Virus record (IMG/VR): IMGVR_UViG_3300021961_000245
Span: 1-38,694 of that record
Direction: 5' to 3' (one strand)
From: a virus
DNA: 38,694 nucleotides
Below, one piece after another: positions 1-38,694 of the stretch. The notes beneath the pieces were generated by a model that saw nothing but the letters and a program-made list of their open reading frames with translations, made no database searches and was not told the origin of the DNA. A program made the translations under genes and the position numbers. Each line of letters begins with the position of its first letter. The stretch's first letter is position 1.

Positions 1-884
1 GTGTATGCTTCTGATCCGTTCCCCATCCGATTAGCATACACTTTGTTTGCAATCTTTTCTGGCTTACGAGCATATCCTGCAGTCGAAGCGATCGTAGGAA
101 AATACTTTTTGAAGATTCCGTTGAGTCCCTTATCAGAGTAGTTTAGGTTCTCAGAGAACACCTTAAACCCACCTGACTCGTGTGCACACTGGCCGAAGAA
201 GTGCGCCGCTTGATTGTTTGTCAGCTTGAAGTAATCTCTTGCTGCCTTATATGTGCCAGGTCCCCATTTACCGTCAGCAGCAATACCGCATTTGGTTTGG
301 AGAGCAGCTAATGGACCAAGACCTGCAGCTACTGGTTTAGCTTGCGTTACAGAGTCAGTGATCTGTGAGTTGACTGTCTTGATGGTAGGTGCACCAGCAG
401 CCTTTGTCGTCGAAGGATCAAAGTCGGCAACAGTAGTGTATACCGTACCACCAGCTTTTGACTTCGTAGCGATCATACGTACTTTGCGGTTGCCTCCACC
501 CTTCTTGATCGAAGCGTGAACCCATCCTGAATTCTTATCGCCCTTTGTGTAGAACTCAAGAATCACTTGATCAAATTCAAGGTTATCACCGATCCAATCG
601 GCAACAGTTTTGTTATCGACACCCTTAACTTCAAAGTCAATTGCCTGACCGTTAACGTGTTGAGATGTCTTCGAGCCACCGACTGCCTTGTTGACAAGCG
701 GAGCACGATACGAAGAGTTGACTGTGACTGGTCCAAACTTAGCACGAACTGGTTCGAGAATCTTTTCACAGCAGTAACGCATATTCTCAATGTGTTCTGG
801 AGTTGGAGTGTTACTCAGTCCAAGTCTTTTTGCAGTAGGAGAAACAATCATTTCTGCCAAAGAAAAATGTTCAGTTAGTTTCAT
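1..884 (-). CDS. Modular endolysin, M15 peptidase + GH19-type glycosidase (partial, C-terminus outside window)
   Basis: Peptidoglycan-degrading lysis enzyme, read from the reverse strand as 294 codons with no stop before the window edge. Residues 1-140 form an M15 (VanY/D-Ala-D-Ala peptidase-like) domain with the zinc motif SQHVNGQAID (H76, D83) and a second zinc ligand in WVH (H123). After a linker at about 140-190, a chitinase/lysozyme class GH19 domain begins (GIAADGKWGPGTY, then the catalytic HESGGF with E236, then ENLNYS). The start is ATG at 882-884, preceded on the minus strand by an AAAAGGCG ribosome site. It is the only minus-strand gene in the window and is transcribed divergently from the polymerase operon. 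The holin and spanin genes lie 26 kb away, so the lysis functions are split. Substrate specificity of each half is inferred from family membership. Confidence 0.9.
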   Translation of the reverse strand, partial: MKLTEHFSLAEMIVSPTAKRLGLSNTPTPEHIENMRYCCEKILEPVRAKFGPVTVNSSYRAPLVNKAVGGSKTSQHVNGQAIDFEVKGVDNKTVADWIGDNLEFDQVILEFYTKGDKNSGWVHASIKKGGGNRKVRMIATKSKAGGTVYTTVADFDPSTTKAAGAPTIKTVNSQITDSVTQAKPVAAGLGPLAALQTKCGIAADGKWGPGTYKAARDYFKLTNNQAAHFFGQCAHESGGFKVFSENLNYSDKGLNGIFKKYFPTIASTAGYARKPEKIANKVYANRMGNGSEAY

Positions 885-902
885 TTTTATCGCCTTTTAC
901 TA

Positions 903-931
903 TGTACTTTATTCGGGTTTTAGGGTATAAC
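903..931 (+). promoter_or_regulatory. Sigma70-like phage promoter upstream of gp43
   Basis: TGTACT (903-908), a 17-base spacer, and TATAAC (926-931). This is the same architecture as seven other sites in the window. The predicted transcription start near 938 lies after the ATG at 937, which argues that gp43 starts at 961. Confidence 0.7.
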
Positions 932-960
932 TAACAATGCGGCCAGACACTGGAGATCTC

Positions 961-3468
961 ATGAATTTTTACACCAATGTTACTCGACATCGAAATCAAA
1001 TTTTAGTACGTGGAATATCTGACGGCAAGCCCGTCAAATTTTCTGTGAAATACAAACCTTATTTATTCGTTCAAGCAAATGCACAAACCGAACATAAGAA
1101 CCTGAAGGGTGAATATGTCGGCAAGATGCAGTTCGACTCCATGTCTGAAACACGAGAGTTTCTGCAAAGTTACGAAAACGTGGCAGGCATGAACATCTAT
1201 GGCCTCTCTGATTGGCCTTACATGTATATTTATGACAATTATAAGGGTGAGATCAGGTATGATCCCGCCCTCATTTCAGTTTGTTCGATCGATATCGAGA
1301 CCAGCATCGAAGGCGGTTTTCCTGACATCGAGGAAGCAGACAAAGAAATCACGGGTATTACCATCGGCCGCAATGGTAGAAAGACTACATTTGGATGCGG
1401 TGAATATAAGGAACATCAAGACAATGTACAATATTACAAATGCGCAGACGAATCTGCACTCCTACTCGCTTTCCTTGAAGTCTGGAACGGGTCACTCTAC
1501 TCGCCTGACGTTGTCACGGGCTGGAACATCGAGTTCTTCGACATTCCGTACCTTGTCAACAGGATTCGAAGGGTTCTTGGATCTGATCACGCTGAACGTC
1601 TCTCTCCCTGGAAAATGCTCCGTGAATACAAAGTTAACAGCCGTGGCCGAGAATGCATTTGTTACGCGCCTGTCGGTATCGCAGTCCTCGATTACATCCA
1701 GCTTTATCGGAAGTTTACGTACACAGAGCAGGAATCTTACCGACTTGACTACATCGCTCAAGTTGAGCTAGGTGAAGGTAAGATTGACTTTCGCGACGAA
1801 GGTTATACCGACCTCGACGACCTTCGTCTGAGGAACTTTCAACGTTACATCGAGTATAACATTCGAGACGTTGAGATCGTTGAGAGGCTCGAAGATAAGC
1901 TGAAGCTCATCGAGTTGGTCTATGCTTTGGCTTATGATGCCAAGGTTAACTATGAAGATACTATGACAACCGTGAAACAGTGGGACGTGATCACTCACAA
2001 CTACCTACTCGATCGAAACATCGTAGTGCCTCTCAACGATAAGAATAAACCCGACCGAGCCTTCGTAGGCGGATATGTCAAAGATCCAAAGGTCGGTATG
2101 AGTAAATGGGTTGTGTCGTTCGATTTGAACTCCCTTTATCCCCACCTTATCATGCAGTACAACATCTCCCCCGAGACTCTTGTTACTCGCTTAAAAGATA
2201 AGGTGTCAATCGACGACCTACTTGTTGGTGGCGCTAGTCAGTTCGGTGGCTATCTTGATAAAACGAACTGCACTATCGCTGCCAACCTTTGTATCTATAC
2301 AAAAGAAAAACGCGGTTTCTTACCATCGATTATGGATCGTATGTATGACGATCGTACGAAATACAAGAAGCAGATGATCGAGTGCAAGAAGGAATATGAG
2401 AAGACGAAAGATCCTCGTCTTGTCAAGGAAATCGCACGACTCGATAACATGCAGATGGCCAAGAAGATTCAGCTGAACTCGGCTTATGGCGCTCTCGGTA
2501 ACAAGTGGTTCCGTTGGTTTGACGTGAACAATGCCGAAGCCATCACTACCTCTGGTCAGCTCAGCATTCGTTGGATCGAGAAGAAGCTCAACGACTATCT
2601 CAACAAATTGTTGAAGACAGAAAACTTTGACTATGTGTTGGCTTCCGACACCGACTCGGTGTATGTGACGCTCGAATACCTCGTCAAGAATGTATTCGGT
2701 GATGATGTGCCTGAAACCAAGAAGGTGATTCAGTATATCGACAAGATCTGTAAGGAACGTATCGAACCATTCATCGATCGTTCTTATCAAGAGCTTGCCG
2801 AATATATGCATGCATATGCTCAGAAGATGCAAATGAAGCGAGAGAACATCGCAGACAAAGGCATCTGGAAAGCCAAGAAAATGTACATCCTCAATGTATG
2901 GAACTCTGAAGGTGTTGAGTATGAGAAGCCGAAGTTGAAGATGACAGGCATCGAAGCAGTTCGATCCTCGACTCCGACTGCATGTCGTGATGCCATTAAG
3001 AAGTCTCTCGAGATTATCATGGCTGGATCTGAATCGGATCTTCAGAAGTATGTGGCCAACTTCAAGTCAGAGTTTTCCTCTCTTGGATTTGACGACGTGG
3101 CCTTCACCCGTGGTGTCAAGGACATCGAGAAATATTGGGTAGGTGGCAGGTTCCAAAGCCAGACTCCTATCCACGTTCGTGGTTCTGTGGTCTACAACGA
3201 AATGTTGAAGAAGAAGAAACTCACAAATAAATATCAATCGATTACCAGCGGTGAGAAGATTAAGTTCGCATACTTGAAAAACCCAAATCCGACACAAGAC
3301 TATGTTATCTCGTGTCCGAACGGTCTACCAAAAGAATTGAAGATGGAAGCTTACATCGACTATGCTGTGCAGTTCGAGAAAGGCTATCTCAGTCCTATCG
3401 AATCTATCACTAACACAATGGGCTGGCAAGCAGAAAAACGCGCAACACTGGAGGATTGGTTCTCATGA
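961..3468 (+). CDS. gp43: Family B DNA polymerase (T4 gp43-like)
   Basis: Replicative DNA polymerase with 3'-5' proofreading, 835 residues from this start; T4 and RB69 gp43 are about 900. Exonuclease motifs are present: Exo I SIDIETS (D111, E113), Exo II FDIPYLVNR, Exo III YNIRD (D303). Polymerase motif A is FDLNSLYP (D388), motif B is KKIQLNSAYG (K501-G510) and motif C is DTDS (D563, D565), so both activities should be intact. I prefer ATG 961 over ATG 937 because GGAG lies at 952-955, because the promoter -10 box ends at 931, and because the resulting N-terminus (MNFYTNV) resembles gp43 proteins. It heads a co-oriented replication operon whose next gene overlaps by ATGA. Confidence 0.97.
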   Translation: MNFYTNVTRHRNQILVRGISDGKPVKFSVKYKPYLFVQANAQTEHKNLKGEYVGKMQFDSMSETREFLQSYENVAGMNIYGLSDWPYMYIYDNYKGEIRYDPALISVCSIDIETSIEGGFPDIEEADKEITGITIGRNGRKTTFGCGEYKEHQDNVQYYKCADESALLLAFLEVWNGSLYSPDVVTGWNIEFFDIPYLVNRIRRVLGSDHAERLSPWKMLREYKVNSRGRECICYAPVGIAVLDYIQLYRKFTYTEQESYRLDYIAQVELGEGKIDFRDEGYTDLDDLRLRNFQRYIEYNIRDVEIVERLEDKLKLIELVYALAYDAKVNYEDTMTTVKQWDVITHNYLLDRNIVVPLNDKNKPDRAFVGGYVKDPKVGMSKWVVSFDLNSLYPHLIMQYNISPETLVTRLKDKVSIDDLLVGGASQFGGYLDKTNCTIAANLCIYTKEKRGFLPSIMDRMYDDRTKYKKQMIECKKEYEKTKDPRLVKEIARLDNMQMAKKIQLNSAYGALGNKWFRWFDVNNAEAITTSGQLSIRWIEKKLNDYLNKLLKTENFDYVLASDTDSVYVTLEYLVKNVFGDDVPETKKVIQYIDKICKERIEPFIDRSYQELAEYMHAYAQKMQMKRENIADKGIWKAKKMYILNVWNSEGVEYEKPKLKMTGIEAVRSSTPTACRDAIKKSLEIIMAGSESDLQKYVANFKSEFSSLGFDDVAFTRGVKDIEKYWVGGRFQSQTPIHVRGSVVYNEMLKKKKLTNKYQSITSGEKIKFAYLKNPNPTQDYVISCPNGLPKELKMEAYIDYAVQFEKGYLSPIESITNTMGWQAEKRATLEDWFS

Positions 3469-3665
3469 TAGTAACAGAATATAATGGTAATGGAAAATAT
3501 GCAAACCACCGAGCTGAATTGCATAAGCAAAGCTATGATGATTATTACTATGTCAAGTTTTTTGAAAATGATGAGCATATTGAAACGCGAGTTTTAAAAG
3601 ACAAAACATTACGATACGCAGAAGATTGCGCTGAAAACTGGACAATAGGAGTTATTAATGGCTAA
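3465..3665 (+). CDS. Small hypothetical protein
   Basis: A 66-residue protein of unknown function, rich in tyrosine and charged residues, with no recognisable motif, signal peptide or membrane segment. The ATG at 3465 overlaps the polymerase stop (ATGA) and is served by GGAGG at 3450-3454 inside the end of gp43; a TTG at 3456 in the same frame is a less likely start. Its stop overlaps the next start by eight bases, so it is translationally coupled inside the replication operon. Location suggests an early replication-associated accessory role, but that is inference only. Confidence 0.7.
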   Translation: MIVTEYNGNGKYANHRAELHKQSYDDYYYVKFFENDEHIETRVLKDKTLRYAEDCAENWTIGVING

Positions 3666-3888
3666 ACTAGATATAGACTTAGACTTTGATTTTGGTTTCA
3701 CGACTTCATCTGAAGAAGAAATCAAACAAGAAGGCAACGATAAGGCAGATGCAATGTATGCTGCCATCATGCCTTTACTTGTAAACTTAAAGAAAGATGC
3801 AGATAAAAACCCGATCATCAACTGGCCTAATCGTGCCGAGAAGATCGATCTCTTCATTGATAAATTAAATAAGATTCTCGCATCTTAA
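3658..3888 (+). CDS. Conserved small acidic phage protein
   Basis: A 76-residue protein with a strongly acidic N-terminus (LDIDLDFDFGF, then SSEEE) followed by a predicted helical half ending in RAEKIDLFIDKLNKILAS. I have an impression that similar short proteins sit between gp43 and uvsX in other marine T4-like phages, but I cannot name a function. It overlaps the preceding gene by eight bases, and the uvsX promoter lies just after its stop, so it is probably the last gene of the gp43 transcription unit or is read through into uvsX. Confidence 0.75.
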   Translation: MAKLDIDLDFDFGFTTSSEEEIKQEGNDKADAMYAAIMPLLVNLKKDADKNPIINWPNRAEKIDLFIDKLNKILAS

Positions 3889-3891
3889 TGG

Positions 3892-3920
3892 TGTACAAAT
3901 AAAGATACATCGTGTATATT
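3892..3920 (+). promoter_or_regulatory. Sigma70-like phage promoter upstream of uvsX
   Basis: TGTACA (3892-3897), a 17-base spacer, TATATT (3915-3920). Predicted start is near 3927, leaving a leader of about 17 bases with AAGGAG before the uvsX ATG at 3944. Confidence 0.7.
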
Positions 3921-3943
3921 GAACAATCAGACAAGGAGAAATT

Positions 3944-5014
3944 ATGTCAGACCTACTTAACAAACTTCGTAAGAATACAACCATCAAAGACTCAGACATC
4001 CTATCTGATTCGAAGTTCTTCAATGCCAAGGACATGGTTGCAACCACCGTTCCTGCCATCAACATTGCCTTGAGCGGCAAGATTAACGGTGGTTTCGTTC
4101 CCGGTCTGACTATCTGGGCAGGTCCATCGAAGCACTTCAAGACATCGTTCAGTCTGCTAATGGCCAAGGCATACATGGACAAGTACTCGGATGCAGTCAT
4201 GCTTTTCTATGACTCAGAATTCGGTACTCCGCAATCTTACTTCGACTCGTTCGGTATCGACACATCTCGAGTTCTCCATACTCCCATCACAGATGTCGAA
4301 CAGTTGAAGTTTGATATTATGCATCAGTTCGAAGAGATCAAGCGTGGCGATCGTGTCATCGTTGTGATCGACTCGGTCGGCAATCTCGCTTCGAAGAAGG
4401 AAGTCGAAGATGCACTGAAGCAGAACTCAGCCGCCGATATGACTCGCGCAAAACAACTCAAGTCGCTCTTCCGCATGGTTACGCCCCATCTTAACCTCAA
4501 GGACATTCCTCTGATCGTGGTCAACCACACATATCAGACTCAAGAGATGTACTCGAAGGCCGTCGTATCTGGTGGCACTGGCATCTATTACTCAGCTGAC
4601 AACATCTTCATTCTTGGTCGTCAACAAGAGAAGGATGGCAAGGAAGTCACTGGTTACAACTTCATCATCAACGTTGAGAAGTCTCGCTTTGTAAAAGAAA
4701 AGAGCAAGATTCCAATCGAAGTATCATGGGACGAAGGCATCAGCAAATGGTCTGGTCTACTTGACATGGCTCTCGAGTCTGGTCACGTCATCAAGCCAAA
4801 GGTTGGTTGGTTCCAAAAGGTTGATATGACTACTGGAGAAATCTTAGACAAGTCGTATCGCTTGAATGATACCTATAACTTCAGCTTCTGGCATCCTATC
4901 CTACAGTGTCCTAAGTTCAATGAGTTCATTGAAAAGAAGTACGCTGTTGCTGCAGGTGCCATTATGCAAGAAGAAGACGAAGTGGCAGATGTCTATGAGA
5001 TGGAGGATGAATGA
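3944..5014 (+). CDS. uvsX: UvsX RecA-like recombinase
   Basis: Phage RecA/RAD51-type strand-exchange ATPase, 356 residues, acting in recombination-dependent replication and repair. Walker A is GPSKHFKTS (G60-S68), the T4-like variant GPSKxFK rather than the bacterial GPESSGKT. Walker B is VIVVIDSVG with D143. The acidic C-terminal tail (QEEDEVADVYEMEDE) is typical of UvsX. It has its own promoter at 3892-3920 and an AAGGAG site. Its stop overlaps the helicase ATG (ATGA at 5011-5014), so recombinase and helicase are probably made together. Confidence 0.95.
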   Translation: MSDLLNKLRKNTTIKDSDILSDSKFFNAKDMVATTVPAINIALSGKINGGFVPGLTIWAGPSKHFKTSFSLLMAKAYMDKYSDAVMLFYDSEFGTPQSYFDSFGIDTSRVLHTPITDVEQLKFDIMHQFEEIKRGDRVIVVIDSVGNLASKKEVEDALKQNSAADMTRAKQLKSLFRMVTPHLNLKDIPLIVVNHTYQTQEMYSKAVVSGGTGIYYSADNIFILGRQQEKDGKEVTGYNFIINVEKSRFVKEKSKIPIEVSWDEGISKWSGLLDMALESGHVIKPKVGWFQKVDMTTGEILDKSYRLNDTYNFSFWHPILQCPKFNEFIEKKYAVAAGAIMQEEDEVADVYEMEDE

Positions 5015-6426
5015 GAATTGAACACATCATATTTGGAAATCTTATTGAAAACGAGGATTATGGTCGTAAGGTCATTCCATTCCTCAAGGAAGAGTACTTT
5101 ACCGACACCGTAGATCGTAAGATCTTCTCTATCATCCATGAATATGTGGGAAAGTACAACAACTTCCCCACAAAATCTGCTGTCGAGATTGATCTCAACG
5201 AGGTAGGTGGTTTGTCTGACGATCAGTTCAAGCTTGCCAAAGAAATTGTCTCTGGACTTGACAAGTCTGAAGATCGTGATGTTGCATGGCTCGTAGATAA
5301 TACCGAGAAGTTTTGTAAAGACAAGGCATTGTATAATGCTTTGATGCAGTCTATTCAGTTGGTAGACGATAGCAAGAAGGATAGCATCTCAGTCGGTGCT
5401 ATTCCTCAGATCTTGACTGATGCACTCGGTGTTTCCTTCGATAGCCACATCGGTCATGATTTCTTGAATGATGCAGCAGAACGTTATGAGTTCTATCATC
5501 GTAAAGAAGTCCGCATTGGTTTCGACCTTGACTTCTTTAACAAGATTACTCAAGGCGGTCTGCCTCGTAAGACACTGAACATCGCTCTTGCTGGTACTGG
5601 TGTCGGTAAGTCATTGTTCATGTGTCATAATGCGGCTCATAACTTGATGGCAGGTCAGAACGTGCTGTATATCACTTTGGAAATGGCTGAAGAACGTATC
5701 GCTGAACGTATCGATGCCAATCTCCTCGGCGTGACACTCGACGATCTGAAAGATTTGCCACAGGCTATCTACTACAAGTTGGTAGGTAAAGTCAAGGAAC
5801 GAGCAAAAGGCAAGCTCATTGTGAAGGAGTATCCAACAGCATGCGCAGGATCCGCAAACTTCCGACATCTCTTGAACGAGTTGAAGATCAAGAAGAACTT
5901 TATCCCCGACATTATCTACATCGATTATCTGAACATCTGTGCGTCGTCGAGGATCAAACCGGGATCGAACGTCAACTCGTACACCTACATCAAGGCGATC
6001 GCCGAAGAACTTCGCGGCCTCGCCGTCGAGTTCAACGTGCCCATCATTTCGGCTACTCAGACTAATCGTTCTGGTTTCAGTAACTCTGATGTTGGTCTCG
6101 AAGACACTTCTGAATCGTTCGGTCTGCCAGCAACGGCCGACTTTATGTTTGCCTTGATTACGAGCGAAGAGCTACGCCAACTCAATCAGATCATGGTAAA
6201 GCAGTTGAAGAATCGTTACGGCGATCCATCGGTGCACAAGCGATTCGTGATTGGTGTCGACTACTCGAAGATGCGTCTGTATAATGTAGAAGCATCTGCT
6301 CAAGAAGATCTCGTTCAGGATGAAGATCGACCAGTCTTCGACAATTCCAATTCTGGTTATCGACTCGAGAATGAATCGAAGCCAGTCAGCAAGTTCGAGA
6401 AAATTAAATTTGCAGGATTTAAGTAA
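5011..6426 (+). CDS. gp41: Replicative DNA helicase (T4 gp41-like, DnaB family)
   Basis: Hexameric 5'-3' helicase of the replication fork, 471 residues, close to the T4 gp41 length of 475. The N-terminal half carries the helical partner domain. The RecA-fold motor has Walker A AGTGVGKS (K200, S201) and Walker B IIYIDYLNIC (D305). The LNICASSR and ATQTNRSGF segments match the helicase core motifs seen in gp41/DnaB. It works with the gp61 primase, which here lies 23 kb away. It starts inside the uvsX stop and ends inside the next gene's ATG (TAATG). Confidence 0.95.
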   Translation: MRIEHIIFGNLIENEDYGRKVIPFLKEEYFTDTVDRKIFSIIHEYVGKYNNFPTKSAVEIDLNEVGGLSDDQFKLAKEIVSGLDKSEDRDVAWLVDNTEKFCKDKALYNALMQSIQLVDDSKKDSISVGAIPQILTDALGVSFDSHIGHDFLNDAAERYEFYHRKEVRIGFDLDFFNKITQGGLPRKTLNIALAGTGVGKSLFMCHNAAHNLMAGQNVLYITLEMAEERIAERIDANLLGVTLDDLKDLPQAIYYKLVGKVKERAKGKLIVKEYPTACAGSANFRHLLNELKIKKNFIPDIIYIDYLNICASSRIKPGSNVNSYTYIKAIAEELRGLAVEFNVPIISATQTNRSGFSNSDVGLEDTSESFGLPATADFMFALITSEELRQLNQIMVKQLKNRYGDPSVHKRFVIGVDYSKMRLYNVEASAQEDLVQDEDRPVFDNSNSGYRLENESKPVSKFEKIKFAGFK

Positions 6427-6617
6427 TGGACTTTGAAAAAATGTCAGTCAAACCCGAACCACAATGGACGGTCATCAAACCTCCAGTTTACAAGTGGAGA
6501 TGTCAACTCCATCCTGGCACATATTGGATGGTAGAGGATCATCGAGTTCCGAATTGGTTTCATCGTAAGATGCAAGAGCTTTGTTTTGGTATTGTATGGG
6601 AGAAGATTAATGGTTAA
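6426..6617 (+). CDS. Small hypothetical protein
   Basis: A 63-residue protein of unknown function, unusually rich in tryptophan and proline (QWTVIKPPVYKWRC, then YWMVEDHRVPNWF). No membrane segment or signal peptide. The start overlaps the helicase stop as TAATG and the C-terminus overlaps the next gene by eight bases, so it is an integral member of the replication operon. Family not recognised. Confidence 0.75.
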   Translation: MDFEKMSVKPEPQWTVIKPPVYKWRCQLHPGTYWMVEDHRVPNWFHRKMQELCFGIVWEKING

Positions 6618-6852
6618 CTACAAGATTACAAATGAAAACCAGTTGATTGATATCGGTGCTGGTTATGTAGAACGTGGTGGAGATATTCTCGAGACCAAGA
6701 CAGATCAGATCGTACTGAAAGGTTTAGGAATGCGGAAGGCCAAGGAGATGGTTCGTCATCTCAACTTTGGTGGCGGTTTTGATGGCCACACTCCAGCATT
6801 TTTTTTAGCTGAACGCGAAAAAACTTTAGAATTGACTGAAGAACTTGTATAA
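6610..6852 (+). CDS. Small hypothetical protein
   Basis: An 80-residue protein, last gene of the replication operon. The start at ATG 6610 is preferred over an in-frame ATG at 6586 because GGGAG lies just upstream near 6598. It has a glycine-rich middle (LNFGGGFDGHTPAFF) and a segment KGLGMRKAKEMVRHL that looks helical. No known domain recognised. Its stop codon is embedded in a perfect T4 late promoter motif (TATAAATA, 6848-6855). Confidence 0.75.
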   Translation: MVNYKITNENQLIDIGAGYVERGGDILETKTDQIVLKGLGMRKAKEMVRHLNFGGGFDGHTPAFFLAEREKTLELTEELV

Positions 6853-6855
6853 ATA
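6848..6855 (+). promoter_or_regulatory. T4-type late promoter motif
   Basis: Perfect TATAAATA, overlapping the stop of the upstream gene. Expected start is near 6861. What follows is not a gene but about 115 bases of potentially structured sequence and a terminator. Confidence 0.5.
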
Positions 6856-6860
6856 GGTGT

Positions 6861-7000
6861 ACACTATGTGGTGCGTGGATATGCAGTTTTAACTGTATAA
6901 GAGGCAAGTGTCTTAATTGACGACTGGAATAGGCAGGGTCACAGGTGGGGTTCCTCCTGCTACACGCATGATGGGCGGCTTTCGGGTCGCCCATTTTTTT
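6861..7000 (+). ncRNA. Possible small structured RNA ending at a terminator
   Basis: The sequence between the late promoter motif and the intrinsic terminator has no open reading frame with a ribosome site. GCAGG (6933-6937) can pair with CCTGC (6956-6960) around an inner AGG-t-GG / CC-t-CCT stem. The 3' end is the terminator hairpin. Expected product is about 140 nucleotides. It may equally be only the operon's 3' untranslated region. It is not a tRNA. Confidence 0.35.
6971..7000 (+). terminator. Intrinsic (Rho-independent) terminator of the replication operon
   Basis: Stem ATGGGCG (6971-6977) with CGCCCAT (6988-6994) around a 10-base loop, followed by a run of T. It closes the gp43-to-6852 operon just upstream of three repeated promoters. 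Confidence 0.85.
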
Positions 7001-7019
7001 GTCCTTTTTTCGAAACAAA

Positions 7020-7061
7020 CATGTACATTTTATCAAAACATTGGTAAGGTGAACCTATAAT
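7020..7061 (+). repeat. 42-bp promoter-containing direct repeat, copy 1
   Basis: Matches 7332-7373 with one mismatch. The two copies lie 312 bases apart and flank the 81-residue gene at 7079. A diverged third copy starts at 7609. Confidence 0.85.
7022..7061 (+). promoter_or_regulatory. Phage promoter (TGTACA class, double -10)
   Basis: TGTACA (7022-7027), a 17-base spacer, TAAGGT (7045-7050), and a second TATAAT exactly 11 bases further on (7056-7061). AAGAAGGA and the ATG at 7079 follow. Confidence 0.65.
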
Positions 7062-7078
7062 CAAGAAGGAAAAAACAC

Positions 7079-7324
7079 ATGTACTCCATTCAATATTTCG
7101 ATCGTCTTAACAACAACCTCGACACCTCTTCGCCTAAATTCCCCACCATTCAACTTCTCGTCGATTTTATCAATCAAAATCCCGACCTCGAATATTCAAT
7201 CGCCCTTTACAAAAATTATTTTGTCGCCGCGACCGTCGACGATATCGTTCTTAACAAAAAACCCCGCATAAAATTCGTCAGACTTATGTCTCGCCTATCT
7301 CCTGTGATTGATAATTACAACTAA
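7079..7324 (+). CDS. Small hypothetical protein
   Basis: An 81-residue protein of unknown function with a predicted alpha/beta character (YSIQYFDRL at the N-terminus, PTIQLLVDFINQNPDLEYSIALYKNYFVA in the middle). No known motif. Monocistronic arrangement: it has its own promoter (7022-7061) and an AAGAAGGA ribosome site, and is followed directly by another copy of the same promoter. Codon use favours C-ending codons more than its neighbours do. Being bracketed by direct repeats, it could be gained or lost by recombination. Confidence 0.75.
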   Translation: MYSIQYFDRLNNNLDTSSPKFPTIQLLVDFINQNPDLEYSIALYKNYFVAATVDDIVLNKKPRIKFVRLMSRLSPVIDNYN

Positions 7325-7331
7325 AAATAAG

Positions 7332-7373
7332 CATGTACATTTTATCAAAACATTGGTAAGGTGGACCTATAAT
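7332..7373 (+). repeat. 42-bp promoter-containing direct repeat, copy 2
   Basis: Second copy of the repeat at 7020-7061, one base different (gtgaacc versus gtggacc). Confidence 0.85.
7334..7373 (+). promoter_or_regulatory. Phage promoter (TGTACA class, double -10)
   Basis: TGTACA (7334-7339), a 17-base spacer, TAAGGT (7357-7362), second TATAAT at 7368-7373. By alignment with copy 1 the following gene starts at 7390. Confidence 0.65.
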
Positions 7374-7389
7374 GATGAAGGACACAAAC

Positions 7390-7602
7390 ATGGTTACGAA
7401 TCTTTCTGGCGGCGCTTTCGAACTTCGGACTGGCCGCAAGTGGACATGGGGAATCAGCCCTTTCCGCGAGAAGGAAACGCTGAAGCTTCGTTGGGAAAAG
7501 GTTGGTCCGATTGGTGGTCGCCACTTCTTCGAGATCGACGGAGTTCAGTACTCTGCTAAGCAAATCTCTCCTCATCTCAAAGACATTCAAATGCACGACT
7601 AA
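7390..7602 (+). CDS. Small hypothetical protein, possible beta-barrel
   Basis: A 70-residue protein that reads as a short all-beta domain: GGAFELRTGRKWTWG, LKLRWEKVGPIGGRHFFEIDGVQYSA. ATG 7390 is chosen over 7372 or 7375 because the promoter predicts transcription starting near 7369 and because GAAGGA at 7376-7381 is well placed for 7390. It has its own promoter and is followed by another. Function unknown; an SH3-like fold is a guess. Confidence 0.7.
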   Translation: MVTNLSGGAFELRTGRKWTWGISPFREKETLKLRWEKVGPIGGRHFFEIDGVQYSAKQISPHLKDIQMHD

Positions 7603-7610
7603 AATAAGCA

Positions 7611-7650
7611 TGTACATTTTATTGCAGATTTGGTAAAGTGATACTATAAT
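7611..7650 (+). promoter_or_regulatory. Phage promoter (TGTACA class, double -10)
   Basis: TGTACA (7611-7616), a 17-base spacer, TAAAGT (7634-7639), second TATAAT at 7645-7650. The spacer differs from copies 1 and 2, but the box positions are kept. Confidence 0.65.
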
Positions 7651-7666
7651 CAAGAAGGATATGATG

Positions 7667-7762
7667 ATGTCTGCTGAAGAACAAGAATTCTGGGACGGTT
7701 ACGAAGCTTGGCTCGATGAGCAAGCCGATCGGGCTGCATACGAACGTATGGTGGAAATGTGA
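7667..7762 (+). CDS. Very small acidic hypothetical protein
   Basis: A 31-residue acidic peptide (MSAEEQEFWDGYEAWLDEQADRA at its core, shown here in part for identification). AAGGAT at 7655-7660 suits ATG 7667; ATGs at 7661 and 7664 are in frame but too close to the ribosome site. It has a dedicated promoter (7611-7650). Its end overlaps the GTG start of the metallophosphatase, which suggests translational coupling. Function unknown. Confidence 0.55.
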   Translation: MSAEEQEFWDGYEAWLDEQADRAAYERMVEM

Positions 7763-8382
7763 CTCGATTTGTAAACAGGTTCGTTATCTCTGACCATCAT
7801 CTTGGTCATACGAATTCATGGGAAAAGTTCAAGCTCGAGGACGGCAGTCCGCTGCGTCCGTTCACCTCAACTGAAGAGATGAACGAGACCATGATTGAAC
7901 GTCACAATGCCAAAGTGAAAGAGCAGGACACTGTCTACTTTCTTGGCGACGTAGTAATCAATAAGAAGTATCTCGAATTGGTAAAGCGTATGAATGGTCG
8001 TAAGATCCTTGTACGCGGTAACCACGACATCTTCAAGGATGAAGACTATCGTGCAGTTGGCTTTGAGCAGATGCACGGCGTTCGTGTGTTTGTGGATAAG
8101 TTCATTCTGAGCCATATCCCTCTACATCCTGACTGTGTGTCTGAAAGATTCCGTGTCAACGTGCATGGACATTTGCACGCAAATGAAGTAATGAGTTGGC
8201 AGGTAATAGACGAAGATATTGTTTATAAGCCTGATCCTCGATATCTCTGCGTATGCGTAGAGCAAACCGACTTCACGCCTCTTCACTTTGACGAGGTAGA
8301 AGAAAGAATCCAACAGCGATGGAAGGACTCAGAATATACTGGTCCTGTAAAAGCATGGGGAAATGGAAGTGGGCCAGGTTAA
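7759..8382 (+). CDS. Calcineurin-like metallophosphoesterase
   Basis: Metal-dependent phosphoesterase, 207 residues. The full metallophosphatase signature is present: D12-H-H14-x-x-H17 (SDHHLGH), GD at residues 63-64 (FLGDVV), GNHD at 87-90, a metal-ligand His in LSHIP (H119) and GHLH at 137-140. It is soluble with no signal peptide. The substrate is not determined; phage relatives include nucleotide phosphodiesterases. The start is GTG, overlapping the stop of the 31-residue peptide gene, and the end overlaps the next gene by 20 bases. Confidence 0.9.
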   Translation: MTRFVNRFVISDHHLGHTNSWEKFKLEDGSPLRPFTSTEEMNETMIERHNAKVKEQDTVYFLGDVVINKKYLELVKRMNGRKILVRGNHDIFKDEDYRAVGFEQMHGVRVFVDKFILSHIPLHPDCVSERFRVNVHGHLHANEVMSWQVIDEDIVYKPDPRYLCVCVEQTDFTPLHFDEVEERIQQRWKDSEYTGPVKAWGNGSGPG

Positions 8383-8746
8383 AGTGGGATACGCCTATCC
8401 TACCTCTAATCCGGTTATAAATGATCTCTGTAAATTCTTCTACGAAAGATTGCCCGCTGTAATCTGCAAACCAATTCCGGCATATGGCGATAAGCCTTCT
8501 CTCCATGAGGATTGGTGGGTAGAAGAGAAGATCAAATTGGGTTATGTAGTACCTGGTGTGAATGATAATGAACAAGGATTGCGAAATATCTATCGCTGGG
8601 GTAGGCATATTGCAATCGAAAAAGGTGACTGGTTCTTTGTTGACTATCATAAGGAGTTGCTATTGCATCAAGTTACAGAGTTGATTCCAACGCTTTTTAT
8701 GAAAGCTGCGGAGATTTATAATGAGAAAAGGAATTGTTATGATTAA
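8363..8746 (+). CDS. Hypothetical protein
   Basis: A 127-residue protein with no recognised domain. It is rich in aromatic residues (DLCKFFYERLPAVICK, HEDWWVEEKIKLGY, KGDWFFVDYHKELLLHQ). No signal peptide or clear membrane segment. It overlaps the metallophosphatase by 20 bases, with GGGGAA just ahead of ATG 8363, and its own end overlaps the next membrane-protein gene, so all three are probably one transcript from 7611. Confidence 0.7.
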   Translation: MEVGQVKVGYAYPTSNPVINDLCKFFYERLPAVICKPIPAYGDKPSLHEDWWVEEKIKLGYVVPGVNDNEQGLRNIYRWGRHIAIEKGDWFFVDYHKELLLHQVTELIPTLFMKAAEIYNEKRNCYD

Positions 8747-8915
8747 AATGATTATTGCTTTCTTGTCAATGTGTATAATTTTGTATACTGGCATTGATAT
8801 TTTCCGACGGTTAACCGGAAAAGAAAAGATGGAGTTTGTTAAGTTAGCCAGTTACTCGTTGGGTATTGCAACAATTGCATCGTTGCTTGCTCTTGCTATT
8901 ATTGTCTTGTTCTAA
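8721..8915 (+). CDS. Small membrane protein, two predicted transmembrane helices
   Basis: A 64-residue protein with hydrophobic segments at about residues 9-24 (IIAFLSMCIILYTGI) and 43-63 (LGIATIASLLALAIIVLF), separated by a charged loop (RRLTGKEK). Two starts are equally well supported: ATG 8721 with GGAG at 8710-8713, or ATG 8739 with AAAAGGA at 8726-8732. It lies immediately before the lipoprotein SPFH gene, so the two could act together in the membrane, but this is inference. Confidence 0.7.
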   Translation: MRKGIVMIKMIIAFLSMCIILYTGIDIFRRLTGKEKMEFVKLASYSLGIATIASLLALAIIVLF

Positions 8916-8929
8916 AGGAAAAGTAAATT

Positions 8930-9727
8930 ATGAATCGTATTGCTAAGATTGCTGTTCTCGCTGGTCTGATGGCCACGACTGCTGCATGTACTCGTATCGA
9001 AACAGGTGAAGTCGGTGTTCGGCGTTCGTTCGACAAGACTATTGAAACAACTGAGTTGATGCCTGGTTCTGTAAATCAGACTATCTTCGGTGATGTCATG
9101 ACATTCCCAACGAAGGACGTTCAGGTTGATGTCAGTGACTTGACTCCTCTCGCTTCGGATAACTCCACAGTTGCCGACTTCGATATGGCTGTCATCTACT
9201 CGATCAATCCTGGTTCGGTTGCAGAACTCTACATCGAGAAGAACCGTGGCTTCCACGCTGACACCGAAGAAGGTGACACTCTTCTGATGTACAACTACAT
9301 TCGTCAGCTTGGTCGCAATGCTGCCTATAAGGTTGCTCGTCGTTACGAGTCCTTGAAGATGGCTGATAACCGCGCTGAGATGGAACAGTTGATTCGTCAG
9401 GAAGTTGTAGCACAGCTCGCTTCTGAGAAGCTTGACGGTGCAATTTCAATCTCACAGGTTCTCGTTCGTCAGGTTAAACCTGCCGCTAACATCGTAGCCT
9501 CGGCTAATGCTCTTGTTCAGGCTCAGAACGCTGAAAAGCAGAAGCAAGTCGAAGTTCGCACTGCTAAGCTCGAAGCACAGCGTATCGCTGCTCTGAATGC
9601 CAACGCTGGTGCAACGAAGTACATGGAAGCAACTGCTATCGTTACTATTGCCGAAGCTGTTGCTGCTGGTAAGGTCAACACGATCGTTATCCCTTACGAC
9701 TTCAAGGGCATCGTCAACGTAAAGTAA
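8930..9727 (+). CDS. SPFH/prohibitin-family protein with lipoprotein-type signal
   Basis: A 265-residue SPFH (stomatin/prohibitin) protein, a family that forms ring-like membrane scaffolds. The N-terminus MNRIAKIAVLAGLMATTAAC is a short lipoprotein-like signal with candidate acylated C20, although the residue at -3 is Thr rather than the preferred Leu. The SPFH domain (about 22-190) includes GEVGVRRSF, a VDVSDLTPLASDNSTV beta region and RQEVVAQL. A long Ala/Glu/Lys helix (about 195-235) is followed by a C-terminal YDFKGIVNVK. An anchor by lipid instead of the usual transmembrane helix is noteworthy. Ribosome site AAAGGAAAAG. Confidence 0.85.
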   Translation: MNRIAKIAVLAGLMATTAACTRIETGEVGVRRSFDKTIETTELMPGSVNQTIFGDVMTFPTKDVQVDVSDLTPLASDNSTVADFDMAVIYSINPGSVAELYIEKNRGFHADTEEGDTLLMYNYIRQLGRNAAYKVARRYESLKMADNRAEMEQLIRQEVVAQLASEKLDGAISISQVLVRQVKPAANIVASANALVQAQNAEKQKQVEVRTAKLEAQRIAALNANAGATKYMEATAIVTIAEAVAAGKVNTIVIPYDFKGIVNVK

Positions 9728-9730
9728 GCA

Positions 9731-9759
9731 TGTACAATTAATTAGTGGTAGTGTATACC
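9731..9759 (+). promoter_or_regulatory. Sigma70-like phage promoter
   Basis: TGTACA (9731-9736), a 17-base spacer, TATACC (9754-9759), then AGGAGG at 9767-9772 ahead of the next gene. The TGTACA is preceded by the GCA seen at other sites. Confidence 0.65.
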
Positions 9760-9781
9760 AGAATCAGGAGGAAATTATATT

Positions 9782-10201
9782 ATGACAATGCATCTTCTTG
9801 GTCCTGCTTACACTACCACTAATCATGGCAAGCGTAAGTCTAAAATGACGACGTCCAAGTATACCAAAATTGGTTTGGCTTGGCTCGAAGACTGTAAGTT
9901 TTGCAAACGTAATGGCATCAAGCCGAAGACGTTCGAAGAATATCAAGCGTATCGTGCAGGCAATTACAAGCCAAAGCTTCGTGGCACTCCTCTGCCACAA
10001 TACAACGTATCAGATCATCGTAAGAAGTACCCGTCTCAGAACGAGATCGGCGTGCATTACGCGAAGGATTCCTCTTACGAGCAAGAGAAGCTTGCAGTAA
10101 GTAGCAACTATATCATCGGCCAAGCCTATAACAAAGGCGGACTTGTTGTCCTTTCCAAGTCTGAAGCGGCCGATCCGGCAACTGGTAAGAGACGCGGTTG
10201 A
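9782..10201 (+). CDS. Conserved phage hypothetical protein
   Basis: A 139-residue basic protein. The opening MTMHLLGPAYTTTNHGKRK is a pattern I recall from T4-like phages of marine bacteria; no function is known to me. The middle holds a Cys-x-x-Cys pair (EDCKFCKRNGIKP), possibly a small metal site or redox pair, and the C-terminus is basic. It has its own promoter and a strong AGGAGG site. An ATG at 9788 in the same frame is an alternative start. Confidence 0.75.
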   Translation: MTMHLLGPAYTTTNHGKRKSKMTTSKYTKIGLAWLEDCKFCKRNGIKPKTFEEYQAYRAGNYKPKLRGTPLPQYNVSDHRKKYPSQNEIGVHYAKDSSYEQEKLAVSSNYIIGQAYNKGGLVVLSKSEAADPATGKRRG

Positions 10202-10359
10202 GCATCGTGTTCCTCCTCTCATCGTTGCCGTTCTTGGCGATCTTAGGTCTCTTTCTTTGGATCGGACTTAAGGTCGCCAAGATTTTTTTCCGATTTGCCC
10301 TCTATGGTTTTCTTTTCGTTATTTTAATTCTCCTCGCTTTAGGGGGTTTACAAAATTAG
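10198..10359 (+). CDS. Small membrane protein (TTG or GTG start)
   Basis: A 53-residue, strongly hydrophobic protein with two predicted transmembrane helices (about residues 4-22, FLLSSLPFLAILGLFLWIG, and 28-48, FFRFALYGFLFVILILLAL). The TTG at 10198 overlaps the stop of the upstream gene (TTGA); GTG 10207 is an alternative. The reading frame fills an otherwise empty gap, and the hydrophobic pattern is coherent. The -35 box of the next promoter lies inside its last codons. Function unknown. Confidence 0.55.
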   Translation: MSIVFLLSSLPFLAILGLFLWIGLKVAKIFFRFALYGFLFVILILLALGGLQN

Positions 10360-10386
10360 TTTTTTGTAGTAAGGTGAACCTATGAT
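10347..10386 (+). promoter_or_regulatory. Phage promoter (TTTACA variant, double -10) overlapping a start codon
   Basis: TTTACA (10347-10352), a 17-base spacer, TAAGGT (10370-10375), and TATGAT 11 bases on (10381-10386), within which ATG 10382 is the start of the next gene. AAGGTG can also act as a ribosome site for read-through mRNA. Confidence 0.55.
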
Positions 10387-10615
10387 TGACCATACGCCAA
10401 CTTATTCCGCCTTTCGTACTCCACTGGCACTGCCTGGATTGGAGTTTTACGACCATCATTTGGTCGGTCTGACATGGCCATATATAAACTGTAAAGGCAA
10501 ACAGTATCACGTCACGATGCTCGATCAAGGTTGGGTGTGTGACTGTCCTGGTTTTAACTTCTATAATAAGTGTAAGCACATTACGCAGGTGCACGAAAAG
10601 GTGATAGCAGAATGA
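10382..10615 (+). CDS. SWIM-type zinc finger protein
   Basis: A 77-residue protein whose C-terminal half fits the SWIM zinc-binding pattern CxCx(n)CxH: C53-D-C55-PGFNFYNK-C64-K-H66. SWIM domains mediate DNA or protein contacts. No other domain is present, so it is a stand-alone finger. The ATG lies inside the second -10-like box of its own promoter, so translation is either leaderless or from upstream mRNA using AAGGTG. It overlaps the next gene, also a zinc-ribbon protein, by ATGA. Confidence 0.75.
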   Translation: MIDHTPTYSAFRTPLALPGLEFYDHHLVGLTWPYINCKGKQYHVTMLDQGWVCDCPGFNFYNKCKHITQVHEKVIAE

Positions 10616-11013
10616 TTATTCAGAACGCAGTAAATTGTTTGGCATGTGGAGACCTCATCGTCTCGAAGCATCGTCATGATTTTGTGACTTGCACATGTGG
10701 GGCTATCTCTGTCGACGGCGGACAAGAATATCTTCGGCGCGTAGGCGACTTTGGAAACGCAGTCGACTTGTCTTGGTCATTGCCAGATAAGCTGTATTTC
10801 GATTGCGCTGATGCTGCTGGCCTTGCGATGGATACAGGTCGTAATACCAAAGGCATTGCCAATGCAGTGATGCGTACTCTTCGTGAAGCTGGCAAGATCG
10901 TTGCGGATCATGAGCAACGCATTCTAGCCCACAATCCTCGTATGGATGAGATTATGGTCGAAGAAGCTGATGGAACAATTAGTCGTTATAAGAAGGTGAA
11001 TGTTGATGAATAA
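10612..11013 (+). CDS. Conserved phage protein with N-terminal zinc ribbon
   Basis: A 133-residue protein. The first 35 residues form a zinc ribbon (C9-x-x-C12 and C27-x-C29 in CLACGD and CTCG) within the pattern SKHRHDFVTCTCG...VDGGQEYLRR, which I recognise as a conserved phage family of unknown function (DUF7695-like, from memory). The remaining helical part has no known motif. Coupled to the SWIM gene by ATGA and overlapping the following membrane-protein gene by eight bases. Confidence 0.8.
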   Translation: MIIQNAVNCLACGDLIVSKHRHDFVTCTCGAISVDGGQEYLRRVGDFGNAVDLSWSLPDKLYFDCADAAGLAMDTGRNTKGIANAVMRTLREAGKIVADHEQRILAHNPRMDEIMVEEADGTISRYKKVNVDE

Positions 11014-11320
11014 GATTTTAAAGTATGGCGTGGTATATCCTTGGAACTTTATCTTTAATCATGAGGTAAGTCCTCTTCGAAATATTCCTGACGTCTCAAC
11101 ACGACATTATGTACTGCAGGTTCTGGCTTTTATGTGGGTAGTTGCGTTTAGCGTTGCGATAGGCAATGCAACGTTTTTCTATATTAACTTCCTTGCACAT
11201 GCTGTCTTGATTGGTGCAGCCACTATTACAGTGGCAACATGGACTGCAGCCACTATAAAGCCTAAACTGTTTGTGCGAAAGTCTGGATGGGGACGTAGTC
11301 CTGATGGAGAACATGTATAA
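11006..11320 (+). CDS. Membrane protein, two predicted transmembrane helices
   Basis: A 104-residue protein. Hydrophobic helices at about 36-55 (YVLQVLAFMWVVAFSVAIG) and 59-82 (YINFLAHAVLIGAATITVATW) follow a 30-residue soluble N-terminus; the C-terminus is basic. ATG 11006 is preferred over ATG 11000 because AAGGTG at 10993-10998 is then seven bases upstream. Function unknown; it sits in a coupled chain of small genes. Confidence 0.7.
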   Translation: MNKILKYGVVYPWNFIFNHEVSPLRNIPDVSTRHYVLQVLAFMWVVAFSVAIGNATFFYINFLAHAVLIGAATITVATWTAATIKPKLFVRKSGWGRSPDGEHV

Positions 11321-11625
11321 TGACTTATTTTCTTCGTCGTACTCATGATGGTGCTGGTGACTCTGGTCCGATGTGTGATTTGTTTTTTCCGACCTTCGAT
11401 CAGGATACTGGAAAGGTTCTGAGCGTTGAGACTAAGCACAATGCTCGACCAGAAGTTGGATCCTCTGTTCGTGTCGGTTCTCCTTATGGTCGTACGTATG
11501 CCGGCCAGGATTGGTGGCAGACGACTCTCGTGACAGAGATCCTCGAGCACAAGATAAATGAAGATGATACCGAATATATGCGGTTCAAAACTGGCAACTC
11601 TGAATACGAGTGGGAAATATTCTAA
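11320..11625 (+). CDS. Hypothetical protein
   Basis: A 101-residue protein without recognised motif. It reads as mostly beta (SSVRVGSPYGRTYAGQDWWQTTLVTEIL, then TEYMRFKTGNSEYEWEIF). Start and stop both overlap neighbours as TAATG, so it is translated together with the upstream membrane protein and the downstream ketoacyl synthase homologue. Whether it assists that enzyme is unknown. Confidence 0.7.
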   Translation: MTYFLRRTHDGAGDSGPMCDLFFPTFDQDTGKVLSVETKHNARPEVGSSVRVGSPYGRTYAGQDWWQTTLVTEILEHKINEDDTEYMRFKTGNSEYEWEIF

Positions 11626-12734
11626 TGAAAGAAGCATGCATCGTTGGATTTGGAATGATCGACGCTTTAGGAGACAATCCCATCAACTGTTGGGAGAACA
11701 TGCTGAATGATCGAGACTTCCATAAGCCTATCGAACCTCACGTGCACGAAGGTCACGCGCTCAAAGTAAAAACTGCCTTTTATCCTGATGTCGAGATCGA
11801 CCAAGAATTGCAACCTCGTACTGTAGCATATGGTATGCATGCAGTCGAGCAAGCTTTACATATGGCTGGTCTGCCACACTCTTCAAATGTAGGAGTCATC
11901 TTCTCGACTTTGACAGGTGGAAATTCTTTCAAAGCAAAGCTCGATGCCGTAGGCAGAAAGCAAAAGCCTAAGCAGATCCTTCGCTCTACGAAGGATTATC
12001 TCTGCAGCCAAATTTCAATCAAGTACGGATATACTGGCATCAATACCATGGTGTATTCTGCTTGTGCTACAGGTTTGGTAAGCATCGAATATGCTATGCG
12101 AATGCTCGATGAGTATGACTATGTGATTGTAGGTGGCTCTGATGCTGGCGTAAATCACATGGATCTCTACTTCTTTTCGATTATCAAAGCGATCGGTTCG
12201 AAGTCGATGCCGTTCGATAAGAATCGCGACGGCTTTATTATGGGCGAAGGTGCAGGTTGCATCATCCTTCAGTCGCGAGAAAAGGCCGAAGCGATGGGTT
12301 CGAAGGTCTATGCTCGTATCACTGGAGTTTCGAATGCTTCAGATGCACACGATCCGACTGCACCTTCTGGAGCCGGAGCTCGTCTTTGCTTGGAGAAGCT
12401 GGATCTCGAAGGAGTCGACTCAGTCAACTCGCATGGAACCAGCACTCCGCTCGGAGATGTTGTAGAGTATGACGTGGTTCGCGAGTTTACCGATGCACCG
12501 ATCTATTCCAATAAAGGAAAAATTGGACATACTTTCGCTGCAGCAGGTGTACTTGAAACGATTTATAGTGTACTGTCTATTCAGAACGGCGTGATTCCTC
12601 ATACCGCCGGTTGTCAGGACACTGATATGGATGTAGTGACAGAGAACATCGAGACTGACGTCAAGAAGGTTCTTGTCAACTCGTTCGGGTTTGGTGGTAA
12701 GTGTTGTTCTATTATTGTTGAAAAGGAGTATTGA
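11625..12734 (+). CDS. Beta-ketoacyl-ACP synthase (FabF/KAS II-like)
   Basis: A 369-residue thiolase-fold condensing enzyme homologue; bacterial FabF is about 412 residues. FabF joins malonyl-ACP to an acyl chain. The catalytic set is complete: nucleophile C147 in YSACATG, H270 in NSHGTSTPLGD, K297 and H302 in NKGKIGH (spacing as in FabF K335/H340), followed by a glycine-rich FAAAGVLE and a C-terminal NSFGFGG. The start overlaps the upstream stop. No acyl carrier protein gene is nearby, so it would use the host's. Rare cargo for a T4-like phage; codon use matches its neighbours, so it is not an obvious recent import. Product chain length or a non-lipid role cannot be read. Confidence 0.9.
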   Translation: MKEACIVGFGMIDALGDNPINCWENMLNDRDFHKPIEPHVHEGHALKVKTAFYPDVEIDQELQPRTVAYGMHAVEQALHMAGLPHSSNVGVIFSTLTGGNSFKAKLDAVGRKQKPKQILRSTKDYLCSQISIKYGYTGINTMVYSACATGLVSIEYAMRMLDEYDYVIVGGSDAGVNHMDLYFFSIIKAIGSKSMPFDKNRDGFIMGEGAGCIILQSREKAEAMGSKVYARITGVSNASDAHDPTAPSGAGARLCLEKLDLEGVDSVNSHGTSTPLGDVVEYDVVREFTDAPIYSNKGKIGHTFAAAGVLETIYSVLSIQNGVIPHTAGCQDTDMDVVTENIETDVKKVLVNSFGFGGKCCSIIVEKEY

Positions 12735-12736
12735 TT

Positions 12737-12979
12737 ATGTCTAAGTTTACTGTAGAACTTGATTGGGAAACTGTTGATCATATCGTTGTTGAGCAGCTGC
12801 GTAACACGTGGGAAACTCTGAAGGACGATCTTGGTAAGGGCAGAAACATTTTTGTCTGGGGAGATATCGAAGCAGATGATGCAGAGATCCAAAAGCATAT
12901 CGATGCACTCGCTCTTATGCTCAAGTGGTACTCCACTCCTTCCGAACTGGTAAAAATGGGACTGAAAGACGATGCCTAA
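12737..12979 (+). CDS. Conserved small phage protein
   Basis: An 80-residue acidic protein with a helical appearance (WETVDHIVVEQLRNTWETLKDDL, then a C-terminal SELVKMGLKDDA). Similar short proteins occur in other T4-like phages, to my recollection, without known function. It lacks a GxDS phosphopantetheine motif, so it is not an acyl carrier protein despite following the synthase. AAAGGAG at 12722-12728 supports ATG 12737 over TTG 12731. Confidence 0.75.
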   Translation: MSKFTVELDWETVDHIVVEQLRNTWETLKDDLGKGRNIFVWGDIEADDAEIQKHIDALALMLKWYSTPSELVKMGLKDDA

Positions 12980-13247
12980 GTATCTCGTAGAAGCTATCAG
13001 CATGTTTCGAATGCGTTACGTCGTTGAGGCGAACAATGCATCCGATGCTAAAGACGAAGTCACTATGAACGAAGGCAATCTTCACGAGTTCTCTCAGTTG
13101 CATCTTGACGAGACAATCAGTTATGCTCGTGAGATCGATCAGAAAGAGTATCTTCGTCTATTCGATGAGGATAATGACTATCTCAAAGAGTGGGATGAAG
13201 ATCTTAAACTTAGTTGGATTAATAAGGTGAAATATGGAACAGAATAA
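12972..13247 (+). CDS. Hypothetical protein
   Basis: A 91-residue acidic protein. The N-terminus MPKYLVEAISMFRMRYVVEANNASDAKDEV reads as two beta strands and a helix, a pattern common in small phage proteins that carry an NTD-like alpha/beta fold. The C-terminal half is a charged helix. No function recognised. It overlaps both neighbours by 8 to 14 bases. Confidence 0.7.
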   Translation: MPKYLVEAISMFRMRYVVEANNASDAKDEVTMNEGNLHEFSQLHLDETISYAREIDQKEYLRLFDEDNDYLKEWDEDLKLSWINKVKYGTE

Positions 13248-13497
13248 AGTATATACAATTAAGCTCATGTCGGGTGAAGAACTGATTGCCCGAGTCAAGC
13301 AAGAAGGTGGTGTCACCGAACTATTGAAGCCTCGTACAGTTGGTATGGGACCTCAGGGATTTGCTATGATGCCATGGATGATGTCGGCTCCTGATAACAA
13401 CGTCGTAATCTCTGACACTGTTATCGTCGGAGCGACTGAAACTAGTCAGCAAGTTGCTACTCAATACCTGAAACAAGTAACAGGGATACAAGTCTAA
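13234..13497 (+). CDS. Small phage protein, possible Sm-like fold
   Basis: An 87-residue protein. The N-terminus (YTIKLMSGEELIARVKQE) resembles the first strands of an Sm/LSm RNA-binding barrel, where hydrophobic strands flank a SGEE turn, and VISDTVIVG could be the last strand. A methionine-rich centre (MGPQGFAMMPWMM) replaces the usual loop. The fold assignment is inference from strand pattern only. It lies directly before the SGNH hydrolase with TAATG coupling. Confidence 0.65.
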   Translation: MEQNKVYTIKLMSGEELIARVKQEGGVTELLKPRTVGMGPQGFAMMPWMMSAPDNNVVISDTVIVGATETSQQVATQYLKQVTGIQV

Positions 13498-13913
13498 TGT
13501 TAGAATGTTTGATTATGGGTGACTCGATCGCCGTTGGCACGAAGATGTTTGCTCCGAAAGAATGCGTATCTTATTCGAAGGGCGGTTGGAATACTTGGCA
13601 ATGGAATCGCAAGTGGGGTAAAACTCCGCTTGAAGCCAAGACAATCGTAATCAGCCTCGGAACAAACGACCATAGCGGTGTCGACACAAAAAAGGAGTTG
13701 ACAAAAATTAGAACTCGTATTAAGGTAGGCAATGTAGTATGGATTATGCCTCCTTGTAACAAAGGCTTTTGTAAACCTAAGGTGAATGCCGTAGTGAAAA
13801 GCCTTGCTGTCAGTTATGGAGATCGTATCATCTCTACTTCGTATGTTCAACCAGATAATGTCCACCCATCATGGCGTGGATATAAAGATCTCGTAAAGAA
13901 AGCTGAACTGTGA
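13497..13913 (+). CDS. SGNH/GDSL-family hydrolase
   Basis: A 138-residue hydrolase of the SGNH superfamily, which includes lipases, acyl-esterases, acyl thioesterase TesA and sugar deacetylases. Block I is MGDSIAVG (Ser10), a likely oxyanion residue G30 lies in SKGGWN, block III is SLGTND (N57), and block V is DNVHPS (D120, H123). The catalytic Ser-Asp-His set is intact. There is no signal peptide, so it acts in the cytoplasm or is released at lysis or packaged. Shorter than TesA (about 180 mature). Natural substrate unknown. Confidence 0.85.
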   Translation: MLECLIMGDSIAVGTKMFAPKECVSYSKGGWNTWQWNRKWGKTPLEAKTIVISLGTNDHSGVDTKKELTKIRTRIKVGNVVWIMPPCNKGFCKPKVNAVVKSLAVSYGDRIISTSYVQPDNVHPSWRGYKDLVKKAEL

Positions 13914-14029
13914 CACTTTTCGTTTTTATAGTGTTCATTATTGGAGTTACAGTGTATGGTATCCTTACCAATAGGAATACTCCTGAGGAACGCGATGAAA
14001 TGCTTAATAGTGAGGAAATGTTTCCATGA
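13910..14029 (+). CDS. Very small single-pass membrane protein
   Basis: A 39-residue protein with one transmembrane helix (TLFVFIVFIIGVTVYGIL, residues 2-19) and an acidic tail (NTPEERDEMLNSEEMF). GTG start at 13910 overlaps the SGNH stop (GTGA), and the end overlaps the next ATG (ATGA). The tight coupling on both sides supports it being real. Function unknown; single-pass small phage proteins are often host-takeover or lysis-control factors. Confidence 0.6.
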   Translation: MTLFVFIVFIIGVTVYGILTNRNTPEERDEMLNSEEMFP

Positions 14030-14583
14030 ATTTGTTTATTCTTGATAGTGATCCAGTCAAGGCGGCTCAACTGCAGTGTGACAAGCATGTCGTGAAGATG
14101 ATTGTCGAGAGTGCTCAGATGCTCTCGACTGTGCATCGTATGCTCGACGGCGTCGAGACTCGAATGCCTTCAAAGTCTGGTAAAACCATGTCCAAGGCAT
14201 GGACTCTGCCTGACGAGCGCGAAGATACGTTCTATCGTGCTGTGCATATGCATCATCCTTGCACTGTATGGACTGCACAAAGCAACAACAACTACAACTG
14301 GCATTACGTCCACTTTGTAGCTTTGTGTAATGAGTACACGTATCGCTATGGCAAGGTTCATGGCACAGATACACTCCTTCGAGAAGCACTGAAGAATCCG
14401 CCTCGTAATATTCCAGTGGGTTACAAGACTCCTCAGCCGTTGGCGATGAAGTCGAATCCCGAATGCATGGACTATCGAGACATAGTAGGCTCATATCGTA
14501 AGTTCTACCAGACGAAGCAGGCTCGCTTCAAGATGGCATGGACTAAACGACCAATTCCTGAATGGTTTGCTGTAGCAGCATAA
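14026..14583 (+). CDS. Conserved phage hypothetical protein
   Basis: A 185-residue protein of a family I recall from many T4-like phages, with the strongly patterned N-terminus DSDPVKAAQLQCDKHVVKMIVESAQMLST and conserved HHPCTVW, NNNYNWHYVHFVALCNEY and YRDIVGSYRKFYQTK blocks. The dense conserved His, Cys, Lys and Tyr residues suggest an enzyme or nucleic-acid-binding protein, but I know of no function. It is the last gene before a strong terminator. Confidence 0.8.
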   Translation: MNLFILDSDPVKAAQLQCDKHVVKMIVESAQMLSTVHRMLDGVETRMPSKSGKTMSKAWTLPDEREDTFYRAVHMHHPCTVWTAQSNNNYNWHYVHFVALCNEYTYRYGKVHGTDTLLREALKNPPRNIPVGYKTPQPLAMKSNPECMDYRDIVGSYRKFYQTKQARFKMAWTKRPIPEWFAVAA

Positions 14584-14586
14584 CAT

Positions 14587-14594
14587 TATAAATA
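14587..14594 (+). promoter_or_regulatory. T4-type late promoter motif directly before a terminator
   Basis: Perfect TATAAATA. Expected start near 14600, with the terminator stem beginning at 14604, so any transcript would be only about 45 bases. May be chance in AT-rich spacer. Confidence 0.35.
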
Positions 14595-14603
14595 AGATTA
14601 GAT

Positions 14604-14647
14604 GGCCTTCCCCTCTGATGCGACAGCTCAAGGGAAGGCCTTTTTTT
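14604..14647 (+). terminator. Strong intrinsic terminator
   Basis: A 9-bp perfect stem GGCCTTCCC (14604-14612) with GGGAAGGCC (14632-14640), a 19-base loop, then seven T. It separates the accessory region from the late region. Confidence 0.92.
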
Positions 14648-14653
14648 GTTTTT

Positions 14654-14661
14654 GATAAATA
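14654..14661 (+). promoter_or_regulatory. T4-type late promoter (GATAAATA)
   Basis: One mismatch to TATAAATA, immediately after the terminator and 28 bases before the next gene. Confidence 0.6.
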
Positions 14662-14688
14662 AGTTTAGAACTTAGAACGGTGCAACGA

Positions 14689-15963
14689 ATGCTTTCTACT
14701 GATGCAAAATCCCAATCTGCTATTATTTCCAAATATGAAGCAGAGTTGGCAAAGAAAAACATCAAGATAGTAAAGTCATCTCGTGGCGGCAAGCATCTCC
14801 GATTCTCATATCCGGGAGATCATAAGAAACTCCTAAACGATATTATTAAATGCGAGCTTACAGATAGTACGTTTGTAATCTCAGGCAAATATCGTACAGA
14901 AGAACTTACTATCAAAGAAGCAGTCGATGGTGCCAAGATCGGAGACAAGATCTATGTCGTCAATGCTGTATCATCTCGTGGCGAACTTCGTACAAAAGAA
15001 TTGACACCTGAACGTATCGGTGTGGCTACTGGCAAAAAGATCGGCAAGTTAGAATTCAAGAGAAAGGTGCTGCAAGGCATCAACGGCCTCGGTGTTTCAG
15101 TTGTCGTCAAAGAGTTTATGAAAGATCTCATGGATTCTGCCGAAACAATGGGCGGTAAAATCAGATCAGAATACATCGAACAGATATCGGATTCAGATAT
15201 CAACATTATCGCCAAAGATTTTGGTGAAGTCACAGGCGCTTGGTGGTTTTTAAACGTATACGATAAGACTGCAGACGGGATCATGTATCCTACTCAGAGC
15301 AACCTGAGACTGGTCGATTACTATGCCACATATCCAAAGAAACCTAACCTTGCGATATCTGCCAAAGCAGGTAAAGGTGCACCTCCATCGATCGATGCAA
15401 TCGCCGATATTTTAGATAAGATCAATTACACCGACTCGAAGAAGAAGATAGCCAAGAACCTTATCATCGCCATTCGTAATAGCTCTGTGTTAGATGGTAT
15501 CGTTCGTGGTTCTGCCGAGGTAAAAACTCCTGGTTGGAATGCACTCGTCAAGATGATGGGAAACAACATCACACCAGCCTCGATTGAAATCTTCTTATCA
15601 AAATATAAGACGGCAGAAGAACTCCTAAAAGTTTTAGATCCTCTCTACAAGGTTATGGGAAGAGCTGCTTCTCCTGATATTACAAAACGCATCGTTGGAA
15701 ATAGGGCAAAGAGAAATGGTCTGATCCTGTCTCCGCTTGCATATCACCTCGTGGATATGATGAACGCAGACAAGACATATTCTAACGTTTTGAATGAAGC
15801 CACGAAGCAGATCAACGTCAGTCAGCTCTACATCAATATCTACAAGACTCAGAAGCTGGTAAAATACAACATCCAGGAGTTTAAGGACATCGACTTCAAG
15901 TTCGAGTACAACGGAAACGCCGGCATGCCAGGCCTGAAAAAAATATCATTTAAAGCGAAATAA
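14689..15963 (+). CDS. Late-region protein of unknown function
   Basis: A 424-residue lysine-rich soluble protein. The N-terminal part contains SSRGGKHLRFSYPGDHKKLL, reminiscent of a short alpha/beta nucleic-acid-binding module; the middle has a strong helical pattern (SKKKIAKNLIIAIRNSSV, then a segment KTPGWNALVKMMGNN). No enzyme motif recognised. ATG 14689 is preferred to GTG 14680, although the ribosome site is weak. A late promoter precedes it and a TGTACA-type promoter follows it, so it is probably a monocistronic late gene; virion or DNA-processing roles are both possible. Confidence 0.75.
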   Translation: MLSTDAKSQSAIISKYEAELAKKNIKIVKSSRGGKHLRFSYPGDHKKLLNDIIKCELTDSTFVISGKYRTEELTIKEAVDGAKIGDKIYVVNAVSSRGELRTKELTPERIGVATGKKIGKLEFKRKVLQGINGLGVSVVVKEFMKDLMDSAETMGGKIRSEYIEQISDSDINIIAKDFGEVTGAWWFLNVYDKTADGIMYPTQSNLRLVDYYATYPKKPNLAISAKAGKGAPPSIDAIADILDKINYTDSKKKIAKNLIIAIRNSSVLDGIVRGSAEVKTPGWNALVKMMGNNITPASIEIFLSKYKTAEELLKVLDPLYKVMGRAASPDITKRIVGNRAKRNGLILSPLAYHLVDMMNADKTYSNVLNEATKQINVSQLYINIYKTQKLVKYNIQEFKDIDFKFEYNGNAGMPGLKKISFKAK

Positions 15964-15966
15964 GCA

Positions 15967-16006
15967 TGTACATTATTTCGAAAACAATATAGAGTGTAAC
16001 TATGAT
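15967..16006 (+). promoter_or_regulatory. Phage promoter (TGTACA class, double -10) overlapping a start codon
   Basis: TGTACA (15967-15972), a 17-base spacer, TAGAGT (15990-15995), and TATGAT 11 bases on (16001-16006), which contains the start ATG at 16002. No good ribosome site is present, only GAGTG. Confidence 0.55.
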
Positions 16007-16607
16007 AAAGAAACGATTTAAAGAGTTTGTTGGTAATGGTACACTCACGATATTCGATATCGATGAGACTCTGTTCCATACATATGCAAAGGTTGCCGTT
16101 GTCAAAGACGGCAAGGTTGTTCGAATGCTCGACAACCAAGAGTTTAACACTTACAAGCGTAAGAAGGGTGAAACCTACGACTTCGGAGAGTTTGCTAACG
16201 CAGAGGTATTTCGCAAGTCGTCGAAGCCAATCACTCGTATGGTTGCTAAAACGAAAGCGATCTTTGCTAACTCTCGGAAGAATCCTCATAGCCGAGTGAT
16301 TATCTGTACAGCGCGAGCTGACTTCGATAACAAGGACATCTTCCTTCAAACGTTTCGAGATCATGGTCTACCTATCGATAATATCCATGTCGAACGAGCT
16401 GGTAACCTGAAGATCGACTCTTCCGCTGAAGCCAAGAAGATCATCTTTCGAAAGTATATAAATACTAAGAACTACGTAAAGCTTCGGTTGTTTGATGATG
16501 CTCCTAGCAATCTTCAGGCATTTCTTTCATTGAAGAAAGAGTTTCCTGACATTACGTTCGAAGCCTTCTTTGTAAATCCTGATGGATCGGTAAAAACAGT
16601 ACGATGA
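16002..16607 (+). CDS. HAD-superfamily phosphatase
   Basis: A 201-residue HAD hydrolase. Motif I is FDIDETL (D19, D21, T23), motif II is the Thr of IICTARADF, and motif IV is FDDAPSNL, giving a complete catalytic core for phosphomonoester hydrolysis. The insertion between motifs I and II is basic. Some phage relatives are polynucleotide 3'-phosphatases, but the substrate cannot be assigned here. The start codon lies inside the second box of its promoter. The end overlaps the next gene (ATGA), which encodes a ligase-fold protein, so dephosphorylation may be paired with nucleotidyl transfer. Confidence 0.85.
   Translation: MIKKRFKEFVGNGTLTIFDIDETLFHTYAKVAVVKDGKVVRMLDNQEFNTYKRKKGETYDFGEFANAEVFRKSSKPITRMVAKTKAIFANSRKNPHSRVIICTARADFDNKDIFLQTFRDHGLPIDNIHVERAGNLKIDSSAEAKKIIFRKYINTKNYVKLRLFDDAPSNLQAFLSLKKEFPDITFEAFFVNPDGSVKTVR
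16457..16464 (+). promoter_or_regulatory. Possible internal late promoter
   Basis: Perfect TATAAATA inside the HAD gene (coding YIN), about 140 bases upstream of the next gene. It could supply late transcription of the nucleotidyltransferase pair, or be coincidental. Confidence 0.35.
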
Positions 16608-17773
16608 CAAGTTTTAGAAATTTCCTTGCAGAAGAGCTTGACGAAACTAAGCTGAAGCATCTTGAGCATGCTGAAGATCACGTGATCAATGCTGGTCACG
16701 AAGGCTTTTCTCATGCTTATCATAATCTGAAAGATGTGCATGACAAGTTGACAGGTAAGAAGAACGACACAAGAATCACCATGAAGTATGATGGTTCTCC
16801 TTCTGTGGTATTTGGTCGTCATCCTGAAACTGGTCGTTTCTTTGTAGCATCGAAGTCTGCCTTCAATAAGAATCCAAAAATCAACTATACTCCAGAAGAT
16901 ATCGAGCGTAACCATGGGCATGCTCCCGGTCTCGTGTCGAAGTTGAAAGCAGCTTTGCAACATCTTCCGAAGGTGACACCGAAGAAAGGTGTTTTCCAAG
17001 GAGATATCATGCATACTCCTGAAGATGTACATGAAACAGATGGTAAGGTGCACTTTACACCTAACACTATCACTTATTCTGCTCAGAAGAATTCTCCGCA
17101 CGGTAAGGCTGCTCTCAACTCGAAGATCGGTGTAGCCATTCATACCAAGTATAATGGCAAGAATCTTGAGGATATGCAAGCCGAGCATGGCGCTCAGCTA
17201 GATGACTTTGGATTGCATAAGGATGTGCATCTGATTTCGACAGAGCATCATCTCGATAACATTAAGTTTACTCCTCAGAATCGCGAACGCTTTGCGAAGG
17301 CTATGACTGCCGCTGCTGCGCACAACAAAAAAGCAAAGCCTGAAACTTATGAAGCTATCAAAGGTCATGAGATTCCTTTGAAGACTTACATCAATCATAC
17401 AGTTCGTACTGGCACTAAGCCGAGTGTAGAAGGTTTCATGAACCACTACATGAAGGCACACCAGAAGAAGATCGAAGGTGTGAAGATGGCATCATCAAAG
17501 GCGACGAAGACTGCTGCCATGGAATCAGACATCGGTCACGTTCAACGTAATCGTGCTCACTTCGAAAACGTTCTGAACCAGCATAAGCATCTACAAAAGG
17601 CAAAGGATATTCTTGCTCATACTCTTTCGAGCAGTGCTGAGTTCGATCACAGCATCAACGGCAAGAAGTCGAAGCCTGAAGGATTCGTAGTAGTCAGACA
17701 TAATCGTCCTACGAAGATCGTAGATCGTGCTGAATTCTCGGCTGCCAATTTCAATAAGGTTAAAGCTCAATGA
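16604..17773 (+). CDS. Ligase-fold nucleotidyltransferase-like protein with capsid-targeting-like N-terminus
   Basis: A 389-residue protein. K61-Y-D-G64 in TMKYDGSPSVVFGR fits motif I (KxDG) of the covalent nucleotidyltransferase superfamily (DNA/RNA ligases and capping enzymes). FQGDIM (131-136) resembles motif III (FxGE), PEGFVVVR (E359, G360) resembles motif IV, and K371 could serve motif V. I recall this family as DUF6267 in marine phages. The N-terminus MTSFRNFLAEELDE resembles T4 capsid targeting sequences (such as MKTYQEFI.E), so the protein may be packaged. Coupled by ATGA to the HAD phosphatase before and the HIGH nucleotidyltransferase after. Activity is inferred from motifs. Confidence 0.75.
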   Translation: MTSFRNFLAEELDETKLKHLEHAEDHVINAGHEGFSHAYHNLKDVHDKLTGKKNDTRITMKYDGSPSVVFGRHPETGRFFVASKSAFNKNPKINYTPEDIERNHGHAPGLVSKLKAALQHLPKVTPKKGVFQGDIMHTPEDVHETDGKVHFTPNTITYSAQKNSPHGKAALNSKIGVAIHTKYNGKNLEDMQAEHGAQLDDFGLHKDVHLISTEHHLDNIKFTPQNRERFAKAMTAAAAHNKKAKPETYEAIKGHEIPLKTYINHTVRTGTKPSVEGFMNHYMKAHQKKIEGVKMASSKATKTAAMESDIGHVQRNRAHFENVLNQHKHLQKAKDILAHTLSSSAEFDHSINGKKSKPEGFVVVRHNRPTKIVDRAEFSAANFNKVKAQ

Positions 17774-18381
17774 AATCCATTCATATCACGCAAGGACGAT
17801 TCAATCCTGTTCATGCAGGCCACGAGATGGTCGTCAAGCATGTGATGGATGCTGCTAAGAAAGAAGGCGCAGATCATAAGATCTTGACGACTGGATCTCA
17901 TGATGCCAAGAAGAATCCTCTGACACCTGAACAGAAGGTGAAGCATCTTTCTCGTGCTGTCAAGGGTGCACATGTCGAGGCCATGACGAAGGAACATCCG
18001 ACTCTACTCCATCAGATGTCGAAGCTGCACAAAGCTGGTTATACTCACGTGACTATGCATGTCGGTTCTGATCGTGTGCATGAATTCCATACGCTGCTTC
18101 ATAAGTATAATGGCGCAGATATGAAACATGGTCACTATAACTTCAAGAGCATCAAAGTAAAGTCTGTCGGCGGAGAACGCAAAGAAGGCGGAGGCGGAAT
18201 CGAATCCGCTTCTGGTACTGCTATGCGTAAGCACGTTACTGCAGGTGATAAAGAATCATTCCATAAGATGGCACCATCTGGTATGAGCAAAGCACATAAA
18301 GATGAGTTGTACCACGATGTTCGTAAAGGCATGGGTATTCACGAGTCGTTCATCGCAAGATTTAAAAACTGGATTAATTAA
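17770..18381 (+). CDS. HIGH-type nucleotidyltransferase (NMNAT/cytidylyltransferase-like)
   Basis: A 203-residue member of the HxGH nucleotidylyltransferase superfamily, which transfers NMP from NTP to small phosphorylated substrates such as NMN or phosphopantetheine. The motif GRFNPVHAGH (H15, H18) binds the NTP phosphates, and SGTAMRKHV matches the distal SxTxxR signature. It overlaps the ligase-like gene by ATGA and the next virion gene by TAATG. The fusion of such domains in NadM/NadR suggests NAD chemistry as one option. The substrate is unassigned. Confidence 0.85.
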   Translation: MKSIHITQGRFNPVHAGHEMVVKHVMDAAKKEGADHKILTTGSHDAKKNPLTPEQKVKHLSRAVKGAHVEAMTKEHPTLLHQMSKLHKAGYTHVTMHVGSDRVHEFHTLLHKYNGADMKHGHYNFKSIKVKSVGGERKEGGGGIESASGTAMRKHVTAGDKESFHKMAPSGMSKAHKDELYHDVRKGMGIHESFIARFKNWIN

Positions 18382-19016
18382 TGGCGCAGTTTAATACCGG
18401 CAACAATGCATTCCAAGCTGCAAACAAGACACTCTTCGAAGTCAATCAGATTGCTACAGCCAATGGCAGTTTGGTTACCACTACTAATCCATTTCCTGTT
18501 AGCGGAACTATTATTACATCAGAAGAAGCTGGAGCATTGTATTCATTTAACAACCACGCAACAAATATAAATCGTGGTTGGACTATGGATGATACTATGC
18601 GCCCTGTTGTTAGTTTTAGAAATGGTAGTGCCAATACCGCAGATTTAATTAAAATAGTTGAATACGAAATTGGTAATAATAATGCTAACCAAAGTACCAT
18701 CATATATGAATGGTATGAAGGTGATATAGCTATCTCAGGAACAACAGTGCCTGCTTGGACTACATTTGGCGTTCATAGCCAATATCGTGTATATCAAGAT
18801 AAAAATTCAACCAATCCTGGAAACACGTTTACGCCAAATGGTGCTATAATGCGACATAGTGGTATCATAATTGGTAAAAATGCTTCTGCGGATGAAGGTC
18901 CTGCGGATATGCACGGTGGAGCAACTCCAAATATGCTGACTTTGTGTATGAAAAGAGTAGACAGCGGTACTAAATTAGATGTGTGGTTTGCCTTTACTAT
19001 TAAAGAGCTTATATAG
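18381..19016 (+). CDS. Virion structural protein (putative)
   Basis: A 211-residue protein rich in Asn, Thr, Gly and Ser, with predicted beta structure and no enzymatic motif. The opening MAQFNTGNNAFQAANKTLFE is typical of particle proteins in marine T4-like phages. It is more AT-rich, with AAT and ACT codons, than the adjacent nucleotidyltransferase gene, suggesting a separate evolutionary source. It starts within the stop of the preceding gene. A tail-fibre-related or decoration role is possible. Confidence 0.7.
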   Translation: MAQFNTGNNAFQAANKTLFEVNQIATANGSLVTTTNPFPVSGTIITSEEAGALYSFNNHATNINRGWTMDDTMRPVVSFRNGSANTADLIKIVEYEIGNNNANQSTIIYEWYEGDIAISGTTVPAWTTFGVHSQYRVYQDKNSTNPGNTFTPNGAIMRHSGIIIGKNASADEGPADMHGGATPNMLTLCMKRVDSGTKLDVWFAFTIKELI

Positions 19017-19049
19017 CAGTTTTTATCTTTTAGCTTGGATACTTGTTTG

Positions 19050-19057
19050 TATAAATA
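19050..19057 (+). promoter_or_regulatory. T4-type late promoter (TATAAATA)
   Basis: Perfect consensus. Expected start near 19063; a leader of about 55 bases with AAGGG at 19106-19110 leads to the ATG at 19119. Confidence 0.75.
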
Positions 19058-19118
19058 GATTTGCGGTTAGGCTACGGCAATCCCGTTTGTTTAACAGATA
19101 AGCCCAAGGGAAACTCTG

Positions 19119-21470
19119 ATGGAAGATAAGAATAAGAAACCGGTTGATACAAAACAGTTAAAAAAGCCAACCGGCACGTCTGTAACTGGCAAACCACTTG
19201 ATGGTATCGAGATCCGTCCTCAGCTCAAAGGTCTCGGCAATCGCCAGCACAACGAGGATACCGTAGTCCTAACTGACACACTCGCTGAGAAGAAAGCGCT
19301 GACACTCGTTCAGCGCCAACGCAGAGCTCGCATCTTAAGAGCCAAAGAGCCGAAGATGCAGAGAGCCAAAGAAGTTTCGAAGCACAAGCTTGCATCAGAT
19401 GAGAAGCTGAAGGCTCGAGCAATTGTCAAAGCAAGAAACATCGTCAAGATGAGGTTTGCAGCTCGTAAGGGAACGCCTTATACAGAGCTCACCACATCTG
19501 AAAAGATTCAAGTCGATAAGGTAGTCGATAAGAAAGTCAAGCTGATCAGAAGATTGGCTGCACGTCTCCTACCCGCTCTCCGTAAAGCAGAAGTCAATCG
19601 TCTCGCTTCGTTCCAATCAGGAGCAAAGCTACAGCATGCGACTGCTACACCGGCAAACGAAGAATTCAATAATATTGTAGAGAGTCTTGATAATAAGACT
19701 TCTATGCAACTCGTTGACATTATCAACGACTCTATCAATGCTCTCAACGAGAATGATAACTCGATGGGCATCACGCTGAAGAGACTGCTAAGCGCTGTCC
19801 TTCCTGAAGACGTGGCAACGTCAACCCTCATGAAAAAAGCCGAAAGAACCGGCATACCGTTCTCGACCCTCAGAGAGGTGTTCGAGCGCGGTTCTTTTGC
19901 GTGGGAAGACGACGGCAAAACTACACAAGAACAATTTGCATTCTCGAGAGTCAACAGCTACATCGCCAAAGGCAGAGCATGGACACTCGATGCAGATCTT
20001 CGCGAAGAGAAAGAAGTCAACGACAAGCTCGATAGTATCTTCGAGGCCTATCACACTGGCTTGAGCGCTTCGACTGCTAAGGCACGCGAATCTCACTGGA
20101 AGAAGATGGAAAAGTATTCTGATCGAGATCCACGTGCATATCAAGATGCACCTGGTGACAAGGCAGCTCGTAAGAAAGATATGCCACAATCTGTGCATAC
20201 AAAGAAATATCATGCCATATACGGCGAAGAGATCGAACAGATGGTCAACGAAGCAGCTGACGGTCTTGCTGCCAAGGCAAAGAAGTCGGGCGTTTCATTA
20301 TCCACTCTGAAGAAAGTATATGCTCGTGGTGTTGCTGCTTGGAACAGCGGTCACCGTCCGGGAACTACACCACAACAGTGGGGTATGGCGCGCGTAAACT
20401 CTTATATCACAAAGGGCAAAGGCACTTATCACGGCGCTGATAAGGATCTTCATGAATCTGATATCAATGAAAGTCTATGGGCTAACATTCATGCCAAGCG
20501 CAAGAGAATTAAAGCTGGATCTGGCGAACGTATGCGTAAGCCAGGATCAAAGGGTGCACCGACTGCCGCAGGCTTTAGGTCTGCATCTGAAGCAGTCGAA
20601 GATCAAGTCGGTAACAAGATTGCAGACACTGCCAGACACGGTAAGGTGCAATATGTCGGCGTAAGAACTGCTGCGCATAAGGAAACTGGTACACAAGAGC
20701 GTCAAGAAGTGCAGTATATCAAGCGTCATAAGATGCATACGAAAAAAGAAAAAGATGCTGATCCGCAACAGATTCGAATAGCTCAAGATCAAATCAAAAA
20801 GAAGGTGATCGACGAGTCGAACAATAAGCCGTATGTCAAGCCTTTCACTGAAAAAGGCAGCACTGAACAACGCGGTTGGAAAGCTTCGAACAAGCATGGC
20901 AAGGTAAAGTACTTTGGCATGGACTTCAAAGCGTCGGCACATAAGCATGCCGGAATCAACGAAGCCGCTGAAAAGCACCCGATTGTAAAAGAATATAACG
21001 CACTGAAGAAGCACGATATTAAGACTCTTCGTAGTATGATTTCGCGGGGTGGTGGAGTTGTCGATACCTCTGGTTTTAAAACAAAAGATCATGCGATATC
21101 ACACTACCTGCGTAATAAGCATGGCCATAAAAAGGTAGATGCTGCGTTTGGATTCAATGAAGATACTGCAGCAGATCGTGAAGTCGGTACGAAGTCGCTT
21201 GTCAAGAAGTATCAGAAAGAAACTCCTGGCCAGGAAAAAGCAGATCTGAACGAGTCGTTCAACATCGAGTTTGCAGCTGGCATCGGTGTAGGTCTGACTG
21301 CTAATGAATGCGGTATCTTCATCAAGCCGGGATTCGAGATGCATCCGAGCGTGGTAGAAGAAGAGAAAGAAACCAAATCAGACTTTCGTATGGTAAAGGT
21401 TCGCACACCAAAGGGATGGGCTTGGAGAAAAGTTCGTCGCGAAGTTGATATCGAGAAGGACGCAGAATGA
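19119..21470 (+). CDS. Large Lys/Glu-rich late protein with duplicated DUF5824-like domain
   Basis: A 783-residue basic protein of unknown function. Residues about 237-292 and 382-447 are two copies of one domain (LxKKAxxSGxxxSTLxxVxxRGxxAW, then ARVNSYIxKG), matching from memory DUF5824. Between them lies a GLSASTAKARESHWKK...HTKKYHAIYGEE block that I recall beside this domain in other phages. A smaller repeat, HGKVQYVGV / HGKVKYFGM, occurs at about 510 and 600. The last 40 residues contain TPKGWAWRKVRREV. Preceded by a perfect late promoter and coupled by ATGA to the next gene. Likely a packaged or particle-associated protein; no enzyme motif seen. Confidence 0.8.
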   Translation: MEDKNKKPVDTKQLKKPTGTSVTGKPLDGIEIRPQLKGLGNRQHNEDTVVLTDTLAEKKALTLVQRQRRARILRAKEPKMQRAKEVSKHKLASDEKLKARAIVKARNIVKMRFAARKGTPYTELTTSEKIQVDKVVDKKVKLIRRLAARLLPALRKAEVNRLASFQSGAKLQHATATPANEEFNNIVESLDNKTSMQLVDIINDSINALNENDNSMGITLKRLLSAVLPEDVATSTLMKKAERTGIPFSTLREVFERGSFAWEDDGKTTQEQFAFSRVNSYIAKGRAWTLDADLREEKEVNDKLDSIFEAYHTGLSASTAKARESHWKKMEKYSDRDPRAYQDAPGDKAARKKDMPQSVHTKKYHAIYGEEIEQMVNEAADGLAAKAKKSGVSLSTLKKVYARGVAAWNSGHRPGTTPQQWGMARVNSYITKGKGTYHGADKDLHESDINESLWANIHAKRKRIKAGSGERMRKPGSKGAPTAAGFRSASEAVEDQVGNKIADTARHGKVQYVGVRTAAHKETGTQERQEVQYIKRHKMHTKKEKDADPQQIRIAQDQIKKKVIDESNNKPYVKPFTEKGSTEQRGWKASNKHGKVKYFGMDFKASAHKHAGINEAAEKHPIVKEYNALKKHDIKTLRSMISRGGGVVDTSGFKTKDHAISHYLRNKHGHKKVDAAFGFNEDTAADREVGTKSLVKKYQKETPGQEKADLNESFNIEFAAGIGVGLTANECGIFIKPGFEMHPSVVEEEKETKSDFRMVKVRTPKGWAWRKVRREVDIEKDAE

Positions 21471-21760
21471 TCGGCTTTAAGGAATTCATCACTGAGCGTG
21501 GCGAAGATTCAAAGGGACACTTTATCGCCACCGAGAAGGGTGCAGGTATGACAGCGAAGGGTGTAAAAGCCTATCGTGCCAAGAATCCTGGATCAAAGCT
21601 TCAGACCGCTGTCACAGGTAAAGTAAAACCTGGATCAAAGGCTGCTGGAAGACGCAAGTCTTTCTGTGCTCGTATGAGTGGTGTCAAAGGTCCGATGAAA
21701 GATGAAAAAGGCAGACCGACTCGCAAGGCGATGTCGCTTCGTAGATGGAAGTGCAATTGA
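21467..21760 (+). CDS. Small basic late protein (DUF6321/DUF5872-like)
   Basis: A 97-residue, strongly basic protein. GAGMTAKGVKAYRAKNPGSKLQ, KSFCARMSGVKGPMKDEKG and KAMSLRRWKC form a pattern I recognise as a widespread small family of unknown function, found in phages and bacteria. The N-terminus MIGFKEFITER has the form of T4 capsid targeting sequences, so packaging with the genome is possible. ATGA overlap with the 783-residue gene and a one-base overlap with the Dps-like gene place it in one late transcript. Confidence 0.8.
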   Translation: MIGFKEFITERGEDSKGHFIATEKGAGMTAKGVKAYRAKNPGSKLQTAVTGKVKPGSKAAGRRKSFCARMSGVKGPMKDEKGRPTRKAMSLRRWKCN

Positions 21761-22194
21761 TGGAAGAGATTACAAACCCGCTGAAGGTAGCCTTCGCTGA
21801 CACTTATGCTTTCTATGTGAAGGCACAGAACTATCACTGGAATGTCGAAGGTACATTCTTTGCGATGTATCACGAGTTCTTTGGTAAGATCTACGAAGAA
21901 GTAGGCGGAGCTATCGACACGTTTGCCGAAGAGATTCGTGCTCAGAATGCATATGCTCCTGCAGCATTCGGTCGCTTTAAAGAATTGACAACTATTCAAG
22001 ACGAAGTTCTTATCATTAAGCCTGAACAGATGGTTGCCAACTTGTTCGAAGACAATGCCAAAGTGCTGGCTTCTGTACAAAGAGCAAGAGATGTAGCAGA
22101 CAAGTACAATGAAAACGGTCTCGTTAACTTCCTCGAAGAGAGACTCGATCAGCACAACAAACATGCATGGATGCTCAAAGCATCGATGAAATAA
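21760..22194 (+). CDS. Dps-like ferritin
   Basis: A 144-residue ferritin-fold protein of the Dps group, which oxidises and stores iron and protects DNA. Ferroxidase ligands have the exact Dps spacing: H26 (YHWNVEG), H38 (MYHEFF), D53 and E57 (IDTFAEE). Bacterial Dps is about 165 residues; the lysine-rich DNA-binding tail is missing at the N-terminus, although the C-terminus ends KHAWMLKASMK. ATG 21760 overlaps the upstream stop; an in-frame ATG at 21745 is less likely. Being in a late operon between particle-type proteins, it may act at the end of infection or be packaged. Confidence 0.88.
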   Translation: MEEITNPLKVAFADTYAFYVKAQNYHWNVEGTFFAMYHEFFGKIYEEVGGAIDTFAEEIRAQNAYAPAAFGRFKELTTIQDEVLIIKPEQMVANLFEDNAKVLASVQRARDVADKYNENGLVNFLEERLDQHNKHAWMLKASMK

Positions 22195-22199
22195 TATTT

Positions 22200-22207
22200 C
22201 ATAAATA
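22200..22207 (+). promoter_or_regulatory. T4-type late promoter (CATAAATA)
   Basis: One mismatch to consensus, 23 bases ahead of the next ATG. The following GATTT matches the bases after the 19050 site. Confidence 0.65.
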
Positions 22208-22230
22208 GATTTAAATTCACGGAGTAAGAA

Positions 22231-23826
22231 ATGTTAACTAAGAAAATTGCAGATTTCAGTGCTGATCTTCTCGATACAGTAAGAGGTGTTCTTGGCGAAG
22301 CTAAGAAGTGCCCAGCCGATTGCGAGTGCGAAAAGTGCGAAGCAGAAGAAAATGAAGTAGAAGAAGGATACGTTCCTACTGCCGACGAGCCGACTGAAGC
22401 TAACAAGAAGACAGCTCAGAAGATTCGCGACATGATGGCCAAAGAAAAGAAGCCAGTCAAGGAAGATGCAGAGCAGATCGATGAAACTGCAAAGATCGTT
22501 GCCCATCTTCAAAAGCGTTATGGTGATAACATTCGCAAGAGCCACGTTCGCTCGGCAGCCAGTGATTTCGGTGTTGATGCATCGAAGCTAGCAAAAGCAG
22601 TACGCGCTAAGTTGGGCAAAAATATGCTTGATGAAGAAGAGCAGATCGATGAGATCTCATCTGATATGGCGCATCGTTACCTAAAAGGAAAGCGTGAAAG
22701 AGATTATGATATTAGTCCAGATGGCAAATCCAGCAAATTAAAGAAGCCGCAGTCTTTTGACAAGATGAATAAAGATATGAAGAGCACTGTGCGCGCGCTC
22801 AAAACAATTGAAAAGGCTAAGAAAGCCAATGAAGATGTAGAGCATACCAATTGCGGAACTCCTGATTGTTGCGGACAATGCGATACAGCTGCGCCGATCA
22901 ATGAGATCTCAAAGGGAACACTTGGCCGTTACATTAACAAAGCCAAAGATTCTATCGATATGGCTTCTTATAGACAAGGTCACAAAGAAGCTCACGGTAG
23001 TTCTTCGAAGCCACTTGAAAAGAAGTTGACAAAGCGTCATAAAGGTATTTCAACTGCGGTTAGCAAGCTGACGAAGGAAGAGTCCGAGCAGATCGATGAA
23101 CTCTCGAAGGGAACAATGGGTCGTTACATCAACAAAGCTGCCACAAAAATGGGCAGTCAAGGTGTTACCGCTGGTCTGAAGATTGCTGCAGATGAAAAGT
23201 CAAGCAAGAACTTCAAGGACATGGGCAAGCGCGAAAAGGGTATCAAACTCGCTGTCAATAAGCTGACCAAGGAAGAGCAGGACTTTGTTGACTCGCTGAA
23301 CGATGAAATGTTCGAAGGCATGGATAATGATATGCCTAAAGGCTTGGAAGACAGATCACCTCGCGGTAGAGCTAGAAATGCAATGGGTCGTGCCATTGCA
23401 AAAAAAGAGCGTAACCTTGCAAGAGCTCGTAAAGAAATGAACAAGGAAGAAACAGAAATCACTGAAGCGCGTGGTCGTCCGAAGAAGGCTGGCGCCAAGG
23501 ATTTCACGATCCATCCGAAGACAAAAGAAAAGCTCATGCACAATAATCCTGAGCATATGAAGAAGATCGAAGCTCTTCAGAAGAACAAAGTTCTCGAGAA
23601 GCCGAAGGTTGAAGCCGGCCAGCACATCATGAATCAGCTTTCAAAGGCAAAGACATCGATGCTAGGTGGCAGCACGATTCACTTTACACATGGTGACTCG
23701 AAGCATGTTTCTGGTACTCATGCCGCAAAGCTTCTGTCTAAATATGCAGGCATGAAGCCGAATGAGAAAGAAGACTTCCAAAAGAAGATCGGCCACTCAC
23801 ACGAACAACTAATGAAGCACGTATAA
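22231..23826 (+). CDS. Repeat-rich Lys/Glu late protein
   Basis: A 531-residue charged protein of unknown function. A Cys-rich N-terminal segment (CPADCECEKC, about 30-39) and NCGTPDCCGQC (about 208-218) could bind metal. The motif IDExSKGTxGRYINKA occurs at about 225 and 290 as part of two 65-residue repeats that end with AVxKLTKEE; a related EQIDEIS is at 135-142. A module KSHVRSAASDFGVDASKLAKAV (about 103-125) recurs in the gene at 25550. Such tags appear in many late proteins of marine T4-like phages. CGGAG precedes the ATG. Role in the particle is inferred. Confidence 0.75.
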   Translation: MLTKKIADFSADLLDTVRGVLGEAKKCPADCECEKCEAEENEVEEGYVPTADEPTEANKKTAQKIRDMMAKEKKPVKEDAEQIDETAKIVAHLQKRYGDNIRKSHVRSAASDFGVDASKLAKAVRAKLGKNMLDEEEQIDEISSDMAHRYLKGKRERDYDISPDGKSSKLKKPQSFDKMNKDMKSTVRALKTIEKAKKANEDVEHTNCGTPDCCGQCDTAAPINEISKGTLGRYINKAKDSIDMASYRQGHKEAHGSSSKPLEKKLTKRHKGISTAVSKLTKEESEQIDELSKGTMGRYINKAATKMGSQGVTAGLKIAADEKSSKNFKDMGKREKGIKLAVNKLTKEEQDFVDSLNDEMFEGMDNDMPKGLEDRSPRGRARNAMGRAIAKKERNLARARKEMNKEETEITEARGRPKKAGAKDFTIHPKTKEKLMHNNPEHMKKIEALQKNKVLEKPKVEAGQHIMNQLSKAKTSMLGGSTIHFTHGDSKHVSGTHAAKLLSKYAGMKPNEKEDFQKKIGHSHEQLMKHV

Positions 23827-23834
23827 GGTGTATC

Positions 23835-24014
23835 ATGGCAATTAATGTCGGAACTTTTATAGTAAAAAATACGGTTGTTGAAAACGAAAAAGCTGAGCCT
23901 TTACCAAAAGTTGCACAGATGGAAGAAGGCACTGTCGTTCATAATGGTAAACCTAAAAAGTTTAATAAAAAAATGTCAGCATACATGATTGATATGCTTA
24001 CATCCGAAGAATGA
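23835..24014 (+). CDS. Small hypothetical late protein
   Basis: A 59-residue protein (MAINVGTFIVKNTVVENEK at the start; C-terminus FNKKMSAYMIDMLTSEE). No recognised motif. AAGGTG lies seven to twelve bases upstream of ATG 23835, and the gene exactly fills the gap between two late genes. Its stop codon lies within the next late promoter. Function unknown. Confidence 0.7.
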   Translation: MAINVGTFIVKNTVVENEKAEPLPKVAQMEEGTVVHNGKPKKFNKKMSAYMIDMLTSEE

Positions 24015-24020
24015 TAAATA
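24013..24020 (+). promoter_or_regulatory. T4-type late promoter (GATAAATA)
   Basis: One mismatch to consensus, overlapping the preceding stop; TAGGAG and the ATG at 24049 follow. Confidence 0.65.
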
Positions 24021-24048
24021 AAACAAAGAATCTTTAGGAGAAACTAAG

Positions 24049-24900
24049 ATGGCTCAATGGGGCAATACAGACGATGCTGCAAACTCGGTCCTATGGGCCA
24101 CAACTGCAGTGAACAAAACACCTAACACAGTAAACCAAACTGCGCTGTTTGGTAACACCACTGTCGGCGCATTTACTGCTGGCGAAGCAGTAGGCCAATT
24201 CGGTCTTGATGTAAACGAAATTTCTGTTGCTATCGGTAATACGGCAGTAGCTCAGTATGTTATTACAAATGCTGGTTCTGGTTATGCTGCAAACGCGGCG
24301 GTCACAGTTGCAAATACATCTGGTGGAGCAAACACTCTTGCTGCTAACTCAACAGTATCAGGTGGTCGTGTAACTGCACTGACAGCAAACGGCACGGTGA
24401 TTCGCGGTTACACCGCTGCACCAGCAGTAACAATCGCTGCGCCAGCTGCACAAAACTTCAATGCTAACTCGGCTGTCACAAATGCTACAGATGCTATTGC
24501 GATCACAACTGCAAACAGCTTCTTCCTAGCAGGTGATAAGGTAACATACACCGTTGCAACAGGTAATACCGCTCTGACAAATCTAACATCAGGTGGAACA
24601 TATTACATCAAGACATCGAACACCACGGCCGTAACTCTTACGACTGCTCCAAACGGTGATACCATCGACCTTACAAAGGGCTTGACAGAAACTGGTCACT
24701 CTCTGACAGGTGAAACAGCTACAGCTGTTGCGGTTCTAACAGGTCGCGGTTACATCGATGGTGCTGCTCACACTGGTTGGGTTCTTCGTACAGTTGGCAC
24801 TGGTGGTCGTGCAGGTCGTGTTCAGTATGAAACACTTGTTGCATTCGGCGGTAACTTCTCAACCGACGCATCTGACGACGCTATTATTCACGACGCGTAA
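24049..24900 (+). CDS. Virion structural protein (putative)
   Basis: A 283-residue Ala/Thr/Asn/Gly-rich beta protein with no Cys. N-terminal MAQWGNTDDAANSVLWATTAVNK and the C-terminal HTGWVLRTVGTGGRAGRVQYET are patterns I recall from structural proteins of marine T4-like phages. The middle has repeat-like Ig/beta-sandwich stretches (VTVANTSGGANT, VTIAAPAAQN). A strong late promoter and a GGAG site precede it. Probably an abundant particle protein; exact location (head decoration, neck or tail) unknown. Confidence 0.8.
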   Translation: MAQWGNTDDAANSVLWATTAVNKTPNTVNQTALFGNTTVGAFTAGEAVGQFGLDVNEISVAIGNTAVAQYVITNAGSGYAANAAVTVANTSGGANTLAANSTVSGGRVTALTANGTVIRGYTAAPAVTIAAPAAQNFNANSAVTNATDAIAITTANSFFLAGDKVTYTVATGNTALTNLTSGGTYYIKTSNTTAVTLTTAPNGDTIDLTKGLTETGHSLTGETATAVAVLTGRGYIDGAAHTGWVLRTVGTGGRAGRVQYETLVAFGGNFSTDASDDAIIHDA

Positions 24901-24909
24901 GGATAAAAA

Positions 24910-25161
24910 ATGAGTGATCGTGCCAAGAAAATACCTGAACTAAATTCGATTGGCACGGCCAACACGTCGATCGCTAGCGGAGACCTCTTCATTGTAGAGG
25001 ACGTCTCCGCTAACACGACAAAGAACGCTACGCTCTCAACTCTTCGTAAAGCTATGTTTCAAGGACCATACGCTAACGATTCAGTAGCTAATACTAACGG
25101 TGTTGCACTCGGCCAAGCGTATTATACGGCCGATGGGAGCGTAAAAGTAAGAATTGCCTAA
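24910..25161 (+). CDS. Small virion-associated protein (putative)
   Basis: An 83-residue protein with the pattern KIPELNSIGTANTSIASGDLFIVED, similar to the N-terminal attachment segment of tail-fibre or adaptor proteins in phages, where xIPELxxxxxxxxxDxxxVxD recurs. The C-terminus GQAYYTADGSVKVRIA is short. It could be a stand-alone adaptor. Contains a strong predicted RNA hairpin (24976-25011). TAATG overlap with the next gene. Confidence 0.7.
   Translation: MSDRAKKIPELNSIGTANTSIASGDLFIVEDVSANTTKNATLSTLRKAMFQGPYANDSVANTNGVALGQAYYTADGSVKVRIA
24976..25011 (+). other. Strong inverted repeat inside a coding sequence
   Basis: AGCGGAGAC (24976-24984) is perfectly complementary to GTCTCCGCT (25003-25011); an inner CTCT/AGAG pair extends the stem. 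No T-run follows, so it is not a standard terminator. Confidence 0.7.
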
Positions 25162-25550
25162 TGATTGAAAAACTTGATGATTCCAATTTCTTGATATATG
25201 CTGCTAAGTGTTATGATAATCCGCAATGTTTTGAGGATCTTGAATTTTACGAAGACTTAGCCAGATTCAAATATATTAAGAGATTGCTTAATCGCTATGA
25301 AGAGTCCGGAGAATTAAAAGATAGATTAATCGTCAACCATCTCGTTGTCTTGTATAACGTGTTTGGTAACGAAGCTACAAGATTACTCTTCTTTAAATTG
25401 GACGGCTATCACCATATGTTGAAGCCGTTCATCGTTTTATTAGGTAGGCTTCCTGAGAAGATACCGAATATAGGCATAGATAATAAAACTATTTTGACTA
25501 GTGATATTGTTGCAGACGAAGTCATAGTACAGAAACTAAGGAAGATTTAA
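25161..25550 (+). CDS. Conserved late phage protein of unknown function
   Basis: A 129-residue, mainly helical protein. FLIYAAKCYDNPQC, FYEDLARFKYIKRLLNRYEESGELKDRLIVNHLVVLYNVFG and the LFFKL block form a pattern I recognise from many marine T4-like phages (DUF7207-like, from memory), always beside structural genes. No catalytic motif. Overlaps both neighbours as TAATG, so it is translated with the structural cluster. Confidence 0.8.
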   Translation: MIEKLDDSNFLIYAAKCYDNPQCFEDLEFYEDLARFKYIKRLLNRYEESGELKDRLIVNHLVVLYNVFGNEATRLLFFKLDGYHHMLKPFIVLLGRLPEKIPNIGIDNKTILTSDIVADEVIVQKLRKI

Positions 25551-26425
25551 TGGCCAATAAAGAGAAGCAAGAGTACGACTACGAAGGCGACATGGCCATG
25601 TCGCAACTCAAGTCTATCATTGCCAACGCTCAGCGTATGCATGATATGCTGAAGGTAGATACGAATCTTCCTGAATGGGTACAGTCGAAGATTACTTTGG
25701 CAGAAGACTACATTTCGACTGCTTCGAACTATATGCAAGGTGAGATGAGTGAAGAAGTAAACATAGACAAGTATGCTGATTCGTTGATAAAGCGCGACAA
25801 ACAAAATCTTAGTAAAAGCCACGTAGTCCATGCGGCGCGTGTTGCAGGTGTAGATCATAAGAAACTTATGGCTGCTGTTAATCAAAAAGTGGGACGCATT
25901 AAAGAAGAAACTCTTGACGAACTTTCAAGTAAAACCCTTTTTAGTTATGGTAAGAAAGCGAGAAAAGAAGCTGAAAAGCGCAATGAGCCTATGCATCGCT
26001 ATAGCGGTCGTTTGATGGCAAGCAAAAAAACTAACCCCGCGCGCGGAGGATATAAACTTACTAAAGTAGCTGCAACATTTGGAGAAGAAGTTACTCATTC
26101 TGTACATGTCAAGACATATGACTCGCATGGCGAAAAGCAGATGAACTCGCCAGAATTCAAGAAGCATGTTACTGCACACGGTGGCGAACTAGATTATGCA
26201 TCTGATAAAGGTGCAGCCTTTAAGTTCAATTCAGCATCACATGCTGCTGCGTTTCATCGTGGCGTTCAATCAAAGTTTAAAGAACTTGATTCAGAACACG
26301 ATATGCACGAAGAAGTTGCAGTGAATTCTGTTGGTTCTGGCCAAGTTGCAGGCCTACAAGGTGAACCGCCTGTAAGAAAGAAAAAGAAAAACGTCATGTC
26401 TTTCAATAGATTTATGAAGAAGTAA
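25550..26425 (+). CDS. Modular late protein sharing repeats with the 531-residue protein
   Basis: A 291-residue protein. The N-terminal domain (YEGDMAMSQLKSIIANAQRMHDML...LPEWVQSKITLAEDYISTASNYM) is a conserved block of marine T4-like late proteins. It is followed by KSHVVHAARVAGVDHKKLMAAV and LDELSSKTLFSYGKKA, the same module types found in the gene at 22231. A third part (about 180-250) contains HVKTYDSHGEKQMNSPEFKKHVTAHGG. The C-terminus KKKKNVMSFNRFMKK is basic. Function unknown; likely particle-associated or packaged. Confidence 0.75.
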   Translation: MANKEKQEYDYEGDMAMSQLKSIIANAQRMHDMLKVDTNLPEWVQSKITLAEDYISTASNYMQGEMSEEVNIDKYADSLIKRDKQNLSKSHVVHAARVAGVDHKKLMAAVNQKVGRIKEETLDELSSKTLFSYGKKARKEAEKRNEPMHRYSGRLMASKKTNPARGGYKLTKVAATFGEEVTHSVHVKTYDSHGEKQMNSPEFKKHVTAHGGELDYASDKGAAFKFNSASHAAAFHRGVQSKFKELDSEHDMHEEVAVNSVGSGQVAGLQGEPPVRKKKKNVMSFNRFMKK

Positions 26426-26426
26426 T

Positions 26427-26939
26427 ATGTTTGGAATGATCCCACTACCATACAAACTGCTTGCCATCGGCGCGGCTCTGGTTGGTGTGTTCGTCTTTGG
26501 TTATATGAAAGGATCTGCTTATGCTGAAGCTGAACTGGCTCGTTTCTCTGCACAAAAGAGTGAGCAAATCGCGGAATTGGAGCGGAAGAATTCTGAGATT
26601 TCTACTCAGGTAGTTACTGAATATGTTGATAGAACAAACACAATTAGAGAGAAAGAATATGTATATCGCGACGTCGTTAAAAACTCTGTTCCTAGCCAGC
26701 ACGATATGTCTAACGGCTGGGTGTACACGCACGACCTTAGTGCCACATCCGGTGATGCCGACTCCGCCAGAGCTTCTGATGCGAGCCCCTCAGGAATTAC
26801 AGACACTACAGCCCTCCTCGCCATCATCGGAAACTACTCCAGATGCCAGCAAAACGCCGAGCAACTCAGACAGCTCCAGCAATGGATAATTCAGAATAAA
26901 GAAGCTGTTGATGCCATGGCAAAAGAGAAAAAGAAATGA
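26427..26939 (+). CDS. Rz: Inner-membrane spanin (i-spanin, Rz-like)
   Basis: A 170-residue protein with one N-terminal transmembrane helix (about 10-27, LLAIGAALVGVFVFGYMKG) followed by a long periplasmic coiled coil (AELARFSAQKSEQIAELERKNSE) and a C-terminal helix, the layout of Rz. i-Spanins join outer-membrane partners to disrupt the outer membrane after the wall is broken. A second gene with lipoprotein features is completely nested in the +1 frame (26659-26889), as in lambda Rz/Rz1; this nesting is strong support. Function follows from architecture, not residue identity. Confidence 0.85.
   Translation: MFGMIPLPYKLLAIGAALVGVFVFGYMKGSAYAEAELARFSAQKSEQIAELERKNSEISTQVVTEYVDRTNTIREKEYVYRDVVKNSVPSQHDMSNGWVYTHDLSATSGDADSARASDASPSGITDTTALLAIIGNYSRCQQNAEQLRQLQQWIIQNKEAVDAMAKEKKK
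26659..26889 (+). CDS. Rz1: Outer-membrane lipoprotein spanin (o-spanin, Rz1-like), nested in Rz
   Basis: A 76-residue protein wholly inside the i-spanin gene in another frame. Signal peptide MYIATSLKTLFLASTICLTAGC with candidate acylated C22 (T-A-G-C, Leu at -4), then a short mature part rich in Pro, Thr and Ser (PHPVMPTPPELL, then PSSPSSETTPDASKTPSNSDSSS) as in Rz1 proteins. ATG 26659 follows a GAGAGAAAG purine stretch; an upstream in-frame start at 26623 would put extra charged residues before the signal. Expected to be inserted in the outer membrane and bind the i-spanin. Confidence 0.85.
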   Translation: MYIATSLKTLFLASTICLTAGCTRTTLVPHPVMPTPPELLMRAPQELQTLQPSSPSSETTPDASKTPSNSDSSSNG

Positions 26940-27151
26940 AGAAGTTTAAAGACGTACCAGAAGAAGACAACTCAAACGACAGTTTGATTACTATCATTGC
27001 CAACTCTCTCAATAGAGCGAGCAGCGGTAATAAAGATGATACGCGCGGTCTATTACTTTTGATCGCCGCTCTGGGACTTCTTAATCTTTCGAAAGAAGGG
27101 CTTCCTGCAAGTGTCGCAAGAAAGCTCGCATCAACATCAAATAGAAAATAG
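26936..27151 (+). CDS. Small hypothetical protein in the lysis cassette
   Basis: A 71-residue protein with charged N-terminus (MKKFKDVPEEDNSND) and a hydrophobic centre (TRGLLLLIAALGLLNL, about 41-57) that may be a membrane or amphipathic helix. Overlaps the Rz gene by ATGA and is followed by other membrane-protein genes, so a lysis-accessory role is possible. Family not recognised. Confidence 0.7.
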   Translation: MKKFKDVPEEDNSNDSLITIIANSLNRASSGNKDDTRGLLLLIAALGLLNLSKEGLPASVARKLASTSNRK

Positions 27152-27163
27152 GCGGAGATTCAC

Positions 27164-27346
27164 ATGTGGGAAAAAATTAAAAAGTGGTTTGGTTTTCTTG
27201 ATCTGAATAAAGACGGCAACGTAACAGCAGAAGATCTTGAACTTGCGCGTGCACTTGCTGACAAGAAAGCTAAAGAAGCAAACGAAACTTTGAATGCGGT
27301 TGTAGAAGCTGCTGATAAAATTAAGAAGGTTAGAAGAAAGAAATGA
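27164..27346 (+). CDS. Small EF-hand protein
   Basis: A 60-residue protein. DLNKDGNVTAED (D13-D24) fits a canonical 12-residue calcium-binding EF-hand loop (Asp/Asn at 1, 3, 5, Gly at 6, hydrophobic at 8), except that position 12 is Asp instead of Glu, as in some dockerins. Flanked by an amphipathic N-terminal helix (MWEKIKKWFGFL) and a charged C-terminal helix. Single EF-hands often dimerise. It sits in the lysis cassette, coupled to the next membrane protein by ATGA. Role unknown. Confidence 0.75.
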   Translation: MWEKIKKWFGFLDLNKDGNVTAEDLELARALADKKAKEANETLNAVVEAADKIKKVRRKK

Positions 27347-27792
27347 GTCTAATGTCGTTTTTCTCATCACCACCGATTACTAGCTTCGAACAACTCGAGC
27401 TTGAAAAGGGTAAGATCCAGTTGACCATCATGAAGATGGCTGCAGCTGTTCTCGGATCAATTATGGTAGCAGTTGTATTCATCTTCCTCATTGGTATGTT
27501 TATGCCAAACGAGCTGATCGACAACAACGAGATCTTTAAGATTATCGGTCCTGCGTTCTCTACCATTGTTGGAGCCTTCGTTGGTGCTTTCGCTACAATG
27601 ATGGGCATGAAGGTTACTGAACTTGACACTAACGTCAAGACACAGGAACTTGGCAAGACAGATCATAAGGAACTGGCTGAAGCTCATAAGATCAATGCAG
27701 AAGCTGAATCGATTGAAACAGAAAATGAAATTAAAATGATGGCTGCAATCGATAAATACAAAGACAGCGACGAGGATTACGGTCCTTTCTAA
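27343..27792 (+). CDS. Holin-like membrane protein
   Basis: A 149-residue protein with two transmembrane helices (about 32-52, AAAVLGSIMVAVVFIFLIGMF; 67-90, IIGPAFSTIVGAFVGAFATM) and a long acidic cytoplasmic-type tail with Glu-rich helix (KELAEAHKINAEAESIETENE). Location between the spanins and a holin-type protein suggests a lysis function, but the C-terminal helix is longer than in typical holins. A second in-frame ATG at 27352 is possible. Confidence 0.65.
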   Translation: MSLMSFFSSPPITSFEQLELEKGKIQLTIMKMAAAVLGSIMVAVVFIFLIGMFMPNELIDNNEIFKIIGPAFSTIVGAFVGAFATMMGMKVTELDTNVKTQELGKTDHKELAEAHKINAEAESIETENEIKMMAAIDKYKDSDEDYGPF

Positions 27793-27823
27793 ATTATGAT
27801 TTCGTTCACTCACGGAGTCTAAT

Positions 27824-28063
27824 ATGTTTAAGAAAATAAAGGATCTGATTTTCCAGACATTTACTGGAAAAGATAATAAGACGCTTGATCTTGGTAGAAT
27901 TCTATGGGCCAAAGGCGTAATGCTTTTCTTTGGTCTATCAATCTACGACATCTATCGCGGTGCAGAATTTGATGCATCGACATGGGGTGTCGGACTTGGC
28001 GCCGTTCTTGCGGCAGGTGGTGCAGCTCTTGCACTCAAAGCTGGAACGGAACCTACTGAGTAA
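27824..28063 (+). CDS. Holin-like small membrane protein
   Basis: A 79-residue protein: MFKKIKDLIFQTFTGKDNKTLD at the N-terminus, a hydrophobic segment at about 27-45 (WAKGVMLFFGLSIYDIY) and a C-terminal glycine/alanine-rich helix (WGVGLGAVLAAGGAALALKAG). This sequence type is commonly found next to lysis genes in proteobacterial phages and is usually called a holin or holin accessory, from memory. CGGAG precedes the ATG. Coupled by TAATG to the next gene. Confidence 0.75.
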   Translation: MFKKIKDLIFQTFTGKDNKTLDLGRILWAKGVMLFFGLSIYDIYRGAEFDASTWGVGLGAVLAAGGAALALKAGTEPTE

Positions 28064-28539
28064 TGGCAACACCGTCGGTCAATAAGCTAGCTGAAGACGT
28101 GTCGTATCTGAATAGAGATATGGCTGTCGTCAATACGCTTGTTGGCCGTTTGGATATGACTATCGACAAACTTACTGATATTTCAAGTAACGTATCGAAT
28201 CTTCTTGCTGTTCACGAAACGAAGTTGACTTCCCAGGAAATCATAAGTAAACAACTATCAGATTTAGTGGAAGCACGCAGAGTGGAAACAGACGATAAGG
28301 TTCAACTACTACACGAAAGAATTTCTTCAGGAGAGCGCGAGCTAAAAGCCAACATCGACGAACAGTACGATGAACTCATGAAAGAAATTAAAGAAATGAG
28401 AGCTGAATCTGCCGCTCAACACACTACTCTGAGCGATAGAATTACTGCCATGGAAAAATGGATGTGGACAGTCATCGGAGGATCTGCTATCGTTGGCGGC
28501 ATTATCGCTCTTATTCCATGGAGTTCATTCATAGGTTAG
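28063..28539 (+). CDS. Coiled-coil protein with C-terminal membrane anchor
   Basis: A 158-residue protein with a long coiled coil (about 10-130; e.g. LNRDMAVVNTLVGRLDMTIDKL, then KLTSQEIISKQLSDLVEARR) and a C-terminal transmembrane helix (WMWTVIGGSAIVGGIIALIPW, about 133-153). The layout resembles XhlA-type lysis accessory proteins that partner holins, and DUF7201-like proteins of T4-like phages. Starts inside the stop of the holin-like gene. Role is inferred from layout and neighbours. Confidence 0.7.
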   Translation: MATPSVNKLAEDVSYLNRDMAVVNTLVGRLDMTIDKLTDISSNVSNLLAVHETKLTSQEIISKQLSDLVEARRVETDDKVQLLHERISSGERELKANIDEQYDELMKEIKEMRAESAAQHTTLSDRITAMEKWMWTVIGGSAIVGGIIALIPWSSFIG

Positions 28540-28547
28540 GATATATT

Positions 28548-29090
28548 ATGAGACGCGTGATTGACAACTTCTTGCCAAGAAGTTATTTTAATGAAATAAA
28601 ACAGATGATTGAACATCCAGCATTTCGTTGGAACTTCTCATCGATACTTCCTGAAGGATACAACGGCCAGACTGAAAAAGACTGGTACTTCATGAAGAGA
28701 ATATACTCAGAACATGAACACATCGAAGATGCTGCTGGATACTGGCAAACGATCAGACCGATGTTCTATTTCTTTGAAGAAAAACTCAACTTCATTACAG
28801 AACATATCATCAGCGTAAATGTCAATAGCATGATGAATCAAGGCCGTAAGCGCGCGCATGGTTGGCACAATGATTGCCCGCATAAACATTACGTGGCTCT
28901 GTTCTATATTAACACATGTAATACAGCTCCCACATTATTCGAAGACGGAGAAGAAGTCGATCACATCGAGAATCGATTACTGTTCTTCGAAGGCGGAGAT
29001 CATATTGATAATCGACACAGTACTAATCTTCCATTAGATGTTGAAAGAAGATTGGCAATTAATTTTAATCTTCAAGGCTCTTTGTTCTAA
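28548..29090 (+). CDS. 2-oxoglutarate/Fe(II)-dependent oxygenase
   Basis: A 180-residue member of the prolyl-4-hydroxylase-type dioxygenases. Iron ligands: H107-N-D109 in GWHNDCPH and distal H157 in DNRHST, followed by a 2-oxoglutarate-binding Arg (RRLAINF, about 168). N-terminal VIDNFLPRSYFNEIKQMI is typical of phage members. Substrate may be a protein side chain, nucleobase or glycan and is not predictable. ATG 28548 follows AGGATATAT; an upstream GTG in frame at 28458 would overlap the previous gene and is rejected. Confidence 0.85.
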   Translation: MRRVIDNFLPRSYFNEIKQMIEHPAFRWNFSSILPEGYNGQTEKDWYFMKRIYSEHEHIEDAAGYWQTIRPMFYFFEEKLNFITEHIISVNVNSMMNQGRKRAHGWHNDCPHKHYVALFYINTCNTAPTLFEDGEEVDHIENRLLFFEGGDHIDNRHSTNLPLDVERRLAINFNLQGSLF

Positions 29091-29097
29091 ATAAACA

Positions 29098-29125
29098 TGT
29101 ACAATAATCACCAATTGTGTATAAT
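29098..29125 (+). promoter_or_regulatory. Sigma70-like phage promoter upstream of primase
   Basis: TGTACA (29098-29103), a 16-base spacer, perfect TATAAT (29120-29125). Expected start near 29132, with GGAG shortly before the ATG at 29149. Likely drives the primase-thyX-nrd region. Confidence 0.75.
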
Positions 29126-29148
29126 GAAGTTAACAGATTGGAGTTATT

Positions 29149-30168
29149 ATGCTTTGGATTGAACACAAATACATCAGCCTTCTCTCAGGTCGCCTCGAGA
29201 GATTTCAGCGAGTAAACAATACCGTCTATCGGTTCCGTTGCCCTATCTGCGGCGACTCAAAGAAAGATCGTCGTAAGACTCGTGGGCATTTGATTGAGAA
29301 GGGCGGCAAGGTTCGCTTCTATTGTCATAACTGTTCTGCGAGTATGCAGTTCAAGTATTTCATGAAAGAGATTGATCCGACTCTTTACCTCGAATACGTC
29401 AAAGAGCAGATCAAGGAATCTGGTAATCAAAAAGACGTCGAGACTTTTGCAGAGAAGATGAAACCTCCAGTCTTTGTCAAAACCACAGCTCTGTCGAAGT
29501 TAAAGAAGGTAAGTCAGCTCGATCCGAACCATCCTGTCAAGAAGTACGTGGATAGTCGGCAGATTCCTCCTGGCAATCACTACAAGCTATTCTATGCTCC
29601 AAAATTTGGCGCGTGGGTCAATAGCATGATTCCTGATAAAATCAAGATCGGCGAAGAGGATGAACCACGTCTGATCATACCGTTCCTTGATAAGGAAAAG
29701 AATCTCTTTGGTTTTCAAGGTAGGTCGTTCAAGAAAGAAGGTGTTCGATATATCACCATCATGCTGGATGATTCGAAACCAAAAGTGTTTGGCATGGATA
29801 CTATCGACGAGTCCAAAGATATATATCTCTTAGAGGGACCGATCGATTCGATGTTCTTGCCGAATGCCATGGCAGCGGCAGGTGGAGATCTTGCTGCACA
29901 AGTCGAACAAACCGGTTTACTTAAAGAGAAAATCGTGGTAGTATTTGATAATGAGCCGAGGCATTCGGATACTATCAAGAGAATGCAGAAGGCGATTGAC
30001 GCTGGTTATCGTGTAGTCATATGGCCTTCAGACATCGAGCATAAAGATGTCAATGATATGATCTTAGCTGGCTACACGCCAGAATATATTAAAGGTGTTT
30101 TAGATGAATGTAATTACTCCGGACCTACTGCAAAACTACACTTCGCGATATGGAGAAAAGACCGTTGA
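29149..30168 (+). CDS. gp61: DNA primase (T4 gp61-like)
   Basis: A 339-residue primase, equal in length to T4 gp61 (342). Makes RNA primers for lagging-strand synthesis with gp41. An N-terminal zinc ribbon has C31-PI-C34 and C59-HN-C62. The TOPRIM catalytic core has E229 (LLEGPIDSMF) and D267 in VVFDNEP. A linker region (about 105-150) contains HPVKKYVDSRQIP as in gp61. Overlaps the next gene by 65 bases, which is unusually long for this genome. Confidence 0.92.
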   Translation: MLWIEHKYISLLSGRLERFQRVNNTVYRFRCPICGDSKKDRRKTRGHLIEKGGKVRFYCHNCSASMQFKYFMKEIDPTLYLEYVKEQIKESGNQKDVETFAEKMKPPVFVKTTALSKLKKVSQLDPNHPVKKYVDSRQIPPGNHYKLFYAPKFGAWVNSMIPDKIKIGEEDEPRLIIPFLDKEKNLFGFQGRSFKKEGVRYITIMLDDSKPKVFGMDTIDESKDIYLLEGPIDSMFLPNAMAAAGGDLAAQVEQTGLLKEKIVVVFDNEPRHSDTIKRMQKAIDAGYRVVIWPSDIEHKDVNDMILAGYTPEYIKGVLDECNYSGPTAKLHFAIWRKDR

Positions 30169-30382
30169 AGCGGTGCTAGCTCTACCTGAAGAGAAGCTTA
30201 CGTGGGTAGTATATAATGCCAACATGGTGCAAACCGCGGTAACTCTGATTATTTCATTGCGTGGCATGGATTTCTTTGATGACTACGTGAAAGTTATTTC
30301 AAGAGAATGCGGTGATGGCGCTCAAGGTGCATTGTACTTTGATCCTAACATCTTCAACCTAATAGGAAACGGATATGACTGA
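30104..30382 (+). CDS. Hypothetical protein overlapping primase
   Basis: A 92-residue protein of unknown function, mostly helical (KTVEAVLALPEEKLTWVVYNANMVQTAVTLIISL). The first 22 codons overlap the primase end in another frame. Alternative internal starts would shorten the overlap, but no better ribosome site was found. Eight-base overlap with the following gene. Family not recognised. Confidence 0.6.
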   Translation: MNVITPDLLQNYTSRYGEKTVEAVLALPEEKLTWVVYNANMVQTAVTLIISLRGMDFFDDYVKVISRECGDGAQGALYFDPNIFNLIGNGYD

Positions 30383-30647
30383 GTTAGTAGACAACGAGTT
30401 TGGAGTCGAGTACGAGCAGATCTCGATCAGGAAGCTTCGAATCTTTCGAGTCGGAAAGCAATGGCTTGTCGAGTATCAACGTGCTCCTCGGCTTTGGGCT
30501 CCATGGGATTACTTCTGGTGGTACAATGATGGTCAGTACGTAGAGTACTACGATGCTCTTGGCCGAGTCAACGACCTCAAGGCTAATGGCTATGCTAATG
30601 TCCCGCGGTTCATGAAGGTTAAAACTTTTGAGGTGAATGATGAGTGA
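30375..30647 (+). CDS. Hypothetical protein, Tyr/Trp rich
   Basis: A 90-residue protein with strongly aromatic middle (RLWAPWDYFWWYNDGQYVEYYDALGRV) and beta-type N-terminus (RKLRIFRVGKQWLVEYQRAP). No recognised domain. It overlaps the gene before and the ThyX gene after, so it is co-translated with nucleotide metabolism, but no functional link is visible. Confidence 0.7.
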   Translation: MTELVDNEFGVEYEQISIRKLRIFRVGKQWLVEYQRAPRLWAPWDYFWWYNDGQYVEYYDALGRVNDLKANGYANVPRFMKVKTFEVNDE

Positions 30648-31338
30648 AGTAAATTTAATTGGTATTACCAAGCCGAGTGCATATACAGAATGTACTACTG
30701 CCAATGAACTGATTGCATGGGCAGCTCGAGTATCCAATCCCTCGAACCAAAACAATACTGCAACTGCACCTAAGCTAGTTCAGTATCTTATTCGTAACCA
30801 ACATTGGTCTCCTTTGGAGATGGTTCATGTCAGTATTGAAATCAAAACAACACGAGATATCGCTCGACAAATTCTTAGACATCGTTCTTTCTCATTCCAA
30901 GAATACTCTCAGCGTTACGCCGATCCAACGGCAGATCTTGGCTTTGTTAGACGAGAAGCCAGACTTCAAGACGCTAAGAATCGTCAAAACTCGATCGAGG
31001 TTGAGGACAAACTACTTCAAGAACATTGGAACATACGGCAAGCACGTGCAATAAGCGAAGCTGAGTATGCCTACAACTGGGCCATTGAAAATGGTATTGC
31101 CAAGGAACAGGCACGAGCTGTTTTGCCTGAAGGTAACACAGTATCGGTTATGATTATGTCCGGTTCTCTTCGTTCGTGGGTTCATTACTGTCAGTTGCGT
31201 ATGGACAAGGCCACACAGAAGGAACACCGTATTGTTGCCGAACAGTGCTGGGATATTATCGCGCATCATTTCCCAGATGTGAAGAAGGCTCTTGATGATA
31301 TGGCTGCACAAGCAGAGTTCGAAAGGAAACTGCCATGA
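30640..31338 (+). CDS. thyX: Flavin-dependent thymidylate synthase
   Basis: A 232-residue ThyX, converting dUMP to dTMP using FAD, NADPH and methylene-tetrahydrofolate. The signature RHR-x7-S-type motif is RHRSFSFQEYSQRY (80-93). Other family blocks: NPSNQNNTATAPKLVQYLIRN and LPEGNTVSVMIMSGSLRSWVHYCQLR (nucleotide/FAD binding). ATG 30640 fits AGGTGA better than ATG 30637. Works with NrdAB for dNTP supply. Confidence 0.95.
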   Translation: MSEVNLIGITKPSAYTECTTANELIAWAARVSNPSNQNNTATAPKLVQYLIRNQHWSPLEMVHVSIEIKTTRDIARQILRHRSFSFQEYSQRYADPTADLGFVRREARLQDAKNRQNSIEVEDKLLQEHWNIRQARAISEAEYAYNWAIENGIAKEQARAVLPEGNTVSVMIMSGSLRSWVHYCQLRMDKATQKEHRIVAEQCWDIIAHHFPDVKKALDDMAAQAEFERKLP

Positions 31339-31481
31339 TTAATTGGCTAGTATATAATAAAAATGATGTCGTCGTTGCAGACGTTGAATCTGAAGAAGAA
31401 GCTCTTGAGGTTGTACAAGATCTTACAGAAGATCCATGGTGGAAAGACGAAGCGCCTTATAGAATAGAGATGTTACCATGA
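31335..31481 (+). CDS. Small hypothetical protein
   Basis: A 48-residue acidic protein (WLVYNKNDVVVADVESEEEALEVVQDL) with the beta-beta-alpha look of a fragment of a small alpha/beta domain. Coupled by ATGA on both sides (31335-31338 and 31478-31481), which supports translation. No function known. Confidence 0.65.
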   Translation: MINWLVYNKNDVVVADVESEEEALEVVQDLTEDPWWKDEAPYRIEMLP

Positions 31482-31654
31482 GTCATAGTAGTGTAGTAAA
31501 AGAAAACGAAGACGGTGAATTGTACATAGAATTATCAGACGAACTCATGGAAGCCATGGGTTGGGATATAGATACTGAACTAGTATGGACCGTCTATGAT
31601 GACGGCAAAATTGGATTAAGAAAGAGAACAGATGATCACAGTAACGAAGCGTGA
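31478..31654 (+). CDS. AbrB/SpoVT/MazE-like small protein
   Basis: A 58-residue protein fitting the swapped-hairpin AbrB fold: EDGELYIELSDELMEAMGWDIDTELVWTVYDDGKIGLRKR, with the usual GD-like turn and the hydrophobic strand pairs of this family. AbrB-type proteins are dimeric DNA-binding regulators or antitoxins. No toxin partner is adjacent, and the gene overlaps nrdA by 23 bases, so a regulatory role for nrd transcription is possible but untested. Confidence 0.7.
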   Translation: MSHSSVVKENEDGELYIELSDELMEAMGWDIDTELVWTVYDDGKIGLRKRTDDHSNEA

Positions 31655-33899
31655 TGGAACGCGCGAACCCCTCGATATTAATAAGTTCCACAAAGTTGCG
31701 CTACATGCATGTGAAGGTCTATCTGGAGTTTCTGTATCTGATCTCGAAATCAAGACACATATTCAATTTTATGACAAGATCAAGTCGATTGATATTCAAG
31801 AGACTCTGATCAAGGCTGCTGCCGAACTCATCACAGAAGAAGCACCAAACTATCAGTATGTGGCTGGTCGTCTGATCAACTATAACCTTCGTAAGGAAGT
31901 TTATGGTCAGTATGAGCCTCCTCACCTTTTCGGTCATTATGGTCGAGTAGTACTAGAAGGGTATTATGATAATGCTCTGGCTTCTGCATACTCGCAAGAA
32001 GAGTGGATTCAACTCGCTGATTATATCGACCACGATCGTGATAACCTACTGACCTATGCTGCTATGGAACAGTTTCGCGGTAAGTATCTGATCCGTAATC
32101 GTGTGACGAATAAGTTCTACGAGACACCTCAGATGGCATTCATGTTAATTGCCATGACACTCTTTCAGAATTACAAAAAGAATCGAATCAAATGGGTAAA
32201 GGACCTTTATGATGCTATCAGTACATTTGACATTAGTCTTCCTACTCCTATTATGGCAGGAGTGCGGTCACCTCAACGCCAGTTTAGTTCGTGCGTACTT
32301 ATCGAAACTGACGACTCGCTGGACTCAATAAATGCAACAGCCTCCGCAATTGTTAAGTATGTTTCTCAGAAAGCTGGTATTGGTATTGGCGGCGGTCGTA
32401 TTAGGGCTATTGGATCTCCTATACGCAACGGCGATGCTTCTCACACTGGTACTATTCCTTTTTATAAGCATTTCCAGTCAGCTGTTAAATCTTGTAGCCA
32501 AGGTGGTGTCCGTGGTGGAGCAGCGACTCTCTATTACCCCCTTTGGCATTACGAAGTGGAGGATCTTCTTGTCCTAAAGAACAACAAGGGCACTGAAGAC
32601 AACCGTATACGTCATCTTGATTATGGCGTGCAATTTAATAAGGTAATGTATGAAAGACTTCTTTCTGGAGGTAATATCACCCTCTTCTCACCTAGTGATG
32701 TCCCGGATCTCTACGAAGCGTTTTACAACAACGTCGACGACTTTAGAGAACTCTACGAAAAGTACGAACGTAGTAAGGTTAGAAAGAAAACCATCCCTGC
32801 GATTGATCTCTTCTCAGCCTTCGTCACCGAACGAAAAGACACAGGACGAATCTATCTGATGAACGTCGATCATGCCAACGAGCATGGTTCGTTTACTGAA
32901 GCAGCGCCAATTAAGATGTCGAATCTGTGTTGCGAGATTACATTGCCAACAACTCCGCTAAAGGATATTCATGATGAAACAGGCGAGATCAGCCTTTGCA
33001 CACTTGCTGCAATTAATTGGGGCAAGATTAGAAAGCCAGCAGATTTCGAAAAGCCATGCACCATTGCAGTACGCGCTCTGGATGCCCTACTGGATTATCA
33101 GGACTATCCTGTTCGAGCCGCTGCTATTGGTACTCATAACCGTAGGCCTTTGGGCGTCGGCATCATTAATTTTGCTTATTGGTTGGCTCGTAATGACACT
33201 AACTATTCTGATCCTAACCTTGACCTCGTACATGAGTATGCTGAAGCATGGAGTTACTATCTTATCAAAGCCTCGATCGACTTGGCCGAAGAAGTAGGAC
33301 CTTGTCCTCTTGATCATCAAACAAAGTATGGTCATGGTATTATGCCAATTAATACCTACAAGAAAGAAGTCGATGAACTTGTGACTCCTAACTATAAGAT
33401 GCCATGGAGTATATTGTCGAGTCGGGCACTATCATCTGGCATTCGTAACTCGACGCTGATGGCTCTCATGCCTGCCGAGACTTCTGCTCAGATCAGCAAC
33501 TCGACTAATGGTATTGAACCACCGCGTGCTCTGATCTCGATCAAGCAATCGAAAGATGGTGTACTCAAGCAAGTTGTTCCAGAGCTAAGACGACTCAAGA
33601 ATAAATACGAATTACTATGGGATCAAAAGTCTCCAGAAGGTTATCTGAAGATTATGGCAGTCCTACAGAAGTTTATCGATCAGGCTATCTCGGTCAATAC
33701 TTCTTACAATCCTCGCAACTACGAGGACGAGAAGATCCCGATGTCTGAGATGATCAAACATATTTTGATGCACTACAAGTACGGCGGAAAGACACTGTAC
33801 TACTTCAACACCTTTGACGGTGCTGGTGAGATTGAAGAACCAAAACCACTCGCACAAGGGCAACTAGATGATGAGGATTGTGACTCTTGTAAAATCTAG
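31632..33899 (+). CDS. nrdA: Class Ia ribonucleotide reductase, large subunit
   Basis: A 755-residue NrdA, reducing NDPs to dNDPs; T4 NrdA is 754. An N-terminal ATP cone (KRDGTREPLDINKFHK) suggests allosteric control. Core features: first redox Cys in QFSSCVLIETDDSL, the catalytic NLCCEI loop, MALMPAETSAQISNSTNG around the radical-transfer tyrosines region, and the C-terminal Cys pair C750/C753 (CDSC) that is re-reduced by glutaredoxin. The glutaredoxin gene lies 3 kb downstream. The start overlaps the AbrB-like gene. Confidence 0.96.
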   Translation: MITVTKRDGTREPLDINKFHKVALHACEGLSGVSVSDLEIKTHIQFYDKIKSIDIQETLIKAAAELITEEAPNYQYVAGRLINYNLRKEVYGQYEPPHLFGHYGRVVLEGYYDNALASAYSQEEWIQLADYIDHDRDNLLTYAAMEQFRGKYLIRNRVTNKFYETPQMAFMLIAMTLFQNYKKNRIKWVKDLYDAISTFDISLPTPIMAGVRSPQRQFSSCVLIETDDSLDSINATASAIVKYVSQKAGIGIGGGRIRAIGSPIRNGDASHTGTIPFYKHFQSAVKSCSQGGVRGGAATLYYPLWHYEVEDLLVLKNNKGTEDNRIRHLDYGVQFNKVMYERLLSGGNITLFSPSDVPDLYEAFYNNVDDFRELYEKYERSKVRKKTIPAIDLFSAFVTERKDTGRIYLMNVDHANEHGSFTEAAPIKMSNLCCEITLPTTPLKDIHDETGEISLCTLAAINWGKIRKPADFEKPCTIAVRALDALLDYQDYPVRAAAIGTHNRRPLGVGIINFAYWLARNDTNYSDPNLDLVHEYAEAWSYYLIKASIDLAEEVGPCPLDHQTKYGHGIMPINTYKKEVDELVTPNYKMPWSILSSRALSSGIRNSTLMALMPAETSAQISNSTNGIEPPRALISIKQSKDGVLKQVVPELRRLKNKYELLWDQKSPEGYLKIMAVLQKFIDQAISVNTSYNPRNYEDEKIPMSEMIKHILMHYKYGGKTLYYFNTFDGAGEIEEPKPLAQGQLDDEDCDSCKI

Positions 33900-33911
33900 C
33901 AGGAGTATTAC

Positions 33912-34052
33912 ATGGCAAAGTCCATTACATCAAAGCAACTACACGTTCCAATCGTAACAGGAACTTCTCAGGATACAAGACGCCCGAAGCTCTCATCGAT
34001 GAATAAGCATAAGAAGAGAAACTTCAAAGCATACCGTGGACAAGGAAGATAA
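33912..34052 (+). CDS. Small basic phage protein
   Basis: A 46-residue, highly basic protein; the C-terminus NKHKKRNFKAYRGQGR is a conserved feature of tiny proteins near nrd genes in other T4-like phages (recollection). No function known; nucleic-acid binding is plausible from charge. AGGAG at 33900-33904 precedes ATG 33912, and the stop overlaps the next start (TAATG). Confidence 0.7.
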   Translation: MAKSITSKQLHVPIVTGTSQDTRRPKLSSMNKHKKRNFKAYRGQGR

Positions 34053-34240
34053 TGCAATATATTAAAATTGACAGTGATAACTGGAATGACATAAACAAAG
34101 TTTGGTTTGTGCATGAATATGCAGTGCGTGAAAATAGTACTGCGGTAACTCTTACGATTGAAGACACCGCAACAGGTGAAATTGAAATGCGAGTAGTTGC
34201 ACAGAACCAAATCCAATGGCTTGAAGCAAAGGACTGGTAA
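34052..34240 (+). CDS. Small hypothetical protein
   Basis: A 62-residue protein with beta-type pattern (QYIKIDSDNW, STAVTLTIEDTATGEIEMRVV). No recognised domain. Coupled at both ends by TAATG-type overlaps within the nrdA-nrdB interval. Confidence 0.7.
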   Translation: MQYIKIDSDNWNDINKVWFVHEYAVRENSTAVTLTIEDTATGEIEMRVVAQNQIQWLEAKDW

Positions 34241-34785
34241 TGCTCTATACCGGATCGGGGAATATACCTCATCACATTTATTGTTGGGTAGATTCTTCGT
34301 TCATTCGTAAAGATGCTAAACCAAACACATACGAACCTTGTATCTGGTTTGCACTACATGCCAAAGCCGGACATTCATGGGGATGTCACGTCATGCTCGA
34401 GTGCGGTGCTGTTTGGCGCGGAGTTCCTCCTCATGCACTAGCCTTTGCACCTAATCCAGAGAAAACATGGAATCTCGAAGACACGCAAGTGTGGGATTGC
34501 TATGGAGATCAATTTTCTGTGTTGATATATAACTATCTGCACAGCCAACAAGCAGAGATTCGCAAGACAGGCTTGTTTGGTCGTTACCTTTTTACAGTCG
34601 TTCCGATGAATGACGGATATACACAACATCCTTCTCAGTCGAAGGAATTTATGTTCATTGAATTGGATAATGGTAGACTAACTATCATGCCTACCAATGA
34701 ACTTCGATTCCATGATAAATCATATACCGAAGGCGATTGGCCGAAGGATCTCAAATTAAATACCAGCACCTGGAGAGTTGAATGA
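34240..34785 (+). CDS. Conserved hypothetical protein between nrdA and nrdB
   Basis: A 181-residue protein of unknown function, rich in aromatic residues and His (PHHIYCWVDSSFIRK, HAKAGHSWGCHVMLECG, WNLEDTQVWDCYGDQFSV). The N-terminal half is mixed alpha/beta. No metal motif is certain. ATGA overlap with nrdB means both are translated together. No known role in ribonucleotide reduction. Confidence 0.7.
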   Translation: MLYTGSGNIPHHIYCWVDSSFIRKDAKPNTYEPCIWFALHAKAGHSWGCHVMLECGAVWRGVPPHALAFAPNPEKTWNLEDTQVWDCYGDQFSVLIYNYLHSQQAEIRKTGLFGRYLFTVVPMNDGYTQHPSQSKEFMFIELDNGRLTIMPTNELRFHDKSYTEGDWPKDLKLNTSTWRVE

Positions 34786-35867
34786 CAGTTTTTTCAAACG
34801 AAATGTTTGATGCTACAGAACAAACTTGCTTCTTTGGCAAGTCGGTGAATATTGCTCGTTATGACAAGCAACGTTACAACACGTTTGAAAAGTTAACCGA
34901 GAAACAACTTGGTTTCTTCTGGCGTCCTGAAGAAGTCGATCTGTCTCGTGACGGTAAAGATTTTAAGGCACTCAACGACCATGAAAAACATATTTTTACG
35001 AGCAATCTCAAGCGTCAGATCCTTCTTGATTCTGTACAGGGCAGAGCTCCATCTTTGGCTTTTCTTCCAGTATGTTCGCTTCCTGAGCTGGAAACCTGGA
35101 TCCAAACTTGGGCGTTTAGCGAGACGATTCATTCCCGTTCCTACACTCATATCATTCGCAACGTCTATTCTGATCCTTCCAGAGTCTTTGACGAGATGCT
35201 GGACATTCAAGAAATAGCCGACTGCGCTGATGATATCAGTAAGTATTATGATCGGTTGATCACGGCCAACAACCAGTATGCTCTTTTTAAGCATGATAAG
35301 AAGCATGCATATGAACATAAGAAAGATCTTTGGCTCTGCCTCAATGCCGTGAATGCCCTCGAAGGAGTAAGATTCTATGTCTCGTTTGCATGCAGTTGGG
35401 CTTTTGCGGAAGTTAAGAAAATGGAGGGTAACGCCAAGATCATCAAGCTCATCGCGCGGGACGAGAACGTTCATCTTGCCTCGACACAACAGCTCCTCAA
35501 AATTCTACCGAAAGAGGATCCAGACTTTGCTCGCATACAAGAAGAAACACGAGATGAGTGCATCAGCATGTTTTATCGAGTGGTCGAGCAAGAAAAAAGT
35601 TGGGCGCATTATCTTTTCAAGGAAGGCTCGATGATCGGACTCAACGAGCAGCTACTCTGTGAATATGTTGATCACATTGCTGCTAAACGTATGGGTGCTA
35701 TCGGCTTGAATGGAAAGCCTGGAGCGAATCCTTTGCCATGGACACAGAAGTGGATTTCAGGTTCTGACGTGCAAGTTGCTCCACAAGAAACAGAAATTAC
35801 TAGCTATGTAATCGGTGGAGTTAAAAAAGATGTCGATGAAAACACATTCAAAGGATTTACGCTATAA
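34782..35867 (+). CDS. nrdB: Class Ia ribonucleotide reductase, small subunit
   Basis: A 361-residue NrdB, the diiron-tyrosyl radical subunit. E114, H117 and radical Tyr121 occur in SETIHSRSYTHIIRN, matching E. coli E115/H118/Y122. Further diiron ligands lie in IARDENVHLAS. FFWRPEEVDL is a family marker. Coupled to the preceding gene by ATGA; separated from nrdA by three genes, unlike the adjacent arrangement in many hosts. Confidence 0.96.
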   Translation: MTVFSNEMFDATEQTCFFGKSVNIARYDKQRYNTFEKLTEKQLGFFWRPEEVDLSRDGKDFKALNDHEKHIFTSNLKRQILLDSVQGRAPSLAFLPVCSLPELETWIQTWAFSETIHSRSYTHIIRNVYSDPSRVFDEMLDIQEIADCADDISKYYDRLITANNQYALFKHDKKHAYEHKKDLWLCLNAVNALEGVRFYVSFACSWAFAEVKKMEGNAKIIKLIARDENVHLASTQQLLKILPKEDPDFARIQEETRDECISMFYRVVEQEKSWAHYLFKEGSMIGLNEQLLCEYVDHIAAKRMGAIGLNGKPGANPLPWTQKWISGSDVQVAPQETEITSYVIGGVKKDVDENTFKGFTL

Positions 35868-36004
35868 TGGATTGGATAACCTGCCCCTCATGTGATGAGG
35901 AATTTAAAATAATCACAGAAAATACCGCTCTTCCAGAATACTGTCCATACTGTTCTGCAGAGCTTGATCTTGAAGATCCCTTCGACGAAGAATACGAAGA
36001 ATAA
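35867..36004 (+). CDS. Small zinc-ribbon protein
   Basis: A 45-residue protein with two CxxC knuckles (C6-PS-C9 and C27-PY-C30 in TCPSCDEEF and EYCPYCSAEL), a classic zinc ribbon, followed by an acidic tail (DLEDPFDEEYEE). The start overlaps the nrdB stop (TAATG). Such ribbons in T4-like phages can be transcription or late-gene factors, but no specific assignment is possible. Confidence 0.75.
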   Translation: MDWITCPSCDEEFKIITENTALPEYCPYCSAELDLEDPFDEEYEE

Positions 36005-36007
36005 ATA
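36000..36007 (+). promoter_or_regulatory. Possible T4-type late promoter (AATAAATA)
   Basis: One mismatch to consensus, overlapping the zinc-ribbon stop and followed by GATCT. Next start codon at 36037. Confidence 0.5.
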
Positions 36008-36036
36008 GATCTTTCCTCATCTGCCGGGTTTGATCT

Positions 36037-36459
36037 ATGAGTTGGTTATACGAAGACAAAGAATTTACTGAAGTTGAAGATTATTATGGCTTCATATATC
36101 TCATTGAAAACTTGGTAAACGGCAAGAAATATATAGGCCGCAAGTTTCTGACCAAGGCCGGATATAAAACTGTCAAAGGCAAACGAAAGAAGATTCGCGT
36201 AGAGTCCGATTGGCGCGACTACTACGGCTCTTCCAATTCCCTCAAAGAAGATATAGACTACTACGGAAAAGATAGCTTTCGTAGGACGATACTACGACTT
36301 TGTAAGAGTCGCGGAGAATGCAACTACTTCGAAACGAAATATATATTTGATAACGATGCCATCTTAGATCCTAAGTTTTATAATAATTGGGTGTCGTGCA
36401 AAATTCAAGCAAGCCACGTGAAGGCTTTACTTTTCAACCCCGAACAGGAGAATTTATGA
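36037..36459 (+). CDS. GIY-YIG nuclease-like protein
   Basis: A 140-residue protein whose N-terminus has YGFIYLIEN...GKKYIGRK, the GIY (as GFIY, Y21) and YIG (Y32-G34) signatures plus the following Arg35 and Lys36. The middle block KGKRKKIRVESDWRDYYGSSNSLKEDI and the Glu in NYFETKYIF are typical of the stand-alone phage group rather than of homing enzymes with DNA-binding tails. Could cut host or branched DNA; biological role unproven. Preceded by a possible late promoter. Confidence 0.82.
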   Translation: MSWLYEDKEFTEVEDYYGFIYLIENLVNGKKYIGRKFLTKAGYKTVKGKRKKIRVESDWRDYYGSSNSLKEDIDYYGKDSFRRTILRLCKSRGECNYFETKYIFDNDAILDPKFYNNWVSCKIQASHVKALLFNPEQENL

Positions 36460-36460
36460 G

Positions 36461-36850
36461 GTGGGTAAGGTATTAGAACACAAGCATTTGATTGTAAGAG
36501 CAGAGTTAAATAATCCTCCGCAGTGTACGTCGGCTATCGACGAGTGGATGAAGAAGCTGATCAATCAGATTGACATGAAAATTTTAATGGGGCCATATAC
36601 GGTGTATTCTGATATGGTCGGCAATCGCGGATTGACTGCCGTGACTATCATCGAAACCAGTCATATTGCTCTGCATGTTTGGGATGAATGCGAACCCGCT
36701 CTCGCTCAACTCGATGTATACACATGTAGTGCTCTGAATACTGACGATGTCTTCGAAGCCATGAAAGAATGGGATCCTACAAAAGTTGAGTATAAGTATA
36801 TAGACCGAGAAAACGGGTTGACATTAATTGAGAAAAATGAGGTGTTATAA
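36461..36850 (+). CDS. speD: SpeD-family pyruvoyl enzyme (S-adenosylmethionine decarboxylase-like)
   Basis: A 129-residue homologue of bacterial SpeD, which cleaves itself at a Ser to create a pyruvoyl group and decarboxylates AdoMet for spermidine synthesis. The cleavage region reads I-E65-T66-S67-H68; bacterial enzymes have Glu-Ser-His there, so the residue before the Ser is Thr, not Glu. H72 and the donor Cys C89 (VYTCS) are kept. Relatives exist in other T4-like phages. SpeD homologues with arginine or ornithine decarboxylase activity are reported, to my recollection, so AdoMet as substrate is not certain. GTG start with GGAG at 36448; no speE nearby. Confidence 0.85.
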   Translation: MGKVLEHKHLIVRAELNNPPQCTSAIDEWMKKLINQIDMKILMGPYTVYSDMVGNRGLTAVTIIETSHIALHVWDECEPALAQLDVYTCSALNTDDVFEAMKEWDPTKVEYKYIDRENGLTLIEKNEVL

Positions 36851-37119
36851 TGGGTAAAAAGAGAACGCGTAAGACGGTAGTATCGAAAGGCCAGCGTCGT
36901 AATATCGTTGCTGGTGTGAAAGAAGTCCGTCAAGATCGCAGTGAAGGCGAAAAAGCCTACAACAAACTGAAGGCGTGGCGCAAAGGTCAGAATCCATGGA
37001 TTACTGTTCCTGGCACGCAGACTAACAAGCGCTTTATTAAAGTCCGTGCTAATGCGGTATACGGAGATCCAAAGCGTGCATCATACGGAATTTATGCAAA
37101 GGCAGGAACGAATGAGTAG
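36850..37119 (+). CDS. Conserved small basic phage protein
   Basis: An 89-residue, strongly basic protein (MGKKRTRKTVVSKGQRRN; WRKGQNPWITVPG; TNKRFIKVRANAVYGDP). This pattern recurs in T4-like phages with unknown function. Charge suggests nucleic-acid or ribosome contact. TAATG start overlap with speD and an eight-base overlap with the glutaredoxin gene. Confidence 0.8.
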   Translation: MGKKRTRKTVVSKGQRRNIVAGVKEVRQDRSEGEKAYNKLKAWRKGQNPWITVPGTQTNKRFIKVRANAVYGDPKRASYGIYAKAGTNE

Positions 37120-37366
37120 AAATATTCTAATCTATACCAAAGATAACTGTCCATTTTGTGTACAAGCGAAAAACTTGTTTACAAATAAAGGAGAACAGTA
37201 TATAGAGAAGAAGATAGGAAAAGATCTTACACGCGAAGAGTTTATGGAAAGCTTTCCCGATGTAAGAACAGTTCCTTTCATTATAATTGACGCAGAAAAG
37301 GTAGGTGGTTATGACAAACTCATTGAATGGTACGACAGACCAGAACGATCGTTCTTGGCAGAATGA
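37112..37366 (+). CDS. nrdC: Glutaredoxin
   Basis: An 84-residue glutaredoxin, the hydrogen donor for ribonucleotide reductase. Dithiol active site C13-PF-C16, cis-Pro loop RTVPFI, and the GGYDKL glutathione-binding motif. ATG 37112 gives the normal N-terminus (ILIYTKDNCPFC), while an upstream in-frame start would add an unrelated extension. In T4 the corresponding gene is nrdC. Confidence 0.93.
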   Translation: MSRNILIYTKDNCPFCVQAKNLFTNKGEQYIEKKIGKDLTREEFMESFPDVRTVPFIIIDAEKVGGYDKLIEWYDRPERSFLAE

Positions 37367-37616
37367 ATATTTAAAGGGCGTTCTCCAAACTGGAATCGCA
37401 AATGTAACCTTCGTAAAGAAGGATGGAACTGAACGTAAGTTACTCTGCACTCTGTTGCCGAGCGAGTTGCCGGCACAGACTGATCTTGAAGAAGCCGTAC
37501 AGAAGAAGACTCCAAATCCTGAAGTGCTCGCTGTATGGGATCTTGAAAATAAGGGTTGGCGTTCGTTCCGCTACGACTCTGTTCTCGGCTTTAGTGTGCT
37601 GTCGCTAGACGCATGA
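37311..37616 (+). CDS. SH3-barrel phage protein (DUF2693-like)
   Basis: A 101-residue protein. TFVKKDGTERKLLCTLLPSELP followed by PNPEVLAVWDLENKGWRSFRYDSVLGF matches the T4-phage family I know as DUF2693, an SH3-like barrel of unknown function. ATG 37311 overlaps the glutaredoxin by 56 bases; a GTG at 37305 is an alternative. Ends four bases into the HAD gene. Confidence 0.8.
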   Translation: MTNSLNGTTDQNDRSWQNEYLKGVLQTGIANVTFVKKDGTERKLLCTLLPSELPAQTDLEEAVQKKTPNPEVLAVWDLENKGWRSFRYDSVLGFSVLSLDA

Positions 37617-37954
37617 TCTACATAGTAGACATCGATCAGACTATATGCATGACTCCGTTTGTGAATGGAAAGCACCGTTACGATCTTTCCGATCCATTCC
37701 CACAGCGTATTGACAAGATAAATAAACTATACGATCAGGGGCACACCATCATCTATTGGACTGCCCGTGGTTCAGGGTCGGGAATCGACTGGACAGAACT
37801 CACCACAAAACAACTCAATGATTGGGGCTGCAAGTTCCATGAAGTACGTCTCGGAAAACCTTCCTATGATGTATGGATTGATGATAAAGCTCTCAATGAT
37901 AGTGAATTCTTTTTTGACGTAGATCAAGCATATCTCGGAGAACATGATGAATGA
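37613..37954 (+). CDS. HAD-superfamily phosphatase, short type
   Basis: A 113-residue minimal HAD hydrolase. Motif I VDIDQTIC (D6, D8, T10), motif II Thr in YWTARG, and motif III/IV in GKPSYDVWIDDKAL. This short type occurs beside sugar and capsule genes and often dephosphorylates sugars. Here it directly precedes a glycosyltransferase with an eight-base overlap, which fits sugar-phosphate processing. Substrate not determined. Confidence 0.85.
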   Translation: MIYIVDIDQTICMTPFVNGKHRYDLSDPFPQRIDKINKLYDQGHTIIYWTARGSGSGIDWTELTTKQLNDWGCKFHEVRLGKPSYDVWIDDKALNDSEFFFDVDQAYLGEHDE

Positions 37955-38694
37955 AGATTTAATTGAACTAAATGAACTGAACAAGGAATCGAACGGTGGA
38001 ACAGAACTTACCACTCGAGGTCTCTTCAACCGACTTACTCGTGATGAACTCGATGGTGTCCAAATTGTCACTGCTCGCGTCCGCGACCTTGATCCTAACC
38101 GAATTAAGATCTATCATCTACACGACCTTGCCGGCGATCCGGAGGCTTCACACCTTCAAGATCCAGCTTCTCGAGCTCGCTTCCAAAAGTTGGTCTTCAG
38201 CTCTAACTGGCAGTATCAACAGTATCGTGACTACCTTGGAGTTCCATATAGCAATCATTCAACAGTTATCGAAACAGGCATCGAGCCTATTCCACTCGTT
38301 GACAAGCCAAAGGACAAGATACGTCTCATTTATACGTCCACACCTCATCGTGGATTGGAGATTCTGGTTCCTGTCTTTTGCGCTCTCGCCGAGAAATATC
38401 CAAACATCGAGCTAGACGTCTTCTCTTCCTTCGGAATCTATGGCCCAGGTTGGGAAGGCCGTGACGAGGCATACAAGCCTCTCTTCGATAAGATGAACGA
38501 ACATCCACAAATCAACTATCATGGTTGGGCAGATCAGGAGACAGTACGTGCCGCATACCAAAAAGCCCACATCTTTGCATATCCTTGTATCTGGCCGGAA
38601 ACTTCGTGCAGGTCACTTATTGAAGCTATGTCGGCTGGTTGTTTGGCGGTTCATCCTAACTTCTCTGCTTTGGCTGACACGTCGGGTGGGTTGA
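37947..38694 (+). CDS. GT-B fold glycosyltransferase (partial, C-terminus outside window)
   Basis: At least 249 residues, with no stop by the window end. The N-terminal acceptor domain contains NGGTELTTRGLF. A middle linker KIRLIYTSTPHRGLE is typical of family 4-like transferases. The C-terminal donor-binding segment shows WPETSCRSLIEAMSAGCLAVHPN, with the E of WPET and E of IEAM as GT4 ExxE-type residues. Probably modifies phage DNA, a virion protein or host glycan. GGAG at 37937-37940 suits ATG 37947 better than 37944. Confidence 0.85.
   Translation, partial: MNEDLIELNELNKESNGGTELTTRGLFNRLTRDELDGVQIVTARVRDLDPNRIKIYHLHDLAGDPEASHLQDPASRARFQKLVFSSNWQYQQYRDYLGVPYSNHSTVIETGIEPIPLVDKPKDKIRLIYTSTPHRGLEILVPVFCALAEKYPNIELDVFSSFGIYGPGWEGRDEAYKPLFDKMNEHPQINYHGWADQETVRAAYQKAHIFAYPCIWPETSCRSLIEAMSAGCLAVHPNFSALADTSGGL

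Follow-up and report, generated by a model that had tools for sequence, protein, structure and literature searches.

Lipid synthesis is a little-studied target in phage takeover. A fabF gene was reported in 2020 in the freshwater SAR11 (Ca. Fonsibacter) myophages, PMP-D, along with genes for a stearoyl-CoA desaturase, speH, and a 2OG oxygenase (PMC7029224). A fabG-acpP-fabF set has been described in Rhodobacteraceae prophages, in which the β-ketoacyl synthase (KAS) was called a phage auxiliary gene (PMC8224337), and lipid desaturases are known from cyanophages (Roitman et al. 2018, as cited in PMC12282109). The portions of PMC7029224 and PMC8224337 available to us contain no description of the KAS family presented below, of its residues, or of a link to desaturases across lineages. 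Because both papers already give fabF in phages, with a desaturase in the first and as fabG-acpP-fabF in the second, the original prediction that the gene studied here would represent a wholly new auxiliary function is not supported. Certain viruses that infect freshwater or marine bacteria carry this divergent KAS, and many of them also have a fatty-acid desaturase.

The KAS gene and its predicted fold

The window is the whole 38,694-nucleotide stretch of viral DNA that was analyzed. The KAS open reading frame (Table 1) has exactly the limits and the 369 residues first proposed for it, running from ATG to stop and sharing one base of its start with the upstream stop codon (TAATG); an in-frame GTG lies 15 nt 5' of the ATG. 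Both KAS domains are present (PF00109, E 4e-28; PF02801, E 1e-19). The NCBIfam fabF model TIGR03150 matches over its full length (E 2e-67), but with 227.9 bits as against a curated cut-off of 493.75. The resemblance to condensing enzymes is not due to chance.

Table 1. Features of the KAS locus, in window coordinates
Feature	Position	Strand	Basis
Phage β-ketoacyl synthase (KAS), 369 aa	11625..12734	+	domain matches, fold, residue alignment
Cys147 nucleophile codon (FabF C163)	12063..12065	+	alignment; coordinates computed from ORF start
His270 codon (FabF H303)	12432..12434	+	alignment; coordinates computed from ORF start
K297-G-K-I-G-H302 motif (FabF K335 to H340)	12513..12530	+	alignment
Gating loop G355-F356-G-G-K359-C360 (GFGGTN in FabF)	12687..12704	+	alignment
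Upstream 101-aa ORF	11320..11625	+	flank common to KAS-less sister phages
Downstream ORF, ~80 aa	12737..12979	+	flank common to KAS-less sister phages

In alignment with E. coli FabF, residues C147, H270, K297, H302, E311, and F356 correspond to C163, H303, K335, H340, E349, and F400, respectively. The four residues that had been put forward as a FabF catalytic set (Cys147, His270, Lys297, and His302) are thus all borne out, and E311 and the gate residue F356 are kept in addition. All six are conserved throughout a diverse set of phage members (28 of 28); of 60 cellular KAS, all or almost all have them too. Values of dN/dS within the window clade are 0.01–0.12, and the gene is under strong purifying selection.

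Structure prediction, which had been suggested as a check, agrees with this assignment. The AlphaFold2 model of the KAS monomer, for which the input alignment consisted of 33 family members, has a pLDDT of 91.8 and a pTM of 0.94. Its top match in the PDB is B. subtilis FabF (4LS5; E 1e-37, TM 0.91), and FabF/KAS II enzymes also fill the 25 ranks that follow; among predicted viral proteins, the only structural matches are to distant KAS (17–22% identity). A FabF-like thiolase fold is therefore predicted with confidence.

A phage-specific clade

Three scans of IMG/VR yielded >80 loci of the phage KAS family, many of them on contigs of 50–235 kb. Members share 39–100% identity and belong to at least five lineages: the window clade (>80% identity) keeps the same phage neighbors, and four further lineages occur in other neighborhoods. 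In two trees, 28 phage KAS sequences formed a single clade (support 100/100) outside the FabF clade, on a stem of 1.9 and ~2.5 changes per site. One of these trees joins the phage clade to FabB (95/95). We distrust this kinship, as the join unites two long branches and was flagged as a possible artefact; the tree lacking FabB still sets the phage clade apart. Phylogeny, the second check suggested at the outset, thus does not place the phage KAS within FabF.

The closest cellular homologues reach only 34% identity and are of the ordinary FabF type. A scan of 84,980 species turned up no nearer cellular homologue (GFGGKC, >45% identity) and, like a search of 299 Pseudomonadota genomes, no donor; a host donor among these was ruled out, since all matches were of that ordinary type (≤34% identical). 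This low identity argues that the KAS is not a recent host copy; it appears instead to be phage-specific and divergent, in a separate deep clade. No true family member was found in an isolate-phage collection of 50,697 phage records, whose 28 matches were all host-like (≤36% identity) and were rejected as cultured relatives. The family has no PHROG.

The gating loop and ACP-docking surface

In E. coli FabF, Asn404 and Asp265 couple two gating loops (PMC7138838). The equivalent of Asp265 is retained in the window protein (D240), and the loop containing Asn404 is altered: GFGG-K-C occurs in every phage member (77 of 77 stored sequences and six new ones), whereas most cells have GFGG-T-N and the Asn is kept in 60 of 60 cellular KAS compared. 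We considered whether this motif was an artefact of the search pattern, and rejected the idea because all members have the same motif even though no C-terminal pattern entered the first scan and the query of the third lacked the C-terminus. Outside the loop, phage-invariant changes include K299, S94, D173, and D13. At the position of K299, which lies within KGKIGH, almost all cells have Met or Ala. Replacement of Asn404 by Cys in every phage member suggests that the kinetics or reaction order of the phage enzyme may differ from those of FabF.

The ACP contacts that we compared are those given for FabF in PMC7138838. Region-1 contacts K65, R68, and K69 are gone in the window clade (a gap, E61, and L62, respectively). 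Region-2 contacts R127, K128, and R206 remain basic in the window protein (R111, K112, and K188), and T270 is kept as T245. With Region 2 and T270 kept and Region 1 lost, binding of ACP is plausible but would be altered. The family as a whole appears to have retained its chemistry while the surrounding parts changed. The original prediction that a T4-like phage encodes an intact homologue of condensing enzymes is supported; that it is simply FabF is not, given the deep separate clade, the altered gating loop, and the partly lost ACP patch.

Accessory cargo of T4-like phages

The window genome encodes gp43 polymerase, UvsX, a gp41-type helicase, primase, and NrdA/B, and a 128-kb sister contig encodes terminase, portal, tail tube, baseplate, and the major head protein. 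The replication genes of the one and the structural genes of the other support the T4-like assignment made initially. Other window genes include a SegE-type GIY-YIG homing endonuclease (36037–36459; PF19835), a protein with likeness to the T4 pyrimidine-dimer DNA glycosylase family (14026–14583; PF03013, barely above cut-off), and, amid phage genes, a Ferritin/Dps-like protein (21745–22194; PF00210).

The ORFs that flank the KAS are present, and the KAS absent, in a sister phage with a 96% identical polymerase (L293) and in the more distant L299. A different small ORF occupies the KAS site in L293. In a second lineage the KAS, usually with a 2OG oxygenase, sits between two genes, c23 and c19, which are close neighbors in many KAS-less relatives. 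The KAS, which such relatives lack at the same site, is thus accessory cargo that has been gained or lost in more than one lineage. A metabolic enzyme under selection, accessory to a bona fide phage genome, has the attributes expected of an auxiliary gene.

The 128-kb sister (G001) carries a permuted alpha-type tmRNA at L282:16325–16690 (RF01849, 87 bits; RF04321, 100 bits) with the tag ANDNDSFADIRLAA, which points weakly to an alphaproteobacterial host. Matches in alphaproteobacterial genomes span just a short conserved tract, and so no genus was assigned. The G+C content of the window phage is 44%, as against 30% in loci L062, L068, and L070; on this basis, its host probably differs from that of the freshwater SAR11 myophages.

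Association with a desaturase

By Pfam alone, a PF00487 desaturase occurs on 11 of 21 KAS-bearing contigs and on none of 33 related KAS-less contigs (Fisher p=4e-6; p=0.007 on contigs ≥50 kb), although the contigs are interrelated and these p values overstate the evidence. The desaturase lies two small genes from the KAS in L040, L047, L052, and L053, and ~3–9 kb away in loci of the L032, L042, L049, L062, and L033 types. It does not adjoin the KAS in the window clade; in the 128-kb sister it is encoded away from the KAS (L285:9933–10658; PF00487, 33.6 bits). Three His boxes are present in 22 of 22 full-length desaturases near KAS. The desaturase recurs in four KAS lineages and was not found in one (L058, L060, and L071 contigs, 55–119 kb). 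This co-occurrence suggests that phages having both enzymes remodel host membrane lipids during infection. The original proposal of a role in lipid synthesis, its novelty apart (PMC7029224, PMC8224337), thus gains real support from the phage desaturases.

A phage-encoded ACP was also sought, but a search for PF00550 in 20 KAS-bearing contigs, several of them incomplete, was empty. The phage KAS therefore probably uses host ACP. A GDSL-like ORF (13497–13913) was discarded as a lipid partner, being under the Pfam cut-off and also present in a KAS-less sister. An SPFH/Band 7 lipoprotein-like protein (8930–9727; PF01145, 53.5 bits) is a possible membrane partner. S-adenosylmethionine decarboxylase (PF02675) is encoded in the window (36461–36850) and near the KAS in the 30% G+C phages (L062:11331–11747). 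Also in L062 is a protein (12219–13301) that is amidinotransferase-like by eye and has no Pfam match. Three to four tandem copies of a ~200-aa family (cluster c3) lie directly upstream of the KAS in L033, L062, and L069, and the copy that was searched had no Pfam match.

Function of the phage KAS

We think it fairly probable that the enzyme is an elongating β-ketoacyl-ACP synthase peculiar to phages, one that T4-like phages infecting aquatic bacteria carry as accessory cargo and use with host ACP to remodel lipids. An acyl chain from host acyl-ACP would be loaded onto Cys147 and then condensed with host malonyl-ACP through His270/His302 and Lys297, in a ping-pong reaction. Fatty acids would thereby shift in chain length or in supply during infection, and in many such phages the phage desaturase would then introduce a double bond. 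Condensation, use of host ACP, substrate, chain length, and effect on membranes are properties that we infer for the phage enzyme. More speculatively, a KAS that evolved in phages and has a rewired gate (Cys for Asn404, Lys for Thr403) might constitute, together with the desaturase and, in certain lineages, an oxygenase, a mobile lipid-remodeling module that makes acyl chains not normally made by the host, an idea that we advance only tentatively.

The enzyme might instead condense acyl groups for a phage-made specialized metabolite, polyketide-like or a modified acyl, rather than for bulk membrane lipid, with the neighboring enzymes serving in tailoring. A 2OG-Fe(II) oxygenase adjoins the KAS in clade B and L066, and Asp/Arg-hydroxylase-like proteins, a class-III aminotransferase, and S-adenosylmethionine decarboxylase are near it in several lineages; the KxKIGH of the phage KAS is also similar to KSNIGH, a motif found in polyketide synthases, in keeping with this route. 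However, T4-like phages from aquatic settings commonly carry such companion enzymes in any case, these vary by lineage whereas the desaturase recurs, and no carrier protein was found in the 20 contigs, making a specialized product improbable.

To a similar degree we doubt that the KAS acts on ACP without net elongation, either as a malonyl-ACP decarboxylase or as a decoy that binds ACP and so slows fatty-acid synthesis in the host or diverts acetyl units. S. pneumoniae FabF with a disturbed gate does yield a shunt product (PMC7138838), and the changes in the phage gating loop and ACP patch would fit such an activity. Yet the whole catalytic set is invariant, including the nucleophilic Cys, for which a decoy would have no need, and purifying selection is strong. 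Lastly, although host-type KAS do occur on phage-labeled contigs (26–36% identity, mostly in unannotated records), a newly acquired ordinary host fabF or host contamination of the contig is scarcely credible here, given the phage-only clade with its very long stem and distance from cells, the phage genes on both sides of the KAS, the sister phages in which this site has no KAS, and the recurrence in >80 viral contigs.

An elongating KAS thus remains our preferred reading. A widespread phage-only clade that keeps the catalytic residues and replaces the gating Asn offers a direct test of the effect of gating on the product of a condensing enzyme, and its pairing with a desaturase a test of whether these phages rebuild membranes.

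Comparison with known systems

The phage KAS shares with FabF/KAS II (B. subtilis 4LS5, E. coli 1KAS) the thiolase fold, the Cys-His-His set with Lys and Glu, the GFGG loop with its gate Phe, Asp265, and Thr270. It differs in having ~30% identity, being >40 residues shorter, and lying outside the FabF clade; in the substitutions T403-N404 to K-C, M337 to K, E191 to D, and G105 to S; in loss of the K65 patch in the window clade; and in scoring under half the TIGR03150 cut-off. FabB/KAS I likewise has the same fold and catalytic residues, but identity is <30%.

Among phages, the 30% G+C loci (L062, L068, and L070) fit the T4-like freshwater gene set in the available text of PMC7029224, and L062-type loci are probably Ca. 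Fonsibacter myophages of that kind; in that text the fabF appears by name only, and its sequence is not analyzed, nor are residues, a family, or a function given. The prophages of PMC8224337, as far as that text extends, have a whole host-like operon including ACP, whereas here a lone phage-clade KAS occurs in T4-like genomes in which ACP was not found. The cyanophage desaturases, as they are cited, resemble this system as a case of acyl-chain remodeling in aquatic phages, but those are desaturases, whereas the phage KAS is a putative condensing enzyme.
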